From Methylobacterium sp. J-026 (GTDB taxonomy: Bacteria > Pseudomonadota > Alphaproteobacteria > Rhizobiales > Beijerinckiaceae): DNA of 64,000 bases. The translations under genes and the position numbers were made by a program. Shown piece by piece: positions 1 through 64,000 of this stretch; within the stretch, counting starts at the first letter, position 1, and each line of letters starts with the position of its first letter. The stretch spans positions 1-64,000 of the forward strand of contig NZ_JAKSYC010000241.1 of the NCBI RefSeq assembly GCF_022829585.1, given 5' to 3'. The notes under the pieces were generated by a model, which saw only the letters and a program-made list of their open reading frames with translations, had not been told where the DNA came from and searched no databases.

Positions 1-200
1 TCTGCCCTTTGCGGGGGAGGGTGGCCGCCGAAGGGGAGCGGGAGAGGGGAGCGACAGTGCAGGATAGGACTGTGCCCGTCATGCCGGTCGCGCCGTTTTC
101 GGAGCCTGAGTTCCCCTCTTGCGGGACTTCGTCCCGGCCCGACCCCTGCTGACGCAGAGGGCGCCCATTGGGCCGCCCTCGCCCGCCGGGGGGGCAGGGC
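1..200. repeat. Dispersed intergenic repeat, copy A (cut by window edge)
   Basis: This gene-free stretch is a GC-rich repeat that recurs at 39062-39252. Both copies share the blocks TTGCGGGGGAGGGTGGCC (or CTGCGGGAGAGGGTGGCCC), GGGAGAGGGGAGCGAC, GACCCCTGCTGACGCAGAGG and CATTGGGCC, in the same order. The element is partly self-complementary, as many Hyphomicrobiales intergenic repeats are. No credible gene is seen before the transporter start at 346. The left end of the repeat lies outside the window. Confidence 0.75.
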
Positions 201-345
201 TGCGCCTCCGGCCGGCCCCCTGGTCCGAACCTTGCTGTGGGCGCGGCGTGCGCGCCGTTTGCCGAGGCGCGGTGTCGGGTCTAAGCCTCAACCACCGCGC
301 ACGCGGGGCGGCTTGTGCTCAACTTCGACGGTCCTGGAGTTCCGA

Positions 346-1962
346 TTGTCCCGTTCAGCCCTGAAGACCCTCGTCCGCGGCGTGTCCGCGGCGGCGGTCG
401 CGACCCTCGCGCTCGCCGCGCTGCCCGCGCAGGCCGCCAACGTCTTCCGCTTCGCCTTCCAGGGTGATCTGAAATCCCTCGACCCGTACTCCCTCAAGGA
501 GAGCTTCACCGAGGGCATGCAGCAGGCGGCCTACGAGTCGCTCGTCACCCTCGACAAGAACCTGAAATTCGCCCCCGGACTCGCCGAATCCTGGGAGACG
601 CCCGAGCCGACCCGCTGGCGCTTCCACCTGCGCAAGGGTGTGAAATTCCACGACGGCTCGCCCTTCACCGCCGACGACGTGCTCTTTTCCGCCCAGCGGG
701 TCCGGGCCCCGGGCTCGAACTTCACCACCAACGTGCCGGCCGACGCCGAATTCGTGAAGGTCGACGACGCGACCGTCGACATGGTGCTGAAGAAGCCGAA
801 CCCGATCGCCATCGCCCAGTTCCCGACCTGGCTGATCATGTCGAAGGCGTGGTCGGAGAAGAACGGCGTCGTCCAGCCGACCCCGCCCAACGCCAGCAGC
901 CCGAGCTACGCCACCCTGCACGAGAACGGCACCGGCCCGTTCGTGGTCGCCGAGCACCAGCCCGGCGTGAAGACGGTGTTCAAGAAGTTTCCCGGCTACT
1001 GGGGCAAGGTCGAGTCGAACCTCGACGAGGCGGTGCTGACCACCATCGCCAACCCGGCGACCCGCGTCGCCGCGCTGCTCTCCGGCGAGGTCGACTGGAT
1101 CGATCCCGTGCCGCTGCAGGACCAGCAGCGGGTCAATGCCAGCGGCACCGCCATCGTGATGGCCGGCCCCGAGCTGCGCACGATCTTCCTCGGCATGGAT
1201 CAGGACCGGGACGAGCTGAAGGATTCCTCCGTCAAGGGCAAGAACCCGTTCAAGGACATCAAGGTGCGCGAGGCCTTCTACCTCGCCATCGACGAGGACA
1301 CGATCGCCAAGCGGGTGATGCGCGGGCAGGCGGTGCCCTCGGCCCTGATGATCGCCCCGAGCCTCTACGACCGCGGCGCCGAGTTCAAGCGTCCGGCCAC
1401 CGACCTCAAGAAGGCCAAGGATCTGATGGCCCAGGCGGGCTACCCGGACGGGTTCTCGCTCACCATGGATTGCCCCAACGACCGCTACGTCAACGACGAG
1501 GCGATCTGCCAGGCGGTGGTCTCGATGCTCGCCCGCATCAACGTCAAGGTGAACCTCAACGCCCAGCCGAAGGCCAAGTACTTCGCCAAGGTGCTGGCGC
1601 CGGCCTACGACACCTCGTTCTACCTGCTCGGCTGGACCCCGTCGTCGCTGGACAGCCACAACATCCTCTACGAGATCGTCGGCTGCCGGAAACCCGGCGA
1701 CAAGTCGGGCCGCGGCAGCTGGAACCTCGCGGGCTATTGCGATCCGAAGATCGACGCCATCGCCGACAAGGTCGAGGCCGAGACCGATAGACCTAAGCGC
1801 GACGCCCTGATCAAGGAGGGGTTCGACGTCCTGAACGCCGACTGGGGCTACATCCCGCTGCACCAGCAGGCCCTGGCCTGGGGCGTCTCCAAGAAGGTCC
1901 ACCTGACCCAGCGCGCCGACAACCTGCTCCTGCTCTACTGGGTCTCGAAGGATCCCCAGTAG
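346..1962 (+). CDS. ABC transporter periplasmic substrate-binding protein (peptide/nickel family)
   Basis: The product is a family 5 extracellular solute-binding protein of about 538 residues that captures oligopeptides or related solutes in the periplasm for the permeases encoded next. A TTG start at 346 is chosen because GGAG lies six bases upstream and a signal peptide follows at once (a basic SRSALKTLVRG segment, an Ala/Val/Leu-rich core, then ALPAQAA before the mature NVFRFAFQGD). The family features LKSLDPYSLKES, the LAESWE block and the FHDGSPFTADDV segment are readable. The frame is open further upstream to 232, but that part runs into the repeat and has no leader-like character. It is the first gene of a five-gene operon. 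The substrate cannot be told from sequence alone. Confidence 0.93.
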   Translation: MSRSALKTLVRGVSAAAVATLALAALPAQAANVFRFAFQGDLKSLDPYSLKESFTEGMQQAAYESLVTLDKNLKFAPGLAESWETPEPTRWRFHLRKGVKFHDGSPFTADDVLFSAQRVRAPGSNFTTNVPADAEFVKVDDATVDMVLKKPNPIAIAQFPTWLIMSKAWSEKNGVVQPTPPNASSPSYATLHENGTGPFVVAEHQPGVKTVFKKFPGYWGKVESNLDEAVLTTIANPATRVAALLSGEVDWIDPVPLQDQQRVNASGTAIVMAGPELRTIFLGMDQDRDELKDSSVKGKNPFKDIKVREAFYLAIDEDTIAKRVMRGQAVPSALMIAPSLYDRGAEFKRPATDLKKAKDLMAQAGYPDGFSLTMDCPNDRYVNDEAICQAVVSMLARINVKVNLNAQPKAKYFAKVLAPAYDTSFYLLGWTPSSLDSHNILYEIVGCRKPGDKSGRGSWNLAGYCDPKIDAIADKVEAETDRPKRDALIKEGFDVLNADWGYIPLHQQALAWGVSKKVHLTQRADNLLLLYWVSKDPQ

Positions 1963-1971
1963 GGGCCGGGC

Positions 1972-2952
1972 GTGCTCGCCTTCCTGCTGCGCCGGGTGAT
2001 CCAGGCGGCCGCCGTGCTGGCGGTCGTCGGGCTCATCGCCTTCGCGATGTTCCGGTTTGCGGGCGATCCCGTGAACCAGATCGTCGGGCCCGACACCACC
2101 GTGGCCGAGCGGGCCGAGATCCGGACGAGCCTCGGCCTCGACGATCCGGTGCTGGTCCAGTTCGCCCGCTACGCCGGCCGCGTGGCGCGGGGGCAGTTCG
2201 GCATCTCCTACCAGTTCCGGCAGCCGGTCTCGCAGCTGCTGGCCGAGCGGATGCCGGCGACCCTGGAACTCGCCTTCTGCGCCACGCTCTTCGCCCTGGT
2301 GGTCGGCGTGCTGATGGGCGTGTACTGCGCGCTCTACCGCGAATCCTGGCTCGCCGGGCTGTTCCAGGCGGTCTCGCTGATCGGGATCAGCCTGCCGACC
2401 TTTCTGATCGGCATCCTGCTGATCTACCTGTTCTCGGTGACGCTGGGCTGGCTGCCCTCCTACGGACGCGGCGACACGGTGCGGCTGGGCTGGTGGACCA
2501 CCGGCTTCCTCACGACCTCCGGGCTCAAGGCCCTGATCCTGCCCTCCGTGACGCTGGGCCTGTTCCAGATGACCCTGATCATGCGGCTGGTGCGCGCCGA
2601 GATGCTGGAGGTGCTGCGCACCGACTACATCCGCTTCGCCCGGGCCCGCGGCCTCTCCACCCGGGCCGTCAACCTGCGCCACGCCCTCAAGAACACCCTG
2701 GTGCCGGTGATCACCATCGCGGGTCTCCAGCTCGGCTCGGTCATCGCCTTCTCGATCATCACCGAGACGGTGTTCCAGTGGCCCGGCATGGGCCTGCTGT
2801 TCGTCCAGGCGGTGCAGAACGTCGATATCCCGATCATGTCCGCGTATCTGCTGCTGGTCGCGCTGATCTTCGTGACCATCAACCTCGTGGTCGACATCCT
2901 CTACACCGTGGTCGATCCGCGCCTGCGGCTCTCGTCCGCGCGCACCGCGTGA
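1972..2952 (+). CDS. ABC transporter permease, DppB/OppB type
   Basis: An inner-membrane permease of 326 residues in the binding-protein-dependent transport family. It starts with GTG nine bases after the binding-protein stop. An N-terminal membrane helix (LLRRVIQAAAVLAVVGLIAF) is followed by a periplasmic stretch and five further hydrophobic segments. The cytoplasmic EAA-type loop reads DYIRFARARGLSTRAVNLRH, which contacts the ATPases. The pattern matches DppB/OppB/NikB. Its partner permease starts seven bases downstream, so the genes are surely co-transcribed. Confidence 0.94.
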   Translation: MLAFLLRRVIQAAAVLAVVGLIAFAMFRFAGDPVNQIVGPDTTVAERAEIRTSLGLDDPVLVQFARYAGRVARGQFGISYQFRQPVSQLLAERMPATLELAFCATLFALVVGVLMGVYCALYRESWLAGLFQAVSLIGISLPTFLIGILLIYLFSVTLGWLPSYGRGDTVRLGWWTTGFLTTSGLKALILPSVTLGLFQMTLIMRLVRAEMLEVLRTDYIRFARARGLSTRAVNLRHALKNTLVPVITIAGLQLGSVIAFSIITETVFQWPGMGLLFVQAVQNVDIPIMSAYLLLVALIFVTINLVVDILYTVVDPRLRLSSARTA

Positions 2953-2959
2953 GGGCGGC

Positions 2960-3931
2960 ATGAGCGGATACGACCTCGACGCGGGCGATGCCCCGCCGGT
3001 CCCGCTGCCGGAGGCGGCGCCCTCGCGCATCGCGCGCTGGCGCGACTCCGACCTGCTGGCGAGCTTTCTGGGCTCGAAGACCGCCGTCGCGGCGCTGATC
3101 GCCACGGTGCTGATGGTCGGCCTCGCCTTCGCGGCGCCGCTGGTCTCGCCGCAGAACCCCTACGACCCCGCCCAGCTCGACCTGATCAACTCCAACCTGC
3201 CGCCGATCTGGCAGGCGGACGGCCAGGCGCCCTACTATCTCGGCACCGACGACCAGGGCCGGGACGTGCTCTCGGCGGTGCTGTACGGCCTGCGCCTGTC
3301 GCTGATCGTCGGCGTGCTCGGGGTGGTGACCTCCGGCATCCTCGGCATCGCCCTGGGATTGGTTGCCGGCTACGCGGGCGGAGCCGTCGACACCCTGATC
3401 ATGCGGGTCGCCGACGTGCAGCTCACCTTCCCGGCGATCCTGATCGCCCTGGTGGTGGACGGCGTCGCCAAGGCGAGTTTCGGCAGCGCGCTCGATGTCG
3501 GGCCGCTGATCGGGCTGATCGTGGTCTCGATCGGCCTGTCGTTCTGGGTGCAGTACGCCCGGACGGTCCGCTCCTCCGTGATGGTCGAGAAGGGCAAGGA
3601 CTACGTCCAGGCGGCGCGGCTGATCGGCCTGTCGTCGCCGGTGATCCTGGTCCGCCACGTGCTGCCGAACGTCACCGGCCCGGTCTTCGTGATCGCCACG
3701 ATCAACCTCGCGCTCGCCATCATCACCGAGGCGACCCTGTCGTTCCTCGGCACCGGCCTCCCCGAGACCATGCCGTCGCTCGGCACCCTGATCCGCACCG
3801 GCAACCGGTTCCTGTTCTCCGGGGAGTGGTGGATCGTGGCCTTCCCGGGGGTGGCGCTGGCCGGGCTGGTCATCGCCATCAACCTGCTGGGGGATTGGCT
3901 GCGCGACGCGCTCAATCCGAAGCTGCAGTGA
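2960..3931 (+). CDS. ABC transporter permease, DppC/OppC type
   Basis: The second membrane subunit, 323 residues. The N-terminal OppC-type segment ends with a helix near residues 45-65, followed by the periplasmic block PYYLGTDDQGRDVLS, which is typical of DppC/OppC. The core has five to six helices, and the EAA loop reads KDYVQAARLIGLSSPVILVRH. It pairs with the DppB-like permease encoded just upstream. The gap to the next gene (about 200 bp) holds a palindromic repeat, the only large spacing in the operon. Confidence 0.94.
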   Translation: MSGYDLDAGDAPPVPLPEAAPSRIARWRDSDLLASFLGSKTAVAALIATVLMVGLAFAAPLVSPQNPYDPAQLDLINSNLPPIWQADGQAPYYLGTDDQGRDVLSAVLYGLRLSLIVGVLGVVTSGILGIALGLVAGYAGGAVDTLIMRVADVQLTFPAILIALVVDGVAKASFGSALDVGPLIGLIVVSIGLSFWVQYARTVRSSVMVEKGKDYVQAARLIGLSSPVILVRHVLPNVTGPVFVIATINLALAIITEATLSFLGTGLPETMPSLGTLIRTGNRFLFSGEWWIVAFPGVALAGLVIAINLLGDWLRDALNPKLQ

Positions 3932-3962
3932 TGGTGTTGAACCACGGCGTTTCCCGAGCTCA

Positions 3963-4098
3963 TCCCACCCTCCACCTCATCCTGAGGCGCCGCAGCGGAG
4001 CGGAGGCCTCGAAGGAGCCCTCCAGGGATCGCGCGCCGTCTGGAGGCCTCCTTCGAGGCTCGCTGCGCTCGCACCTCAGGATGAGGGTGCGGGTGGGA
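3963..4098. repeat. Long palindromic intergenic repeat inside the transporter operon
   Basis: An imperfect palindrome of about 136 bp fills the gap between the second permease and the first ATPase gene. The outer arms read TCCCACCC and GGGTGGGA. The inner arms share CCTCATCCTGAGG and CCTCGAAGGAG with their complements. The RNA would form a long hairpin within the operon transcript, which could stabilise or attenuate the upstream message. The element resembles palindromic repeats common in Methylobacterium and Bradyrhizobium, by recollection only. Confidence 0.8.
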
Positions 4099-4127
4099 GT
4101 AAGCTCGGCTGCCGGACCCGCCGCCTC

Positions 4128-5219
4128 ATGACCGAAACAATCCTCTCCGTGCGCGACCTTTCGGTCACGTTCGACACCCGCCGCGGGCCGCTCACCGCCA
4201 TCGACCGGGTGTCCTTCGACATCCACCGCGGCGAGATCCTGGGCGTCGTCGGCGAGTCCGGGGCCGGCAAGTCGGTGACCGGCTCGGCGGTGATCGGGCT
4301 GATCGACCGGCCCGGCCGGATCGCCGGCGGCGAGATCCTCTTGCGCGGCGAGCGCATCGACACCCTCTCCCCCGAGGCGATGCGGCGGGTGCGGGGCCGC
4401 CGGATCGGCATGATCTTCCAGGACCCGCTGACCTCCCTGGACCCGCTGTTCCGGGTCGGCGACCAGATCGTCGAGACTCTCCGCACCCACACGGACCTGT
4501 CGGGCCGGGCCGCCCGAACCCGCGCCATCGACCTGCTCGCCGAGGTCGGCATCCCGGCCCCCGAGCGGCGGATCGACGGCTATCCGCACGAATTCTCGGG
4601 CGGCATGCGCCAGCGGGTGGTGATCGCCCTCGCGCTCGCCGCCGAGCCGGAGCTGATCATCGCCGACGAGCCGACCACGGCGCTGGACGTCTCGGTCCAG
4701 GCTCAGATCATCACGCTGCTGAAGCGCCTGTGCCGGGAGCACGGCACCGCGGTGATGCTGGTGACCCACGACATGGGGGTGATCGCCGAGGCCGCCGACC
4801 GGGTCGCGGTGATGTATGCCGGACGGGTCGCCGAGATCGGCCCGGTCGCCGCCGTGATCGCCAAGCCGCACCACCCCTACGCGGTCGGCCTGATGGGCGC
4901 GATCCCGACCTTGTCGCAGGAGGCCGACCGGCTGAGCCAGATCCCCGGTTCGATGCCGCGGCTGACCGCGATCCCGAAGGGCTGCGCCTTCAACCCGCGT
5001 TGCCCGAAGGTGTTTGCGCGATGCCGCGTCGAGCGGCCGGAGCCGCAGGCCGTGGAGGCGAGCCGGGTGGCCTGTCACCTGTACGATGCGGCCGCCGCTC
5101 TCCCCTTCCCCCTGCGGGGAGGAGCCAAGGGTGGTGCAGACGGCACCATCACGCCCGATCCTGCACCACCCCCACCCTCGATCCCTCCCCGCAAGGGGGA
5201 GGGAAGGATCGCACGATGA
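4128..5219 (+). CDS. ABC transporter ATP-binding protein, DppD/OppD type
   Basis: The first of two ATPases that drive the importer, 363 residues. Walker A is GESGAGKS at residues 42-49, the signature is FSGGMRQR, Walker B is LIIADEP, and the switch His lies in VTHDMG. The C-terminal oligopeptide/dipeptide motif [15 protein letters not shown], typical of DppD/OppD and linked in some members to an Fe-S cluster, is present. From about residue 323 the protein departs from the family: the last 40 residues are encoded by a palindromic repeat (5093-5212). The stop overlaps the next start as ATGA. Confidence 0.94.
5093..5212. repeat. Palindromic repeat embedded in the 3' end of the ATPase gene
   Basis: The arms pair CCCCCTGCGGGGAGGAG and GGTGGTGCAG with CTGCACCACC and CTCCCCGCAAGGGGGAGG. 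The element is of the intergenic repeat type, but here it is translated in frame as the ATPase C-terminal tail (Pro/Gly/Arg-rich, ending KGEGRIAR). Its right edge carries the GGGAGGGAAGGA stretch that probably serves as the ribosome-binding site for the next gene at 5216. Confidence 0.8.
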
Positions 5220-6196
5220 CGGCCTATGTCGAGGTCACCGACCTGCGCCGCCGGTTCGACGTGTCGAAGCCCTGGCTCAACCGGGTGCTGGAGCGCGAGC
5301 CCCGGAAATTTCTCACGGCTGTCGATCAGGTCGGCTTCGCGATCGAGAAAGGCGAGACCTTCGCGATCGTCGGCGAATCCGGCTCCGGCAAGTCGACGGT
5401 GGCCCGGATGGTGGTCGGCCTGCTGCCGCCCTCGGCCGGCGAGGTCCGCATCACCGGCATCTCGATGACCGATCCCCGGGAGGCGGCGGCCCGGCGGCGC
5501 CTGCGGTCGCGCATCCAGATGATCTTCCAGGATCCCTACGCCTCGATGAACCCGCGCTGGCGCGTGGGCAAGATCATCGCGGAGCCGATCCGGGCGTTCA
5601 ACCTGATCCAGGGGGAGGGGGCGATCCGCGCCCGGGTCGGCGAGCTGCTCGGCCTCGTCGGCCTCCACCCGGACGATTCCAAAAAATACCCGCACGAATT
5701 CTCCGGCGGCCAGCGGCAGCGGGTCGCCATCGCCCGGGCGCTGGCCAGCCAGGCCGAGTTCCTGGTGGGCGACGAGCCGACCTCGGCGCTCGACGTCTCG
5801 GTGCAGGCGCAGATCCTCAACCTGATGCGCGATCTGCAGGACCGGCTCGGGCTGACCTACCTGTTCATCTCCCACAACCTCGCCGTGGTTCGCCACATGG
5901 CGACCCGGGTGGGGGTGATGTATCTCGGCCGCCTCGTCGAGGTTGCGGCCGCCCGCGACCTGTTCGCGGCGCCCCGCCACCCCTACACGCGGATGCTCCT
6001 CGACGCGGTGCCCGACCTCGCCCATGTCGGCCGGGCCCGGGTGCCGGTCTCCGGCGAGATCCCGAACCCGATCGACCCGCCCCCCGGCTGCACCTTCAAC
6101 CCGCGCTGCCCGCTGGCGAACGACCGCTGCCGCACCGAGGTGCCGGCGCTCCGCGACGGCGTCGCCTGCCACGCCGTGCAGGAGGGGCGGGCCTAG
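5216..6196 (+). CDS. ABC transporter ATP-binding protein, DppF/OppF type
   Basis: The second ATPase, 326 residues, starting at an ATG that overlaps the previous stop (ATGA). An open frame extends to 4730, but the upstream part is only the shadow of the preceding gene. Walker A is GESGSGKST at residues 53-61, the Q-loop region is MIFQDPYASMNPRW (an OppF hallmark), the signature is FSGGQRQR, Walker B is FLVGDEP, and the C-terminal block is PPGCTFNPRCPLANDRC. It should form a heterodimer with the DppD-like ATPase. It is the last gene of the operon, and a hairpin follows. Confidence 0.95.
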   Translation: MTAYVEVTDLRRRFDVSKPWLNRVLEREPRKFLTAVDQVGFAIEKGETFAIVGESGSGKSTVARMVVGLLPPSAGEVRITGISMTDPREAAARRRLRSRIQMIFQDPYASMNPRWRVGKIIAEPIRAFNLIQGEGAIRARVGELLGLVGLHPDDSKKYPHEFSGGQRQRVAIARALASQAEFLVGDEPTSALDVSVQAQILNLMRDLQDRLGLTYLFISHNLAVVRHMATRVGVMYLGRLVEVAAARDLFAAPRHPYTRMLLDAVPDLAHVGRARVPVSGEIPNPIDPPPGCTFNPRCPLANDRCRTEVPALRDGVACHAVQEGRA

Positions 6197-6209
6197 AGCC
6201 TCGTCCCGA

Positions 6210-6246
6210 AGCGAACCCCCGCCTCCGGATGGGGGGCGGGTTCGCT
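6210..6246. terminator. Hairpin after the transporter operon
   Basis: AGCGAACCC and GGGTTCGCT form a 9-bp stem around a G/C-rich centre, 14 bases after the last transporter stop. There is no T-run, so this is a candidate terminator or 3' stabiliser rather than a canonical intrinsic terminator. Confidence 0.5.
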
Positions 6247-6362
6247 CCGCCCTGGCGTGCGGTAAACCCGGTCGCGACGGTCACGTCCGGCCGGACAGGA
6301 ATGCTGTTTCTGAAACCTTGCGCGGTTGCGCGGTACAGAAATCAGGTTCATACGCTGATGTG

Positions 6363-7331
6363 ATGCATAATATCTTCACCACGGATCAAGTACAAGAGGG
6401 GGACCGATTCAGACACTGGCGGAATGTCAGTGAAGAGCGTCTGGTTCCGATGGATCAGGTCTACATCGGAGACGGACCGTTCCATGCCAGAGTCGACGCC
6501 GCAACGATCGGAAACTTGGAGTTCACCAAATTCTCGATAAGAAACCTGAGATCGAATTCGACGCCGCGTTCGTTTCGACACGAAAACAGTAAAACGGACG
6601 TGCTTTTCGTCAGCTTGGTGCTCTCAGGGTCGGTATCGGCGGATCAAAATGATCACGTCAGCACGGAAAATGCTGGCGACTTTAGTATACGAGACCACAG
6701 CATGCCCTGGACGATCGAGCACGCTGGATACAGCGAGATGCTGGCGATCCAGATCCCGCGGGATCGGCTGGAGGGCATGCTGGGGACATCCCGCCGCTTC
6801 ACCGGACTGACCGTGGACGGCACCCTGCCGACCGCGACCCTGACCCGGTCGTTCCTGTGCAACCTCGCGCGCGTGGGCGAGGACCTGGCGCCCCACGCGG
6901 CCGAGCGGATGGTCTCGGTGGGCATCGATCTCATCATCGCCTGCTTGGCCGGGCGCATGGCGAAGGAGCCGCCCAAGGCCCTGCACGGGACGCTGACCGT
7001 GCAGCGCGCCAAAGCCTACGTGGCGGCGAACCTCGGCGACCCCAACCTCGATCCGTCGCAGGTCGCCGCCGCCATGGGGGTCTCGCTGCGCCACCTGCAG
7101 GCGCTGTTTCGCGCGGACGGGCGCAACATCGCCGGCTGGATCTGGCAACGGCGGCTCGAAATGGCCGCGCAGCGCCTGTCCGATCCCGCCTGCCTCAACG
7201 TTCAGGTCGGCGAAGTCGCCTATCGTTGCGGTTTCGCCGACCAGGCTCACTTCTCCCGCCGCTTCCGGGACCGCTACGGCGTATGTCCGCGCGAATACCG
7301 CCACGCGGCGCTGTCTCAGGCCGCGCCCTGA
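6363..7331 (+). CDS. AraC/XylS-family transcriptional regulator
   Basis: A 322-residue regulator. The N-terminal part (about residues 1-200) resembles the AraC-binding-like/cupin domain seen in AraC relatives (segments GDRFRHWRNV, FSIRDHSMPWTIEH, MLAIQIPRDRL). The C-terminal third carries the double helix-turn-helix: VAAAMGVSLRHLQALFR and VAYRCGFADQAHFSRRFRDRYGVCPREYR. The ATG at 6363 is the first credible start, since upstream sequence in this frame is the shadow of the ATPase. The first half of the gene is markedly richer in A/T than its neighbours, which suggests transfer from elsewhere. It may control the operon upstream or an unlinked target; no operator was identified. Confidence 0.9.
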   Translation: MHNIFTTDQVQEGDRFRHWRNVSEERLVPMDQVYIGDGPFHARVDAATIGNLEFTKFSIRNLRSNSTPRSFRHENSKTDVLFVSLVLSGSVSADQNDHVSTENAGDFSIRDHSMPWTIEHAGYSEMLAIQIPRDRLEGMLGTSRRFTGLTVDGTLPTATLTRSFLCNLARVGEDLAPHAAERMVSVGIDLIIACLAGRMAKEPPKALHGTLTVQRAKAYVAANLGDPNLDPSQVAAAMGVSLRHLQALFRADGRNIAGWIWQRRLEMAAQRLSDPACLNVQVGEVAYRCGFADQAHFSRRFRDRYGVCPREYRHAALSQAAP

Positions 7332-8083
7332 CGCGGGAGGCCAGCCCCGGAACGTCGCCGCTTGGCCGGATCGCCGCGTCGATTGCGGGTGCCGCCGCTG
7401 AACCCATCCCGGGGCGACGGCGCGGAAGTCCGGCCCGCGCGACGGATCCGTCATGGCGTACCGGATCCCGATGGGGTGCGCCTGACTCCTTCGGTTCGGA
7501 TCCGGACGGTCGGGCCGGTCCGCCGCGGCGATTCGGGACAAACGGGCCCGAGCGAATACCCCGAGCCGAGATATGATTTCGTCGCTTAATATTGATCTAC
7601 ACAAATCAAATTTCGATGACCGTTCTTACTACGGCTCGTAAAGTCGATATTCCGGTCGATCTTCTACGAACACAGATTATAGCGCGTATTGATTGAAAGA
7701 CTTGACGGGCTTGCGCGGATCACGCTATGGCCAGTCTAATATCTCTCCTGTGCGAGATGTGGCGCAGAGGATCTGGAGGCACGATCCGTGATCCTGAAAA
7801 AGATCACGCCGGGGTCGGGTTCGATCTTTGCCGAGCGCAATCTTGATGCCTCTTCCACATGGACTTGAGCGGGTCCGGATGGACCGGGTGCCGGCGACGG
7901 GGATGCACGTTATCGGCGTCGTGAATTCCGGGCTACGATCAGGGGACGGGGTTCGCGAGTCGCGGCTTCGGGGTCTCGGCTCCGGAACCGGAGCGCGTCC
8001 GCTTCTCCCCGTCGGGCAGGGACGGCGGTTTCTCGGTCCCGCGATCGGCGCGGCGGCCGGACCCAGAGCGACAGGTAGGGTGC
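7332..8083. other. Intergenic region of about 750 bp, AT-rich centre
   Basis: No open frame here has a ribosome-binding site, codon character and family features together. From about 7570 to 7720 the sequence is strongly A/T-rich for this genome (for example TTAATATTGATCTACACAAA). A weak promoter-like pair, TTGACG at 7702 and GCTATG at 7724, faces right. The A/T-rich block continues the unusual composition seen in the 5' half of the AraC-type gene. Confidence 0.5.
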
Positions 8084-8788
8084 ATGGATCCTGAAGGATC
8101 CGGGACTGGGCCGGGGGCCTCGCCCCGACGGGCCGACCGGCCATTGCGGATCCTCGCCGTCGCCGTCCAGAAGGGCGGCACCGGCAAGACCACGCTGGCC
8201 GCATCCCTGGCCGTCGCCGCCGCGGAGGCCGGCGAACGCGTGACCGCACTCGACCTCGACCCGCAGAATTCGCTGGCGGGTTGGGGCACCCTTCGGACGA
8301 ACGGCTCCGTCGCGGTCGACCGGGTCCAGCCCTGGGAGATCGGGCAGCTCACGGCGATTCTGGACCTGCTCGCCGCGCAGGGCACCACGCTCGCCGTCCT
8401 CGACACCGCCGGCAGCGCGACCGGGCTCGCCCCGGCCCTGAAGACCGCCGATTTCGTGCTGTTGCCGGTGCGGCCCTCCCGGCTCGACATCGTGGCGGCC
8501 CGCCCGACGCTCAAGGCCCTGGTCGGCGTCGGATTGCGCGGCCGGCTGGCCCTGGTGCTGAACCAGTGCCCGCCGCCACCCTCGCCACGCACCACCACCT
8601 ATGCCGACCAGTTGCGCGCGCTGGGGGTGCTGGCCGAGCCCGGTATCATCCACCGGGTCGACCATCAGGACGCCCTGGCCACGGGGCTGGGCGTGACGGA
8701 ATACGCCCCCGGTGGCCCGGCCGCGGAGGAGATCCGCGCCCTCTGGGGCTGGATCGACGTGAAGATGCGGGCGACGGCCGCGCGCTGA
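8084..8788 (+). CDS. ParA/MinD-like ATPase, orphan
   Basis: A 234-residue P-loop ATPase of the ParA/SIMIBI class. The deviant Walker A reads QKGGTGKTT at residues 29-37 with the signature Lys near its start. Walker A' follows as TALDLDPQNSLAGWG, and Walker B lies in LAVLDTAGSA. There is no partner parB gene or centromere-like repeat beside it, so a role in chromosome segregation is not supported; such orphan ATPases often position plasmids, chemoreceptors or other cargo. The start at 8084 is the first ATG in frame before the conserved core. Confidence 0.88.
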   Translation: MDPEGSGTGPGASPRRADRPLRILAVAVQKGGTGKTTLAASLAVAAAEAGERVTALDLDPQNSLAGWGTLRTNGSVAVDRVQPWEIGQLTAILDLLAAQGTTLAVLDTAGSATGLAPALKTADFVLLPVRPSRLDIVAARPTLKALVGVGLRGRLALVLNQCPPPPSPRTTTYADQLRALGVLAEPGIIHRVDHQDALATGLGVTEYAPGGPAAEEIRALWGWIDVKMRATAAR

Positions 8789-8805
8789 TCCCAGCGCTGG
8801 TGATC

Positions 8806-10206
8806 TCAGCGCTGCTGATCTGAGCCCTGGCCGAGGGCCGCCAGGATCCGCGCCCAGGAGCGCGTGCCCTTGTGGAAGCTCGTCAGGTCGTACTTCTCGT
8901 TGGGCGAGTGGATGCGGTCGTCGTCGAGGCCGAAGCCGATCAGCAGGGTGTCGCGGTCGAGGAGCCGCTTGAAGTCCCCGACGATCGGGATCGAGCCGCC
9001 GGCGCCCACGGTCACGGCCGGCACGCCCCATTCCTCGGCGAGCGCCGCCTTGGCGGCCCCGAGCTGCGGCATGTCGAAGGGCAGGCTGATCGCCCGCGAA
9101 CCCTTGTAGGTGATCACCGCGACCGTGCAGTCGGAGGGCACCCGCTCCCGCACGAAGGCCTCGAACGCCTGCGCCAGCACCTTCGGATCCTGGTCGTCCA
9201 CGAGGCGGAACGAGATCTTGGCCAAGGCCGTGGAGGCGATCACCGTCTTGGTGCCCGCGCCGGTATAGCCGCCGATGATGCCGTTGGCGTCGCAGGACGG
9301 GCGCGACTGCACCAGCTCGATCGGCATCCGCCCGCGCTCGCCCGCGGGCTCCTTCAGGCCGATCGGCCCGAGCAGCGCCTCCGGCGTCAGGCCGAGGCCG
9401 CGCCACTGCTCCAGCACCTCGGGCGGGCGCTCATGCACGCCCTCGTAGAAGCCCGGGATGGTCACCCGCCCGTCCGAATCGTGCAGGTCGGCGATGATCC
9501 GGGCAAGCACATGGATCGGGTTGCGGGCGGCGCCGCCGAAGAACCCCGAATGCAGGTCGCGGTCGGCGCAGGTGACCTTCACCTCGAAATAGGCGAGGCC
9601 GCGCAGCGACGCGGTGATCGCCGGCGTCCGCCGGTCCCACATCCCGGTATCACAGACGAGCACCACGTCGCAGCCGAGTTTTTCGCGGTTGGCCGCGACC
9701 CATTCCGGAAGCCCCTGCGAGCCGCTCTCCTCGGCGCCCTCGATCAGGATCGTGACGCCGCAGGGCAGCGCGCCGCTCATGGCGATATGGGCCCGGCACG
9801 CCTCCACGAAGGTCATGACCTGACCCTTGTCGTCGGAGGCGCCGCGCCCGACGATTTTTTTGCCACCCCGGCCGTCCTCGGCGATGCGCGGCTCGAAGGG
9901 CGGCGTCGTCCAGAGGTCGAGCGGGTCGACCGGCTGCACGTCGTAATGGCCGTAGAACAGCACGTGCGGCGCGCCGGGCTTCGGCTTGGTCGCCAGCACC
10001 ACGGGATGGAGCGACGTCTCCTCCACGGCGGTCTCGAAGCCGAGCGCTGTGAGGTCCTGGGCGAGCCAGGCGGCGGCGGCCCGGCAATCGCTGGCATGGG
10101 CGGGCTCGGTGGAGATCGACGGGATCCGCAGGAAGGCGAACAGCCGCTCCAGGGCGTTCTCCAGGTCCGTGTCGATGTCGTTGAGGATCGCGTCGAGCGC
10201 GGCCAT
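8806..10206 (-). CDS. M20-family dipeptidase
   Basis: A cytoplasmic zinc metallopeptidase of 466 residues, most like the M20 dipeptidases annotated as Cys-Gly or beta-Ala dipeptidases. The metal site is seen as FYGHYDVQPVDPLDLW (His and the downstream Asp), GRGASDDKGQ (bridging Asp) and EGAEESGS (catalytic and metal Glu). A dimerisation domain follows. It converges with the ParA-like gene, with 17 bases between the stops. Given the peptide importer nearby it might process imported peptides, but it is not in that operon. Confidence 0.92.
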   Translation of the reverse strand: MAALDAILNDIDTDLENALERLFAFLRIPSISTEPAHASDCRAAAAWLAQDLTALGFETAVEETSLHPVVLATKPKPGAPHVLFYGHYDVQPVDPLDLWTTPPFEPRIAEDGRGGKKIVGRGASDDKGQVMTFVEACRAHIAMSGALPCGVTILIEGAEESGSQGLPEWVAANREKLGCDVVLVCDTGMWDRRTPAITASLRGLAYFEVKVTCADRDLHSGFFGGAARNPIHVLARIIADLHDSDGRVTIPGFYEGVHERPPEVLEQWRGLGLTPEALLGPIGLKEPAGERGRMPIELVQSRPSCDANGIIGGYTGAGTKTVIASTALAKISFRLVDDQDPKVLAQAFEAFVRERVPSDCTVAVITYKGSRAISLPFDMPQLGAAKAALAEEWGVPAVTVGAGGSIPIVGDFKRLLDRDTLLIGFGLDDDRIHSPNEKYDLTSFHKGTRSWARILAALGQGSDQQR

Positions 10207-10431
10207 CGGGATCTCCGGGATGCGGCGGGGATTTCTTCGAGACGAGGGTTACTCGAGGCGAGGCGGGCGCGGCAACGCCCGCCTCGCCGATCGCTGAGAC
10301 CGATCGTCCTCGGAACAGGCGCAGATTGGAATGGTTATCGACGGATCTGGCTGCCCGGCCCATGCCGCTGCCACCCCGGACTGATCCATTTCCTATCCGG
10401 CCCCGCGGCCGGCCCAGATCGTGGACACACC

Positions 10432-10956
10432 ATGCTGTTAGAAAAAAGCCCGCCGGTGCGGGCCGATACCGGCCTCGCCATCACCCTGACGATCAACGGG
10501 CAGCGCCGCGAACTCCACGTCGCGCCCTGGACCACGCTCCTCGACCTGCTCCGCGAAAAACTCGACCTCACCGGCACCAAGAAGGGCTGCGACCACGGCC
10601 AGTGCGGCGCCTGCACGGTGCTGGTGAACGGTACAAGGGTGAATGCCTGCCTGACGCTGGCGGTGATGAAGGACGGCGCCGAGATCACCACGGTCGAGGG
10701 TCTGGCGGGCCTCGGCGCGAGGGCGGGCAGCAACGCCCTCCACCCGATCCAGGAGGCGTTCATCGAGCACGACGCCTTCCAGTGCGGCTACTGCACCCCG
10801 GGCCAGCTCTGCTCCTCGGTCGGCCTGCTGAACGAGGGCCATGCCCACACCCGGGACGAGATCCGGGAGGCGATGAGCGGCAACATCTGCCGCTGCGGCG
10901 CCTACACCAACATCGTCGACGCCATCGAGGACGTCCTGCAGGGAGCCGGCGCATGA
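10432..10956 (+). CDS. Molybdenum hydroxylase 2Fe-2S subunit (PaoA/YagT-like)
   Basis: The 174-residue iron-sulfur subunit of a xanthine oxidase family aldehyde dehydrogenase. The plant-type ferredoxin cluster is in GCDHGQCGACTVLVNG plus the downstream Cys of NACL. The second 2Fe-2S domain is in FQCGYCTPGQLC and GNICRCGAYTNI. E. coli PaoA carries a Tat signal, but this protein begins with a short polar stretch (LLEKSPPVRADTG) and no twin-arginine leader, which suggests a cytoplasmic enzyme. The ATG at 10432 is chosen because the longer upstream frame is antisense to the dipeptidase. Its stop overlaps the FAD-subunit start. Confidence 0.93.
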   Translation: MLLEKSPPVRADTGLAITLTINGQRRELHVAPWTTLLDLLREKLDLTGTKKGCDHGQCGACTVLVNGTRVNACLTLAVMKDGAEITTVEGLAGLGARAGSNALHPIQEAFIEHDAFQCGYCTPGQLCSSVGLLNEGHAHTRDEIREAMSGNICRCGAYTNIVDAIEDVLQGAGA

Positions 10957-11960
10957 ACCGCTTCGACTATGTCCGCGCCGGCACGGTGGCGGAGGCGGTG
11001 CAGGCCTATGGGGCGGGCGCGCGGTTCATCGCCGGCGGCACCAACCTGATCGACCTGATGAAGTACGAGGTCGAGAAGCCCGGCCGGCTGATCGACATCA
11101 CCCGCCTGCCGCTGGACCGGATCGAGGACCACGCGGGCGGCCTGCGGCTCGGGGCGCTGGCTACCAACGCCACGGTCGCCTACGACGAGAGGGTCGCCGA
11201 GCGCTATCCGCTCCTGCGCAACGCCATCCTGGCGGGGGCCTCCGCGCAGCTGCGCAACGCCGCCTCCACGGGCGGCAACCTGCTCCAGCGGACCCGCTGC
11301 TACTACTTTTACGATACGGCCACGCCCTGCAACAAGCGCGAGCCCGGCTCCGGCTGCCCGGCCATCGGCGGCGTGAACCGCATCCACGCGATCTTCGGGG
11401 CGAGCGAGAGCTGCATCGCCACCCATCCCTCCGACATGTGCATCGCGCTCGCCGCCCTGGAGGCGACCGTGCAGGTGAGCGGTCCGCAGGGCGATCGGAC
11501 GATCCCGTTCGCCGAGTTCCACCGGCTGCCGGGCGACACGCCGGACCGAGACACCACCCTCGCCCCGGGGGAGATCGTGGTCTCGGTCGACCTGCCGGAG
11601 AGCCGGTTCCCGCAGCACTACACCTATCTGAAGCTGCGCGACCGGCTGTCCTACGCCTTCGCGTTGGTCTCGGTGGCGGCGGGTCTCGAACTCGATGGCG
11701 ACACGGTGAAGACCGCCCGGCTGGCGCTCGGCGGCGTCGCCCACAAGCCCTGGCGCAACCGCGAGGCCGAGGCCCTGCTCGCGGGCAAGCCCGCCACCCG
11801 CGAGAGCTTCCAGCAGGCGGCCGACCTCATCGTCGCCGAGGCCAAGCCGCAATCGGAGAACGGCTTCAAGATCGATCTCGCCCGGCGGGCCATCGTGCGC
11901 GGCCTCGAACAGGCCGCCGCCGGCACGCCCCAGTCGCTCAGCGACAAGCGCATCCAGTAG
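10953..11960 (+). CDS. Molybdenum hydroxylase FAD subunit (PaoB/YagS-like)
   Basis: The 335-residue FAD-binding subunit, CO-dehydrogenase flavoprotein family. The FAD site includes FIAGGTNLIDLMK and the stretch LRNAASTGGNLLQRTRC. A Cys-rich insertion (CYYFYDTATPCNKREPGSGC, then SESCIATHPSDMC) matches the region where PaoB and 4-hydroxybenzoyl-CoA reductase relatives bind an extra 4Fe-4S cluster. The start overlaps the previous stop as ATGA, so the genes are translationally coupled. It carries electrons between the Mo and Fe-S subunits and the final acceptor. Confidence 0.93.
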   Translation: MNRFDYVRAGTVAEAVQAYGAGARFIAGGTNLIDLMKYEVEKPGRLIDITRLPLDRIEDHAGGLRLGALATNATVAYDERVAERYPLLRNAILAGASAQLRNAASTGGNLLQRTRCYYFYDTATPCNKREPGSGCPAIGGVNRIHAIFGASESCIATHPSDMCIALAALEATVQVSGPQGDRTIPFAEFHRLPGDTPDRDTTLAPGEIVVSVDLPESRFPQHYTYLKLRDRLSYAFALVSVAAGLELDGDTVKTARLALGGVAHKPWRNREAEALLAGKPATRESFQQAADLIVAEAKPQSENGFKIDLARRAIVRGLEQAAAGTPQSLSDKRIQ

Positions 11961-11971
11961 GCACCCCCCCG

Positions 11972-14224
11972 ATGACCCAGACCTTCAGCTCCACCGGCCG
12001 CCACACCTTCGTGGGCAGCCCGCGCAGCCGCATCGACGGACCCGCCAAGGTCACCGGACTCGCCAAATACGCCGGCGAGTTCGCCGCCCCCGATCTCGCC
12101 TACGGCTATGTCGTATCGAGCACCATCACCAAGGGCCGGATCACCGCGATCGATGCCAGCGCCGCGGAGGCGGTGCCGGGCGTCCTCAAGGTGATCACCC
12201 ACGAGAACCGGCCCCGCACCGCCTGGCGCGACAAGAACTTCCAGGACGCGGTGGCGCCCCCCGGCTCGCCGTTCCGTGCCCTCTACGACGACCTGATCGT
12301 CTATAGCGGCCAGCCCGTCGCCCTGGTGGTGGCCGAGGATTTCGAGACCGCGCGCTACGCGGCTTCGCTGGTTCATGTCCGCTACGAGGCCCAGGACCAC
12401 GCCACCGACATCAAGGCCCTGCGCGGCGACGCCTACGATCCGCCGGAGAAGCGCAGCGGCATCAAGCCGCCGCCCGAGCCCTGGGGCGACGCCGACGCCG
12501 CCTTCGGCCGCGCGCCGGTCCGCATCCAGGGCGACTACCGGATCGCCAACGAGCACCACAACCCGATGGAGCCCCACGCCTCGACCGTCGTGGTCGAGAC
12601 GGACGGGACCTACACGGTCTACGACAAGGTCCAGGGCGTCTCGAACAGCCAGCAGTACCTCGCCGGGGTGTTCGGCCTGAAGCCCGATCAGGTGCGGGTT
12701 CTCAATCCCTATCTGGGCGGCGGCTTCGGCTCGGGCCTGCGTCCGCAATACCAGCTGTTCCTGGCGATGCTGGCCGCCCAGGAGCTGAAGCGCTCCGTCC
12801 GCGTGACCCTGACCCGCGACCAGATGTGGTCCTTCACCTACCGGCCCGAGGCGCTCCAGACCATCGCCCTGGGGGCCGAGCGCGACGGCACCCTGACGGC
12901 CCTCCGGCACGGCGCCGTGCAGGGCACCTCGCATTACGAGGACTACCAGGAGGTCGTGGTGAACTGGTCGGGCGTCCTCTATCGCTGCGACAATGTCGCC
13001 CTGACCTACGCCCTGGCCAAGCTCGACACCGCGACCCCCGGCGACATGCGTGCGCCGGGCGCGGTGAGCGGGGTCTTCGCCATCGAGACCGCCATGGACG
13101 AGCTCGCCTATGCGACCGGGATGGATCCGATCGCCCTGCGGCTCAAGAACTACGCGGACTCGGATGCCACCGCCGGGGGCAAGCCGTTCGGCTCGAAGGA
13201 GCTGAAGAGCTGCTTCGCACAGGGCGCCGAGCGCTTCGGCTGGGCCAAGCGCAGCCCTGAGCCCCGCTCCATGCGGGACGGGCGGGAGCTGGTCGGCTGG
13301 GGCGTCGCCACCGGCGTCTGGGAATCGATGATGATGCAGTCGAGCGCCATCGCGACCCTGACCCCCGACGGGCGGCTGACGGTGGGCAACTCCACCGGCG
13401 ATATCGGCACCGGCACCTACACGATCCTCACCCAGATCGCCGCCGACACCCTCGGCCTGCCCATGGAATCGGTGACCACCAAGCTCGGCGACACCCGCCT
13501 GCCCGAGGCTCCGGTCGCGGGTGGCTCCTGGACCGCGGCCTCCTCCGGCACCGCCGTGATGAAGGCCTGCCGCAACGTCGGCGAACAGGTGTTCAAGCGC
13601 GCCCGGGCCATGGAGAACTCGCCCCTGGCCAACGTCGATTTCGACCGCGCCGTGTTCGCGGACGGCCGTATCTCGGTCGCGGGCGATCCGGGCCGCAGCG
13701 TCGCCCTGGTGGAGGTGCTGAAGGCGGCCGGACTCGACAAGGTCGAGGCCGTCGAGGCGGCCGGGCCCGACAAGGACTTCAACAAGACCTACGAGGCCTA
13801 CACCCACTCGGCGGTCTTCGTGGAGGTGAAGGTCGACGAGGAGCTGGGGCAGGTCCGGGTGACCCGCGTCGTCTCGGCGATCGCGGCCGGCAAGGTGCTG
13901 AACCCCAAGACCGCGCGCAGCCAGATTCTCGGCGGCGTGGTGATGGGGATCGGCTCGGCGCTGGAGGAGGAGTCGATGCTCGACCACCGCGTCGGCCGGT
14001 TCATGAACCACAATCTCGGCGAGTACCACGTGCCGGTGAACGCCGACATCTACGATATCGACGTGATCTTCGTGGACGAGGAGGACAAGGCCAACCCCCT
14101 CGGCGTGAAGGGTCTCGGCGAGATCGGCATCGTCGGCACGGCGGCGGCGATCACCAACGCGGTGTTCCACGCCACCGGCAAGCGGGTCCGTGACCTGCCG
14201 ATCACGATCGACAAGCTGTTGTGA
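11972..14224 (+). CDS. Molybdenum hydroxylase large, molybdopterin-binding subunit (PaoC/YagR-like)
   Basis: The 750-residue catalytic subunit. It begins with the family N-terminus GSPRSRIDGPAKVTGLAKYAGEF. Molybdopterin-cytosine-dinucleotide binding segments include YLGGGFGSGLRPQYQ, DMRAPGAVSGVFAIE and GGSWTAASSGTA. The catalytic Glu is expected in GVKGLGEIGIVGTAAA near the C-terminus. The likely reaction is oxidation of aldehydes or an N-heterocycle to acid or hydroxylated product; the substrate is not known. The ATG at 11972 follows the FAD subunit by 11 bases. No XdhC/PaoD-like cofactor-insertion chaperone gene is adjacent, so one would have to be elsewhere. Confidence 0.94.
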   Translation: MTQTFSSTGRHTFVGSPRSRIDGPAKVTGLAKYAGEFAAPDLAYGYVVSSTITKGRITAIDASAAEAVPGVLKVITHENRPRTAWRDKNFQDAVAPPGSPFRALYDDLIVYSGQPVALVVAEDFETARYAASLVHVRYEAQDHATDIKALRGDAYDPPEKRSGIKPPPEPWGDADAAFGRAPVRIQGDYRIANEHHNPMEPHASTVVVETDGTYTVYDKVQGVSNSQQYLAGVFGLKPDQVRVLNPYLGGGFGSGLRPQYQLFLAMLAAQELKRSVRVTLTRDQMWSFTYRPEALQTIALGAERDGTLTALRHGAVQGTSHYEDYQEVVVNWSGVLYRCDNVALTYALAKLDTATPGDMRAPGAVSGVFAIETAMDELAYATGMDPIALRLKNYADSDATAGGKPFGSKELKSCFAQGAERFGWAKRSPEPRSMRDGRELVGWGVATGVWESMMMQSSAIATLTPDGRLTVGNSTGDIGTGTYTILTQIAADTLGLPMESVTTKLGDTRLPEAPVAGGSWTAASSGTAVMKACRNVGEQVFKRARAMENSPLANVDFDRAVFADGRISVAGDPGRSVALVEVLKAAGLDKVEAVEAAGPDKDFNKTYEAYTHSAVFVEVKVDEELGQVRVTRVVSAIAAGKVLNPKTARSQILGGVVMGIGSALEEESMLDHRVGRFMNHNLGEYHVPVNADIYDIDVIFVDEEDKANPLGVKGLGEIGIVGTAAAITNAVFHATGKRVRDLPITIDKLL

Positions 14225-14230
14225 GGAGGG

Positions 14231-14262
14231 GCGGCCGATGTTTCACGGGAAACATCGGCCGC
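14231..14262. terminator. Perfect 14-bp hairpin with a parS-like core
   Basis: GCGGCCGATGTTTC and GAAACATCGGCCGC form a perfect 14-bp stem with the loop ACGG, starting six bases after the hydroxylase operon stop. It could end the operon transcript, although no T-run follows. The centre, TGTTTCACGGGAAACA at 14239-14254, differs from the common ParB site TGTTTCACGTGAAACA by one base. Confidence 0.65.
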
Positions 14263-14335
14263 CTGTGAGCCTTGCGATTCGGTACGCGAAGGCCATCTTG
14301 GGCACCGAGCGGCGATCGTCCCGCACGAGATCCCC

Positions 14336-14773
14336 GTGAGCCACCTCTTGCAATCCTGGCGCTTCTGGGCGCTCGCCGCCGCGGGCTTCGCGGCGCTCAC
14401 CGCGATCCTCGCCAAGGTCGGGGTCACGGGCGTCCAGTCCGATGTCGCGACCTTCGTGCGGACCGCGGTGATCCTGGTCTTCGCCGGGGCGATCGTCCTC
14501 GGCTCCGGTCAGGCCGGGGGCCTCGCGCAGATCTCCGGCCGCAGCCTCGTCATCCTGGTCCTGTCGGGGCTCGCCACCGGGGCGTCCTGGCTGTGCTACT
14601 TCCGGGCGCTGTCGCTCGGCGATGCCGCCCGGGTCGCGCCGATCGACAAGCTCAGCGTCGTTCTGGTGGCGATCCTCGGCACCACCCTGCTCGGCGAGAC
14701 CCTGAGCCTCGCCGCCTGGGCGGGCGTCACGCTGATCGCGGCGGGCGCCGCCCTCGTCGCCTCGGGCTGGTGA
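14336..14773 (+). CDS. EamA-like membrane protein, half-size
   Basis: A 145-residue integral membrane protein with four to five hydrophobic segments, matching one EamA/DMT repeat (ALTAILAKVGVTGVQSD at the start, RVAPIDKLSVVLVAILG near the end). Full-length DMT transporters have two such repeats, so this is a half-size member of the type that works as a dimer. GTG at 14336 is the start, with a modest GAGA upstream. The substrate is unknown. Confidence 0.82.
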   Translation: MSHLLQSWRFWALAAAGFAALTAILAKVGVTGVQSDVATFVRTAVILVFAGAIVLGSGQAGGLAQISGRSLVILVLSGLATGASWLCYFRALSLGDAARVAPIDKLSVVLVAILGTTLLGETLSLAAWAGVTLIAAGAALVASGW

Positions 14774-14838
14774 GGCCGCGCACCGATCCGTTAACCCGAT
14801 CCGCGCATGCTGCAGGTCCCTCGCGAAAGGGGACCATC

Positions 14839-14994
14839 ATGGATTGGGTCTACCGCGGCTTCGAGACCTCGCTCCTCGGTCTCGCCCTGGGCCTCGGCCT
14901 CGCCGCCTGCCTGACGCTCGGCACCGGGCGCATGCCGGCCGACACGCCCTCCGTCACCCTGCCGATGCTCACGGTGACCGCCCCCGCGCCCTGA
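14839..14994 (+). CDS. Small membrane-anchored protein, 51 residues
   Basis: A short gene with a good ribosome-binding site (GAAAGGGGA) eight bases before the ATG. The product has one hydrophobic segment with a possible lipoprotein-like Cys (LALGLGLAACLTLG) and a Thr/Pro-rich tail ending TVTAPAP. I do not recognise the family. It fits the pattern of small Hyphomicrobiales membrane proteins of unknown role. Confidence 0.6.
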   Translation: MDWVYRGFETSLLGLALGLGLAACLTLGTGRMPADTPSVTLPMLTVTAPAP

Positions 14995-15013
14995 GGCGGG
15001 GGGCGGCCGGTCG

Positions 15014-15694
15014 TCAGGCGGCGCTCGGGACGGCGCGGAACATGAAGCTCCGGGCCTCGGCGTCCATCTCCGCCTTGAACGTATGGCGGCCCTTCAGGGC
15101 CTCCGCGGCCTGGGCGGCCGGCCGGGCATTGACGGCGTCGAGGTGGCGCTTGACGTTGGGCAGATCCGCGAAGGCGCTCTCGCCAAGGATGAACGGCACC
15201 ATCCGGGCCCAGCCCCAGACCGCCATGTCGACGATCGTGTAGGTCTCGCCCAGCATGTAGGCGCGGTCGGCGAGCCGCCGGTCGAGGATGTCCCAGTGGC
15301 GGCGCGCCTCGAACGCGTAGCGCTCGGTGGCGTAGGCGCCGCCGTCCTGGGCGAAGTGGCGGAAATGTACGCACTGGCCGGAGAATGGCCCGATGCCGGT
15401 GGCCACGAACATCAGCCAGGACAGCATCTCGCTCCGCACCGCCTCGCCCTCGGGCAGGAACCGCCCGGTCTTGCCCGCGAGGTAGAGCAGGATGGCGTTC
15501 GAATCGAACACCGTCACGTCGCCATCGGCGATCGTCGGCACCTTCCCGTTCGGGTTGAGCGCCGTGTAGGCGGGCTCGAACTGCTCGCCCCTGCGCGCAT
15601 CGACCGGAACCGGCTCGTAGGGCAGGCCCATCTCCTCCAGGCAGAGGGCGACCTTCATCGGATTGGGGCTGAGATTGTAATAGAATCGAATCAC
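15014..15694 (-). CDS. Glutathione S-transferase family protein
   Basis: A 226-residue cytosolic protein with a thioredoxin-like N-terminal domain (IRFYYNLSPNPMKVALCLEE, then NPNGKVPTIADGDVTVFDSNAI, which holds the cis-Pro and the Asp-Ser pair that binds the gamma-Glu of glutathione) and an all-helical C-terminal domain. A GTG start at 15694 is preferred because AGGGAGA lies just upstream. The frame remains open to 15745, but those residues do not look like the domain start. It points towards the small gene on its left and is probably monocistronic. Confidence 0.9.
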   Translation of the reverse strand: MIRFYYNLSPNPMKVALCLEEMGLPYEPVPVDARRGEQFEPAYTALNPNGKVPTIADGDVTVFDSNAILLYLAGKTGRFLPEGEAVRSEMLSWLMFVATGIGPFSGQCVHFRHFAQDGGAYATERYAFEARRHWDILDRRLADRAYMLGETYTIVDMAVWGWARMVPFILGESAFADLPNVKRHLDAVNARPAAQAAEALKGRHTFKAEMDAEARSFMFRAVPSAA

Positions 15695-15767
15695 GGCGCT
15701 CTCCCTGAACGACCCCGGCAGGATGTCCGGAGTCGGGTCCCGCACAAGCCGCGGCCGCGCAGGACGG

Positions 15768-17261
15768 CTATTCCGTCACGATCTTGTAGCTGCGGCCAGG
15801 CACCAGCGCGGCGCCCCGCTCCAGGCCGTTGAGGACGAGGAACCGGTCGAGCGCCCGGTCCGGTACCGCCATGCGGCGGGCGAGATCCTCGGCGGCGGTC
15901 GAGGTCGCCGGCACCACCTGCAGCCGCAGGGGCCGCAGGATGGCCTCGTCGGGCGAGATCGGGCCGAGGGTCTCGATCCAGCGGCGGAAGGCCGGCTCCG
16001 GATCGGCGGCGCCCTTGGCGGCCATGATCATCCGGTAGGTCGAGTCGCCGATCCGGATCGCCGCGAGGCGGAAGGTCCAGTCCTTGCCCCGCGAGAGCGC
16101 GAAGGCCGCCGGGTGGCCGGACACCTCCCGGGTCTCGAAGCCGGCCGGATCGAACGCGTCGTTCCAGCTCGCCTTCAGCACCGCGTCGAGGGGCTGACCC
16201 TCCTTGGCCTCGATCTGGTCGAACAGCAGGCGCCGGCTGCCGTCCGGGGTCGTGCCGAGCACCGCCGAGCGGGTGTTCTCCAGGGCGAAGCCATCCGGCA
16301 CCTCGAAGGCGATGCCCAGGCCCGGATGGATGAAGCGGTGGCCCCGCACCGCGCCATCGCGGGGGTTGTCGCCGTAGGCGAGCCCGTCCACCGCGGCGAG
16401 ATAGGCGGCGCGGTCGTCGGTGCCGATGCCCGGCGCGCCGATGCGGCGGGCCGCCCGGGTCACCTGGGTGACGCGCTCGGCGGTGCCCGGATGGGTCGCC
16501 AGCATGTCGGGCTCGTTGGCGCTGCCGGCCGCCTTCAGCCCGGTCGAGCGGTTGAGGGCGGTGAGGAAGCGGCCGGCCGCGAACGGATCGTAGCCGGCCT
16601 TGGCCAGGGTGCGCACGCCGGTGGCGTCCGCCTCCAGCTCCTGCTCCCGGGAGAAGCGGGCCAGCGCGAAGCGCGACTGGTTCTGCAGCTGCACCCCGGT
16701 GGCCGGGTCGTTCAGCACGTCCGCCACGACCCGGCTGACCAGGGCCGAGCGCAGTTCCAGCTCGCTCCGGGCCGTGGCGTGGTTGAGGGTGACGTGGGCC
16801 ATCTCGTGCGCCAGCACGGCCGCCACCTCGGAGGTGTCGCTCGCCAGCGCCACCAGCCCGCGGGTGACGTAGAGCCGGCCGTTCGGCAGGGCGAAGGCAT
16901 TGACCACGGGGGAATCGAGGAGCGTCACCACGTAGGCCTGGTCGGGCCGGTCGCTCGCCTTCACGAGCCGGTCGGTCACCTCGGTGAGCATCCGCGTGAC
17001 GTTGGGCGCGCGTGCCTCGCCCCCGAAGGAGGCCACCAGCTTGAGGTGGTCGGCATCGGCGACGCGCTCGCGGCCGGTGGTCCGCGGCGCCTCCGCGGGC
17101 ACCCGGATCACGGCCGGCTGCACGGTCGCGGCGGTCTGGTCGGCCACGCAGGCGCCCAGGGCGAGGCCCAGGACCGCGCACACGGCCAGGGCCCCGGCCC
17201 GGGCCGCCGCACCGGGCGGGAACCGTCCCGCCACCCGAAACACCCCCGTGATCCCGCCCAT
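15768..17261 (-). CDS. M48-family metalloprotease with C-terminal LysM domain
   Basis: A 497-residue secreted or lipid-anchored zinc protease. An N-terminal signal segment (ALAVCAVLGLALGACVAD) contains a lipobox-like LGAC. The zinc site is LAHEMAHVTLNH and the third ligand is in SREQELEADATG. The last 50 residues (from PATSTAAEDLARRM to GRSYKIVTE) match a LysM module that binds peptidoglycan. The architecture resembles alphaproteobacterial relatives of BepA/LoiP, which tend the outer membrane. ATG at 17261 is used; the longer open frame upstream is the shadow of the nuclease-like gene. The two genes are six bases apart and probably form an operon. Confidence 0.9.
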   Translation of the reverse strand: MGGITGVFRVAGRFPPGAAARAGALAVCAVLGLALGACVADQTAATVQPAVIRVPAEAPRTTGRERVADADHLKLVASFGGEARAPNVTRMLTEVTDRLVKASDRPDQAYVVTLLDSPVVNAFALPNGRLYVTRGLVALASDTSEVAAVLAHEMAHVTLNHATARSELELRSALVSRVVADVLNDPATGVQLQNQSRFALARFSREQELEADATGVRTLAKAGYDPFAAGRFLTALNRSTGLKAAGSANEPDMLATHPGTAERVTQVTRAARRIGAPGIGTDDRAAYLAAVDGLAYGDNPRDGAVRGHRFIHPGLGIAFEVPDGFALENTRSAVLGTTPDGSRRLLFDQIEAKEGQPLDAVLKASWNDAFDPAGFETREVSGHPAAFALSRGKDWTFRLAAIRIGDSTYRMIMAAKGAADPEPAFRRWIETLGPISPDEAILRPLRLQVVPATSTAAEDLARRMAVPDRALDRFLVLNGLERGAALVPGRSYKIVTE

Positions 17262-17266
17262 CGCGA

Positions 17267-18136
17267 TCAGCGCCGCAGCCCCCCGTCCGCCTCCGGCCCG
17301 GCCTCCGGCCGGTCCGCCTCGCCCAGAACCTCGATGGCGTCGGCACCGGCCTCCAGGGTCGGCCCGCGCCGGACGTCCAGGATGCCGCGCACCCGCACGG
17401 GCCGGCCTTCGAGCGAGGCCGCACTCAAACCACGGGCGCGCACCATTCGCCAAGTGCGTTTCGATACCGTGACCGTGAGCCCGTCCGCGCCCCGGGGCGC
17501 GAAGTCGAGATAGGTCCGGGCGCCGCGCTCGCCGACATGGCGCAGCCGGCCCTCCACCACCGCGAAGTGCCCGGCGAGGGCCCGCAGCGCCGGACCGTCG
17601 GTCGCGGCCGGAACCGGCGCGCCCCACAGGCCGAGCCCGTTCCTCCGCGCGGCGGCCTCGACCAGGCGCAGGGCCGGGCGGCAGAGCGAATCGGCCTCGT
17701 TCGCGTCCGCGAAGGCGAGGCCCGCGCCGATCAGGCCGCCCGCGAGGTCCGCGTCGCCCTCCGCGCCCTGGATGTCGGCCCGCCTCCGGTCCCAGCGGTC
17801 GGGCGGCCCGCGCGGCGTGACCACGAGGGCGGCACCCCGCCGGGCGTCGAGCCAGGCCCGCGCCGCGGCGGCGGTCTCCGGCGCGTCCGGCCACCGCACC
17901 GAATCCAGCACGACCCGGGCGCCCGACGCGAGGCGGATCTCGCCCCGGAGCCCGATCCCCTCGAGGATCTCGGCGCGCGCCGGTTCCGCCAGGCACTCCG
18001 ATGCCCCGGCCCGCGGCGCCGCCCGGGCCGGCAACCCTGCCAGGAATGCCGCCACGAGGGCCGCCATGAGCGCCGCTATGAGCGCCGCCGCCAGCGTTCC
18101 CCCGATCCGCCCCGCCGATCCCGCATGTCCGCGCAT
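17267..18136 (-). CDS. Secreted staphylococcal-nuclease-like (SNase fold) protein, catalytic site altered
   Basis: A 289-residue protein with a signal peptide (an Ala/Leu-rich core, residues about 13-40) and a thermonuclease-type OB fold (LASGARVVLDSVRWPDAPE, then DRWDRRRADIQG, then AGLAFADANEADSLC and RRNGLGLWG). When lined up with classical SNase, the Arg of the RLxxVDTPE motif appears as Val and the Glu as Asp; only the later Arg is kept. It may therefore be a binding rather than a cutting domain. A second OB-like segment follows (VVEGRLRHVGERGARTYLDF). It is transcribed just upstream of the M48 protease gene. Confidence 0.8.
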   Translation of the reverse strand: MRGHAGSAGRIGGTLAAALIAALMAALVAAFLAGLPARAAPRAGASECLAEPARAEILEGIGLRGEIRLASGARVVLDSVRWPDAPETAAAARAWLDARRGAALVVTPRGPPDRWDRRRADIQGAEGDADLAGGLIGAGLAFADANEADSLCRPALRLVEAAARRNGLGLWGAPVPAATDGPALRALAGHFAVVEGRLRHVGERGARTYLDFAPRGADGLTVTVSKRTWRMVRARGLSAASLEGRPVRVRGILDVRRGPTLEAGADAIEVLGEADRPEAGPEADGGLRR

Positions 18137-18227
18137 CGAACACCCCGGGACATCATGCGCCCTGAACGCGCCCTGTCCACCGGGCGTGTTGGCCTGCGGC
18201 GGTGAGGATGCTAAGGAGACGGCGGTT

Positions 18228-18570
18228 GTCTCCGTAGCTCAGCTGGACAGAGCGCAGGTTTCCTAAACAGGCTCAATTGGGCGTCGCGCCGGGAAACCGC
18301 GCGGCGGATCCGCTCAAAGTCGGGGAAAGCTTCCGGCGCCGGCGCTTCGTCGTCCGGCACCCTGCCGATCCCGAGCCAAGCCCGCGCGGCGCGTCCGCGT
18401 CCCGCGGGAAGGTGTAGAGACTAGACGGGCGGCACCTACCGGCCGGGCGCGAGCCCGGCCCAGGGTGAAGGGATAGTCCAGGCCACGAACGCGGTCCTCG
18501 GGGCGCGGCGGCGAAAGCCGAAGTGGTATGAAACCTGGGGTCGCAGGTTCGAGCCCTGCCGGGGACGCCA
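18228..18570 (+). tRNA. tRNA-Arg(CCU) split by a group I intron
   Basis: Exon 1 is 18228-18264 and exon 2 is 18531-18570; spliced they give a 77-nt tRNA. The acceptor stem GTCTCCG pairs with CGGGGAC (one G-U), the D arm is GCTC/GAGC, the anticodon arm is CAGGT/ACCTG around the loop TTCCTAA with anticodon CCT, and the T arm is GCAGG/CCTGC with TTCGAGC. The discriminator is G and CCA is encoded. The intron interrupts the anticodon loop between U36 and A37. The tRNA reads AGG codons, rare in such genomes, so its maturation depends on splicing. Confidence 0.93.
18265..18530 (+). ncRNA. Self-splicing group I intron (IC3-like) in tRNA-Arg(CCU)
   Basis: The 266-nt insert starts after exon-1 U (18264) and ends with the expected terminal G (18530). 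GGTTTCCT at the end of exon 1 pairs along its full length with the guide GGGAAACC at 18291-18298, leaving the U-G wobble at the 5' splice site. Downstream, GTGTAGAGACTAGACGGG and AAGGGATAGTCCAG correspond to the conserved core strands (P3/P7 region) of tRNA group I introns. There is no homing endonuclease frame. Introns at this position are established for Agrobacterium tRNA-Arg(CCU). Confidence 0.9.
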
Positions 18571-18712
18571 TCATTCGAATCCGGGGATGCCGCAGGTTCC
18601 GGCGGCCCGGGCCGATCGTCATCCGCATCGACGGCGTACCGGTGACAAGATCCCTGGTCCGCGCTAAGCTTCGCTGCCGAGAATCAGGGCAGAGGGGGTG
18701 GGCGAGCACTTC

Positions 18713-19120
18713 ATGGCGGGTCAGAAAACCGATCAGCGCGACGTTTATGTCGGACAGCGCATTGCCGAGCAGCGGCGGAAGGCATCCCTGACGCAGCGTC
18801 GCGTTGCGCAAAGCTTCGGTATGTCTGCGGCTCAGCTCCAGAAATACGAGAAGGGCACCAACCGGATCAGTGCCGTCCATCTCGATATCTTCTCGCGGAT
18901 GACCGGAGTACCGATGGATTACTTCTTCAAAGGCATGCCGCGCACGGATGACTTCATCGCGCCGGGTTTCGGCGAGCGGGAGCAGGCGTCCCTGTCCGAA
19001 GGCGGCCTGAAGGGATTGGCCGAGGTCGTGGGACGCCACATCACGGAGAACTTCACCGAGGAGACCCGCCGCGACGTCGCCGACGCCATCCGGGCGCTGG
19101 AGAGCAAGCTCGGCGGGTAA
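18713..19120 (+). CDS. XRE-family helix-turn-helix regulator upstream of metK
   Basis: A 135-residue cytoplasmic DNA-binding protein. The helix-turn-helix lies at about residues 13-65 ([50 protein letters not shown]), followed by a C-terminal extension with an acidic helix. It resembles the SinR/phage-repressor-like regulator found just before metK in many Hyphomicrobiales, here and there together with trmB. ATG at 18713 is taken; an in-frame GTG at 18698 directly abuts AGAGGGG, which is too close to use it well. It may regulate metK, but this is only inferred from position. Confidence 0.87.
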
Positions 19121-19189
19121 GTGGTCGACCGCAGGGCGGGCGTTTTTCCACTCATATCGTCCGTTATAGCGGATCCGTTCGGCGATCCG

Positions 19190-19243
19190 GCTTGACCGGG
19201 CTCGGACCGGGTGCGAGAACCGCGGCCCCAAGAAGGGTCAAGC
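19190..19243 (+). promoter_or_regulatory. Structured metK leader (candidate cis-regulatory RNA)
   Basis: In the 164-bp gap before metK, GCTTGACC (19190-19197) and GGTCAAGC (19236-19243) form a perfect 8-bp stem. Inside it CTCG and CGAG, and GGGC and GCCC, could pair further. A second small hairpin, GGATC/GATCC, precedes it. I could not match this to a SAM riboswitch class from memory, so the call is only that the leader is structured. Confidence 0.4.
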
Positions 19244-19284
19244 GCCGCGATCGCGCCGGCGTGCTCTGCAGCCGAGGGCGTCCG

Positions 19285-20463
19285 ATGCCGCGTTCCAACT
19301 ACCTGTTCACCAGCGAGTCCGTTTCCGAGGGGCATCCGGACAAGGTCTGCGACAGGATCTCGGATACTGTGGTCGATGCCTATCTCTCGGCGATGCCCGA
19401 GGCGCGGCTCGGCGTCGAGACGCTGGCCACCACCAACCGCATCGTGATCGCCGGCGAGGTCCGCGGGCCGGACTCGGTGACCTTCAAGGATCTCGAGGCC
19501 CTGACCCGCGAGGCGGTGAAGGATATCGGCTACGAGCAGTCGGGCTTCCACTGGAAGAACAACGACGTCGCCATCCACCTGCACGCCCAGTCGGCCGACA
19601 TCGCCCAGGGCGTCGACGCCGCCGGCAACAAGGACGAGGGCGCGGGCGACCAGGGCATCATGTTCGGCTACGCCGCCGACGAGACCCCCGAGCTGATGCC
19701 GGCGCCGATCTTCTACGCCCACCGGATCCTCAAGGACCTCGCCGACGCCCGCCGCGCCAAGCAGGGCGATGCCGCCAAGCTCGGCCCCGACGCCAAGAGC
19801 CAGGTCACGGTCCGCTACGAGAACGGCCGCCCGGTGGAGGTCACGCAGATCGTGCTCTCGACCCAGCACCTCGACGAGTCCCTGGACTCGGCGGACGTGC
19901 GCGCCATCGTCGAGCCCTACATCCGCAAGGCCCTCCCGGAGGGCTGGGTGAACGAGGGCACGGCCTGGCACGTCAACCCGACCGGCAAGTTCGTGATCGG
20001 CGGTCCGGACGGCGATGCCGGCCTCACCGGCCGCAAGATCATCGTGGACACCTACGGCGGCGCGGCGCCCCATGGCGGCGGCGCCTTCTCGGGCAAGGAT
20101 CCGACCAAGGTCGACCGCTCGGCCGCCTATGCGGCCCGCTACCTCGCCAAGAACGTCGTGGCCGCCGGGCTCGCCCGTCGCGCGACGATCCAGCTCGCCT
20201 ACGCGATCGGCGTCTCGAAGCCCCTGTCGATCTACGTGGACCTGCATGGCACCGGCACGGTGGACGAGGCCAAGCTCGAGGCCGTGCTGATGGACGCCAT
20301 GGACCTGTCGCCCCGCGGCATCCGCACGGCGCTGGCCCTCAACAAGCCGATCTACGCGCGCACCGCGGCCTACGGCCATTTCGGCCGTGCCCCGGAGGCC
20401 GATGGCGGCTTCTCCTGGGAGCGCGTCGACCTCGCCGACAAGCTGAAGTCGGCGCTGGCCTGA
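19285..20463 (+). CDS. metK: S-adenosylmethionine synthetase
   Basis: MetK makes S-adenosylmethionine from methionine and ATP. At 392 residues it has the usual length. Conserved motifs are [14 protein letters not shown] near the N-terminus (ATP and metal site), [12 protein letters not shown] (methionine loop), and [23 protein letters not shown] (phosphate-binding and Lys site). ATG at 19285 follows GAGGG by six bases. A strong intrinsic terminator follows at 20521, so most transcripts should stop before trmB. The protein supplies the methyl donor for the neighbouring tRNA methyltransferase, among many others. Confidence 0.97.
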
Positions 20464-20520
20464 GCCTCCGCGCCAAGCCCGCCGGACACCCGGCGGCCTT
20501 GGCGCGACCGCCGACGCATC

Positions 20521-20566
20521 CGCCAGCGCACCGTCCCGGATCGGAGACGGTGCGCTGGCGTTTTTC
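20521..20566 (+). terminator. Intrinsic terminator after metK
   Basis: CGCCAGCGCACCGTC and GACGGTGCGCTGGCG form a perfect 15-bp stem with a 10-base loop, followed directly by TTTTTCT. This is the clearest rho-independent terminator in the window. A second inverted repeat, GCGCCAAG/CTTGGCGC, lies just before it. Confidence 0.93.
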
Positions 20567-20685
20567 TGAGGGCTGGTTTCATAAGGTCCGGGACCTTTTG
20601 CGGGTGCCGGGCAGAGCCCTGCTTCGAGGCCGCGCGCCCCTTTGAAACCCGTCCTGGCCGGGGCCGGACGACGCGTTGGAAACCG

Positions 20686-21462
20686 ATGTCTGACCTGAAC
20701 GGAGGGCCCGGTCGCGAGGCCGGAGAGCCGGAGCGTGCCTTCTTCGGGCGCCGCAAGGGCAAGCGCCTGCGCGGTCAGCAGGAGCGGCGGCTCGCCGACC
20801 TGCTTCCCGCCCTGCGGGTCGACCTGCCGCCGGAGAACGGGCCGCTCGATCCGCGCACGCTGTTCCCGGCCCTCGGCGGCGACCCGGAGGCGGTCTGGCT
20901 GGAGATCGGGTTCGGCGGCGGCGAGCACCTCGCCGCGCAGGCCGAAGCCCATCCCGGCATCGGCATCATCGGGGCCGAGCCCTTCGTCAACGGCGTGGTG
21001 AAGCTGCTCGCCGCGATCGAGGCGCGGTCCCTGCGCAACGTCCGCATCCGCGATGCGGACGTGACCGCGCTGCTGGCGCGCCTGCCGGATGCCTGCCTGG
21101 ATCGGGTCTACCTGCTCTATCCCGATCCCTGGCCGAAGCGCCGCCAGCGCAAGCGCCGCTTCGTCTCGGACGGCTCCCTCGCCGAGATCGGCCGTGTCCT
21201 GAAGGATGGCGGCCTGTTCCGCTTCGCCAGCGATATCGACGATTATGCCGGCTGGACCCTGGTCCGGGCCGCGCGCTGCCCGGTCCTGACCTGGACGGCG
21301 CGGGCTGCGTCGGACTGGACGCGGCCCTTTCCGGGCTGGCCCGGCACCCGCTACGAGGCCAAGGCGCTGGAAGCGGGCCGGCGGCCGACCTACCTGGAAT
21401 TTGCCCGCCTGCCGCGCGGCTCTCAGGCGCTCGCCGCCGGAGCGGAGACCGGTTCGGCGTAG
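20686..21462 (+). CDS. trmB: tRNA (guanine-N7-)-methyltransferase
   Basis: TrmB methylates G46 in the tRNA variable loop, using SAM. The 258-residue protein has an N-terminal basic extension (FFGRRKGKRLRGQQERR), the SAM-binding loop LEIGFGGGEHL, and the diagnostic block YLLYPDPWPKRRQRKRRF. ATG at 20686 opens the frame 222 bp after metK. The metK-trmB order is common in this group, but the strong terminator between them suggests a promoter near 20640. Confidence 0.95.
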   Translation: MSDLNGGPGREAGEPERAFFGRRKGKRLRGQQERRLADLLPALRVDLPPENGPLDPRTLFPALGGDPEAVWLEIGFGGGEHLAAQAEAHPGIGIIGAEPFVNGVVKLLAAIEARSLRNVRIRDADVTALLARLPDACLDRVYLLYPDPWPKRRQRKRRFVSDGSLAEIGRVLKDGGLFRFASDIDDYAGWTLVRAARCPVLTWTARAASDWTRPFPGWPGTRYEAKALEAGRRPTYLEFARLPRGSQALAAGAETGSA

Positions 21463-21826
21463 GCGAGCGCGGAGAATCAAGGACTTAGGGCCGTTCGCGA
21501 TGGCAACGCGGTCCGGAACGGCTCTGGGGCATCGTCCCGAAAGAGGGCTGCCGGCTATCGGGAAAAAACGAGATCGTTCAAAAAGTTAGCGCGTCGTGCC
21601 GGTTCGGATATCCGGTACGATGTGCTAGGAAACGGCCTGGCGTGCGGTCACGCACCGAACCACCTTCCGCGGCGGCGGGCCCGCGGGGATCGCGCGCCGC
21701 ATTCCCGGAGGACACCTTGCCACGGCCAGGCTCGGGCGCCATCCTGAAGTGCGGTCGCGGCTCGCGCCAGGCGCGGGGCCTTCCCCCTGCGGGAGCGCGC
21801 CAGGGCGCGGTCGAGGATTCGTTCAA
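21463..21826. other. Gene-free gap before the HWE kinase
   Basis: No supported gene lies here. A short open frame at 21642-21830 has no family features and looks like a composition shadow. The segment 21555-21620 is A/T-richer (AAAAAACGAGATCGTTCAAAAAGTTAG) and is a plausible promoter area for the kinase. Confidence 0.4.
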
Positions 21827-23557
21827 GTGAGTGAGCGGGTGGGGCAGGGCTCGGCGGCGGACGACCCGTATCGCATCGGCTTCGAGGAGGCCGCGATCGG
21901 CCTCCTCGTGCTGTCGGCGGACGAGACCGTGATCGTCGCCGCCAACCGGACGCTGCACGACCTGGTCGGCTGGGCGCCGGGCACGCTGCCCGGGCAGTCG
22001 GCCGCCGCGCTGCTCGGGGAAGGGTCGGGAACCGAGGGGCCCGGGAGTCTTCGGGCCGGCCTCCAGTACTGGCGGCGCGCGGATGACAGCCCCCTCGACG
22101 TGCGGGTGCGCCGCACCGGCCATACCCTCGTGGTCGAGGCCGTCGACGTGGACGTGGCCGCCCATTCCGAGGCGAACCGCGAGGCACTGGCCGCGGCCGG
22201 CCTCGGGGAATGGCGCTGGGAGCGGGCGACGGGCCTGCTCACCCTGTCGCGCCGGGCCGCGCGGATCCTGGGCCGCCCGCCGGGCCGCTCCGTGTCGTGG
22301 GACGCGCTGAAGACCGGCCTGTCCGAGACGGAACTGGTCCGCCTGAGCGCGATCATCGCGGAGGCGAGCGCGGCCGGCGAGCCTTACCAGTTCGACACCC
22401 CCACGACGGTGGCGGGGCGCACGGTGATCCTGCGGGTCCGCGGGCAGGCCGTGCCGGGCCCCGACGGCACGCCCGCCAGCATGGTCGGGATCATCCAGGA
22501 CATCACCACCCGGGTCGAGGCCCGGGACGAGATCCTGTCCCGCGACCAGCGCCTGAGGGTCGCGACCACGATCGCCAAGCTCGGGATCTTCGAGTGGCAC
22601 ATGCTCGAGGATCAGGCGATCTGGGAGAACGAGCACATGTACGAGATCTTCGGGCATGCGCCCGAGGACGGCACCATCGGCAAGGCCGAGTTCCTCAACG
22701 ACATCCTCCATCCGGAGGACCGCCCGGCGGTGCGCAAGGCGATCTCCCGGGCCCTGCGGGAGGACGGGATCCTGCAGATCGGCGGCCGCATCCGGCGCAA
22801 GTCGGACGGCGTGTGGCGCACGATCGACATGGCCGGCCGGTTCGAGCGCGACGCCCCCGGCCGGCTGCCGCGGCGCCTGATCGGCGTGGTCGCCGACGTG
22901 ACCGACCGGCGCATCGCCGAGGAACGCCAGAGCCTGCTGATCCGCGAACTGCACCACCGGGTGAAGAACACCCTGGCCACCGTCCAGGCCATCGTCGGCT
23001 CCACGGCGCGGACGGCGTCGAGCATCGAGAGCTTCTACGAGGCCTTCGTCGGGCGCATCAAATCGCTGGCCCACACCCATTCGGTGCTCACCGAGGACAC
23101 GTGGCAGACGGCGTCCCTGGCCAACCTCCTGCTCAACGAGCTGAAGCCCTACGCCGAAGTGGCGCAGGAGGACGGCGCCGAGGGCCGCATCAGCCTCGAA
23201 GGACCGGCGATCGACCTGCCCTCCGAGGTCGCCGTGCCGATCGGGATGGCGATCCACGAACTGACCACCAACGCCGCCAAGTACGGGGCGCTCTCCAACC
23301 GCACCGGGCGGGTCGCTGTGGAATGGTCGCTGGAGCCCGGCGGCCCGGCCGGCATCCTGCGCTTCTCCTGGCGGGAGACCGGCGGTCCCCGGGTCGCGCC
23401 GCCGAGCCGCCAGGGCTTCGGGTCGCGCCTGCTGCAGCGGGTGCTGATCACGCAGGTCCAGGCCGAGGTGGTGACCGACTATGCCCCCGGCGGCTTCTCC
23501 CTGACCATGCGCGCCCCGATCCCGCCGCGCAACGACAGCCTCAACCCGTTGGTGTGA
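21827..23557 (+). CDS. PAS-domain sensor histidine kinase, HWE family
   Basis: A soluble 576-residue sensor kinase with no membrane segment. An N-terminal PAS (DPYRIGFEEAAIGLLVLSADETVIVAANR) is followed by two more PAS/PAC regions (one begins LRVATTIAKLGIFEWHMLED). The HWE kinase domain starts RELHHRVKNTLATVQAIVGSTAR, with the phospho-acceptor His, and its ATP site includes IHELTTNAAKYGALS and the FSWRETGGP segment. A GTG start at 21827 with GAGG ten bases upstream fits better than the longer frame. HWE kinases are typical of alphaproteobacteria and often feed the general stress response or light signalling; no response regulator is adjacent. Confidence 0.9.
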   Translation: MSERVGQGSAADDPYRIGFEEAAIGLLVLSADETVIVAANRTLHDLVGWAPGTLPGQSAAALLGEGSGTEGPGSLRAGLQYWRRADDSPLDVRVRRTGHTLVVEAVDVDVAAHSEANREALAAAGLGEWRWERATGLLTLSRRAARILGRPPGRSVSWDALKTGLSETELVRLSAIIAEASAAGEPYQFDTPTTVAGRTVILRVRGQAVPGPDGTPASMVGIIQDITTRVEARDEILSRDQRLRVATTIAKLGIFEWHMLEDQAIWENEHMYEIFGHAPEDGTIGKAEFLNDILHPEDRPAVRKAISRALREDGILQIGGRIRRKSDGVWRTIDMAGRFERDAPGRLPRRLIGVVADVTDRRIAEERQSLLIRELHHRVKNTLATVQAIVGSTARTASSIESFYEAFVGRIKSLAHTHSVLTEDTWQTASLANLLLNELKPYAEVAQEDGAEGRISLEGPAIDLPSEVAVPIGMAIHELTTNAAKYGALSNRTGRVAVEWSLEPGGPAGILRFSWRETGGPRVAPPSRQGFGSRLLQRVLITQVQAEVVTDYAPGGFSLTMRAPIPPRNDSLNPLV

Positions 23558-23575
23558 CCCGCCCGCGGCGGCCCC

Positions 23576-24460
23576 TCAGGCCGCGCCCCGCGTCCCGGAC
23601 TCGCCGCCATTGTCCACGAAGGCCTTCAGCTCATCGAGGGACGCGAAGGTGAAACGGCCCTGCGGCGTCTCCGCCTCGATCGATCCGTTCTCGAACATCA
23701 CGTAGGTGTTGCCGCCGGAGGCGTAGCGCCCGACCACGGTGCGCGCGTCCGGCTTCGGGGCGGGCGGCGCGGGTTCGGGCACCGTGTCGAGGCTCGGACG
23801 CAGGGACGGCTCCGGTTCGGCAGGAGCCTCGGGCGCGGCGAACAGGTCGTCCTCGGGGGCGGTCACGGGCGCGGGCGGGGGCGTCTCGGATCTGGACACG
23901 TCTGGCCTGGGCACATCCGGCCTGGGCACGTCCGGCTTGAGCCCATCGAGCTTGAGCCCGTCAGGCTTGGGCTGGAGGATCGGCGCCCGCGCCAGGGATG
24001 GCGGCGCGGCGGGCATCGGCTCGGCCCGGGTCGGCGGCTCGATCGGCGGCGGGGCCGGTGCGGGCTCCGCGTCCGTCCGGACGTCCAGACTCGGCGCGAT
24101 CCGGGAACGTTCCGGATCGAAGGGCGGCTCGACCACCGACGGCACGATGAAGGCCGGGGCGGTGGGCATGAGCGGCGGCGGCCGGATCCGGCCCTCCTCG
24201 GTGGAGGCGGCGGCGGTGTCCCGCACCCCGGATGCCGGGGCCTGCTCGATCGCCCGCGCGACGCGCCGGAAGGCGAGGGCGAGCACGCCGAGCCCCAGCA
24301 GGACGGCCCCCGACGAGGCCGCCACCGAGCCCGCGATCACCATCGCGAGGCCGCTCTCCAGACGCACATAGGGGAAGCCCTGGATCACGGCGGCGCAGCC
24401 GCCGATGATCATGGCGGCGGCGAGCGCGAACAGCGCAGCGATCATGATACTCTCTGGCAC
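23576..24460 (-). CDS. Membrane protein with Pro-rich linker and small C-terminal domain
   Basis: The family is not recognised. The 294-residue product starts with two hydrophobic helices (IMIAALFALAAAMIIGGCAA and LAMVIAGSVAASSGAVLLGL), then a long Pro/Ala/Glu-rich linker (about residues 80-235). Within the linker near-identical units occur in tandem (LDGLKPDV, PRPDV, PRPDV, SRS; coding 15-18 bp repeats at about 23896-23966). A compact C-terminal domain follows (VVGRYASGGNTYVMFENGSIEAE, then FTFASLDELKAFVD). It converges with the kinase gene, with 18 bases between the stops. The linker length may vary between strains by repeat slippage. Confidence 0.75.
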   Translation of the reverse strand: MPESIMIAALFALAAAMIIGGCAAVIQGFPYVRLESGLAMVIAGSVAASSGAVLLGLGVLALAFRRVARAIEQAPASGVRDTAAASTEEGRIRPPPLMPTAPAFIVPSVVEPPFDPERSRIAPSLDVRTDAEPAPAPPPIEPPTRAEPMPAAPPSLARAPILQPKPDGLKLDGLKPDVPRPDVPRPDVSRSETPPPAPVTAPEDDLFAAPEAPAEPEPSLRPSLDTVPEPAPPAPKPDARTVVGRYASGGNTYVMFENGSIEAETPQGRFTFASLDELKAFVDNGGESGTRGAA

Positions 24461-24713
24461 GTGCCGGCTCCCAGCCGGCGCTCAAGGCGTGGCCTACAGT
24501 AAGGCCTGGCCGTCATATTGCAAAACCATACGGCGATGTCCCCCGGGATACCGGACTCCGCCGCCGCCCGGCGGTCCGCGATCCCGGAACTTCGCGCCCG
24601 CACGACCGCGCCCGGCGTTGCCCTCGCGCGGCCCCCGACTTACCTAGCGGTCTCTCGACTCGGGCGCCCCCGCCGGGACCGAGGCTGCCCCCTGCCAAGC
24701 GGAGACAGACGCG

Positions 24714-25313
24714 ATGACCTTCACCCTGCCGGAACTGCCCTACGCCTACGACGCGCTCGGGCCGTACATGTCGAAGGAAACCCTCGAGTTCCACCACGAC
24801 AAGCACCACAAGGCCTATGTCGACACGGGCAACAAGCTGCTCGAGGGCACCGATCTCCAGGGCAAGAGCGTCGAGGAGATCGTCAAGGCCGCCTACAACA
24901 CCAATCAGCCGCTCTTCAACAATGCCGGCCAGCACTACAACCACATCCACTTCTGGCAGTGGATGAAGCCCAACGGCGGCGGCGCCATCCCGGGCGCGCT
25001 CGCCAAGAAGATCGACGAGGATCTGGGCGGTGCGGAGAAGTTCAAGGCGGACTTCATCCAGGCGGGCATCGGCCAGTTCGGCTCGGGCTGGGCGTGGCTC
25101 GCCGTCAAGGACGGCAAGCTCGCGATCATGAAGACCCCCAACGGCGAGAACCCGCTGGTCCACGGCGCCAAGCCGATCCTCGGCGTCGACGTATGGGAGC
25201 ACTCCTACTACATCGACTACCGCAACCGCCGGCCCGACTATCTCAAGGCGTTCATCGAGAACCTCGTGAACTGGGAGCACGTGGAGAAGATGTACGCCGA
25301 GGCGCACGCCTGA
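24714..25313 (+). CDS. sodB: Superoxide dismutase (Fe/Mn family)
   Basis: A 199-residue cytosolic superoxide dismutase. Metal ligands are in LEFHHDKHHKAYVD, AGQHYNHIHFWQW and GVDVWEHSYYIDYRN. The GSGWAW segment and total length fit the Fe/Mn family; which metal is used cannot be decided safely, so the sodB symbol reflects the usual alphaproteobacterial naming. ATG at 24714 is preceded by GCGGAGACAGACGCG. The gene is monocistronic and followed by an 11-bp hairpin. Confidence 0.94.
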   Translation: MTFTLPELPYAYDALGPYMSKETLEFHHDKHHKAYVDTGNKLLEGTDLQGKSVEEIVKAAYNTNQPLFNNAGQHYNHIHFWQWMKPNGGGAIPGALAKKIDEDLGGAEKFKADFIQAGIGQFGSGWAWLAVKDGKLAIMKTPNGENPLVHGAKPILGVDVWEHSYYIDYRNRRPDYLKAFIENLVNWEHVEKMYAEAHA

Positions 25314-25317
25314 GGCG

Positions 25318-25364
25318 GCTTGGAGCCGTGCCCGATCGCGTCGCAATCGTGCGCGGCTCCAAGC
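25318..25364 (+). terminator. Hairpin after the superoxide dismutase gene
   Basis: GCTTGGAGCCG and CGGCTCCAAGC form a perfect 11-bp stem five bases after the stop, with a 25-base loop. There is no T-run; it probably terminates or protects the message. Confidence 0.55.
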
Positions 25365-25376
25365 CCTTGGTGTGAC

Positions 25377-25420
25377 GCGCTCTCGTGCGCCGAACCGGTA
25401 TCCACTTCGGCGGAGAGCGC
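25377..25420. repeat. Short palindromic repeat (GCGCTCTC ... GAGAGCGC)
   Basis: GCGCTCTC/GAGAGCGC encloses CGCCGAA/TTCGGCG around CCGGTATCCAC. The core CCGGTATCCACTTCGG is like the intergenic element at 45860-45905. The type is familiar from many Hyphomicrobiales genomes, by recollection. Confidence 0.6.
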
Positions 25421-25560
25421 TTGAGCGGCTGCCGTGGGCCCTGTGTCCGCGGCACCCTTGAGGTGACGGATGAAACCGGCTCTTGATGCGCCCGACGCCG
25501 GATGACCCGGTGAAAAAAGGTTCGGCCATTCCTTTGTTGCGCGACGCTTCCGGCTTCACC

Positions 25561-25585
25561 CCCTCCCCCCTTTGCGGGGGGAGGG
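25561..25585. repeat. GC-only hairpin related to the dispersed repeat edge
   Basis: CCCTCCCCCC and GGGGGGAGGG form a perfect 10-bp stem with the loop TTTGC. The TTTGCGGGGGGAGGG edge is the same module as at the ends of the repeats at 1-200 and 39062-39252, so this looks like a solitary end of that element. The rest of the gap 25314-25673 holds no gene. Confidence 0.55.
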
Positions 25586-25673
25586 AGAGGCACGGAGCCG
25601 GTCACTCCTATTCTTCAACGTCGGGTGCTTCCGGCAGTCTGCTACGGCAGCCGTCCCGGCGGCATCCCCGCCC

Positions 25674-27200
25674 ATGATCCGCTCCATCCTCTCGGTCGGC
25701 GGCTGGACCCTGGTCTCGCGCGTCACCGGCTTCGCCCGCGACGTGGTGATGGCCGCCGTGATGGGCGCCGGCCCGATGACCGACGCCTTCGTGGTGGCGT
25801 TCCGGCTGCCCAATCATTTCCGCGCGATCTTCAGCGAGGGGGCGTTCAACACCGCCTTCGTGCCGGCCTATGCCGGGCTCGCGGAGGCGGGCGCCCCGGG
25901 GGAAGCGCATCGCTTCGCCGACCGGGTCTTCACCCTGATGCTGATCGTGCAGCTCGTGCTGCTGAACCTCGCCCTGCCGGCGATGCCCTGGGTGGTGCGC
26001 GCCCTGGCGCCGGGCTTCGCGGAGGACGGCGCGCGCTTCCAGCTCGCGGTGGCGCTGACCCGCATCACCTTCCCGTACCTGCTGTTCATGACCCTGGTGA
26101 CGCTGCTGTCGGGCATCCTCAACGCCCACCGGCATTTCGCCGTGGCGGCCGGGGCGCCGATCCTGCTCAACCTCGCCATGCTGGCCGCCCTGGGGTTGAG
26201 CGCTTTGTTCCCGAACGCCGCCTACGCGGCCGCCTGGGGCGTCGCCGTCTCGGGGGTGCTCCAGTTCGGCCTGCTCTGGTGGGGCTGCCGCCGGGCCCGG
26301 GTGATGCCCGACCTCGCGGTGCCGCGGGCCGATCCGGCGCTGAAGCGGTTCTTCGCGGTGCTCGGGCCGGCGGTGATCGGCTCCGCCGGCTTCCAGATCG
26401 CGGCCTTCGCCGACACGATCATCGCCAGCTGGCTGCCCACCGGGGCGGTCTCGGCGCTCTACTACGCCGACCGGCTCTACCAGCTCCCCTTCGGGGTCAT
26501 CGCCATCGCGGCCGGCACCGTGCTCCTGCCCGAGATGAGCCGGCGGATCGCCGCCGGGGACGTCGCCGGCGCCCACGCGGCCCAGAACCGGGCGGCGGGG
26601 TTCTCCCTGGCCCTGTCGGCGCCGTTCACCGTGGCGTTCCTGACCATCCCGGGCCTGATCATGGCGGCCCTGTTCCAGCGCGGCGCCTTCAGCGCGGAGG
26701 ATGCCGCCCGGGCCGCCGCGGTGCTCGCCGCCTACGGCTTCGCGCTGCCGGCCGTGGTGCTGGTGCGCAGCGCGGTGGCGAGCTTCTACGCCCGGCAGGA
26801 CACCAAGACCCCGCTCTGGGCCTCGCTCACGGCGATCCTGGTCAACGTCGCCCTGAAGCTCTGGCTCACCGGCCCCTACGGCGTCACCGGGCTGGCGCTG
26901 GCCACCGCGGTCAGCCAATGGGTGAACCTGGTGCTGCTCCTCGTCCTGGCCAGGCGCCGGAACTGGACGGCGCCGGGGCGGACCCTGGGCCTCACCGTCG
27001 CCGGGGTCGCGCTCGCCTGCCTGGGCCTGGCGGCCGTCGCGGTCTATGGCGAAGGGCTCGCCCAGACGCTGGTGCCGGCCCTGCCGCACGGGCGTGAGCT
27101 CGCCGTCCTGGCGCTGCTGGGGCTGGCCGGGGCCGTCGTCTATGGCGGGCTGCTGGCGGGCCTGCTGCACCTGTTCGGCCTGCGCCTGCGCCGGGCCTGA
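25674..27200 (+). CDS. murJ: Lipid II flippase MurJ (MviN)
   Basis: An inner-membrane protein of 508 residues with about 14 hydrophobic helices that flips the peptidoglycan precursor lipid II. The family start SILSVGGWTLVSRVTGFARDVVMAAVMGAG and the segment AFRLPNHFRAIFSEGAFNTAFVP are clear, as are ALYYADRLYQLPFG and SFYARQDTKTPLW. ATG at 25674 is chosen because the earlier frame is repeat sequence. The haloacid dehalogenase gene follows at 27272 and may be co-transcribed. Confidence 0.95.
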   Translation: MIRSILSVGGWTLVSRVTGFARDVVMAAVMGAGPMTDAFVVAFRLPNHFRAIFSEGAFNTAFVPAYAGLAEAGAPGEAHRFADRVFTLMLIVQLVLLNLALPAMPWVVRALAPGFAEDGARFQLAVALTRITFPYLLFMTLVTLLSGILNAHRHFAVAAGAPILLNLAMLAALGLSALFPNAAYAAAWGVAVSGVLQFGLLWWGCRRARVMPDLAVPRADPALKRFFAVLGPAVIGSAGFQIAAFADTIIASWLPTGAVSALYYADRLYQLPFGVIAIAAGTVLLPEMSRRIAAGDVAGAHAAQNRAAGFSLALSAPFTVAFLTIPGLIMAALFQRGAFSAEDAARAAAVLAAYGFALPAVVLVRSAVASFYARQDTKTPLWASLTAILVNVALKLWLTGPYGVTGLALATAVSQWVNLVLLLVLARRRNWTAPGRTLGLTVAGVALACLGLAAVAVYGEGLAQTLVPALPHGRELAVLALLGLAGAVVYGGLLAGLLHLFGLRLRRA

Positions 27201-27271
27201 GCGGACCGCGTCGGGCTCGCCATCGGGCGTCCCGGCCCCAGATCGGGAAAGAGCACCCAGTGAGGACCGCC

Positions 27272-27949
27272 ATGACCGACGCCAAGGACCTGCTCGCGGG
27301 CGTGAAGGCCGTCCTGTTCGACGCCTACGGCACGCTGTTCGACGTCAACGCCGCGGTCCAGCGCTACGCCGCCGCGGTGGGACCGGACGCGGCCCACCTC
27401 TCCGAGGTCTGGCGCAACAAGCAGCTCGAATACAGCTGGACCCTGTCGCTCATGGGCCGCTACGCGGCCTTCTGGGACCTGACCGTACAGGCCCTCGACC
27501 ATGCCCTGGCGCTCCATCCCGGGGTCGATCCCGGCCTGCGCGAGCGGCTGCTCGACGCCTACCGCGACCTCGACGCCTATCCGGAGGTGCCGGGCGTCCT
27601 GGCGGCCCTGCGCAAGCGCGGGATCCGTACCGCGATCCTCACCAACGGCAACGCCGCGATGGTCGACCGGGCCGTTGCCTCGGCGGGGCTCGCCGACCAC
27701 CTCGACGCGGTCCTGTCGGTGGACGACGCGCAGGTGTTCAAGACCCATCCCGACGCCTACCGCAGCGCCCTGACGCGCATGGCGGTCGGGGAGGGCGACG
27801 TCCTGTTCTGCTCCTCGAACCGGTGGGATGTGGCCGGGGCCCGCGCCTTCGGATTCCGGACGGCCTGGATCAACCGCAAGGGGCTGCCGGACGAGTACGC
27901 CGATCTCGCGCCGGCCGTCGTGGTCGAGAGCCTCGACGGGCTGCTCTGA
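27272..27949 (+). CDS. Haloacid dehalogenase type II (HAD superfamily)
   Basis: A 225-residue HAD hydrolase closest in pattern to L-2-haloacid dehalogenase. The nucleophile motif is LFDAYGTLFDV. Further motifs are AILTNGN, the Lys in VFKTHPDAY, and SSNRWDVAGARAFGFRTAWINR, which matches the S-x-N-x-x-D signature of type II dehalogenases. ATG at 27272 has GAGGA six bases upstream, better than the GTG at 27260. It would hydrolyse 2-haloacids to 2-hydroxyacids; physiological substrates may differ. Confidence 0.9.
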   Translation: MTDAKDLLAGVKAVLFDAYGTLFDVNAAVQRYAAAVGPDAAHLSEVWRNKQLEYSWTLSLMGRYAAFWDLTVQALDHALALHPGVDPGLRERLLDAYRDLDAYPEVPGVLAALRKRGIRTAILTNGNAAMVDRAVASAGLADHLDAVLSVDDAQVFKTHPDAYRSALTRMAVGEGDVLFCSSNRWDVAGARAFGFRTAWINRKGLPDEYADLAPAVVVESLDGLL

Positions 27950-28064
27950 CTCCGTCCGGCCGGACCGATCCGTTTCCCTGGCACACGATCGAATTGGGCC
28001 GCTTCGGGGATTTTTAATCCTCCCGGTGTTGGATCATCCCCAACACGAACGGGAGATGTTGCGC

Positions 28065-28409
28065 GTGTCCTTCAACGGTTCCTTCACGATGATCCGCGCC
28101 GGGGCCGCCGCCCTTGCCGCGACCCTGGTTCTCGGGGCCGTCGCCCCGGCCACCGCCCGCGACCAGACCGGCGCCATCGTCGGCGGCCTCGCGGCCGGCG
28201 TGGTCGGCGGCGTGGTCGGGAGCGCCCTCATCAATGGCGCGAACCCGCCCCCGCCGCCGCCGGAGTACCGCCCGCGCCGCGTCGTGGTCGAGGAGCCCGA
28301 GCCCGTCGTGATCCGCGAGCGCCGCGGCCCGATCTGCCACTACGAGCGCCGCAAGGAATGGCTCGGCGACGGCGAGTTCACCTATCGCCGCGTCGAGGTC
28401 TGCGAGTAG
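28065..28409 (+). CDS. Secreted glycine-zipper protein
   Basis: A product of about 114 residues with a signal peptide (TMIRAGAAALAATLVLGAVAPATA), a glycine-zipper hairpin (GAIVGGLAAGVVGGVVGSALI) like that in 17-kDa surface antigens, a Pro-rich stretch and a C-terminal part with two Cys (ICHYERR and VEVCE). GTG at 28065 sits nine bases after GGGAG and is preferred; ATG at 28056 is too close to that site, and ATG at 28089 lacks one. It probably acts in the envelope. The exact role is unknown. Confidence 0.75.
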   Translation: MSFNGSFTMIRAGAAALAATLVLGAVAPATARDQTGAIVGGLAAGVVGGVVGSALINGANPPPPPPEYRPRRVVVEEPEPVVIRERRGPICHYERRKEWLGDGEFTYRRVEVCE

Positions 28410-28562
28410 GTCCCGCCGACCCGGCGTCCTGTCTCTTGCGCAGGGCTGTGGCGGTCACAGATCGCTTCCGGATGCGGGCAACGGCCAGCCCCGGGAGCGT
28501 CTCCCTCGCTGAGCTACGGGCGACACAGGTTTGAGGCACCGGCCCTGTTGCAGGCCGCGACC

Positions 28563-28592
28563 GGTCCCCTCTCCCGCTCCTGAGAGGGGACC
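28563..28592. terminator. Hairpin between convergent genes
   Basis: GGTCCCCTCTC and GAGAGGGGACC form a perfect 11-bp stem around CCGCTCCT. It lies between the glycine-zipper gene and the convergent RND permease gene and could stop both transcripts, though there is no T-run on the plus strand. Confidence 0.5.
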
Positions 28593-28684
28593 TGCGCCTT
28601 CTGCGCCCATGGCATGATCACGGCGACGGTCGAACCCTGTGTCGTCCGTCGCCCGCAGGCGGGAGGGCCGTGCGCTTCCGCGCG

Positions 28685-31600
28685 TCAGGCCGCGGCCTGG
28701 CCCTCGGTCCGGTGATCCGCCCCGAGGTAATCCTGCACCGGCTGGGCCGGGCCGCCGCGCATCAGCACGTAGAGGAACGGCACCAGCAGCAGGGTCGCCG
28801 GGGTGGCGAAGGCGATGCCGCCCATCACGGCCCGGGCCAGCGCGGCGTTCTGCTCGCCGCCCTCTCCGGTACCGAGCGCCATCGGGATCAATCCCAAGAA
28901 CATCGCCGAGGCGGTCATCAGCACCGGCCGCAGCCGGGTCTCGCCCGCGGTGATCGCCGCCTCCAGGGCGCTGCAGCCCGTGGCCTCCCGGTGCTCCTTG
29001 GCGAAGGTGACGAGCAGGATCGAGTTCGCCGAGGCGATGCCCACCGACATGATCGCCCCGAAGATCGACGGGATCGAGAAGGCGGTGCCGGTGACGAACA
29101 GCGCGAAGGTGATGCCGCAGAACGCCATCGGCAGGGCGGCGATGACCACGAACGGGTCACCCCAGGTCTGATAGTTCACCGCCATCAGCAGGTAGACGGC
29201 GATCAGCGCGACGCCGAGGCCGAGCTCGAGGCGGAAGAAGGCCGAGCGCATGTTCTCGATCTGGCCGCGGACCGCGATCCTGTCGGGCGCCTCCAGATTT
29301 TTCTGCTCGTCCTGGACGACCGCATCGATGTCGCGGGCGACCGAGCCGAGGTCGCGATCCTGGACCGCCGCGTAGATGTCGAAGGTCGGCTGGATGTTGA
29401 CGTGGCTGATCATGGTCTGCGTCGGCGTCCGGCGCAGGTCCGCGAGGCTGGAGAGCAGCGTCAGCACCCCCGGACCCGAGCTCGAAGTCGCGGCGGCGCG
29501 CACGAACATCGGCGTGTTGCGCAGGTCGGTGAGCGAGGCGTTGCGGTATTCGGGCGTCTGCACCCAGAGCTGATACGGGATGCCGGTCTTGGGATCGGGC
29601 CAGAAGTTCGGCGTCACCTGGTAGCTGCCCGACAGGGAGATGTTCATGTTCTGCGCCACCTGCTGCTCGGTGAGCCCGAGTTCGGAGGCGAGGCGCCGGT
29701 CGACGTCGACGTAGAATTGCGGCTCGTTGACGATCTGCTGCAGATGGACGTCGACGAGGCCCTTGGTGTGCTTCAGCCGCTGGACGATGCGCTGGGCGAC
29801 CTCCAGGTCCTTCTCCGGGTGCCGGCCGGAGACCTGCACGTCGATCGGGGTGATGACGCCGAAGTTCAGGATCTGGGTGATCATGTCGGCCGGCTGGAAA
29901 TAGACGGTCACGTCGGGGAAGCGCTTCATCAGCACCTCGCGCAGGCGCTTCGTGTAGCCCGCCACCGAGCCGTGGCCCTCCTTCAGGCTGACCAGCATCT
30001 GCCCGTCGTTGTAGGACACGAACGAACCGTCCGAGAAGGCGAAGTTGTAGTTGTTCGACGGCAGGCCGATGTTCTGGAGGATCTGATCGATCTCGTCCGG
30101 CGGGATCACCGCCCGGACCGTGTCCTCGACCTGGGCGAAGACCTGCCGGGTGGTCTCGATGCGCATGCCGGTGCGCGTGCGCAGATGCATGGTCATCTGG
30201 CTCGCCTCGATCTGCGGGAAGTAATCCTGCCCGACGAAGACGAACAAAGCCCCGGTCATCGCCAGCACGACGCCGACGACGCCCAGCGTGACGATCCGGT
30301 GGCCCAGCACCGCGTGCAGCAGGCCGACATAGCCCCGGTGGAACCGCGTGAAGCCGCGCTCGAAGCCGGCATGGATGCCGCCGAACAGCCGCATCAGCGG
30401 GGCGCCGACGAGGCCGACGGCCCAGGCGATGCGGCCGCGCCGGGCCGGCGCCTCCCGGTTCTCGTCCCGGTCCTTGTCCCGGTCCTTGGCGTGGTTCTGG
30501 CGGTATTCCGGCGCCACGATCACGTCGATCATGAGCGGCACCAGGGTCCGCGACAGCAGGTAGGAGGTCAGCATCGCGAACACCACCGCGAGCGCCTGCG
30601 GGGTGAACAGGTATTTCGGCGTGTCGGTGAGGGCGAAGACCGCCGTGAAGGCCGCGCAGATCGACAGGGTCGAGATCAGCGCCGGCTTGGCGATGCCGGC
30701 GGCGCCGTGGACCACGCTCTCGCGGAACTCCTCACCCTCCTCGAACAGCCGGTAGGTGTTCTCGATCGCCACCGTGGCGTCGTCCACCAGGATGCCGACC
30801 GCGAGCGCGAGCCCGCCCAGGGTCATCACGTTGATGGTCTCGCCGAGGGCGGCCAGCACGGCCAGCGAGGTCATCACGCAGAGCGGGATCGAGATCAGCA
30901 CGATGATCGTCGAGCGCCAGGAGCCGAGGAACAGCAGGATCGCGAGCCCCGTCAGGGCGGCTGCGGTCAGGGCCTCGTGGAGCACGCCCTCGATGGCGTT
31001 CGAGACGAAGACCGACTGGTCGAACAGCTGCTTGACCGAGAGCCCCTCGGGCGCGGCCGCCCGGATCGTCGGCATCGCCGCCTTGACGTTGTTGACGACG
31101 TTGAGCGTCGAGGCGTTGCCGTTCTTGATCACCTGCATCAGCACGGCCTGCTGGCCGTCGGCGCTGACCACGTTGACCTGCGGCGGCCCGCCGTCGCGGA
31201 CGTAGGCGACGTCGCGCATCAGCACGGGCTGGCCGGCCACCACCTTGATCGGCGCGAGGTTGAGGGTCTCGATCGAGGGCGGGGTGGCGTTGAGCTGGAC
31301 CGGATATTGCTGCTCGCCGATCTTGGTGAGCCCCGACGGGACCGTCAGGTTCTGGGCCGTCATGGCGTTGGTGACGTCGAGCGGCGTCAGGCCGAGCGCC
31401 TGGAGGGCGTTGAGGTCGAGATCGACCATGATCTGCCGCGGCGCTCCACCGAACGGCGACGGCAGGGTCGAGCCCGGGACCTGCGCGAGGGTCTGGCGGA
31501 TCCGGTACTGGGCGTAGTCGTAGACCTCGTTCAGGCTCTGCTTGGCCGAGGTCAAGGCGAGCTGGATCACCGGCACCGAGGAGGCGGAGTAGCGCACGAT

Positions 31601-31984
31601 CACCGGCGGCTGGGTGCCGGTGGGCATCACCGCGCGGATCGAGTTGGTCGAGGAGACCACCTGGGCGATGGCGAGATCGATGCTGACCGAGGGGTCGAAG
31701 TAGATCCGCTGCACCGCCGTGCCCTGGAGCGTCGTCGACTCCATGCGGCGGATGTTGTTGACGTTGTTGGAGATGCCGTACTCGGCATAGGTGGTGATGC
31801 GCTGTTCCATCTCCGGCGCGGACAGGCCGGTATAGGTCCAGACCACCACGACGACCGGGATATCGACGACCGGCAGCACGTCCTTGGGCGTGACGAGGAT
31901 CGCGCCGACGCCGCCGAGCATCATCAGCACCGCGAGCACGTAGGTCGTGATCCGGAACTTGAGGGCGTAGAGGACGAGGCCCAT
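28685..31984 (-). CDS. RND-family multidrug efflux permease, without adjacent adaptor
   Basis: A 1099-residue AcrB/MexB-type inner-membrane proton antiporter. The N-terminal helix follows LYALKFRITTYVLAVLMML, then the first periplasmic domain (VVWTYTGLSAPEMEQRITTYAE). The proton-relay acidic pair is in VGILVDDATVAIEN, and the second half has the matching helices up to the C-terminus. ATG at 31984 has GGAG upstream. A charged insert of Lys/Arg/Asp repeats (KDRDKDRDENRE, about residue 500) lies in the central cytoplasmic loop. No membrane-fusion or outer-membrane channel gene is next to it, unusual for RND systems, so it must borrow partners. Confidence 0.93.
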   Translation of the reverse strand: MGLVLYALKFRITTYVLAVLMMLGGVGAILVTPKDVLPVVDIPVVVVVWTYTGLSAPEMEQRITTYAEYGISNNVNNIRRMESTTLQGTAVQRIYFDPSVSIDLAIAQVVSSTNSIRAVMPTGTQPPVIVRYSASSVPVIQLALTSAKQSLNEVYDYAQYRIRQTLAQVPGSTLPSPFGGAPRQIMVDLDLNALQALGLTPLDVTNAMTAQNLTVPSGLTKIGEQQYPVQLNATPPSIETLNLAPIKVVAGQPVLMRDVAYVRDGGPPQVNVVSADGQQAVLMQVIKNGNASTLNVVNNVKAAMPTIRAAAPEGLSVKQLFDQSVFVSNAIEGVLHEALTAAALTGLAILLFLGSWRSTIIVLISIPLCVMTSLAVLAALGETINVMTLGGLALAVGILVDDATVAIENTYRLFEEGEEFRESVVHGAAGIAKPALISTLSICAAFTAVFALTDTPKYLFTPQALAVVFAMLTSYLLSRTLVPLMIDVIVAPEYRQNHAKDRDKDRDENREAPARRGRIAWAVGLVGAPLMRLFGGIHAGFERGFTRFHRGYVGLLHAVLGHRIVTLGVVGVVLAMTGALFVFVGQDYFPQIEASQMTMHLRTRTGMRIETTRQVFAQVEDTVRAVIPPDEIDQILQNIGLPSNNYNFAFSDGSFVSYNDGQMLVSLKEGHGSVAGYTKRLREVLMKRFPDVTVYFQPADMITQILNFGVITPIDVQVSGRHPEKDLEVAQRIVQRLKHTKGLVDVHLQQIVNEPQFYVDVDRRLASELGLTEQQVAQNMNISLSGSYQVTPNFWPDPKTGIPYQLWVQTPEYRNASLTDLRNTPMFVRAAATSSSGPGVLTLLSSLADLRRTPTQTMISHVNIQPTFDIYAAVQDRDLGSVARDIDAVVQDEQKNLEAPDRIAVRGQIENMRSAFFRLELGLGVALIAVYLLMAVNYQTWGDPFVVIAALPMAFCGITFALFVTGTAFSIPSIFGAIMSVGIASANSILLVTFAKEHREATGCSALEAAITAGETRLRPVLMTASAMFLGLIPMALGTGEGGEQNAALARAVMGGIAFATPATLLLVPFLYVLMRGGPAQPVQDYLGADHRTEGQAAA

Positions 31985-32379
31985 GCGGTCTCCGCCGGCC
32001 GGCACCGGGCCGGATTCTTCGCATCGCGTGCCGGTACATCGGACACCCGAATTGATTCGCTATCATGTCCGGCCAGGCAAAAAGCGTGCGGCTTCGCCGC
32101 AGGGGTGCCTTCCGCATCCGCCCCGCGACCGGGCCCAGCCTAGGCCGCGGAGCGACGCTCCGGCGCCTTCACGGCCCGGCAGATCGCCGTCAGCGCCGAT
32201 CGGACGGGCCGTCGAGCCCCGGCGCCCGGATCGGGTCCCGCGCCGCCACCGGCACGATCTTGCGGGCCAGGACGCCGGCGAGCGCGTCCGGTGCTTGCGT
32301 GCGCGATCGACCAGCGTCGGGCCGAAGGCGATCTCGCCCCTCCGACGAACCGAAACGGCTCACCCGCGCCTGGAAGCCT
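31985..32379. other. Upstream region of the RND permease gene
   Basis: About 395 bp without a supported gene. The A/T-richer patch at 32045-32070 (GAATTGATTCGCTATCATG on the plus strand) is the likely promoter area for the leftward permease gene. The remainder is G/C-rich, and I see no operator-like inverted repeat. Confidence 0.4.
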
Positions 32380-32814
32380 TCACCGCAGCAGCGCGGACTT
32401 GTCGACGTGCAGGGCGGCGGCGATCTCGTCGAGCGACGTGTGCTCGACTGTGCTGATCCCGTCGATATCGGCCACGTCGGCGCCGATCAGGAACACGTCC
32501 TGGCGCTGCTCGATCGGCCGCTCGGCGATGGCGGCCACGAGGCGCAGGTTCTCGAGCCGGCCGGCCCGGGTCTTGGCCCGGGCGATCGCCTCGTAGAGTT
32601 CCTGCTCGACCCGCAGGGTGTCGTAGGATTTCTCGAGGATCGGGTTGGCGCGGATCCCGGTGATCGCCGACTCGATCTCCTCCTCGGCCACGTCCCCGTC
32701 CGCCACGATGACGTTGGCCGCGGAGGAGACCGCGGCCTGCAGGAAGACCGCGTCGCCCGCATACGACATGATCGTGCGGCCGAACCGAAGGATGGCGTCC
32801 TGGAAAATGCTCAT
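32380..32814 (-). CDS. TerB-like (tellurite resistance B fold) protein
   Basis: A 144-residue soluble all-helical protein. The segment VSSAANVIVADGDVAEEEIESAITGIRANPIL matches the acidic repeat of TerB-like domains, which bind metal. ATG at 32814 has the strong site GGGAGG upstream and so is preferred to the longer frame. Single TerB-like proteins are common in alphaproteobacteria with unclear roles; no other ter gene is present, so tellurite resistance is not implied. Confidence 0.8.
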   Translation of the reverse strand: MSIFQDAILRFGRTIMSYAGDAVFLQAAVSSAANVIVADGDVAEEEIESAITGIRANPILEKSYDTLRVEQELYEAIARAKTRAGRLENLRLVAAIAERPIEQRQDVFLIGADVADIDGISTVEHTSLDEIAAALHVDKSALLR

Positions 32815-32898
32815 GCCGACCTCCCGTGGGACCGGAGATGGCGGATATTGTGGCCGCCGAGTCAAGCTCCGGCCGAGCTTGTCCCGGGGATGGGCGCC

Positions 32899-33099
32899 TC
32901 AGATGGCGGGCTCGTGGCCGGGCCAGTCCCGCCCGAGATGGGCCGCCACGCGGGCCGGACCGTCGCCCACCGCCGCCACCGCGGCCTCGACCCGCTCCAC
33001 CGGCACCATGAACCGGCGCGCCCAATAGGCCCGCTCCCAGGCATGGGCGACGTTCACGGCCCGGGGCTCCGTCTGATCCTGTGCACGCTCGTCGGTCAT
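32899..33099 (-). CDS. DUF3606-like small protein
   Basis: A 66-residue protein with the motif ERAYWARRFMVPVERVEAAVAAVGD followed by VAAHLGRDW, matching the DUF3606 pattern (a Tyr-Trp pair, then a helix and a Val-rich stretch). The function is not known. The ATG at 33099 opens the frame. It sits between the TerB-like and brnTA genes, all on the same strand but with gaps. Confidence 0.7.
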   Translation of the reverse strand: MTDERAQDQTEPRAVNVAHAWERAYWARRFMVPVERVEAAVAAVGDGPARVAAHLGRDWPGHEPAI

Positions 33100-33235
33100 C
33101 GGCCCTTCCGCGTCTCGCGAGGGCCGGCCGGCCCTCCGGCGTGGAGAACGCCGGCCGGGCCGGATCGGGTCCGACGACGGCAGACGCGCGTGTTTCGACC
33201 GTTGCGAGCCGCGCCCGCGAAGCCGGCGATCACGC

Positions 33236-33544
33236 TTACGTCAGCGACCGCGCGGCCGCCCGCAGGGCGTCGTTCATCCGGATCTGCCAGCCCGGTCCCG
33301 TGGCCTTGAAGGCCTCGACGGTCTCGGCATCGAGCCGCAGGCTCACGAGCTGCTTGGTCGCCGCCTTCTGCGGTCCGCGGGACCGGCGCAAGGTGGCGGC
33401 CAGTTCGGGGAACGCCTCGGCGAAGGGACGCGCGTCACGCGCCTGTTCGGCGGTGACCTCGGGGCTGTCCGGATCGGCGGCGATGCCGGCCTGGATCCGA
33501 GCCTCCTCCGCATCGGTGATCGGCGGCAGGTCGAGCTTAGGCAT
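33236..33544 (-). CDS. brnA: BrnA-family antitoxin
   Basis: A 102-residue antitoxin of the BrnT/BrnA type II system. The C-terminal half carries the ribbon-helix-helix-like segment KQLVSLRLDAETVEAFKATGPGWQIRMNDALRAA, which matches the BrnA/DUF4415 pattern and would bind the operator. The N-terminal half, acidic, should wrap the toxin. ATG at 33544 overlaps the toxin stop by eight bases, so the two are translationally coupled, with the toxin gene first, as is normal for brnTA. Confidence 0.87.
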   Translation of the reverse strand: MPKLDLPPITDAEEARIQAGIAADPDSPEVTAEQARDARPFAEAFPELAATLRRSRGPQKAATKQLVSLRLDAETVEAFKATGPGWQIRMNDALRAAARSLT

Positions 33545-33809
33545 TCTCGTAGATCCTCCGTTCCGCACGGCTCGCCGGACGCAAACTGATGAGCGACAGC
33601 GCCTCCGATCCCAGCGGGGCCATCACCGCCGCAACGAGGAGCCCGTCCAGCACGCCTATCGCCACGAAGCGGGCTCTGCCGTCCCGCGCGGGATAAGACG
33701 GCACGATCACCGAATCCTCAAACAGAAAGCGGTCGCGGGCATCCGCGAAGTCGAGGCCGTGCTTTGCGAAATTGATCTCCCGCTTCCGCTCATCCCAGAC
33801 GACGCGCAT
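33537..33809 (-). CDS. brnT: BrnT-family ribonuclease toxin
   Basis: A 90-residue toxin with the BrnT pattern WDERKREINFAKHGLDFADARDRF at the start, ARFVAIGVLDGLLVAAVM in the middle and SLRPASRAERRIYENA at the end. Members of the family are RelE-fold ribonucleases that slow growth under stress. The ATG at 33809 lies only about six bases from a predicted -10 box, so the message may be leaderless. Confidence 0.9.
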   Translation of the reverse strand: MRVVWDERKREINFAKHGLDFADARDRFLFEDSVIVPSYPARDGRARFVAIGVLDGLLVAAVMAPLGSEALSLISLRPASRAERRIYENA

Positions 33810-33814
33810 GCCGA

Positions 33815-33856
33815 GATCTACGATCCGAACCGCGATTGGTCAATCTGATCGTAGAT
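33815..33856 (-). promoter_or_regulatory. brnTA promoter and operator
   Basis: A perfect 10-bp inverted repeat, ATCTACGATC at 33816-33825 and GATCGTAGAT at 33847-33856, flanks a promoter reading leftward: -35 TTGACC (33838-33843), 17 bases, -10 TAGATC (33815-33820). The -10 overlaps one arm. This is the layout expected for autorepression by the antitoxin or toxin-antitoxin complex, which is known for brnTA. Confidence 0.7.
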
Positions 33857-33901
33857 ACAATTTGCGATCGCCTGTTGAGAGATTGCGGCTCTCCGCCGTC
33901 T

Positions 33902-34123
33902 TCAACAGCAGCGGAAGCCGGAGGTATTCCCAACCCCGAAGCGGGCGTTCTCGCGATTGCGAAAAAACTCGACTTCGGTCATCGGCGCCCGGTCCGGATG
34001 GGTGCGGCGGAGGTGCTCGGCATAGGCCGCGTAGTCCCCCTGCCCGACCATCAGCCGGGCGCCGTCGCAGACGCATTTGGACAGCGTCCGGAGGCGATCC
34101 CGCAGGTTTGGCTGCTGCAGCAT
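33902..34123 (-). CDS. YbdD/YjiX-family protein (CstA partner)
   Basis: A 73-residue protein matching E. coli YbdD: GARLMVGQGDYAAYAEHLRRTHPDRAPMTEVEFFRNRENARFG, ending in a Cys pair. In E. coli YbdD is needed for pyruvate transport by CstA. Here it starts eight bases after the cstA stop (ATG at 34123; the ribosome-binding site GGAG overlaps the end of cstA), so the two form an operon. A longer frame on the same strand starts within cstA and is not needed. Confidence 0.88.
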   Translation of the reverse strand: MLQQPNLRDRLRTLSKCVCDGARLMVGQGDYAAYAEHLRRTHPDRAPMTEVEFFRNRENARFGVGNTSGFRCC

Positions 34124-34131
34124 GACGCGCC

Positions 34132-36204
34132 CTACTCCGCCGCGGCCAGGCGCGGCTCGGTCTCGCTGGCGGTCCAGCGGTCGGCGCGCCACGCCTTGAG
34201 GCAGGCGGCGATGCCGAACCCCGCGATGGCGACGACGAGGCCGATGAACAGGGCCGCCAGCACCGCGTCGATCCGGTCGTTGAGGATGATCTGGCTCATC
34301 TGGTCGGCGGTCTTGGCCGGGGCCAGGATCTTGCCGTCCGCGGCGGCGGCCGCGTAGCGCTCGGCATGGGCCAGGAACCCGATCTTAGGGTCGGCGGACA
34401 TGATCTTCTGCCAGCCGGCCGTGAGGGTGCACAGGCACAGCCACGCGGTCGGCAGGATGGTCACGAACGCGTAGCGCTCGCGCTTCATCTTGAAGATCAC
34501 CACGGTGCACAGCGTCAGCGCCACCGCGGCCAGCATCTGGTTCGAGATGCCGAACAGCGGCCACAGGGTGTTGATGCCACCGAGCGGGTCTGTGACCCCC
34601 TGGTACAGGAAGTAGCCCCAGGCCCCGACCGAGATGGCGGTGGCCGCGATGCTCGGCCCCCAGGACGTGGTGTTCTTGAACGACGGCACGGCGAGCGCCA
34701 CGAGATCCTGCACCATGAACCGGCAGGCCCGGGTGCCGGCATCCACGGCCGTGAGGATGAACAGGGCCTCGAACAGGATCGCGAAATGGTACCAGAAGGC
34801 CATCATCGCCTTGCCGCCGATCGCCGAGGAGATGATGTGGGCCATGCCGACCGCCAGCGTCGGCGCGCCGCCGGCCCGGGAGATGATCGTGCGCTCGCCG
34901 ACATCGGCGGCGGTCTGGGTGATGATGTCGGGCATCGTGGTAAAGCCGAGCTTGGTGACGGCGGCCGCCGCGGTCTCTGGGGTGGTGCCGACGAGGGCGG
35001 CCGGCGAATTCATGGTGAAGTACACGCCCGGGTCGATCACGCAGGCCGAGACCAGGGCCATGATCGCCACGAAGGATTCCATCAGCATGCCGCCATAGCC
35101 GATGAAGCGGGCATCGGCCTCGCTGGCGATCAGCTTCGGGGTGGTGCCCGACGCGATCAGGGCGTGGAAGCCCGAGACCGCGCCGCACGCAATGGTGATG
35201 AACAGGAACGGGAACAGGCTGCCCGCCCAGACCGGGCCGGTGCCGTCCACGAACTTGGTCACCGCCGGCATCTGCACGTGCGGCGCCACGACGGCGATGC
35301 CGAGCGCCAGACCCACGATGGTGCCGATCTTGAGGAAGGTCGACAGGTAGTCGCGCGGGGCGAGCAGCAGCCAGACCGGCAGGATCGAGGCGACGAAGCC
35401 GTAGCCGATCAGCATCCAGCAGAGCTGCGGGCCCGTGAAGGTGAAGGCCGGCCCCCAGACCGGGCTCGCCGCCACGGAGCCGCCGGCCAGGATCGCCAGC
35501 ATCAAGAGGACGAAGCCGAGGATCGAGACCTCGCCGATCCGGCCGGGGCGGAGATAGCGCGCATAGACCCCCATCAGCATGGCGATCGGGATCGTCGACA
35601 TCACCGTGAAGGTACCCCACGGGCTCTCGGCCAGCGCCTTGACGACGATCAGCGCCAGCACGGCGAGCAGGATCACCATGATCAGGAAGGTGCCGAACAG
35701 GGCGATGATGCCCGGCACGGTGCCGAGCTCGGCCCGGATCAGCTCGCCGAGCGACCGGCCGTCCCGGCGCATCGACACGAACAGGACCATGAAGTCCTGC
35801 ACGGCGCCGGCCAGCACGACGCCCGCCAGGATCCAGAGCATGCCGGGCAGGTAGCCCATCTGGGCGGCCAGCACCGGACCGACCAGCGGGCCCGCCCCCG
35901 CGATCGCCGCGAAATGATGGCCGAACAGCACGCCGCGGTTGGTGGGGACGTAGTCGAGCCCGTCATTGTGGCGCACCGCCGGGGTCACGCGCTTCGGGTC
36001 GAGGCGCATCACCTTCTCGGCGATGAACTTGGAATAGTAGCGATAGGCGATCAGATAGACGCAGACCGCGGCGACCACGATCCAGAGGGCGTTGATCGTC
36101 TCGCCCCGCTGGGTCGCCACGATCGCCAGAGCCGCGGCACCGAGCGCGCCCACCAGGGCCCAGGGCCCATGGTCGCGGAGTTGCCTGCCGAGCGCCGTAC
36201 CCAT
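34132..36204 (-). CDS. cstA: Carbon starvation protein A, pyruvate transporter
   Basis: A 690-residue membrane protein with about 16-18 hydrophobic segments. Conserved CstA features include NRGVLFGHHFAAIAGAGPLVGPVLAAQMGYLPG in the N-terminal third, LAGAVQDFMVLFVSMRRDGRSLGE, and the SGTTPKLI region. In enterobacteria CstA is a constitutive or starvation-induced pyruvate (and peptide) importer. It is followed by its partner YbdD. It diverges from a DUF3311/symporter operon across a 216-bp shared control region. Confidence 0.94.
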   Translation of the reverse strand: MGTALGRQLRDHGPWALVGALGAAALAIVATQRGETINALWIVVAAVCVYLIAYRYYSKFIAEKVMRLDPKRVTPAVRHNDGLDYVPTNRGVLFGHHFAAIAGAGPLVGPVLAAQMGYLPGMLWILAGVVLAGAVQDFMVLFVSMRRDGRSLGELIRAELGTVPGIIALFGTFLIMVILLAVLALIVVKALAESPWGTFTVMSTIPIAMLMGVYARYLRPGRIGEVSILGFVLLMLAILAGGSVAASPVWGPAFTFTGPQLCWMLIGYGFVASILPVWLLLAPRDYLSTFLKIGTIVGLALGIAVVAPHVQMPAVTKFVDGTGPVWAGSLFPFLFITIACGAVSGFHALIASGTTPKLIASEADARFIGYGGMLMESFVAIMALVSACVIDPGVYFTMNSPAALVGTTPETAAAAVTKLGFTTMPDIITQTAADVGERTIISRAGGAPTLAVGMAHIISSAIGGKAMMAFWYHFAILFEALFILTAVDAGTRACRFMVQDLVALAVPSFKNTTSWGPSIAATAISVGAWGYFLYQGVTDPLGGINTLWPLFGISNQMLAAVALTLCTVVIFKMKRERYAFVTILPTAWLCLCTLTAGWQKIMSADPKIGFLAHAERYAAAAADGKILAPAKTADQMSQIILNDRIDAVLAALFIGLVVAIAGFGIAACLKAWRADRWTASETEPRLAAAE

Positions 36205-36420
36205 GTCGTTCCTCCCAGAACGCCGCCTCGGGCTCGGGCGGCTCCGGGGAGCCGCCGGCCGGGATTCGTTGATCCCGTGCGACAGGTCCGGTTTATCCTA
36301 TCGGCCTCCCGTTGACGCAAGCGATCTGAACTGTGATGCAGCGCGTCAGACCGCACGATGACCGCCGCGTGTAACGGCGGATATCCGTCGCCGAGCCGTT
36401 TTCCTCGACCGGGCCGAACC

Positions 36421-36618
36421 ATGGAATCCCGACGCCGCTCGCCGCTGATGTGGCTCCTGCTGCTGCCCTTCCTGGGGCTCCTGTGGGTGCCGTTCTACAA
36501 CCAGCGCGATCCGATGCTGTTCGGCTTCCCGTTCTTCTATTGGTACCAGCTGGCCTGGGTGCCGCTGACCTCCCTGATCCTCTACGTCGTCTACCGGGCC
36601 GTGCGCGATGACCGCTGA
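36421..36618 (+). CDS. DUF3311 small membrane protein, symporter subunit
   Basis: A 65-residue protein with two membrane helices (LMWLLLLPFLGLLWVPFYN and FYWYQLAWVPLTSLILYVVY). DUF3311 proteins are typically encoded just before sodium-solute symporters of the MctP/YidK type and are thought to be accessory subunits. The ATG at 36421 is used; the stop lies inside the symporter gene (11-base overlap), so the two are translationally coupled. Confidence 0.88.
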   Translation: MESRRRSPLMWLLLLPFLGLLWVPFYNQRDPMLFGFPFFYWYQLAWVPLTSLILYVVYRAVRDDR

Positions 36619-38098
36619 TCTCGATATCCCGGCCCTGTCGGTCTTCCTCTTCTTCTTCGTGCTCGTGACCGTGATGGGCTTCGTCGCCGCCCGCTGGCGC
36701 CGGCCCGAGACGCTGGCCCATCTCGACGAATGGGGCCTGGGCGGGCGCAAGTTCGGCACTTGGATCACGTGGTTCCTGATCGGCGGCGACTTCTACACCG
36801 CCTATACGGTCATCGCAGTGCCGGCGCTGGTCTATGCTGTCGGCGCCTACGGGTTCTTCGCCCTGCCCTACACGATCATCGTCTACCCGTTCGTGTTCGC
36901 GGTGATGCCGGTCCTGTGGCAGGCCGCCAAGGACAAGGGCTACGTCACGGCGGGCGACGTCGTGTACGGCACCTACGGCTCGCGGGCGCTCGAACTGGCG
37001 GTCGCCGTCACGGGCGTGGTCGCTACCATGCCCTACATTGCCCTGCAGCTGATCGGCATGGAGGTGGCGATCAAGGCGCTGGGCCTGCACGGCGAGATCC
37101 CGCTGATCCTCGCCTTCCTGGTGCTGGCCTTCTACACCTACTCGTCGGGCCTGCGGGCCCCGGCGCTGATCGCCTTCGTCAAGGACATCATGATCTACGT
37201 CGTGGTGCTGGTGGCGGTGGCGATCGTGCCGTCGAAGCTCGGCGGCTACGCCGCGGTGTTCGACGCGGCCGACGCCGCCTTCAAGGCCAAGGGCTCGGGC
37301 GGCACGCTGCTCAGCCCGGCGCAGATCCTGCCCTACGCCTCCCTGGCGCTCGGCTCGGCGCTCGCCGCCTTCATGTACCCGCACACGCTGACCGGCATCT
37401 TCGCCTCCTCGGGCGGCAACACGATCCGCAAGAACGCGGTGCTGCTGCCGGCCTACACGCTGCTCCTCGGGCTGCTGGCGATGCTCGGCTACATGGGCCA
37501 CGCCGCCGGCATCAAGGTGGCGAGCAACAACGATGTGGTGCCGGTCCTGTTCAAGACCCTGTTCCCGGGCTGGTTCGCGGGCTTCGCCTTCGCGGCCATC
37601 GCCATCGGCGCCCTGGTGCCGGCGGCGGTGATGTCGATCGGCGCCGCCAACCTGTTCTCGCGCAACGTCTGGAAGGCCTACGTCAACCCGAACGTGACCC
37701 CGTCCGGCGAGGCCCAGGTCGCCAAGATCACCTCGATGCTGGTCAAGATCGGCGCCCTGGTGGCGATCCTGGTCCTGCCGACGCAGTTCGCCCTCGATCT
37801 GCAATTGCTCGGCGGCCTGTGGATCCTGCAGACCCTGCCGGCCCTGGTCTTCGGCCTTTACATGTCGTGGTTCCGGGCGCTGGCCCTGCTCGCCGGCTGG
37901 GCGGTGGGCTTCGTCGCCGGCAGCGCCATCGCGTGGTCGGACGGGCTGAAGCCCCTGCACACCCTGACCTTCGGCGACGCGAAGCTCACGCTCTATACCG
38001 GGCTCCTGGCGCTCGCCGTGAACATCGTGGTGGCTGTCATCGTCAACGCGGCGCTGACCCTCGGGGGCCGGAACCCGGCCGTCGCCGCCGGCCGCTGA
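36608..38098 (+). CDS. Sodium:solute symporter (monocarboxylate-type, MctP-like)
   Basis: A 496-residue member of the SSS family with about 13 helices. The family start PALSVFLFFFVLVTVMGFVAARW and the WGLGGRKFGTWITWFLIGGDFYTAYT block are clear. In Rhizobium the MctP protein, likewise with a DUF3311 partner, takes up lactate, pyruvate and other monocarboxylates; the substrate here is inferred from that arrangement and from its divergence from cstA. The next gene, a hydroxyacid dehydrogenase, starts 53 bp later and may be co-expressed. Confidence 0.9.
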   Translation: MTADLDIPALSVFLFFFVLVTVMGFVAARWRRPETLAHLDEWGLGGRKFGTWITWFLIGGDFYTAYTVIAVPALVYAVGAYGFFALPYTIIVYPFVFAVMPVLWQAAKDKGYVTAGDVVYGTYGSRALELAVAVTGVVATMPYIALQLIGMEVAIKALGLHGEIPLILAFLVLAFYTYSSGLRAPALIAFVKDIMIYVVVLVAVAIVPSKLGGYAAVFDAADAAFKAKGSGGTLLSPAQILPYASLALGSALAAFMYPHTLTGIFASSGGNTIRKNAVLLPAYTLLLGLLAMLGYMGHAAGIKVASNNDVVPVLFKTLFPGWFAGFAFAAIAIGALVPAAVMSIGAANLFSRNVWKAYVNPNVTPSGEAQVAKITSMLVKIGALVAILVLPTQFALDLQLLGGLWILQTLPALVFGLYMSWFRALALLAGWAVGFVAGSAIAWSDGLKPLHTLTFGDAKLTLYTGLLALAVNIVVAVIVNAALTLGGRNPAVAAGR

Positions 38099-38151
38099 GC
38101 CACCGTTCGGGATCGCGCCGGAGCGATCCGGCGGACGTTGAGGAGAGCACA

Positions 38152-39021
38152 ATGGCGAAGGTCGCATTCCTGGGCCTCGGCGTGATGGGCGGCCCGATGG
38201 CCGGCCACCTCGCCAAAAAGGGTGGCCACGACGTCACCGTCTACAACCGCACGACCCCCAAGGCGGAGGCCTGGGTGAAGACCTATGGCGGCGCCTCCGC
38301 GGCCACGCCCCGGGAAGCCGTCGCGGGCGCCGAGATCGTGTTCGCCTGCGTGGGCAACGACGACGACCTGCGCAGCGTCGTGCTGGGCGGTGACGGCGCG
38401 CTCGCCGGCATGAAGCCCGGCGCGATCTTCGTCGACCACACCACGGCCTCGGCCGAGGTCGCCCGGGAACTCGCCGCCGCCGCCGAGGCCAAGGGGGTGG
38501 GCTTCATCGACGCGCCCGTCTCCGGTGGCCAGGCCGGCGCCGAGAACGGCGTGCTCACCGTGATGTGCGGCGGCGCGCCGGCGACCTACGCCAAGGTCGA
38601 GGGGGCGATCGGCGCCTTCGCCCGGGCCTGCCGGCTGATGGGCCCGGTGGGCTCCGGCCAGCTCACCAAGATGGTCAACCAGATCTGCATCGCCGGCCTG
38701 GTCCAGGGCCTGTCCGAGGGCGTCCACTTCGCCAAGCGCGCCGGCCTCGACGTCGAGGCGGTGCTCGACGTGATCTCCAAGGGGGCCGCCGGCTCCTGGC
38801 AGATGGAGAACCGCGGCAAGACCATGAATCAGGGCCAGTTCGAGTTCGGCTTCGCGGTCGACTGGATGCGCAAGGATCTCGGCATCCTGCTCGACGAGGC
38901 CCGCCGCAACGGCGCCAAGCTCCCGGTCTCGGCGCTCGTCGACCAGTTCTACGCCGAGGTGCAATCCATGGGCGGCAACCGCTGGGACACGTCGAGCCTG
39001 GTGGCCCGGCTGGAGCGCTGA
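38152..39021 (+). CDS. NAD(P)-dependent beta-hydroxyacid dehydrogenase (3-hydroxyisobutyrate dehydrogenase family)
   Basis: A 289-residue dehydrogenase. The nucleotide-binding start is VAFLGLGVMGGPMAGHLAKKG. The substrate signature is FIDAPVSGGQAGAENGVLTVMCGG, and the catalytic Lys is in GSGQLTKMVNQICIAGLVQGLSEG. These fit the HIBADH/tartronate semialdehyde reductase/GLYR group. ATG at 38152 has GAGGAGA just upstream. Tartronate semialdehyde or 3-hydroxyisobutyrate are likely substrates, but the exact one cannot be told. Confidence 0.92.
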   Translation: MAKVAFLGLGVMGGPMAGHLAKKGGHDVTVYNRTTPKAEAWVKTYGGASAATPREAVAGAEIVFACVGNDDDLRSVVLGGDGALAGMKPGAIFVDHTTASAEVARELAAAAEAKGVGFIDAPVSGGQAGAENGVLTVMCGGAPATYAKVEGAIGAFARACRLMGPVGSGQLTKMVNQICIAGLVQGLSEGVHFAKRAGLDVEAVLDVISKGAAGSWQMENRGKTMNQGQFEFGFAVDWMRKDLGILLDEARRNGAKLPVSALVDQFYAEVQSMGGNRWDTSSLVARLER

Positions 39022-39061
39022 GCGCTCTTTTCGCGCGTTGCGAAACCGGCCCCCGCTGCGT

Positions 39062-39252
39062 CTCCCTCTCCCCTCTGCGGGAGAGGGTGGCCCGCGAAGC
39101 GGGTCGGGAGAGGGGAGCGACGGCGCAGAACAAAGCTCTGCCCCTCATGAAAGGCGCGCCTTTTCCGGAGCCCGCGCTCCCCTCTCCCGACCCCTGCTGA
39201 CGCAGAGGGCACTCATTGGGCCACCCTCCCCCGCAAAGGGGGGAGGGAGGGA
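39062..39252. repeat. Dispersed intergenic repeat, copy B (palindromic)
   Basis: The second copy of the element at 1-200, lying between the dehydrogenase and miaA genes. It is itself a long imperfect palindrome: the left arm CTGCGGGAGAGGGTGGCCC pairs with the right arm GGGCCACCCTCCCCCGCA, and CGGGAGAGGGGAGCG pairs with CGCTCCCCTCTCCCG. The gap 39022-39262 contains nothing else that I can support. Confidence 0.85.
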
Positions 39253-39262
39253 TGCGGTAAGC

Positions 39263-40177
39263 TCACAGTTCGCTCTGAGCCGCCTCCGGATCCATCCACC
39301 GCCAGCCCTCCCCCATCTGGTGGCGAAACCACGTGAACTGGCGCTTGGCGTAGGCACGCGTATCCGCCTGCCCCCGGACGATCGCCGCCTCCAGATCGAT
39401 CGCCCCGTCGAGATGGGCGATCAGGCCCGGCACGCCATGGGCGCGCATCACCGGCAGCATCGGATCGAGCCTTCGCGACCGCAGGCGGGCGACCTCGTCC
39501 AGCGCGCCCTCCGCGATCATTGCCCGGAAGCGGGCGTCGATTCGGGCGCGCAGCACCGCGCGATCGGGCGCCAGGAAGATTTTTTTGAGACTCCAGCCGG
39601 CCAGGGGGCCGGGCACCGGGTCGCCGTAGAAGCTGGCGATCGGCCGGCCGGTGGCAGAAAAGATCTCCAGGGCGCGCATCACCCGCATCCGGTCGCTCGG
39701 GCGCAGGCGGGCGGCACCCTCGGGGTCGTGCCGGGCGAGGTCGGCGTGCAGCGCCTCGGTGGGGCGCCCCTCGGCCTCCTCCCGCACCCGCGCGCGCACC
39801 GCCTCGGGCACGGGCGGCAGCTCCGAAAAGCCCTGCTCCAGCGCCCGGAAGTACAGGCCGGTGCCGCCGACGAAGACCGGCAACCGCCCGTCGAGCGCCG
39901 CGAGCAGCGCCGCCGCGTCGCGGGAAAAGTGCCCCACGGAATAGTTCACCGCCCCGTCGACATGGCCGTAGAGGTGGTGGGGCACCCGGGCGGCCTCGTC
40001 CGGGTCGGGCCGGGCGGTGAGGCGGCGCAGGTCCGCGTAGACCTGCATGGAATCGGTGTTGATCACCACGCCGCCGTGGCGCAGCGCCAGCCGGGCGGCC
40101 AGGGCCGACTTGCCCGAGGCGGTGGGCCCTGCGATGAGGATCGCCGCCGGGCGCCCCCCGTCCCCCCGGTTTGGCAA
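39263..40177 (-). CDS. miaA: tRNA dimethylallyltransferase
   Basis: MiaA adds a dimethylallyl group to A37 of tRNAs that read UNN codons. The P-loop is [15 protein letters not shown], followed by [20 protein letters not shown] (substrate loop) and the [10 protein letters not shown] segment. A TTG start at 40177 is chosen because GGAGG lies six bases upstream; the alternative ATG at 40216 would overlap serB. From 40177 the protein has 304 residues, normal for the family. It starts head to head with serB, 14 bp apart. Confidence 0.93.
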
Positions 40178-40191
40178 GGCGAACCTCCACG

Positions 40192-41085
40192 ATGCTGGTC
40201 GCGGTCCTGATAGCAAACCCGGATCGGCCGTCCATCACCGACGCGGTCCTGGCCGAGACGCGCGCCGTGCTGTGGACGGAGCACCAGCCCCGGATCCTGC
40301 ACGGGGAGGTCGCGGCCGAGATCCTGGTCCCGGCCGAGCCCGCCGCGGCCGCGTCCCTCACGGAGCGGCTGCGGACGGCGTTCGCGGGGGAGCCGATCGA
40401 CCTCGCCGTGCTGCCCGCCGACGCGCACCGCCGCAAGCGCCTGTTCCTGGCCGACATGGACTCGACCATGATCGAGCAGGAATGCATCGACGAACTCGCA
40501 GGCACCCTCGGCCTCAAGGACCACGTGGCCGCGATCACCGAGCGGGCGATGCGCGGCGAGATCGCCTTCGAGCCGGCCCTGCGCGAGCGCGTGGCGCTCC
40601 TGAAGGATATCCCGGTCGCGGCGGTGGACGGTCTGATCGCCGATCAGCTCAGCCTGACCCCGGGCGGCCCGACGCTGGTGCGGACGATGCGGGCGCACGG
40701 CGCCCGGACCTGCCTGGTCTCGGGGGGCTTCACCCTGTTCACCGGCCCGATCGCCGGGATGATCGGGTTCGAGGCGCACCGGGCCAACGTGCTCGGCGTC
40801 GCTGACGGGCGCCTCACCGGCACGGTCGAGGACCCGATCGTCGGCAAGGCCGAGAAGCGCGCGGCGCTGATCGAACTGCGCGACGCCCTCGGGCTCGGCC
40901 CCGCCGAGACCTTGGCGGTCGGCGACGGCGCCAACGATCTCGACATGCTGGCGGAAGCCGGCCTCGGTGTCGCCTTCCGGGCCAAGCCCGCGGTCGCGGC
41001 CGCCGCCCGGGTCCGGATCGAGCATGGCGACCTCACCGCGCTGCTGTACCTGCAGGGGTATGGGGCGGCCGAGTTCGTGGCGTGA
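40192..41085 (+). CDS. serB: Phosphoserine phosphatase
   Basis: SerB catalyses the last step of serine synthesis. The 297-residue HAD protein has motif [20 protein letters not shown], motif II LVSGGF, and motif [22 protein letters not shown]. The N-terminal 80 residues form a degenerate ACT-like region. ATG at 40192 is chosen because the segment from 40171 would overlap the miaA start. The gene order serB-miaA-degP is typical of Hyphomicrobiales. In a methylotroph, serine also feeds the serine cycle, but that is inference. Confidence 0.94.
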
Positions 41086-41089
41086 GGGG

Positions 41090-41533
41090 TCAGTGGATGA
41101 GGATCCGGGCGAGCGTGACGACGGCACCCAGGAGAGCCACCGTCTGAAAGCCGATCGCACCGAAGATCCAGCGCACCATCTCCACCTTGGCAGAGGCAAT
41201 CGCGCCTTTCGTCGTTTCGATATCCGCCTTCATCTCGAGGCCGAGAGCCTTGATATCGGCTTTGGTGGAAACGCGGAGATTCTCGCTATCCGCCTGCGTC
41301 GTTAGCCGCAGAGCCTCGATATCGGCGCGGGTCTGGATCTTCAGCGCTTCGATATCGCCGCGAACGGCCTGGATTTCAGCCTGAACGTCGCGGATGTCAG
41401 CCTTCGTCGCGAGGGTTCCGTCAAAGACATCGACCAGCGCATCCGCCAAGCCCTCGGCCTGCTCGGGTGACAGCTTCGCCTTCTCGCGCAGGGCGCGGGC
41501 GAACTTCAGGGTGTCGAAGGCGACGGCCGTCAT
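41090..41533 (-). CDS. DUF1640-like coiled-coil protein with C-terminal membrane anchor
   Basis: A 147-residue protein with an N-terminal globular piece (AVAFDTLKFARALREKAKLSPEQAEGLADAL), a long coiled coil made of near-repeats (TKADI, QTRADIEALRL, VSTKADIKALGLEMKADIE) and one C-terminal helix (WIFGAIGFQTVALLGAVVTL). This is the CCDC90/DUF1640 architecture, found in bacteria and mitochondria; in mitochondria the relative MCUR1 is an inner-membrane factor. Its stop is four bases from the end of serB on the opposite strand. Confidence 0.85.
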   Translation of the reverse strand: MTAVAFDTLKFARALREKAKLSPEQAEGLADALVDVFDGTLATKADIRDVQAEIQAVRGDIEALKIQTRADIEALRLTTQADSENLRVSTKADIKALGLEMKADIETTKGAIASAKVEMVRWIFGAIGFQTVALLGAVVTLARILIH

Positions 41534-41621
41534 GGGGTTCGAGAGAGCTCGAGCCGGATCGACTCACGTCCCCAGTGTGCTGCACGGATCCGCCGGGTCA
41601 ATGCGGCCTCCCAGCTCCTGT

Positions 41622-41793
41622 CGAACCGCTTCGCGGCGCATCCCGTGCTGGGTCCCGGATCAGGTTCCGCTTCGCTCCACCTGTCCGGGAAAGGGGGGCG
41701 GGGCAAGATGAAACGTCAGGCCCTTTCCCGGGCGCATGCAGCGCCAGCGGAATGCGACCCGGGACCCAGCGCAAGACTTGCCGCGAAGCGGCT
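41622..41793. repeat. Long palindromic intergenic repeat (about 172 bp)
   Basis: The arms of about 75 bp include CCGCTTCGCGG (left) with CCGCGAAGCGG (right), GCTGGGTCCCGG with CCGGGACCCAGC, and TCCGGGAAAGGG with CCCTTTCCCGGG. The loop is about 25 bp. It fills most of the gap between the DUF1640 gene and degP. No frame within it is credible as a gene. Confidence 0.85.
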
Positions 41794-41821
41794 CTCCCTG
41801 AAGGCGCCCAGCCTTGTCCCG

Positions 41822-41866
41822 AAAACGCGAAGGCCGCCGCATCCTTTCGGAGCGACGGCCTTCGGC
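41822..41866 (-). terminator. Terminator of the hflK-hflC-degP transcript
   Basis: On the minus strand CGAAGGCCG and CGGCCTTCG pair over 9 bp around CGCTCCGAAAGGATGCGG-type sequence, followed by CGTTTTCG. It lies 20 bases after the degP stop and is a good intrinsic terminator for the leftward transcript. Confidence 0.75.
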
Positions 41867-41885
41867 CTCTCGATGCGGAGCCGAT

Positions 41886-43424
41886 TTACTCGAGCCCGAC
41901 CGCCACGAACCGCACGTCGCCGGTGGCGCTGGCCACGAGGAGCAGCACCGACTTGCGCCCGTCCTTCTTGAGGGCGTCGATCCGCTTCGTCACATCCGCC
42001 GGGGTATTCACCGATTCCTGGCCGACCTCGACGATCACCTCGCCGGGCTGGATCCGCTTGTCGGCCGCCGTCGAGTTCGGATCGACGCGGGTGACGACCA
42101 CGCCCTTCACGGTGTCCTTGATGGCGTATTTCTTCCGCAGGTCGTCGGTCATGCCGGACAGGTTGAGCCCGAGCGCCTGACGGGTCGCGCTCTCGGGCTC
42201 CGGCTGGCGCAGATTGGCGAGCTGCGGCTTGTCGCTGTCCTCCAGGCGGCCGAGGGTGACGGGCTTGGTCACCTCCTCGCCCTTGCGCACCACCACCACG
42301 TCGACCTTCTGGCCCACGGGGGTCGAGGCGACGATCCGCGGCAGGTCGCCCGAGGCCTTCACGGGGGCGCCGTTGAACTTCACGATCACGTCGCCGACGT
42401 CGATCCCGGCGGTCTTGGCCGGGCCCTTCTCGTCGACGCCGGCCACGAGGGCGCCCCGGGCACCGCCCTTGAGATTGAGCGCCTCGGCGGTGGTGTCGTC
42501 GACGTTCTGGATGCGCACGCCGAGCCAGCCGCGCCGGACCTCGCCGAAGTCGCGCAGCTGGTCGATCACGGGCTTGGCCGTGTCCGACGGGACCGCGAAG
42601 CCGATGCCCACCGAGCCGCCGGTGGGCGACAGGATCGCCGTGTTGATGCCGATCACCTCGCCGTCCATGTTGAACAGCGGACCACCGGAATTGCCCTTGT
42701 TGATCGCCGCGTCGGTCTGGATGTAGTTGTCGTAGGGACCGGACTCGATGTTCCGGCCGCGCGCCGAGACGATGCCGGCCGAGACCGAGCCGCCGAGCCC
42801 GAACGGGTTGCCGATGGCGATGACCCAGTCGCCGGGCCGCATCGTGTCGGAATTGCCGAACGGCACCGCCTTCAACGGATGATCGGCCGGAGGCTTCACC
42901 CGCAGCACCGCGAGGTCGATCTTCGAATCCTTGCCGACGATCTCGGCCTTCAGCTTGGTGCCGTCGTGCAGGATGACCTGGATGTCGTTGGCATCGCCGA
43001 TGACGTGGTTGTTGGTCACCACGATCCCGGACGCGTCGATGATGAAGCCCGAGCCGAGGGAGTTCGACTTGCGCTGCTGACGCGGCGCGTCGTTGTCGCC
43101 GCGCTCGCCGCCCTTGCCGCCGCGGCGGTTGAAGAACTCCTCGAACAGGTCCTCGAACGGGGTGCCCGGGGGCACCTGCGGCATGGCGCGCCCGCCCCGG
43201 GCCTCGACCGTGGTGGAGGCGGAGATGTTCACCACCGCGTCGGTCACCTGATCGGCGAGGTCGGCCAGCGAGGCCGGCCCCTTGGCGAAGGCCGGGCGCG
43301 GCACGGCGGCGCTCGCCACCGAGGCTCCGAACAGGACAGCCGCCACGAGGGCGCGGGTGCGGGAGCGGGGCTGCGCCTTCGCGCGGCCGAAGGGCGCCAC
43401 GGGGGCGCGCGCGACGGGGTGCAT
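41886..43424 (-). CDS. degP: Periplasmic serine endoprotease, DegP/HtrA family
   Basis: A 512-residue periplasmic protease and chaperone. A signal peptide (ALVAAVLFGASVASAAVPRPAFA) is followed by a trypsin-like domain with catalytic His in IVVTNNHVIGDAND, Asp in SKIDLAVLRV and Ser in NKGNSGGPLFNMDG. Two PDZ domains follow (LGVRIQNVDDTTAEALNL and VKGVVVTRVDPNSTAADKRI). ATG at 43424 has AGAGG upstream; a TTG at 43439 is less likely. It lies downstream of hflK and hflC, a common arrangement for membrane quality control. Confidence 0.95.
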   Translation of the reverse strand: MHPVARAPVAPFGRAKAQPRSRTRALVAAVLFGASVASAAVPRPAFAKGPASLADLADQVTDAVVNISASTTVEARGGRAMPQVPPGTPFEDLFEEFFNRRGGKGGERGDNDAPRQQRKSNSLGSGFIIDASGIVVTNNHVIGDANDIQVILHDGTKLKAEIVGKDSKIDLAVLRVKPPADHPLKAVPFGNSDTMRPGDWVIAIGNPFGLGGSVSAGIVSARGRNIESGPYDNYIQTDAAINKGNSGGPLFNMDGEVIGINTAILSPTGGSVGIGFAVPSDTAKPVIDQLRDFGEVRRGWLGVRIQNVDDTTAEALNLKGGARGALVAGVDEKGPAKTAGIDVGDVIVKFNGAPVKASGDLPRIVASTPVGQKVDVVVVRKGEEVTKPVTLGRLEDSDKPQLANLRQPEPESATRQALGLNLSGMTDDLRKKYAIKDTVKGVVVTRVDPNSTAADKRIQPGEVIVEVGQESVNTPADVTKRIDALKKDGRKSVLLLVASATGDVRFVAVGLE

Positions 43425-43539
43425 GATCGACCTCTTCAAGACCGCGTTTCCAGCGTCGCGGGCCCCTGATCGATGATCGGGGCCCGCGTATCGACGTGCA
43501 AGGTAGTCTTCCGGTGCCCGCGCGCCAACGCGCGTCCGA

Positions 43540-44505
43540 TCAGCGCGCCGTCCCGACGGTGGAGCCGGTGGTGGCGCTCGGATCGGCCGGTCCCCGCGGG
43601 GCCCGCGTCGCTGCGGCCGCCGCCCGGCCCTGCGGATCGCTGAAGTAGCGGAAGAAATCCGTGTTCGGGCTGATCACCAGCCGCGTGTCGGACCCCTTCA
43701 GGCCGGTCTCGTAGGCCTGCATCGAGCGGTAGAAGCTGAAGAAGTCCGGGTCCTTGCCGAACGCCTCGGCGAGGATGCGGTTCTTGTCGGCATCGCCCTC
43801 GCCGCGCAGCTGCTCGGACTTCTGCGTCGCCTCGGCCAGGATCACCGTGACCTCGCGTTCGGCCTTGGCGCGGATCGTGGCGGCGCTCTGGTCGCCGTTG
43901 GCACGGATGTCGGCGGCCTCGCGCTCGCGCTCGGTCTTCATCCGCCGGTAGACGGCGGCCGAGTTCTGCGCGGGCAGATCGACGCGGGTCATGCGCAGGT
44001 CGACGATCTCGACGCCCAGCGCCTTCGCCTGCCGGTTCACGTCCTCCTGGATGTTGTGCATCAGCTGGCCGCGCTCGGTCTTGACGATGGCGTCGCGGGT
44101 CGAGCGGGCGAGCACGTTGCGCAGGCTTGAATTGGTGAAGCTGGCCAGCCGCTGATTGGCCAGCCCGATATTGCCCACCGCCTGGTAGAAGCGCAGCGGA
44201 TCGAGGATCCGGTAGCGGGCGAAGGCGTCCACCTCCAGGTTCTGCCGGTCGGCGGTGAGCACCGTCTGCACCGGCAGGTCGAGGTCGAGCACGCGCTTGT
44301 CGAAGATCACGACGTTCTCGACGAACGGCACCTTGAAGTAGAGGCCGGGCTTCTCCTCGCCGGTGGCGTTGAGCACGGCGCGGACACGGCCGAATTGCAG
44401 CACGAGCGCCTGCTGCATCTGGCCGACGGTGAAGATCGAGGCATAGAGCCCGATCGCGACGATCGCGGCGACCGCGATCAGGCCGGTGCGGAGGGCCTGT
44501 TTCAT
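43540..44505 (-). CDS. hflC: HflC, subunit of the FtsH-regulating complex
   Basis: A 321-residue inner-membrane SPFH/band-7 protein. An N-terminal helix (TGLIAVAAIVAIGLYASIF) is followed by the band-7 domain (VGQMQQALVLQFGRVRAVL) and a coiled coil rich in Glu/Arg (RRMKTEREREAADIRANGD). With HflK it forms the cage around FtsH that limits its access to membrane substrates. ATG at 44505 overlaps the hflK stop as ATGA. Confidence 0.95.
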   Translation of the reverse strand: MKQALRTGLIAVAAIVAIGLYASIFTVGQMQQALVLQFGRVRAVLNATGEEKPGLYFKVPFVENVVIFDKRVLDLDLPVQTVLTADRQNLEVDAFARYRILDPLRFYQAVGNIGLANQRLASFTNSSLRNVLARSTRDAIVKTERGQLMHNIQEDVNRQAKALGVEIVDLRMTRVDLPAQNSAAVYRRMKTEREREAADIRANGDQSAATIRAKAEREVTVILAEATQKSEQLRGEGDADKNRILAEAFGKDPDFFSFYRSMQAYETGLKGSDTRLVISPNTDFFRYFSDPQGRAAAAATRAPRGPADPSATTGSTVGTAR

Positions 44506-45683
44506 CGGGCGGCTCCCGCCTGAGCCGGGGACTGGGCGCGCGCACCGAATTCGGTGAGCGGCAGCACGGGCAGGACCCCGGCCGCGGTGGCGCCGCCCGG
44601 CTGCGCGCCGTTCTGATCGATGATCACCTTGTTCACGGAGCCCAGGACCTTCTCCATCGTCTCCAGGAAGATCCGCTCGCGGCTGATCGCCGGGGCGGCC
44701 TTGTAGGAGGCGTAGACCTCGCTGAACCGGGCCGCTTGGCCGGTGGCGTCGGCCGTCGCCTTGGTCCGGTAGGCCTCGGCCTGCTGGAAGATCTGGGACG
44801 CCTTGCCCCGGGCCTGCGGCACTTCGCGGCTGGCGTAGGTCTTGGCCTCGTTCTGCGCCGTGTCGGCGTCCTGCTGGGCGGCGTTCACGTCGATGAAGGC
44901 GGGACGCACCTCCGGCGGCGGGTTGACCGAGACGAGCTGCACCACCTCGATGCGCACGCCGGCGCCGTACTCGTCGAGCGCCTTCTGGACCATCTCCTTC
45001 ACCTCCTGGGCGATGCTCGACTGCTCGTTGGTGAGGATCGCCTGGATGTTGCGGCGGCCGATCACCTCGCGCATCGCGCTCTCGGAGATCGCCTTGATGG
45101 TGCCCTCCGGGTTCTGGAGGTTGAACACGAAGTCGGAGGCCTTGAGCGGGTTGATCCGCCACTGCACCTCGAAGTCGAGGTCGACGATGTTCTCATCACC
45201 GGTCAGGATCAGGCTCTCGTCCGGCACGTCGCGGTTGCGGCCCTGGCCGCCGGGACCGGCGCGGAAGCCGATCTGGATCGAGTTCTGGGAGCCGACATCC
45301 GGCTTGACCACCCCGCCGATCGGGTAGGGGAAGTTGTAGCGCAGGCCCTCGCCCTTGGTGCCGACGTAGCGGCCGAAGATCGTCTCGATGCCGACCTGAC
45401 GCGGGTAGACGGTGTAGAAGCCGGTCGCGAGCCAGACCGCGACGGCGAGCGCCGCGATGACCGCCGCGCTGCGGCCGCCGCCGAAGCCGGTCGAGCCGCC
45501 GCCGCTATAGCCACCGCCGGTGCCGCCACCCCCCGGGATCAGGCCGCGCAGGCGATCCTGCCCACGGCGGAGCAGGTCCTCGAGGTTCGGCGGAGTCTTG
45601 CCGCCGCCGCCCCAGGGGCCGCCGCCGTTGCCGCCGGGTCGGCCCCAGGGACCCCCGCCGCCGCTCTGATTGCTCCAAGGCAT
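44502..45683 (-). CDS. hflK: HflK, subunit of the FtsH-regulating complex
   Basis: A 393-residue partner of HflC. A Gly/Pro/Trp-rich cytoplasmic start (residues 2-55, PWSNQSGGGGPWGRPGG) precedes one helix (AAVIAALAVAVWLATGFYTV) and the band-7 domain (YPRQVGIETIFGRYVGTKGEGL). The coiled coil follows (AFIDVNAAQQDADTAQNEAKTYAS). The ATG at 45683 is the first start of the typical HflK N-terminus; the frame extends to 45998, but that sequence belongs to the hairpin-bearing gap. Confidence 0.95.
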   Translation of the reverse strand: MPWSNQSGGGGPWGRPGGNGGGPWGGGGKTPPNLEDLLRRGQDRLRGLIPGGGGTGGGYSGGGSTGFGGGRSAAVIAALAVAVWLATGFYTVYPRQVGIETIFGRYVGTKGEGLRYNFPYPIGGVVKPDVGSQNSIQIGFRAGPGGQGRNRDVPDESLILTGDENIVDLDFEVQWRINPLKASDFVFNLQNPEGTIKAISESAMREVIGRRNIQAILTNEQSSIAQEVKEMVQKALDEYGAGVRIEVVQLVSVNPPPEVRPAFIDVNAAQQDADTAQNEAKTYASREVPQARGKASQIFQQAEAYRTKATADATGQAARFSEVYASYKAAPAISRERIFLETMEKVLGSVNKVIIDQNGAQPGGATAAGVLPVLPLTEFGARAQSPAQAGAAR

Positions 45684-45859
45684 CCTAGCCGTCGTCTCCC
45701 GCCTGTCCGCGCCCGGCCCGATCCCGGCGGGCGCCCCCCTTGGCCTGAACGGCCACGCTCGCCCGTCTAGTCCCGGATGGCCGGGCGATCCGGCCCCTCG
45801 CAGGCCTAGCGCATCGTCCTGGATATCGGAACCAGGACGACGCGTAGGTCTTTGGTTTT

Positions 45860-45905
45860 GCATCATCTTTTTCCGAAAGCCGGAAACCGCCTCTCGGGAT
45901 GATGC
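45860..45905. repeat. Short palindromic repeat (GCATCATC ... GATGATGC)
   Basis: GCATCATC and GATGATGC enclose CCGAAAG/CTCTCGG-like arms around CCGGAAACCGC. This form (GCATCATCTTTTTCCGAAAG, then CGGGATGATGCTCTA) is a widespread intergenic element in Hyphomicrobiales by recollection. It sits in the 373-bp gap between folA and hflK, which otherwise shows no gene. Confidence 0.65.
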
Positions 45906-46056
45906 TCTAAGCGCTTGCACGGGCGCATCGTCCCGCAAGATGTGCAAGCCTGCGGTGAGCGCACGTACCCGATTGGCACCTGCGGGCGCGCCCCCCATGC
46001 TGTCAAGGCTGGCAGGTGGGCATGCGCGATGCCAAAGGCAAATGCGGCGGCGCGCC

Positions 46057-46548
46057 TCAGCGCACCCGCTTCCAATCGACGAACGCGAATGCGTGCGCGT
46101 CGCGGGGGCCCGCCGGGTGCTGCTCGCGGAAGGTTTCGCGGAAGCGGGCCCGGTCGAAATCCGGGAATCGCACGTCGCCCTCCGGATCGGCCGCGACCTC
46201 GGTGAGGTGGAGCCGATCGGCCCGCGGAAGCGCGATTGCGTAGATCTCGGCGCCGCCCACCACCATCAGCTCCGGCCCGGCGGCAGCCGCCAGCGCGGAA
46301 TCCCAATCGTGGACGATCTCGGCGCCCTCCGCCCGGAAGGTACGGTCCCGGGTGAGCACCAGCGTGCGGCGGCCCGGGAGTGGCCGGCCGATCGAGTCCC
46401 AGGTCCTGCGGCCCATCAGCATCGGCTTGCCCAGGGTCAGGGCCTTGAACCGCTTCAGGTCGCTGGAGAGATGCCAGGCGAGGCCGTTGTCGCGGCCGAT
46501 GACGCCGTTGCGGGCGATGGCCGCCACCAGCGCGACGATCGGGCTCAT
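46057..46548 (-). CDS. folA: Dihydrofolate reductase
   Basis: A 163-residue enzyme that reduces dihydrofolate to tetrahydrofolate. The start [32 protein letters not shown] contains the Trp-His and Asp active-site region. Further motifs are [25 protein letters not shown] and [24 protein letters not shown]. The ATG at 46548 overlaps the thyA stop by four bases, so both are made from one message; FolA regenerates the dihydrofolate that ThyA releases. Confidence 0.95.
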
Positions 46549-47339
46549 ACCGCCACCGGGGCGGCGATGGCGGGGTGCGGGTCGTAGCCCGCGACGGAGA
46601 CATCCTCGTACCGGAAGGCGAACAGGTCGCGGACCTCGGGATTGAGCCGCAGCTGCGGCAGCGGGCGCGGGGCGCGGGCAAGCAGGGTGCGGGTCTGCTC
46701 CAGGTGGTTCCGGTAGAGATGCGCGTCGCCGAAGGTGTGGACGAAGTCGCCGACGCCGAGGCCGGTCACCTGGGCGATCATGTGGGTGAGGAGCGCGTAG
46801 CTCGCGATGTTGAACGGCACGCCCAGGAAGGCATCGGCCGACCGCTGGTAGAGCTGGCAGGAGAGCCGCCCGTCGCTCACGTAGAACTGGAACAGGCAGT
46901 GGCAGGGGGCGAGCGCCATCCGGTCGAGGTCGGCCGGGTTCCAGGCCGAGACGATCAGGCGGCGGGAGTCGGGGTTGCGGCGGATCTCGCCCAGCACCCA
47001 GGCGATCTGGTCGACGGTGCCGCCGCCGGGCTTCGCCCAGGAGCGCCACTGCTTGCCGTAGACCGGGCCGAGGTCGCCGGCCTCGTCCGCCCACTCGTCC
47101 CAGATCGTCACGCCGTTCGCCCGCAGGGCGGCCACGTTGGTGTCGCCGGTGAGGAACCAGAGCAGCTCGTGGATGATCGAGCGCAGATGCAGACGCTTGG
47201 TGGTGACCAGCGGGAAGCCGGCCGACAGGTCGAAGCGCATCTGGTGGCCGAACACCGAGAGCGTGCCGGTGCCGGTGCGATCGTCCTTGGCGGCGCCCGC
47301 GTCGAGGATGCGCCGGAGCAGGTCGTGATAAGCGTCCAT
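46545..47339 (-). CDS. thyA: Thymidylate synthase
   Basis: A 264-residue enzyme that methylates dUMP to dTMP using methylene-tetrahydrofolate. The catalytic Cys is in [14 protein letters not shown] and the nucleotide site in [29 protein letters not shown]. The start [35 protein letters not shown] is standard. It heads the thyA-folA operon. Confidence 0.97.
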
Positions 47340-47403
47340 CGGCCCTTCCTGCGCGCCGGCGCGGCGCCCGGCAAGCGCGGCGCCGACATATGCACCGCTC
47401 CGC

Positions 47404-48135
47404 TCAGGGCGGCCACAGCAGGTAGGTCACGAGGGCGAGGTTCGACCAGCCGTGGAGGGCGATGCCGGGCCAGAGCCGGCCGGTGCGCCAGCGCAGCCAG
47501 CCGAGCGCCAGGGCGAGGGGCAGGAGCGAGACGGGCCGGGCGAGCCCCCAGGACGAGACGTGTGCGGCCGCGAAGATCACGGCTGTGACCAGGATCGCCC
47601 CCGCCGGCCCCAGGGCCGCATCGGCGCGGGCATAGGCCTCGCCGCGCAGCAGCAGTTCCTCGGCCACCGGGGCCAGGATCGTGAGATAGGCGAGCCATGC
47701 CGCCACCGCGGCCTGGCTCATGAACGGCGACAGCCGGACGTGCTGGCCGAAGCTCGCGCCGAACAGCTCCGCGGTGCCGGTCACCCAGGCGATGTGCAGC
47801 ACCGGCCAGACCAGGAGCAGCCCCAGCAGCGCCACCGGCCGCATCCCGTTCTGGCGTTCCCGGTCGAGGGCGAGGCGGCGGCGCCACCCGGCCCGGTCCC
47901 GCCACCACGCGCCGCCGAGCACGAAGGCCGCGAGGAAGACCTGGCGCAGGGCGTCGACCGCGAAGGCCCGGTGGGCGAGTTCCACCGCGCTGAGGAACTG
48001 GCGCCGCTCCGGCGGCAGGAACGGGTCGATCCCGTTCCACAGGTCGAACCCGACGCGCACGCTCGCCAGCGAGAGGAGGCTCGCGGCGCCGAGGTAGAGG
48101 ATAACGAGCCCGATCAGGACGGCGAGGCGCCCCAT
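47404..48135 (-). CDS. CPBP-family intramembrane metalloprotease
   Basis: An integral membrane protein with about seven hydrophobic segments. The CPBP/Abi motifs are [14 protein letters not shown] (Glu-Glu and Arg), [17 protein letters not shown] (His) and [12 protein letters not shown] (His and Asn), which form the metal site. The frame is open to a TTG at 48321, but that start would lie within the acceptor piece of the ssrA gene, so the ATG at 48135 (about 243 residues) is preferred. A start between 48135 and 48250 also remains possible. The substrate is unknown; bacterial members act in stress and bacteriocin immunity. Confidence 0.8.
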
Positions 48136-48244
48136 CGCGGACCAGACGCGCCCCGGCCGGGGGCCGCCGCCCGGGGACTGCGCGCTTCCCGCAACAGCCT
48201 CGCCGAGAGACTCGCCCTGAGACAGCGACGCGACACGATCGGGC

Positions 48245-48273
48245 TTCAAAACCGGACCGATCCCCTCTATATC
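48245..48273 (+). promoter_or_regulatory. Candidate ssrA promoter
   Basis: TTCAAA at 48245-48250 and TATATC at 48268-48273 are 17 bases apart and point at the ssrA gene; transcription would begin near 48280, just before the hairpin GCCGG/CCGGC. Confidence 0.5.
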
Positions 48274-48279
48274 TTGGGT

Positions 48280-48622
48280 GCCGGTCGCGAGGCCGGCTAT
48301 GGCGATAAACGTTCTTCGCAATAAACCTATCGGACCCGGGGGCGGTACCCGGCGCCTCCACCCGAACCCAGGACATGCTGCCGCAAGGCGCGTGACGGGA
48401 GCCTGGGCTCCGGCGGGGGCGAAGTGAGGATCGACGAGGGCGTAAAGGTTGGACTTTCGCTCGGCATGGTTCCGCCGTTATCGGGCCTCTGCAACAGTTG
48501 CCAACGACAACTTTGCTCCGGTGGCGGTGGCCGCGTAATCGGTCCCCAATATCGATCTGAAGTCCTAGCGGGTAGCACCGCATAGGCGGGGTCCGGAGGC
48601 ACCTGGCACCAAAAGCCTCCAC
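48280..48622 (+). ncRNA. ssrA: Circularly permuted two-piece tmRNA (ssrA)
   Basis: The acceptor piece precedes the coding piece, as in alphaproteobacteria. Acceptor piece: T stem CCGGG/CCCGG (48336-48352), then CGCCTCC (48353-48359), discriminator A and CC. Coding piece: begins GGGGGCG at 48415, which pairs along 7 bp with CGCCTCC, then GAGGATCGACGAGGG as in the D-arm analogue. The tag frame at 48500-48538 reads ANDNFAPVAVAA and stop. AGGTT after the coding 5' end can pair with AACCT before the T stem (helix P2). The third base of CCA appears not to be encoded. The spacer between the pieces (48363-48414) must be removed by processing. A hairpin GGAGGC/GCCTCC (48595-48620) ends the gene. Confidence 0.93.
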
Positions 48623-48689
48623 TTCATTCCTCGGTCCGGCCATCCGCGGCGGGGCGCCGGGCACAGACCGGGCTAGAGCGCGACCGCAG

Positions 48690-49316
48690 ATGGCAGACGA
48701 CCTGATCCGCTACGATCTCCTGGTACAGGACGCCCTGCGCGGCGTCGTGCGCAAGGTGCTGACCGACGCGGCCCGCGAAGGGCTGATGGGGGAGCACCAT
48801 TTCTACGTGTCATTCCGGACGGAGGCGCCCGGCGTGCGGATGTCGCAGGCCCTGCGCGAGAAATACCCGCAGGACATGACCATCGTCCTGCAGCACCAGT
48901 TCTGGGACCTCAACGTCACCGAGCACGCCTTCGAGGTCGGCCTGTCCTTCTCGGGCGTCCCGGAGCGGCTCCTGGTGCCGTTCGACGCCCTGTCGGGCTT
49001 CTTCGACCCCTCCGTGCAGTTCGGCCTGAAGTTTGACCTGAGCGAGGCCGGCGAGACCCCCGAGGAGGCCAACACCGCCCCGGCCAAGTCCGGCCCGCGC
49101 GGCGCGGGCTCCGAGCCCGGCGAGGTTCGCCCCAAGGGCTCCGGTCTCGCCACGATCGGCGCGGCCGCGCCGAAGGGCCTGCCGGCCCCCGCTGCCCAGG
49201 GCGACAAACCCACCGGCAAGCCGGACGAGAAGGCCCCCCGCCCCGCCGCCAAGAAGGAGGGCGAGGAGGGCAGCGCCGAGGTCGTGAGCCTCGACGCCTT
49301 CCGCAAGAAGAGCTGA
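48690..49316 (+). CDS. sspB: SspB-family ClpXP adaptor
   Basis: SspB tethers ssrA-tagged proteins to the protease ClpXP. The 208-residue protein has the alphaproteobacterial SspB start IRYDLLVQDALRGVVRKVL, the tag-binding domain (FYVSFRTEAPGVRMSQALREKYP, then MTIVLQHQFWDLNVTEHAFEVGLSF), a Pro/Lys-rich flexible linker and a C-terminal ClpX-binding tail ending VVSLDAFRKKS. It lies directly downstream of the ssrA gene that encodes its ligand. Confidence 0.93.
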   Translation: MADDLIRYDLLVQDALRGVVRKVLTDAAREGLMGEHHFYVSFRTEAPGVRMSQALREKYPQDMTIVLQHQFWDLNVTEHAFEVGLSFSGVPERLLVPFDALSGFFDPSVQFGLKFDLSEAGETPEEANTAPAKSGPRGAGSEPGEVRPKGSGLATIGAAAPKGLPAPAAQGDKPTGKPDEKAPRPAAKKEGEEGSAEVVSLDAFRKKS

Positions 49317-49434
49317 ACTCTTCGGGTCAAATCGACGGCCCGGGGACTCAGGAGTGGACGAGGGGATCGCGCGGTTAGGGCTGTCGGCGAGCGAGCGGAA
49401 GCACCGCGCGAAGCGCTTCTAAGCGCTTCAGATT

Positions 49435-49698
49435 TTGGCCCTCGCCGTAGCCGTGTCGGCCCTCGGCCTCGGCTTCGGCGGTCTCTTCATTGCGTCACGG
49501 CTCTACGACCGCAAAACCCGTCAGCTTGACGCGCGTCGGGGCGAGGAGCGTACGTCCGAACGACGGTCTGAAGGCGTACCCGATCGCGGGCATCGATCGT
49601 TCAGGACGACCCGCTCGATGATCGCCCGGAGAGCTGGCGCGCGACACCGGCAGGATTTTAGACCGCGCCGACGCCAAGAGGCTTGTCGAGCCCTGTAG
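49435..49698 (+). CDS. Possible small membrane protein frame, weak
   Basis: A TTG-started frame directly after an in-frame stop. The first 25 residues form a plausible membrane helix (LAVAVSALGLGFGGLFIASRL), followed by a basic tail (YDRKTRQLDARRGEER). There is no ribosome-binding site, and the second half is low-complexity Arg-rich. It may be a fragment of a former membrane protein or chance. The rest of 49317-49702 holds no supported gene. Confidence 0.25.
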   Translation: MALAVAVSALGLGFGGLFIASRLYDRKTRQLDARRGEERTSERRSEGVPDRGHRSFRTTRSMIARRAGARHRQDFRPRRRQEACRAL

Positions 49699-49702
49699 CT
49701 GA

Positions 49703-49972
49703 TCACGGGCTCAGCGGTTTGACGAAGGCCGCGCCCGCGCCGAAGAAGGCCGCTATGCCGGCAAAAGCCGTGGAGAGCGGGGCCAGGACCCGGTTCCGGC
49801 CGAGCTTCAGCGTCTCGGCGCGCAGCTTCGCTGCCACGGCCTGAAGCTTGGTCTGCTCGTCGATGAGCTTACGCTGCTCGGCCACGAACGTTTCCGTTTC
49901 GGCATTGGAGCGCAGGACGCGGGCGACCTGCTCGCCGTAGCCCAGCGTGGCGGGAGCCATAGTATCGGGCAT
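49703..49972 (-). CDS. Small coiled-coil protein with C-terminal helix
   Basis: An 89-residue product: an N-terminal polar stretch, a coiled coil (FVAEQRKLIDEQTKLQAVAAKLRAETLKLG) and one hydrophobic C-terminal segment (APLSTAFAGIAAFFGAGAAFV). No family is recognised, though the layout recalls the DUF1640 protein in this window. ATG at 49972 or 49960 could be used. The regular heptads argue that it is translated. Confidence 0.55.
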   Translation of the reverse strand: MPDTMAPATLGYGEQVARVLRSNAETETFVAEQRKLIDEQTKLQAVAAKLRAETLKLGRNRVLAPLSTAFAGIAAFFGAGAAFVKPLSP

Positions 49973-50056
49973 CGCGGTTCGTGCCTGAGTCCAGCCTGGA
50001 CGACTTGCTCGCCCCGGTCGACAATGTGAGAATGCACCGGGAACCCGTCGACCCGC

Positions 50057-51445
50057 TCAGGCCCGCCCCTCGGCCTCCATGCGCAACCCGTGCTCCGGCC
50101 GCAGCGTCACCCGGTGGAGCGGCGTGACCGGTGGGTGATCCGCCGGCAGGTGGAACCGCACCGCCCGCACGATGTGCGCCAAGAGGATCACCGCCTCCTG
50201 AACCGAAAAGCTCTGGCCGATGCAGACCCGCGGCCCGGCGCCGAACGGCAGATAGGCGAAGCGCGGGATGCTGTCGCGGTTCTCGGGCAGGAACCGCTCC
50301 GGCACGAAGGCCTCCGGATCCTCCCACAGCAGATGGTGCCGGTGGAGCACCCAGGGAGCCACCATCACCAGCGAGCCCCGCGGCACCTTGATCCGCCCGA
50401 GCCGGTCGTCCCGGACCGCCTGCCGGCTGAGGAAGGGCACCGGCGGGAACAGCCGCATCGCCTCCTCGATCACCGCCCTGGTGAAGGGCAGCCGCTCCAC
50501 GGCGAAATCCCCCGGCCCCGCGGCATCGACCTCGGCCTCGATCCGCGCCTGCGCGGCGGGATCCTGCGACAGGCAGTAGAGCGTCCAGGTCAGGGAATTG
50601 GCCGTGGTCTCGTGGCCGGCGGCGATGAAGGTGACGATGTTGGCCTTCACGGCGAGATCCGAGAGGCCGGTGCCGGTCTCGGGATCCTGCGCCGCCAGCA
50701 GCAGGGTCAGCAGGTCCCGGGGCGCCTCCCCCTGCGCCATCAGCCCCTTGCGCCGGGCGATCAATTCGTCGACCACCTCGGCGAAGAAGCGCCCGGCCGG
50801 CCGCGCCCGCAGGCGGCCGATCCGCGGCACGAAATCGGGCACGCCGAACACGTCGAGGGGGTCGATCGGCCCCACCGCCTCCAGGAAGCGCGTGATGGCG
50901 CGGCCCAGCGCGTCCGGGTCGCCCGGCAGACCCTGCGTGAAGATCGTCCGTTCCAGCACGTCCAGGGTGACCCGGGTCATCTCCAGGGCGACGTCGACCC
51001 GCTTGCCGGCCCGGCGGCCGAGGCGCCGCCCGAGCTTGGCGCCGGCGGCATTCATGGCCTCGGAAAAACCCTGGACGGTGCGGGCGTTGAAGATCGGCGC
51101 CAGGGTCCGGCGCTGGAGCCGCCACTCGTCGCCCTCGGCGCTCAGCAGGCCGTTGCCGAGCCCCGGGGCCAGGACCCGCCGCTGGAGGTCGTCCTTGCGG
51201 TAGCCGTCGGCGTTCTCGACGAGCAGGTAGCGGATCAGCGCCGGGTCGCTCACCACGGTGATCCGGCCCATCGCGCCCTCGGCCGCCACGACCGGCAGCT
51301 TGAAATGCACGTCCATCCAGGTGGTGATCGGGTTCTTCCGCGCCGCCCGCAGGAACTCGAACAGGCCCAGCGGCTCGCGCAGCGGCGGCGGCACGGCGGG
51401 GCGGAACCGGGTAACGGGCTCGGGGAGATCGATCGTCGCGCTCAT
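50057..51445 (-). CDS. Cytochrome P450
   Basis: A 462-residue heme monooxygenase without a membrane anchor. The heme-Cys loop is [13 protein letters not shown], the I-helix motif is [10 protein letters not shown], and the K-helix EEAMRLFP (ExxR) is followed by [13 protein letters not shown] at 51445 with AAGGAG upstream is preferred. It resembles the soluble bacterial P450s related to fatty-acid hydroxylases (CYP102-like heme domain), but there is no fused reductase and no ferredoxin gene nearby; electron partners and substrate are unknown. It diverges from fumC. Confidence 0.93.
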
Positions 51446-51565
51446 CGGCTCCTTCCGGCGGGAACAGAGCCCCGCCCTTGTCGGTGCGCCGGGGAAAACC
51501 GGCATCGCGATTCACCCGCGCCTCATTTAAGTAGGCACCGCACTGCACCAGACGTAGAGGCCACG

Positions 51566-52975
51566 ATGTCGCCCACCGAGACCGCCACCCGCACCGAGTC
51601 CGACACCTTCGGTCCGATCGAGGTCCCGGCGCATCGCTATTGGGGCGCGCAGACCCAGCGCTCGATCCAGAACTTCAAGATCGGCACCGACCGGATGCCG
51701 GCGCCGCTGGTGCACGCGCTCGGCCTCGTGAAGCAGGCCGCCGCCCTGGTGAACAAGGATCTCGGCGCCCTGGAACCGAAGCTCGCCGACGCCATCGCGG
51801 CCTCGGCCGCCGAGGTGGTGGAGGGCCGCTACGACGACGAGTTTCCGCTCGTCATCTACCAGACCGGCTCGGGCACCCAGTCCAACATGAACGCCAACGA
51901 GGTGATCGCCAGCCTCGCCAACGAGCGGCTCGGGGCTAAGCGCGGCGGCAAGTCCCCGGTCCACCCGAACGACCATTGCAACCGCGGCCAGTCCTCCAAC
52001 GACACCTTCCCCACCGCCATGCACATCGCGGTGGCGCGGGAGATCCAGGGCCGCCTCCTGCCGGCCCTGAGCCACCTGCACACGGCCCTCGACGCCAAGG
52101 CCCGGGCGTTCGCCTCGATCGTCAAGATCGGCCGCACCCACCTGCAGGACGCGACCCCGGTCTCCCTCGGCCAGGAATTCTCCGGCTATGCCGCGCAGGT
52201 GGCTCTGGGCGGGGCGCGCGTCGCAGCGACCCTGCCGGGCGTGCTGGCGCTGGCCCAGGGCGGCACCGCGGTCGGCACCGGCCTCAACGCCCACCCGGAA
52301 TTCGCCGACCGGTTCGCCGCCAAGGTCGCGGACCTGACCGGGCTGTCCTTCACCTCGGCCGAGAACAAGTTCGAGGCGCTGGCCACCCACGACGCCCTGG
52401 TGTTCACGCAGGGCGCGCTCGCCGCCCTCGCCGCCGGCCTGTTCAAGATCGCCCAGGACATCCGCTTCCTCGGCTCCGGCCCACGCTCCGGCCTCGGCGA
52501 GCTGTCCCTGCCCGAGAACGAGCCCGGCTCCTCGATCATGCCCGGCAAGGTCAACCCGACCCAGTGCGAGGCGCTGACCATGGTCTGCGCCCAGGTGATC
52601 GGCAACGGCACCACGGTGAGCTTCGCCGGCAGCCAGGGCAATTTCGAGCTCAACGTGTTCAAGCCGGTGATCGCCAACGCGGTCCTGCAATCGATCCGGC
52701 TGCTCGCCGACGCCGCGGTGAGCTTCACCGACAATTGCGTGGTCGGCATCAAGGCGAACGAGGATAAGATCGCCGACCTGATGAGCCGCTCCCTCATGCT
52801 GGTGACGGCGCTCGCCCCCTCGATCGGCTACGACAAGGCCGCCGAGATCGCCAAGACGGCGCACAAGAACGGCACGACCCTCAAGCAGGAGGCCCTGCGC
52901 CTCGGCTACGTCACCGAGGCGGAGTTCGAGCGCGTGGTCCGGCCGGAGACCATGCTGGCCCCCAGCGCCGACTGA
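51566..52975 (+). CDS. fumC: Class II fumarate hydratase
   Basis: A 469-residue TCA-cycle enzyme that converts fumarate to malate. The start has [19 protein letters not shown]. Substrate-site motifs are [29 protein letters not shown] and the signature [16 protein letters not shown]. It is oxygen-stable and iron-free by family. It is followed by the DUF4169 and ribbon-helix-helix genes, 62 bases on. Confidence 0.97.
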
Positions 52976-53037
52976 TTTTTTTGGGATCTGGCCGGCGCGT
53001 CTCTCATGCGCCGGTCGCCACCATCGGGAGGCGATCC

Positions 53038-53241
53038 GTGGCTGAGATCATCAACCTGCGTCAGGTCCGCAAGGCGAAGGCCCGCGCCGGGGCCGACGCG
53101 AAGGCCGAGGCCAACCGGATCGCCTTCGGGCAGCCGAAGAAGGCCAAGACCCTCCAGCAGCGGCGCAAGTCCCTGGAGATCGAGCGCCACGAGGGCCATC
53201 GCCTCGACCGGCGCGAGCCGGATCCCGATTCGGCGGAATGA
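53038..53241 (+). CDS. DUF4169-family small basic protein
   Basis: A 67-residue, highly charged protein: AEIINLRQVRKAKARAGADAKAEANRIAFG, then KTLQQRRKSLEIERHEGHRLD. This fits DUF4169, of unknown function. The GTG start at 53038 follows GGGAGG by six bases. The stop overlaps the next start as ATGA, so the pair is coupled. Confidence 0.82.
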   Translation: MAEIINLRQVRKAKARAGADAKAEANRIAFGQPKKAKTLQQRRKSLEIERHEGHRLDRREPDPDSAE

Positions 53242-53483
53242 CCGGTCCCTCCGTGGGCGCGGGCGTCACCAAGCGCTCCGTGATGATCGCCGGGCACCGC
53301 ACCAGCATATCCCTGGAGGAGCCGTTCTGGGCGGCGTTGCGCGAGGTCGCGGCGGCGCGGGGCCAGTCGGTCCAGGCCCTCGTCGGGGCCATCGATGCCG
53401 GGCGCGGCGGGCAGAACCTGTCCTCGGCGATCCGGGTGTTCGTGCTGGACGCGGTGCGCCGGCCGCCGCTGCAGCAAACGTGA
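53238..53483 (+). CDS. Ribbon-helix-helix (RHH_4) DNA-binding-like protein
   Basis: An 81-residue protein: KRSVMIAGHRTSISLEEPFWAALREVAAARGQSVQALV matches the RHH_4 pattern (strand, two helices), and the tail NLSSAIRVFVLD is typical. It overlaps the DUF4169 gene by four bases. Such pairs behind fumC are conserved in alphaproteobacteria, by recollection. A DNA-binding role is inferred, not shown. Confidence 0.82.
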   Translation: MTGPSVGAGVTKRSVMIAGHRTSISLEEPFWAALREVAAARGQSVQALVGAIDAGRGGQNLSSAIRVFVLDAVRRPPLQQT

Positions 53484-53564
53484 GCGCCCGCGGGCCGGCT
53501 TGGCCTTTCAGGCTGCGGCGTTGTGTGACATCCCCATGACAAGATCACGCAGGAAGCACGACTC

Positions 53565-54182
53565 ATGACCACCCGCGAACCGCTGCTCAAGCCCGTCCCG
53601 ATCGCCGAGTTGCGGCCGACCCAGATGACCGTGGGCTACCGGGAAGTCGCGGAGAAGCGCCGCCGCTGGCGGGCCTATGACGGCGACAAGAAGCGGGAAT
53701 TCCTCGGTGCCCACCAGATCCCGACGGTGCTGGGCCCCAAGAAGCGCCACTACGTCGTCGATCACCACCACCTCTCCCGCGCCCTGCAGGAGGAGGGCGT
53801 CAAGGATGTGCTGGTGACGGTGATCGCCGACCTGCACCATCTCGAGAAGGACGCGTTCTGGACGGTGTGCGATCACAAGTCCTGGGTCTATCCCTACGAT
53901 GCCGAGGGGGTGCGCCGCGACTTCAAGGACCTCCCGAAGACGATCGCCGACCTCGCCGACGATCCCTTCCGCAGCCTCGCGGGCGAATTGCGCCGGGCCG
54001 GCGGCTTCGCCAAGGATACGACGCCGTTCAGCGAGTTCCTGTGGGCGGATTTCCTCCGGCGCAACATCAAGGAGAAGCGTGTCGAGCACGATTTCTCGGC
54101 GGCGATGGAGAAGGCCATGGCGCTGGCCAAGTCCAAGGATGCCGGCTACCTGCCCGGCTGGTGCGGCCCCTCGGAGGGCTGA
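53565..54182 (+). CDS. ParB-like (ParBc_2) nuclease-fold protein
   Basis: A 205-residue protein of the ParBc_2 type: LRPTQMTVGYREVAEKRRRWR, LGAHQIPTVLGPKKRHYVVDHHHLSRALQEEG and SWVYPYDAEG. It lacks the helix-turn-helix centre of true ParB, so it is not a segregation protein; some relatives are predicted nucleases or chaperone-like. The ATG at 53565 follows GCACGACTC. It is probably independent of the fumC cluster. Confidence 0.82.
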   Translation: MTTREPLLKPVPIAELRPTQMTVGYREVAEKRRRWRAYDGDKKREFLGAHQIPTVLGPKKRHYVVDHHHLSRALQEEGVKDVLVTVIADLHHLEKDAFWTVCDHKSWVYPYDAEGVRRDFKDLPKTIADLADDPFRSLAGELRRAGGFAKDTTPFSEFLWADFLRRNIKEKRVEHDFSAAMEKAMALAKSKDAGYLPGWCGPSEG

Positions 54183-54416
54183 GGCGCCCTCGGATCCCCC
54201 GATAGGGCGCCGCGTCGCCGCGGCGGTGGATCTGTTCCTCCCAGGCGCCGTCCGTGGCCGGATCGGTGTCCTCGGGGCTGCGGGCCGGGGCGGCGCACAT
54301 CTGGGCCGATCGCCCGGTCGCCGTCATCGGTGCCGCCCGAGCTGTCGTGCGCGTCTGCCCGAAAAACGCCCCTTGCTGGGGCCACGTTCCGGCGCGCGCC
54401 CGCGCCCGCCCTCCCG

Positions 54417-55370
54417 ATGACGGACGAACAGCCCCGCATGCCGATGCCGCGCCCTGCCATCCCTCTGGCCAAGAGCCTGATGCTCGCCGCCCTGCTCCTG
54501 CCCGCCGCCGCGCACGCCCAGGACCTCGGCAGCGTCAACCCGAAGCCCCTGCCGCCGCTGGAGCATCCGGACGCCCCATCGACCCCCGCCAAGGCCCTGT
54601 TCGGGCGCGTCACTCGGGGCTCGTCCGGGCCGGCCCATATCTACGGGTTCTACGCCAAGGGCTGCTTCGCCGGTGGCGAGGCCCTGCCGCTGGACGGGCC
54701 GAGCTGGCAGGTCATGCGCCCGTCCCGCAACCGGATGTGGGGCACGCCGTATCTTGTCACCTTCCTGGAGCGGCTGTCGCAGAAGGCCGGCCGGGTGGGC
54801 TGGCCGGGGCTGCTCGTCGGCGACATGGCCCAGCCCCGGGGCGGCCCGATGATCACGGGCCACGCCTCGCACCAGATCGGCATCGACGCCGATGTCTGGC
54901 TGACGCCGATGCCCGATCACCGCATGAGCCGGGCGGAGCGCGAGGAGACCTCGGCCACCGACATGGTCCGGCCCGACCGGCTCGACATCGATCCGCAGGT
55001 CTGGACGCCGACGCATCTGCAATTGATCAAGCTCACCGCCGAGCAGCCGGAGGTGGAGCGCATCTTCGTCAACGCGGCGATCAAGAAAGCGCTCTGCCGC
55101 GAGGCCGCGGGCAGTTCCTGGATGTCCAAGGTGCGCCCGATGTACGGGCACAACTACCACTACCATATCCGGCTCTCCTGCCCGGCCGGCCAGGAGGATT
55201 GCCAGCCGCAGGCCCCGCCCCCGGGCGGCGACGGCTGCGACGACCTCGGCTACTGGTTCTCGGACGCGGTGCTCCATCCCAAGCCCGCCAAGACGCCGGC
55301 CAAGCCGAAGCCCGCCATGACCATGGCGGCCCTGCCGGCCGCCTGCCGGACGGTGCTGAAGGCGCCGTGA
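54417..55370 (+). CDS. mepA: Penicillin-insensitive murein endopeptidase MepA
   Basis: A 317-residue periplasmic LAS-type zinc endopeptidase that cuts D-Ala-meso-DAP crosslinks. A signal peptide (LAKSLMLAALLLPAAAHAQ) is present. The metal site is HASHQIGIDADVWL (His and Asp) and GHNYHYHIRLSC (His-x-His), plus RMWGTPYLVTFLERLS. Cys pairs near the C-terminus suggest disulfides. ATG at 54417 is used; ATG at 54438 is possible. Confidence 0.92.
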   Translation: MTDEQPRMPMPRPAIPLAKSLMLAALLLPAAAHAQDLGSVNPKPLPPLEHPDAPSTPAKALFGRVTRGSSGPAHIYGFYAKGCFAGGEALPLDGPSWQVMRPSRNRMWGTPYLVTFLERLSQKAGRVGWPGLLVGDMAQPRGGPMITGHASHQIGIDADVWLTPMPDHRMSRAEREETSATDMVRPDRLDIDPQVWTPTHLQLIKLTAEQPEVERIFVNAAIKKALCREAAGSSWMSKVRPMYGHNYHYHIRLSCPAGQEDCQPQAPPPGGDGCDDLGYWFSDAVLHPKPAKTPAKPKPAMTMAALPAACRTVLKAP

Positions 55371-55420
55371 GGCGATCGGCGGCGGTTCGCGAACCGGGCA
55401 TGCCGTGCTAACGCCCCGGA

Positions 55421-55579
55421 ATGCCCCGCTGGCTTTTCCTCATCCTCGCCACCGCCGTCGCCCTCTCGGTCCTGGGCAGCGTGCTGATCGTGCTGCGCAG
55501 CCCGAACAGCACGCCGCCCCTGGGGGGCAGCGCCCCCGCGGCGGCAGGCGCACCGCCGCGGCCCGGCGGCAACCCGTGA
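55421..55579 (+). CDS. Small single-helix membrane protein, 52 residues
   Basis: A short frame with a membrane helix right after the start (RWLFLILATAVALSVLGSVLIVL) and a Pro/Gly/Ala-rich tail (NSTPPLGGSAPAAAGAPPRP). It converges with msrA, three bases from its stop. No family is recognised; its hydrophobic pattern and position suggest a real gene, but the ribosome-binding site (CCCCGGA) is poor. Confidence 0.5.
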   Translation: MPRWLFLILATAVALSVLGSVLIVLRSPNSTPPLGGSAPAAAGAPPRPGGNP

Positions 55580-55582
55580 GGC

Positions 55583-56239
55583 TCAGGCCGCGACGCCGGT
55601 CCCCACCGGGCAGCTGACGCCGGTGCCGCCCAGGCCGCAATAGCCGCTGGGGTTCTTGGCGAGGTACTGCTGATGGTAGCCTTCCGCGAAGTAGAACTGC
55701 TCCAGCGGCCGGATCTCGGTGGTCACGTCCGGATAGCCGCGCGCCTGCAGGGCCTCGGCATAGGCCGTCCGCACCGCCCGGGCAGTCGCCTCCTGCGCCG
55801 GACCAGTGGTGTAGATCCCCGACCGGTACTGCGTGCCGACATCGTTGCCCTGGCGCATGCCCTGGGTCGGGTTGTGGCTCTCGAAGAAGGTCCGCAGCAG
55901 CGCGTCCAGCGGCAGGACCGCCGGGTCGAAGGCGACCAGCACCACCTCGTTGTGGCCGGTCTGGCCGGAGCAGACCTCCTCGTAGGTCGGGTTCGGGGTT
56001 AAGCCGCCGGCATAGCCCACGGCCGTCACGAACACGCCCTGCGGCATTTGCCAGAACCGGCGCTCGGCGCCCCAGAAGCAGCCGAGCCCGAGGACGATCG
56101 TCTCGGTGCCCGGCGGATAGGGACCCTTGAGCGGGTTGCCGTTGACGTAGTGGGTCTCGGCGGTCGGGAGCGGCGTCGGGCGGCCGGGCAGGGCGTCGGC
56201 GGAGCTCGGCATCTCGGGGCGCTTGCGGAACAGGAACAT
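55583..56239 (-). CDS. msrA: Peptide-methionine (S)-S-oxide reductase A
   Basis: A 218-residue repair enzyme for oxidised methionine. The catalytic motif is [14 protein letters not shown], followed by [22 protein letters not shown], and resolving Cys residues lie in [14 protein letters not shown]. The first 45 residues ([16 protein letters not shown]) are an extension seen in the longer MsrA type. The ATG at 56239 opens the frame. Confidence 0.95.
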
Positions 56240-56414
56240 CGGCTTGCCTTCCGGTCACTCGGGTCCCGCCAATATGGGGACGCGCCCGTCGACGAGAAAG
56301 CTTCCGGGCTCTTCGAAGCGCGAAACCTAGACGAAGGACTGGACCTCGCTGACGATTTCCGGCTTGTAGCCCGCAGGGGGCGGCCCGGGTGCCGCCATGC
56401 GGGGGCGGGGCCGG

Positions 56415-56909
56415 ATGGAGACGGGCGGGAGTGCCACGGGCCACGTGCCGGACAACCTCAAGATGGAGGCGCACCGGGGCGATCCCTTCGCGGCGGCCGT
56501 CCGCGCGACCCGGATGCCGATGATCATCACGGACCCGCGGCAGCACGACAATCCGATCGTGTTCGTGAACGACGCCTTCCTGAAGCTCACCGGCTATACC
56601 CGGCTCGACGTGACCGGCCGGAACTGCCGCTTCCTCCAGGGGCCGGAGACCGATCCGGCGGCCGTCGACCGGCTCCGCGACGCCATACGGCAGCAGGCGG
56701 ACATCCGGGTCGATCTGGTCAATTACCGCAAGGACGGCTCGACCTTCCACAACGCGCTCTATGTCGGGCCGGTGCGGGATGCGGCCGGCACGGTCGTCTA
56801 CTACTTCGCCTCGCAGATCGACGTGAGCGAGCGCTATGCCCTGACCGCCGAGATCGAGCGGCTGAAGGGCGAGCTCGCCGAGGCCAGGGCCCGGCTCGAC
56901 GGGCGATAG
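56415..56909 (+). CDS. Short LOV-domain blue-light photoreceptor
   Basis: A 164-residue protein made of one LOV (PAS) domain. The flavin adduct motif GRNCRFLQGPETD, with the photoactive Cys, is intact; further LOV residues include FVNDAFLKLTGY, NYRKDGSTFHNALYVGPV and YYFASQIDVSERY. A short C-terminal coiled coil (EIERLKGELAEARARL) follows; no effector is fused. ATG at 56415, after GGGGCGGGGCC, is preferred to 56397. Short LOV proteins are known in alphaproteobacteria and act through partner proteins. Confidence 0.88.
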   Translation: METGGSATGHVPDNLKMEAHRGDPFAAAVRATRMPMIITDPRQHDNPIVFVNDAFLKLTGYTRLDVTGRNCRFLQGPETDPAAVDRLRDAIRQQADIRVDLVNYRKDGSTFHNALYVGPVRDAAGTVVYYFASQIDVSERYALTAEIERLKGELAEARARLDGR

Positions 56910-56922
56910 GGGCGCGGCGCGC

Positions 56923-57243
56923 TCAGGGCTTCGTCAGGAAGCCGATCGGCTCGCGGCCGGGCTGGCCGAGCCAGAGCAGCACCGCCCCGAGCCCCAGCCC
57001 GATCAGCGAGGCCGGCGCCAGGGTGAGCGGCAGGCCCAGCACGTGCCACAGCCAGGGTGCCGCCCCCTCGACGCTGCCCTGCAGGGCGCCGGCCCGGTCC
57101 TTGAACAGGGTGGCGATCACCTCGGAGAGCGCCGTCACCCGCAGGCTGTTATTGGCGATGGAGCGGGCACCGTCATAGACCAGCGCGACGAAGCCGCCGG
57201 CCATCAGCAGGAAGCCCAGGACGCGGACCAGGAAGCGGAGCAT
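56923..57243 (-). CDS. Small membrane protein, two helices
   Basis: A 106-residue protein: an N-terminal helix (FLVRVLGFLLMAGGFVALVYDG) and a C-terminal helix (LTLAPASLIGLGLGAVLLWLG) with a soluble stretch between. Similar proteins are sometimes labelled PetM-like; I do not consider that assignment sound. The ATG at 57243 is chosen; the longer frame is not needed. The stop lies 13 bases from the end of the convergent LOV gene. Confidence 0.7.
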   Translation of the reverse strand: MLRFLVRVLGFLLMAGGFVALVYDGARSIANNSLRVTALSEVIATLFKDRAGALQGSVEGAAPWLWHVLGLPLTLAPASLIGLGLGAVLLWLGQPGREPIGFLTKP

Positions 57244-57419
57244 CGCGGATTCTTCCGAAGCCTTCTTGCGCGCCCGGCCGGCGCCCGCCCCGGGAGTATG
57301 GGGCCGGGCCGCCGGGTGCAAGGGCGGCCACGGGTCGTGGGCACCGCGCGGCGAAGCGTCGACCCCGCGCGGTTGCCGGTCCGGGGAGCCCGTGTCACAG
57401 GGGCGGGCGGCGGCGGGCC

Positions 57420-58118
57420 GTGGGGGAAGAACGGTCGGTCTTGGACGCGCGTGCGAAACAACTCGGCCTCGTGATCTTCGATTGCGACGGCGTCCTGGTC
57501 GACAGCGAGCCCCTGAGCCTCGCCTGCCTCACCGCCGGCCTCGTCCGGATCGGCGTGGCGATCGACCTCGCCACCGTGCGGAGGCGCTTCACCGGCATGG
57601 CGATGCCCTCGATCATGGCGCAGGTCGCCCAGGATTACGGGGTCACGGCGCCCCCGGATTTCGTCGCAGCGGTCAAGGAAGAGACCCTGGCGCTGTTCGA
57701 TGCGGAATTGAAGGCGATGCGCGGCGTCGCCGCGGCGGTCGCGGCCCTCGGCCTGCCGTCCTGCGTGGCCTCGAGCAGCGATCCGGTGCGCCTGCGCCAT
57801 TCCCTGACGCTGACCGGGCTGCTGCCTCTGTTCGGCGCGCACGTCTTCTCCTCGTCCCAGGTGGCCCGCGGCAAGCCCTTCCCGGACCTGTTCCTGTTCG
57901 CCGCCGCCCGCATGGGGGTCGCCCCCGAGGCCTGTCTGGTGATCGAGGACAGCGTGCCCGGCGTCACGGCCGCCCGGAGCGCCGGCATGCGGGTCGCCGG
58001 GTTCACCGGCGGCGGTCATTGGGGCCACGACCCCGCGGGGGCCGACCTCGTACGCGCGGGCGCCGCCCCGATCTTTTCGGATTTCTCCGATCTCGCCGCC
58101 ATCGTCGAAGGCGCCTGA
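57420..58118 (+). CDS. HAD-superfamily phosphatase (beta-phosphoglucomutase/phosphoglycolate type)
   Basis: A 232-residue HAD hydrolase: nucleophile motif VIFDCDGVLVDSEPLSLACL, a helical cap, motif II VASSSDPVR, the Lys in RGKPFPDLFLFAA, and motif IV VIEDSVPGVTAARSAGM. Substrate may be a sugar phosphate; it is not an obvious phosphoglycolate phosphatase. GTG at 57420 is the longest start; TTG at 57441 (just before DARAKQLGLVIFDCDG) is also possible. Confidence 0.88.
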   Translation: MGEERSVLDARAKQLGLVIFDCDGVLVDSEPLSLACLTAGLVRIGVAIDLATVRRRFTGMAMPSIMAQVAQDYGVTAPPDFVAAVKEETLALFDAELKAMRGVAAAVAALGLPSCVASSSDPVRLRHSLTLTGLLPLFGAHVFSSSQVARGKPFPDLFLFAAARMGVAPEACLVIEDSVPGVTAARSAGMRVAGFTGGGHWGHDPAGADLVRAGAAPIFSDFSDLAAIVEGA

Positions 58119-58357
58119 CGGATCCCGTCTCCCCGGAGCCCGATCGGGGCCGCGCCCCTGCCAGAGGGGCCCCGAAAAACGGAATTCGGTTCCGTTGACG
58201 CGGCGCGGCGGCGGCGCCATCTTCGGTGGTGCCGCGGAGGGGTCGTCCCCGCCGCAGCCGCGGTGATTTGAGAAGCGTCGCTTGCGCCGCGTCATCAAAC
58301 GCTAAAGCACTGCGACGGCCCCAGCGCCGCGCGGTCCTTCAGTCTGGAGGACATCCG

Positions 58358-58441
58358 ATGTCGAGCCGGCTTCACCCCGACGCCCACGCGCTCCCGAACG
58401 CGCCCTGCTCCCGCGCTCAAGACCGGCGCTGTCGACGCTAG
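58358..58441 (+). CDS. Candidate 27-residue leader or small protein
   Basis: A 28-codon frame with the strong site CTGGAGGACATCCG before its ATG. The product has His, Pro, Cys and a basic end (DRRCRR). It ends 73 bases before the next gene. A leader peptide controlling that gene or an independent microprotein are both possible; no family is known to me. Confidence 0.35.
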   Translation: MSSRLHPDAHALPNAPCSRAQDRRCRR

Positions 58442-58513
58442 CGCGCCGACCATCATGCAGCAGTCATCGCGTTCCGGCATGGCTTCACGCCGGCCCAGGG
58501 AGTTCCAAGTGCC

Positions 58514-58801
58514 ATGCACAGTCTCTTCACAGAGCCCACGCCCCGCGACCGCCTTACCCCCGCCGACCTGCCGTCGCCGGCTGAGCCGCCGCGGGTGATC
58601 GAGATCGGCGAGATCACCGCCGGGATCGCCGTGCCCGAAGGGCGCGGGGTGCGGTTCTTCTCGTCCGCCCGCGATTTCGACGGGCTCGACGGGGCCTTGT
58701 TCCGCACCGCCGAGCAGGCGGCCCGCGCGGCCCGGGCGCGGATGCGCCCCCGGGCTCAGGCCGACGCCCGGCAGGCTCAGCCCCGCCTCCGCCGGGCCTG
58801 A
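58514..58801 (+). CDS. Hypothetical protein, 95 residues
   Basis: The function is not recognised. A Pro-rich start (EPTPRDRLTPADLPSPAEPP) leads to a compact segment (VIEIGEITAGIAVPEGRGVRFFSSARDFDGLDGALF) and a basic Ala/Arg/Gln-rich tail. ATG at 58514 has AGGGAG twelve bases upstream. It lies in convergent orientation to the IalB-like gene. Confidence 0.6.
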   Translation: MHSLFTEPTPRDRLTPADLPSPAEPPRVIEIGEITAGIAVPEGRGVRFFSSARDFDGLDGALFRTAEQAARAARARMRPRAQADARQAQPRLRRA

Positions 58802-58850
58802 CCCGAGCGACCGGCGCTTCGGCCCCGCCCGGATGATCCGGCCGGGCGGT

Positions 58851-59579
58851 CTACCGGCCGCACTCGTCGCGGGTGCGCTTCATGGCCTCGGCGAAGCCGC
58901 CGAGGGCGTATTCGTCGCTCGTCGGGTTGCCGCGCATCGAGGTGGTCTTGATGACGAGCTTCGGGTTGCGGGCGCTCATCTCGGAGACGACCCGTCCTTC
59001 CTCGGCGGGGTTCTGCAGCCACGCGTTCCCGTCCTTCACCACGAGGCCGTAGCGGCTGGCGCCGAGATTGAGGCTCGGATCGGTGGGCGCGGCGGCCGAG
59101 CCGGGCTTGAGTTGCGCGGCCGCGGGCTTCGACGGGAAGCCCAGCATCACCGCCACCTCGTTCTGGACGTTCTCGCCCTTGCGCACGCTCACGAACAGGT
59201 AGGCGGTGTCGCGCTTCAGGGTCTTGGGCGAGCGCGTCTGCGGCTGCGCGATGGCGTAGCAGAGCTTGCCGCGGCCGTCGCCGTTCACGAACACGTTCCA
59301 GTCGCCGAAGATCGCCACCGGCGTGGCCTGCTGCATGCCGGGGGGCGTAGCCGGCTTCCGCTCGGCGCGGCTCGGCCGCTGGCGGCCGCGCCGGCGCCCG
59401 CGCGTGGCAGGGGCGGCATCGTCGGCGCTCGTATCGGGGGCGGCCTCCTGCGCCTGGGCCACCGTCGCGGCCAGGCCGGCCGCGCCGACCAGGCCTCCGG
59501 GGAGGCCGGTGACGAGCCCGGATGAGAGCAGGATGAGGGCTCCGGCCGGGAGCAGGCGGGGGACGCGGACCATCTTCAC
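58851..59579 (-). CDS. Invasion-associated locus B (IalB) family secreted protein
   Basis: A 242-residue secreted protein. A signal region is followed by a disordered Arg/Pro/Ala stretch (about residues 45-85), then the IalB core: IFGDWNVFVNGDGRGKLCYAIAQPQ, DTAYLFVSVRKGENVQNEVAVMLGFP, with the C-terminal Cys in RTRDECGR. First linked to erythrocyte invasion in Bartonella, the family is common in free-living alphaproteobacteria, so no virulence role is implied. Confidence 0.9.
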   Translation of the reverse strand: MKMVRVPRLLPAGALILLSSGLVTGLPGGLVGAAGLAATVAQAQEAAPDTSADDAAPATRGRRRGRQRPSRAERKPATPPGMQQATPVAIFGDWNVFVNGDGRGKLCYAIAQPQTRSPKTLKRDTAYLFVSVRKGENVQNEVAVMLGFPSKPAAAQLKPGSAAAPTDPSLNLGASRYGLVVKDGNAWLQNPAEEGRVVSEMSARNPKLVIKTTSMRGNPTSDEYALGGFAEAMKRTRDECGR

Positions 59580-59679
59580 TTCCTGACGACGGGCGGCCTC
59601 ATCAGGAGCCGCACCGGGGACGAGGATTAGTGAAGCTTGCGTAAAACGTCGGCAAGATGGCGAGGCGGCTCAGCCGAGG

Positions 59680-59961
59680 TCAGATCGCCCGGGCCTCCGC
59701 GGCCTGGGCGGCGATCACGACGGCCACCGCGGCGACCGGCTCGACCGCCGCGCCGACAGGGCAGGGCACCGCGTTCGGCTGTGCCGGGGCGGCGCGTTTG
59801 CGGGGCGGGTCGTTGTACGGGGTGTTGTATCCCTTCCGCACGGCCGCCCAGTAGCAATCCCGCGCCAGGTCCGAGCCCGTGAGGGCGGCGTCGATCATCG
59901 CTGTCGCCCGCGCCGCGAGATCCGGTACCTCGTCCGGCTTCAGCCAACTCTCGACATGCAT
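59680..59961 (-). CDS. Hypothetical protein, 93 residues
   Basis: A soluble N-terminal half (HVESWLKPDEVPDLAARATAMIDAALTGSDLARDCYWAAVRKGYNTPY) with clear codon-like and helical pattern, then a hydrophobic C-terminus (AAVEPVAAVAVVIAAQAAEA). No family is recognised. ATG at 59961 is chosen; the frame is open to 59982. The A/T content of the upstream gap suggests a promoter near 60000. Confidence 0.5.
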   Translation of the reverse strand: MHVESWLKPDEVPDLAARATAMIDAALTGSDLARDCYWAAVRKGYNTPYNDPPRKRAAPAQPNAVPCPVGAAVEPVAAVAVVIAAQAAEARAI

Positions 59962-60085
59962 CCGGCGCACTCCGTTCCACACGGCGAAACTTGTACCTGA
60001 TCGGACTTAGCCAGATGGTGAACGCGCGGCGCCGGAGATGGTTGCGCTGCACAATTCCGGTTCGTGCCTGTGGGTAAGCGGGATG

Positions 60086-60245
60086 CTGGCCAACCAGACC
60101 GCCCGGGCCACCGACGGGATCGCGGCCCAGATCGGCGGGATCCAGGGGGGCGACCCGGGACGCGGTCCTGGCGATCACCAGGATCGTCACGCGGATCACC
60201 GACCGCGATGGCGTGTCGGCCGCCCTCGCGGCATGGGCGCCGTGA
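60086..60245 (+). pseudogene. Remnant of a methyl-accepting chemotaxis protein, frameshifted
   Basis: LANQTARATDGIAAQIGGIQG is the conserved signalling-tip-flanking segment of chemoreceptors. After a run of six Gs, the match continues one frame over as ATRDAVLAITRIVTRITDRDGVSAALAA and then stops. One extra G in the run explains the shift. Both ends of the receptor gene are missing. It marks a decayed gene in the 59983-60518 gap. Confidence 0.7.
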
Positions 60246-60518
60246 ACAGGGTCCCGGCGGTCGAGGGTCTGAACGCCATGCGCTTGGCTATCTGAGCGGC
60301 TGGTTCCGACCCAACCGAGCCGCCCGGACCGCCGTCGGCGCTTCTCCAAAGCGGCTCTTCGTCAGCCCTCCGGCAACTTCGGCTTGGGGTGGGAAGCGGC
60401 GGTTGAAATCGGATCAGTTGATATCGGTTCTCAGCCCTGTAGCCCACAAATTGACGCCAGCCTGGGCCCACTGTTACGTCCCCAGCATCTGAACCTGGAC
60501 GCCCGTCAAAGGCTGAGC

Positions 60519-60914
60519 TTGGGCCTTATCGCGTACCTGACAAGGATCATCGTTCTGGCCGTCATGCTGACGGCCGGCGGCGTTGTTGCGTCCGCGCAGG
60601 CTCACGAAGGCCATGGCGGAACCCACGCTGTCAGGCACGACCATTCGGGAGACGTCGGCGCCGCTGCGGGGGGTGTCGCGGCCGCGGCTACCATCGGGGT
60701 GAGTTCCATCCACCACGGGTGTCCCGACGGGAGGCCTGGTTGCCCGTCCTGCAACCTTGGGTCAGCGTGCTGCTCACCAGCCGTGACCGGTGACGTCGCC
60801 GGTCTCGCGGGTCCGAGCGATCGTGGTTGCCGGATCGCCTTCCCAGAGCCGCCGGTCCTGTCCGGGCGCGAGCCCGAGCGTCCGGCCGAGCCCCCGAGAC
60901 CGCTCGGCGCCTGA
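60519..60914 (+). CDS. His/Cys-rich secreted protein, possible metal binder
   Basis: About 131 residues starting with TTG at 60519 after AAAGG; earlier starts are possible. A hydrophobic leader (RIIVLAVMLTAGGVVASAQA) precedes HEGHGGTHAVRHDHSG, then IHHGCPDGRPGCPSC and GSACCSP, and a Pro/Glu-rich tail. No family is recognised. The His and Cys clusters suggest binding of copper or another soft metal in the periplasm. The DUF305 gene follows 104 bp later. Confidence 0.6.
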   Translation: MGLIAYLTRIIVLAVMLTAGGVVASAQAHEGHGGTHAVRHDHSGDVGAAAGGVAAAATIGVSSIHHGCPDGRPGCPSCNLGSACCSPAVTGDVAGLAGPSDRGCRIAFPEPPVLSGREPERPAEPPRPLGA

Positions 60915-61018
60915 GCCGCCGCCGGCGCGGGTCGTCGCGGCGCATCTCCGACCCTCCCAATTCTTCGCCCGGGATCCGCCGTCGAGCGGCCGATGGGGCG
61001 TATGCCATAGGACGTACC

Positions 61019-61513
61019 ATGCGATATCTTATTGCCGCAGCCACGCTGCTGGCCGCCACCACGGCTGCGTGGGCCCAGCACCATGGTCACGACGCCAGAC
61101 CGAAACCGGCCGCAGCGCAGACACCGGCCACGCAAGAGTTCGTGGCGGCCCATCACAGGATGATGGCGGCGATGGAACAGCCGTACACGGGCGATCCGGA
61201 CGCGGATTTCCGCATCCAGATGATCCCGCACCACCAGGGCGCCATCGACATGGCTCGGGTTGCGCTGAGCCGCGCCAAGGACCCGTGGACGCGTCAGCTC
61301 GCCGAGGCAATCATCGTCGAGCAGCAGCGCGAGATCTACGACATGCGCAGCTGGCTGGCCCGGCACGGCTACGCCGCGCCTCCCGGTGGCGAGCCGGTCC
61401 ATGTGATCGGTTGGAACTCCTACCGGACCCTGCCGCCGAGTGAGGGCTCCCTGGAGGAGACACAGGGCCGGTCGTGGGCTCCTGGGTCGGGGCTGCCTGA
61501 ACAAGGCCGGTAG
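61019..61513 (+). CDS. DUF305 family secreted protein
   Basis: A 164-residue protein with a signal peptide (IAAATLLAATTAAWAQ), a His-rich linker (HHGHD) and the DUF305 ferritin-like helical core (HHRMMAAMEQPYTGDPDADFRIQMIPHHQGAIDMARVAL, then EAIIVEQQREIYDMRSWLARHG). The paired Met/His residues are likely metal ligands; DUF305 proteins are often found with copper and other metal resistance genes. A hairpin follows. Confidence 0.9.
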   Translation: MRYLIAAATLLAATTAAWAQHHGHDARPKPAAAQTPATQEFVAAHHRMMAAMEQPYTGDPDADFRIQMIPHHQGAIDMARVALSRAKDPWTRQLAEAIIVEQQREIYDMRSWLARHGYAAPPGGEPVHVIGWNSYRTLPPSEGSLEETQGRSWAPGSGLPEQGR

Positions 61514-61524
61514 CCGAAGATTGT

Positions 61525-61552
61525 CACGGCGGGACGGTGACGTCCCGCCGTG
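61525..61552 (+). terminator. Hairpin after the DUF305 gene
   Basis: CACGGCGGGAC and GTCCCGCCGTG form a perfect 11-bp stem with a six-base loop, 12 bases after the stop. The following TTCAGAGG is only weakly T-rich. The remainder of the gap to 61782 shows no gene. Confidence 0.6.
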
Positions 61553-61782
61553 TTCAGAGGCTGGCCCTGAAACTATAGTCAGATGCGATGAATGAGATAT
61601 CACACCTTTTCTTTGGGCGATGCACGGGAGCGAAGATGACGTCCGTTTCAAGTCGTTGCTTCTCGCAAGCGGACTGACGGAAATCGACCTGTTGCGGACA
61701 TCGCCACGGCCAAGCTGATTGAGTTCAGACCTCGGAATGATGCCGTGGCGGTGACAGGCCGGGCTTTGTCCGGGACGATGCC

Positions 61783-62463
61783 CTAACCGTGGCCCGCGCG
61801 GGCGACCAGTTCGCGCAGCGTCCGGCCCGTGGCCGCGCCGGTGACCGGCAACTTGGCGCCGCGCTCGAACGTCTCGATCGCCGCCCGGGTGCCCGGACCC
61901 ATCGCGCCGTCCGGCTTGACCGGGTAGCCGAGCTTCGACAGGGCCCGCTGGGCCCGCAGCACCGGATCCCCGTCCGGCGCGGGCTTCGTCTTGAGGGCCG
62001 GCTTCGCGGCGGTCCGGGCCGGGGCGGCCTTCGGAGTCACCGAAGCGGTGGTCTCGTCGGCGCGGATCAGCGCGCCGATCGCGTCCCGGGGCTCCGGCTT
62101 GGCGGGGGCGGGCGGCGCGGAGCGCTCCGGTTCGGTGCGGACCGGCTCCCGCGCGATCTCACGTACCGGCTCCCGAACGGCCTCCCGCGCGGCGGGCGCC
62201 TTCTGGGCGAGCTTGGGCAGGATCGGGGCCGGATGGCGCCCGGCCTGGTAGCCGAGGGCGTTGACGCAGATGAATCCCGCCGCGCCCAGGCCCACGAGGC
62301 TGCCGAGGACGGTGCCCGGGCTGTTCCGGCAGGTGGTGCCCGTCGCCCGCAGGGCACCGACGAGGACGGACCGCCAGTCGCCGGGGACCGCGGCGCGGCG
62401 CAGGGCGGGGCGACGCGCGCGGCCGGCTTCGCCCGGTACGGTGATCTCTCGGTAGCCTGACAT
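61783..62463 (-). CDS. Membrane-anchored peptidoglycan-binding domain protein
   Basis: A 226-residue protein: a cytoplasmic start (SGYREITVPGEAGRARRPA), a membrane helix (GTVLGSLVGLGAAGFICVNAL), a Pro/Glu/Arg-rich linker with repeats of the type REPVREIAREPVR, and a C-terminal peptidoglycan-binding domain 1 (DPVLRAQRALSKLGYPVKPDGAMGPGTRAAIETFERG). It probably ties the inner membrane to the wall. Its ATG at 62463 is preceded by GGAAGGAG. It lies 27 bp downstream of the kinase gene and may share its transcript. Confidence 0.85.
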   Translation of the reverse strand: MSGYREITVPGEAGRARRPALRRAAVPGDWRSVLVGALRATGTTCRNSPGTVLGSLVGLGAAGFICVNALGYQAGRHPAPILPKLAQKAPAAREAVREPVREIAREPVRTEPERSAPPAPAKPEPRDAIGALIRADETTASVTPKAAPARTAAKPALKTKPAPDGDPVLRAQRALSKLGYPVKPDGAMGPGTRAAIETFERGAKLPVTGAATGRTLRELVARAGHG

Positions 62464-62490
62464 CGGGTCTCCTTCCGGGGGATCTGTGGC

Positions 62491-63999
62491 TCAGCCGGTG
62501 CGGCGCAGGACCGAACCCGACGGGGCCGACTCGGGGCCCGGTTCCGCGTCGAACAGGCCGAGCGGCAGGCGCACCACGCGGCGCGGCGGGGGGGCGCCCC
62601 GCACGGCGGTGCGGATCGGGGCCGGGCTGCCTTCGGACGCCGGCGTCCGGCACAGGCGGGGCAGGGTCACGGTGACCACGGTGCCGGCCTGCGGCGCGCT
62701 CTCGATCAGCACCGCGCCGCCGTGCAGGCCGACTAGGCCCTGGACCACCGAGAGGCCGAGGCCGGTCCCCTCGTGGGGGCGCTTGTAGCCGCCGGCCCCG
62801 GCCTGGAAGAACGGCGTCCCGAGCCTGGGCAGGTCCTCGGCGCCGATCCCGAGCCCGGTATCGGCGACGACGATGTCCAGGCCGTCGATGCCGCCGCGCA
62901 GGGACAGGTCGACCCGGCCGCCGCGCGGGGTGAACTTCACGGCGTTCGAGATCAGGTTGATCAGGATCTGCCGGCAGGCGCCGGGGTCGGCGGTGATCTC
63001 CACCGGGCCGGAGGCGGAGACCGCGAGGGTGAGGCCCGCCGCCTCGGCCTTGAGGCGCATCAGGTCGCAGCAGGACCGCAGGAGCGACGCGATGTCGAAG
63101 GTCTCCGGCGCGTAGTCGAAGTTGCCGCTCTGGATCCGGCTCATGTCGAGGAGCGTGTTGACGACGCCGAGGAGGTGGTGGCCGGAGGCGCCGATGATCC
63201 CGGCATAGTCCCGCGCCTGGTCGGGGCCGAGGCTGAGGGCGCCTTCCCCCGCCAGCACCTCGGAGAAGCCGATGATCGCGTTGAGCGGCGTGCGCAACTC
63301 GTGGGTGACGTTGGCCAGGAACCGGCCCTTGATCGCGTCGGCCCGCTCGGCCTCGGCGCGGGCGCGCTCCAGCTCCTCGGCGTGGCGGTGGTGCTCGGTC
63401 ATGTCGCGGGTCACCGCCACCACCGCCAGGGCGGCGTCGTGGGACCCGTGCAGGATGCGGTGGGCGCGCATCTCCGCGTGGATCAGGCGCGCCCCGTCGG
63501 TCCGGCCGGCGCCGGCCTCCACGTGCAGGCGCAGCGGCAGGGTGGCGGGCCGCCCAGTCGCGGCGACGTCGCTCACCGCCTTGAGGAAGGCCGGCCGGTC
63601 CGCCACGTGGACCCGCTCCAGCAGGCCGTGGCCGCACAGCCGCGCCGGCGCGCTGCCGAGCAGCCGGGTCGCCGAGACCGAGGCCTCCAGCACGCGGCCG
63701 TTGCGGTCGTGCCAGGTCACGAGATCGTCGATCGCCGAGAGCAGCAGCCGGTCCCGGGCCTCGTTGTCGCGCAGCCGGGCGCGCCACGCCCCCTCGTTGC
63801 GCAGGTGCTCGAGCACCTGGGCGGCGACGTGGCCGATCGCCGTGATCGCGAAGGCCGGCAGGGCGAGGCCGGCGGAGATGTCCATGACCGGCAGGGCGCC
63901 CGCGACGGCGCCGAGCCCGACCACCGCCAGCACCCCGAGGATCGCCATGGCGGCGGCCGCGACCGTCGCGCGCAGCGACCCGGAGACCAGCGCCTCCAC
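62491..63999 (-). CDS. PAS sensor histidine kinase, runs to the window edge
   Basis: At least 502 residues. Two N-terminal hydrophobic segments (AAAAMAILGVLAVVGLGAVAGALP and LALPAFAITAIGHVAAQVL) precede a PAS domain (LLLSAIDDLVTWHDRNGRVLEASVSA), a HisKA domain with the phospho-acceptor in FLANVTHELRTPLNAIIGFSEVL, and an ATPase domain (INLISNAVKFTPRGG; VADTGLGIG; GTGLGLSVVQGLVGLHGG). This resembles the PleC/DivJ-like kinases of alphaproteobacteria. A GTG at 63999 could be the start, but the gene may begin beyond the edge. No receiver domain is fused. Confidence 0.9.
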   Translation of the reverse strand: MEALVSGSLRATVAAAAMAILGVLAVVGLGAVAGALPVMDISAGLALPAFAITAIGHVAAQVLEHLRNEGAWRARLRDNEARDRLLLSAIDDLVTWHDRNGRVLEASVSATRLLGSAPARLCGHGLLERVHVADRPAFLKAVSDVAATGRPATLPLRLHVEAGAGRTDGARLIHAEMRAHRILHGSHDAALAVVAVTRDMTEHHRHAEELERARAEAERADAIKGRFLANVTHELRTPLNAIIGFSEVLAGEGALSLGPDQARDYAGIIGASGHHLLGVVNTLLDMSRIQSGNFDYAPETFDIASLLRSCCDLMRLKAEAAGLTLAVSASGPVEITADPGACRQILINLISNAVKFTPRGGRVDLSLRGGIDGLDIVVADTGLGIGAEDLPRLGTPFFQAGAGGYKRPHEGTGLGLSVVQGLVGLHGGAVLIESAPQAGTVVTVTLPRLCRTPASEGSPAPIRTAVRGAPPPRRVVRLPLGLFDAEPGPESAPSGSVLRRTG

Positions 64000-64000
64000 G

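Follow-up and report, generated by a model that had tools for sequence, protein, structure and literature searches.

Group I introns in tRNA-Arg(CCU) genes of Alphaproteobacteria have been described before. Such an intron was reportedly described from Agrobacterium by Reinhold-Hurek and Shub in 1992. The group I intron BbgpI of Bartonella, described in the accessible part of PMC7717549, lies in a tRNA-Arg(CCU) gene that had escaped annotation and belongs to a family first identified in Agrobacterium; it is spliced in vivo and self-splices in vitro. Sporadic distribution, horizontal transmission and transposition of this tRNA-Arg(CCU) intron are named in the title of Paquin et al. 1999 (cited in PMC7717549). 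Alpha- and betaproteobacteria are listed as hosts of tRNA group I introns in PMC4033280. Among titles and abstract openings found for Methylobacterium and group I introns, none concerned a tRNA-Arg(CCU) intron. Since the Bartonella/Agrobacterium family has already been described, the intron reported here is a further member of a known alphaproteobacterial family, to which it adds a G+C-rich, well-conserved case.

The window, i.e. the whole stretch of 64,000 nucleotides of Methylobacterium sp. DNA that was analyzed, was searched for tRNA genes with ARAGORN. In intron mode, a tRNA-Arg(CCU) gene was recovered at 18228-18570, with a 266-nt intron between the last base of the anticodon and A37. The insert occupies exactly 18265-18530 and separates U36 from A37, and the joined exons were read by ARAGORN as a normal 77-nt tRNA with an encoded CCA end. 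The predicted position, length and terminal G of the insert were thus confirmed, as was its recovery by a tRNA finder with introns allowed. A terminal G was present in all 51 aligned introns, including base 18530 of the window copy. The gene consists of the following parts:

18228-18264, plus strand: 5' exon of tRNA-Arg(CCU), ending in the anticodon CCU (positions 34-36); ARAGORN intron mode
18265-18530, plus strand: group I intron, 266 nt, terminal G at base 18530; ARAGORN and alignment
18531-18570, plus strand: 3' exon of tRNA-Arg(CCU), CCA encoded; ARAGORN intron mode

In default mode, ARAGORN reported no tRNA at 18228-18570. Because default ARAGORN and Rfam searches miss the intron-bearing gene, a tRNA for AGG seems to be absent from such genomes, which calls for caution in genome annotation. 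A scan of the locus for promoters and terminators gave no plus-strand promoter-like site and no terminator, and one minus-strand promoter-like site. Elsewhere in the window, a permuted alphaproteobacterial tmRNA gene was located at 48241-48623 (RF01849, 269.7 bits; tag ANDNFAPVAVAA).

The secondary structure from P2 to P9 was drawn by hand on the window copy and then scored over an alignment (A1) of 51 introns, 36 from tRNA-Arg and 15 from tRNA-Leu, thinned from 98 distinct sequences; a second alignment (A2) held 46 of these 51. The Leu rows were assigned by their exon pattern, since some of them are called Phe or Ser by ARAGORN. The elements are listed below, with percentages of paired cells and numbers of rows referring to A1:

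18277-18278, plus strand: UU just 5' of the guide; candidate for a P1 extension with the opening bases of the intron, or for P10 with AA in the 3' exon; pairing possibility
18279-18281, plus strand: predicted internal guide GGG, forming P1 with the anticodon CCU; covariation with the exon
18282-18306, plus strand: P2 hairpin; 7 of 7 outer pairs changed on both sides, 88.5% of cells paired; 3 inner pairs 74.5%
18293-18296, plus strand: GAAA loop of P2 (L2), within 18291-18298; alignment
18310-18315, plus strand: P3, 5' strand (partner 18427-18432); 99.3% paired, C-G to U-A in 10 rows
18320-18374, plus strand: P4 (18320-18325 with 18369-18374) around P5 (18329-18365); alignment; P4 100% paired and nearly invariant; basal pair of P5 changed from G-C to C-G in 10 rows, upper part of P5 82.7% paired where letters exist
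18376-18412, plus strand: P6/P6a; 96.5-100% of cells paired
18419-18423, plus strand: P7, 5' strand (partner 18474-18478), the expected guanosine-binding helix; 100% paired, A-U to G-C in 6 rows and U-A to C-G in 1
18427-18432, plus strand: P3, 3' strand; covariation
18433-18467, plus strand: P8; 4 basal pairs 99.5% paired, A-U to G-C in 17 rows
18474-18478, plus strand: P7, 3' strand; covariation
18483-18526, plus strand: P9 region, with hairpin P9.2 (18509-18520) and GAAA loop L9 (18513-18516); 99-100% of cells paired

All pairs drawn in the core of the window copy were standard, and P7 crosses P3 as in a group I core. Over A1, 95.2% of 2568 cells were paired, a score biased in favor of the drawing because this was based on the window's own sequence. 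Changes on both sides were seen at 24 of 54 pairs, lying also in P3, P5, P6a, P7, P8 and P9, and the 146 cells with double changes compare with a shuffle mean of 43.6. On none of five measures did any of 500 shuffles score as high, and pairing fell to 30.5-44.5% in a control with slid partners. Pairing was weakest in the inner part of P2 and the upper part of P5. The covariation over 51 introns supports the predicted group I intron of known class in the anticodon loop, including the folding of P3-P9, failure of which had been named as grounds for rejection.

Two other lines of proof were tried and set aside. Single-sequence folding was uninformative, with energies no lower than those of shuffled sequences (z -0.70 and +0.23). 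The Rfam group I model RF00028, proposed as a check in the original prediction, did not recover the window copy: the window gave no match at E up to 1 or at the model threshold, and the gene alone gave a partial match of 16.7 bits against a cut-off of 50. Homology was therefore argued through relatives. With cmscan, nine of ten related loci gave RF00028 matches, with scores of 26.3-56.9 bits and E-values no higher than 1.3e-3; two exceeded the cut-off of 50. A single alignment such as RF00028 may miss group I diversity, as noted in the accessible part of PMC6125680. One same-genus locus (L045, genome G349) gave no match to this model at E up to 10; its intron has 318 nt, with a P6 region that by eye is expanded and rich in repeats.

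Judged by its architecture, the intron is assigned to subgroup IC3. GAAA loops in L2 and L9 are a trait of this subgroup. The host is a tRNA, P2 is present, and P5 is drawn as one 37-nt hairpin (18329-18365) lacking the P5abc extension; IC3 introns lack P5(a-d) according to the accessible part of PMC11835236. By analogy with self-splicing relatives, self-splicing is expected of the window copy as well. In the transcript, the anticodon CCU at the end of the 5' exon would pair with the intron GGG to form P1, leaving a U-G wobble at the splice site. Free guanosine bound in P7 would attack the 5' splice site, and the released 5' exon would then attack after the terminal G (18530), so that the exons would be joined to a normal 77-nt tRNA, presumably functional. 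The two GAAA loops are predicted to dock. The UU at 18277-18278 may form P10; pairing with AA of the 3' exon is possible in 35 of 36 Arg rows and 10 of 15 Leu rows.

Taken together, the insert is best explained as a group I intron of the alphaproteobacterial tRNA-Arg(CCU) family with GGG as its guide, inherited vertically within the genus; we put the probability of this joint reading at about 97%. The guide assigned here differs from that of the original prediction, which had placed it in the eight bases GGGAAACC (18291-18298). The exon GGTTTCCT is indeed complementary to these bases over its full length, with a U-G at the splice site, and the same complementarity and U-G were found in 30 of 36 Arg rows (29 with GGGAAACC, one with GGGAAACT). 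The eight bases are, however, the GAAA loop of P2 plus two closing bases on each side, in a hairpin whose outer 7 pairs all covary. They are kept in 12 of the 15 Leu introns, the remaining three having GGGAAATC; the Leu exon ends in GACUU and matches only 3-4 of the 8 bases. In 6 of the 36 Arg introns, U-C or U-U would stand at the splice site. In several Arg(CCU) relatives across the class, the exon GGATTCCT breaks the eight-base pairing. A guide of eight bases is thus very improbable and was rejected. The triplet GGG (18279-18281) would instead pair with the anticodon CCU, again with U-G at the 5' splice site. Within A1, all 36 Arg rows combine GGG with exon CCU, and all 15 Leu rows combine GAG with CUU. 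Among 83 introns from the family and the class, 13 host labels were reassigned by reading the anticodon loop, since ARAGORN shifts the splice point. The guide in this set was GGG in all 30 Arg(CCU) hosts, GAG in 34 of 34 Leu, GCC in 5 of 5 Thr(GGU) and GCG in 4 of 4 Thr(CGU). The nine Lys rows fit more loosely (GAG in 4, GGG in 5). With G-U allowed, the guide paired with its own exon at all three places in 80 of 83 introns; 2000 shuffles averaged 50.5 such introns and never exceeded 60. The three exceptions were two Lys(CUU) rows and one unsure Leu row. Four of the six Lys(UUU) rows pair only with a second G-U. For bench work the distinction matters: mutation of the wrong eight bases would hit the P2 loop instead of the guide.

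Retention of an intron presumed to splice was weighed against decay, i.e. an intron that no longer splices, a dead tRNA-Arg(CCU) and reading of AGG by tRNA-Arg(UCU). In an assembly of 99.81% completeness, no tRNA-Arg(CCU) gene other than the intron-bearing one was found. No second copy was present among 43 RF00005 matches, 42 of them named by ARAGORN and one, cut at a contig start, read as CAT by eye; the intron occurs at a single place in the genome, and a pattern search of the genome for an uninterrupted loop gave one match. A tRNA-Arg(UCU) gene lies on the same contig as the intron-bearing gene (G000:C13:75805). Since wobble might let this tRNA decode AGG, the CCU species is perhaps dispensable, and the predicted full dependence of AGG decoding on splicing need not hold. 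The metK gene close downstream of the tRNA gene contains one AGG codon. The presence of tRNA-Arg(UCU) and the poor Rfam score of the window copy would fit decay, but the standard core pairs, the intact tRNA exons and the retention of both tRNA and intron in 44 of 45 sampled genomes of the genus make it hardly credible. The same 44 genomes, which carry the intron at the identical site, bear on its origin. They belong to a family sample of 397 genomes, 45 of them of the genus with the window's own included. The tRNA gene is flanked by a nuclease-like gene upstream and by an XRE regulator gene and metK downstream, and these neighbors recur in most congeners, the upstream gene most often. It was kept in 29 of 30 same-genus loci with flanks (the window's included) and in 64 of 78 named loci partly outside the genus; the corresponding counts for the XRE gene were 17 of 30 and 49 of 78. 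Inheritance within the genus, one of the two origins named in the original prediction, is supported by the common site and the kept neighbors, and transfer elsewhere is likely. Repeated horizontal gain within the genus would be compatible with the patchy distribution across the family, where genus g32 (Microvirga) has members with and without the intron, and with the two clades of class Arg(CCU) introns, which would allow separate acquisitions. It would also accord with the one intron-less congener (G325), in which an uninterrupted tRNA-Arg(CCU) lies upstream of the same XRE and metK genes; this locus is not wholly unchanged, as the 7 kb that were read there showed no trace of the nuclease-like gene that usually stands upstream. 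Given the shared site and flanks, such gain is nevertheless unlikely. In a metK tree of 28 genomes, G325 fell inside the genus and grouped, with support of 96/96, with three genomes that carry the intron. Because of this nesting, vertical inheritance from an intron-bearing common ancestor, with precise loss in G325, would be the simplest account.

The intron's 3' junction pattern also matched Methylorubrum records, among them loci of Methylorubrum populi and M. zatmanii. Outside the genus, tRNA-Arg(CCU) beside the same upstream gene was found without an intron in L401-L404 and with one in L405. Of 148 loci, 131 were parsed; the remaining 17 were L046, L047 and L057 (no intron), L022, L028 and L030 (intron by ARAGORN) and 11 named loci that escaped the parsing pattern. 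The host was tRNA-Arg(CCU) in 66 of the 78 named loci, the other 12 lacking the exact core word used. Of 114 parsed Arg loci, 111 have introns of 212-269 nt and the remaining 3 have introns of 318-386 nt; some genomes are counted twice.

For the wider distribution, a core model (R1) was built from family sequences and applied to class and phylum samples, which overlap, with stricter filters. It matched 47 of the 387 genomes sampled from the class and 43 of the 397 sampled from the phylum. By loop reading, the hosts at 53 class places were tRNA-Leu (19, and one unsure), Arg(CCU) (12, one of them relabeled by this reading), Lys(UUU) (6), Thr(GGU) (5), Thr(CGU) (4) and Lys(CUU) (3); no host was called at 3 places. 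A tree was calculated from the 83 introns, omitting 16 of the 51 A1 rows as near-copies, the duplicates L327 and L328, and L356, L368 and L371, which had no host call. The window copy fell into a clade of 25 rows from several families (100/98), of which 24 were labeled Arg(CCU) and one, labeled HisATG, reads as Arg(CCU). Five other Arg(CCU) rows stood beside a Leu intron (98/93), and the 29 rows labeled Arg(CCU) require 3 changes on this tree, in which the bootstrap had not settled. A second acquisition of the Arg(CCU) intron is likely; it falls short of proof because all five rows have odd base composition and some branches are long.

In the deeper history, the lineage would have moved among tRNA genes, with the guide triplet altered to suit each new anticodon-loop exon. 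Rather tentatively, and at somewhat less than even odds, we suggest one large, mobile population of bacterial tRNA introns that re-targets itself, with the guide tracking the host and with phage tRNA arrays and tRNA-integrating islands that carry intron-bearing tRNA genes as possible vehicles. Its hosts in Pseudomonadota would be tRNA-Arg(CCU), Leu(UAA), Thr(GGU), Thr(CGU), Lys(UUU), Lys(CUU) and Ile(CAU), and probably others. This suggestion is weakened by the looser fit of the Lys guides and by the match to a single isolated phage: when 50,697 phage records were searched by blastn with the window's gene, two gave a match, and both belong to one phage. The guides, matched to the exon of each host, provide a natural series of re-targeted ribozymes, and the broader question of re-targeting and its vehicles is worth more than the window copy alone.

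IC3-like introns in tRNA genes other than Arg and Leu were observed in several Alphaproteobacteria, with hosts assigned partly by loop reading: Thr(CGU) in L360, L364, L369 and L370, Thr(GGU) in L345, L348, L349, L358 and L361, Lys(UUU) in L343, L359, L362 and L365-L367, and Lys(CUU) in L351-L353. We know of no earlier report of tRNA-Thr or tRNA-Lys as hosts of IC3-like introns. Three loci of the same phylum (L437, L439, L440) resemble tRNA-Ile(CAU) and seem to carry the intron ahead of the anticodon, a placement given by ARAGORN in L437 and L440 and read by eye in L439; in L441 and L442, by contrast, the intron follows the anticodon.

Related introns were also noted on phage, viral and plasmid sequences. 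The matched phage was Gordonia phage Daredevil (L316, NC_048021.1, 41865-42076), with an intron in an unannotated tRNA-Lys(UUU) gene about 600 nt from an integrase gene. All phage introns observed up to a 2014 review were in protein genes, according to the accessible part of PMC3984707. The IMG/VR viral contigs gave at least 120 matches, at least 85 of them with a tRNA host by ARAGORN (labels as given). Six contigs (L187, L206, L216, L227, L236, L239) carried IC3 introns of the same core in tRNA genes, mostly among other tRNA genes; tail or lysis families occurred near L187 and L239 and, weakly, L227.

On the plasmid pCTX-M3 (L314, NC_004464.2), a tRNA-Leu(UAA) with an IC3 intron was read at about 1370-1670, where the ARAGORN label was Stop. 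In two enterobacterial plasmid records, the intron-bearing tRNA-Leu(UAA) adjoins aac(3)-IId and a gene for an AAA ATPase; in one of them the tRNA, next to IS26, lacks its 5' part. When a 511-nt segment of L314 was compared with plasmid sequences, 1323 records matched; in 1244 the match spans at least 80% of the segment, and in 1316 the identity over the matched part is at least 99%. As RNA genes are not part of the PLSDB gene table, the lack of a tRNA entry there is uninformative. The L314 locus was 91% identical over 351 nt to one in a same-family genome (G207), which hints at an alphaproteobacterial source of its flank. In that genome, one intron-bearing tRNA-Leu and several partial matches lie within 26 kb (G207:C1:5540910-5566431; L071, L443), with one more on a second contig; these copies are perhaps stacked islands that integrate at tRNA-Leu and carry an intron-bearing tRNA. 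On the Bradyrhizobium elkanii plasmid pUSDA76 (L317), an intron core followed by the 3' half of a tRNA-Leu was seen by eye at about 900-1200, just upstream of a gene for a TrlF-family ATPase; ARAGORN reported no tRNA there.

Among the known systems, the alphaproteobacterial tRNA-Arg(CCU) family is closest, with the same tRNA and group I core. As predicted, the intron belongs, by its position directly after the anticodon of tRNA-Arg(CCU), to the family of the Agrobacterium intron and to no new class, and it may share descent with that intron; the window copy is distinguished by its 266 nt and very high G+C content. The tRNA-Leu(UAA) IC3 introns of proteobacteria and cyanobacteria share the layout from P2 to P9, and those of same-family genomes were 66-80% identical to the window intron over the matched part. 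They are inserted between U34 and A35 (loop reading), two bases earlier than the window intron, and carry the guide GAG instead of GGG. The tRNA-Ile(CAU) introns L441 and L442 of the same phylum, which we take to be of the Azoarcus type of IC3, have a window-like layout with a short guide, a P2 hairpin with a GAAA loop and the core. They are shorter (210 and 212 nt by ARAGORN), and their guide GUG fits the exon CAU by eye. Movement of this family between tRNA genes has already been proposed in the literature; the table of guides and exons, clean for Arg, Leu and two Thr hosts and extended by eye to two Ile introns, may carry this earlier work further.
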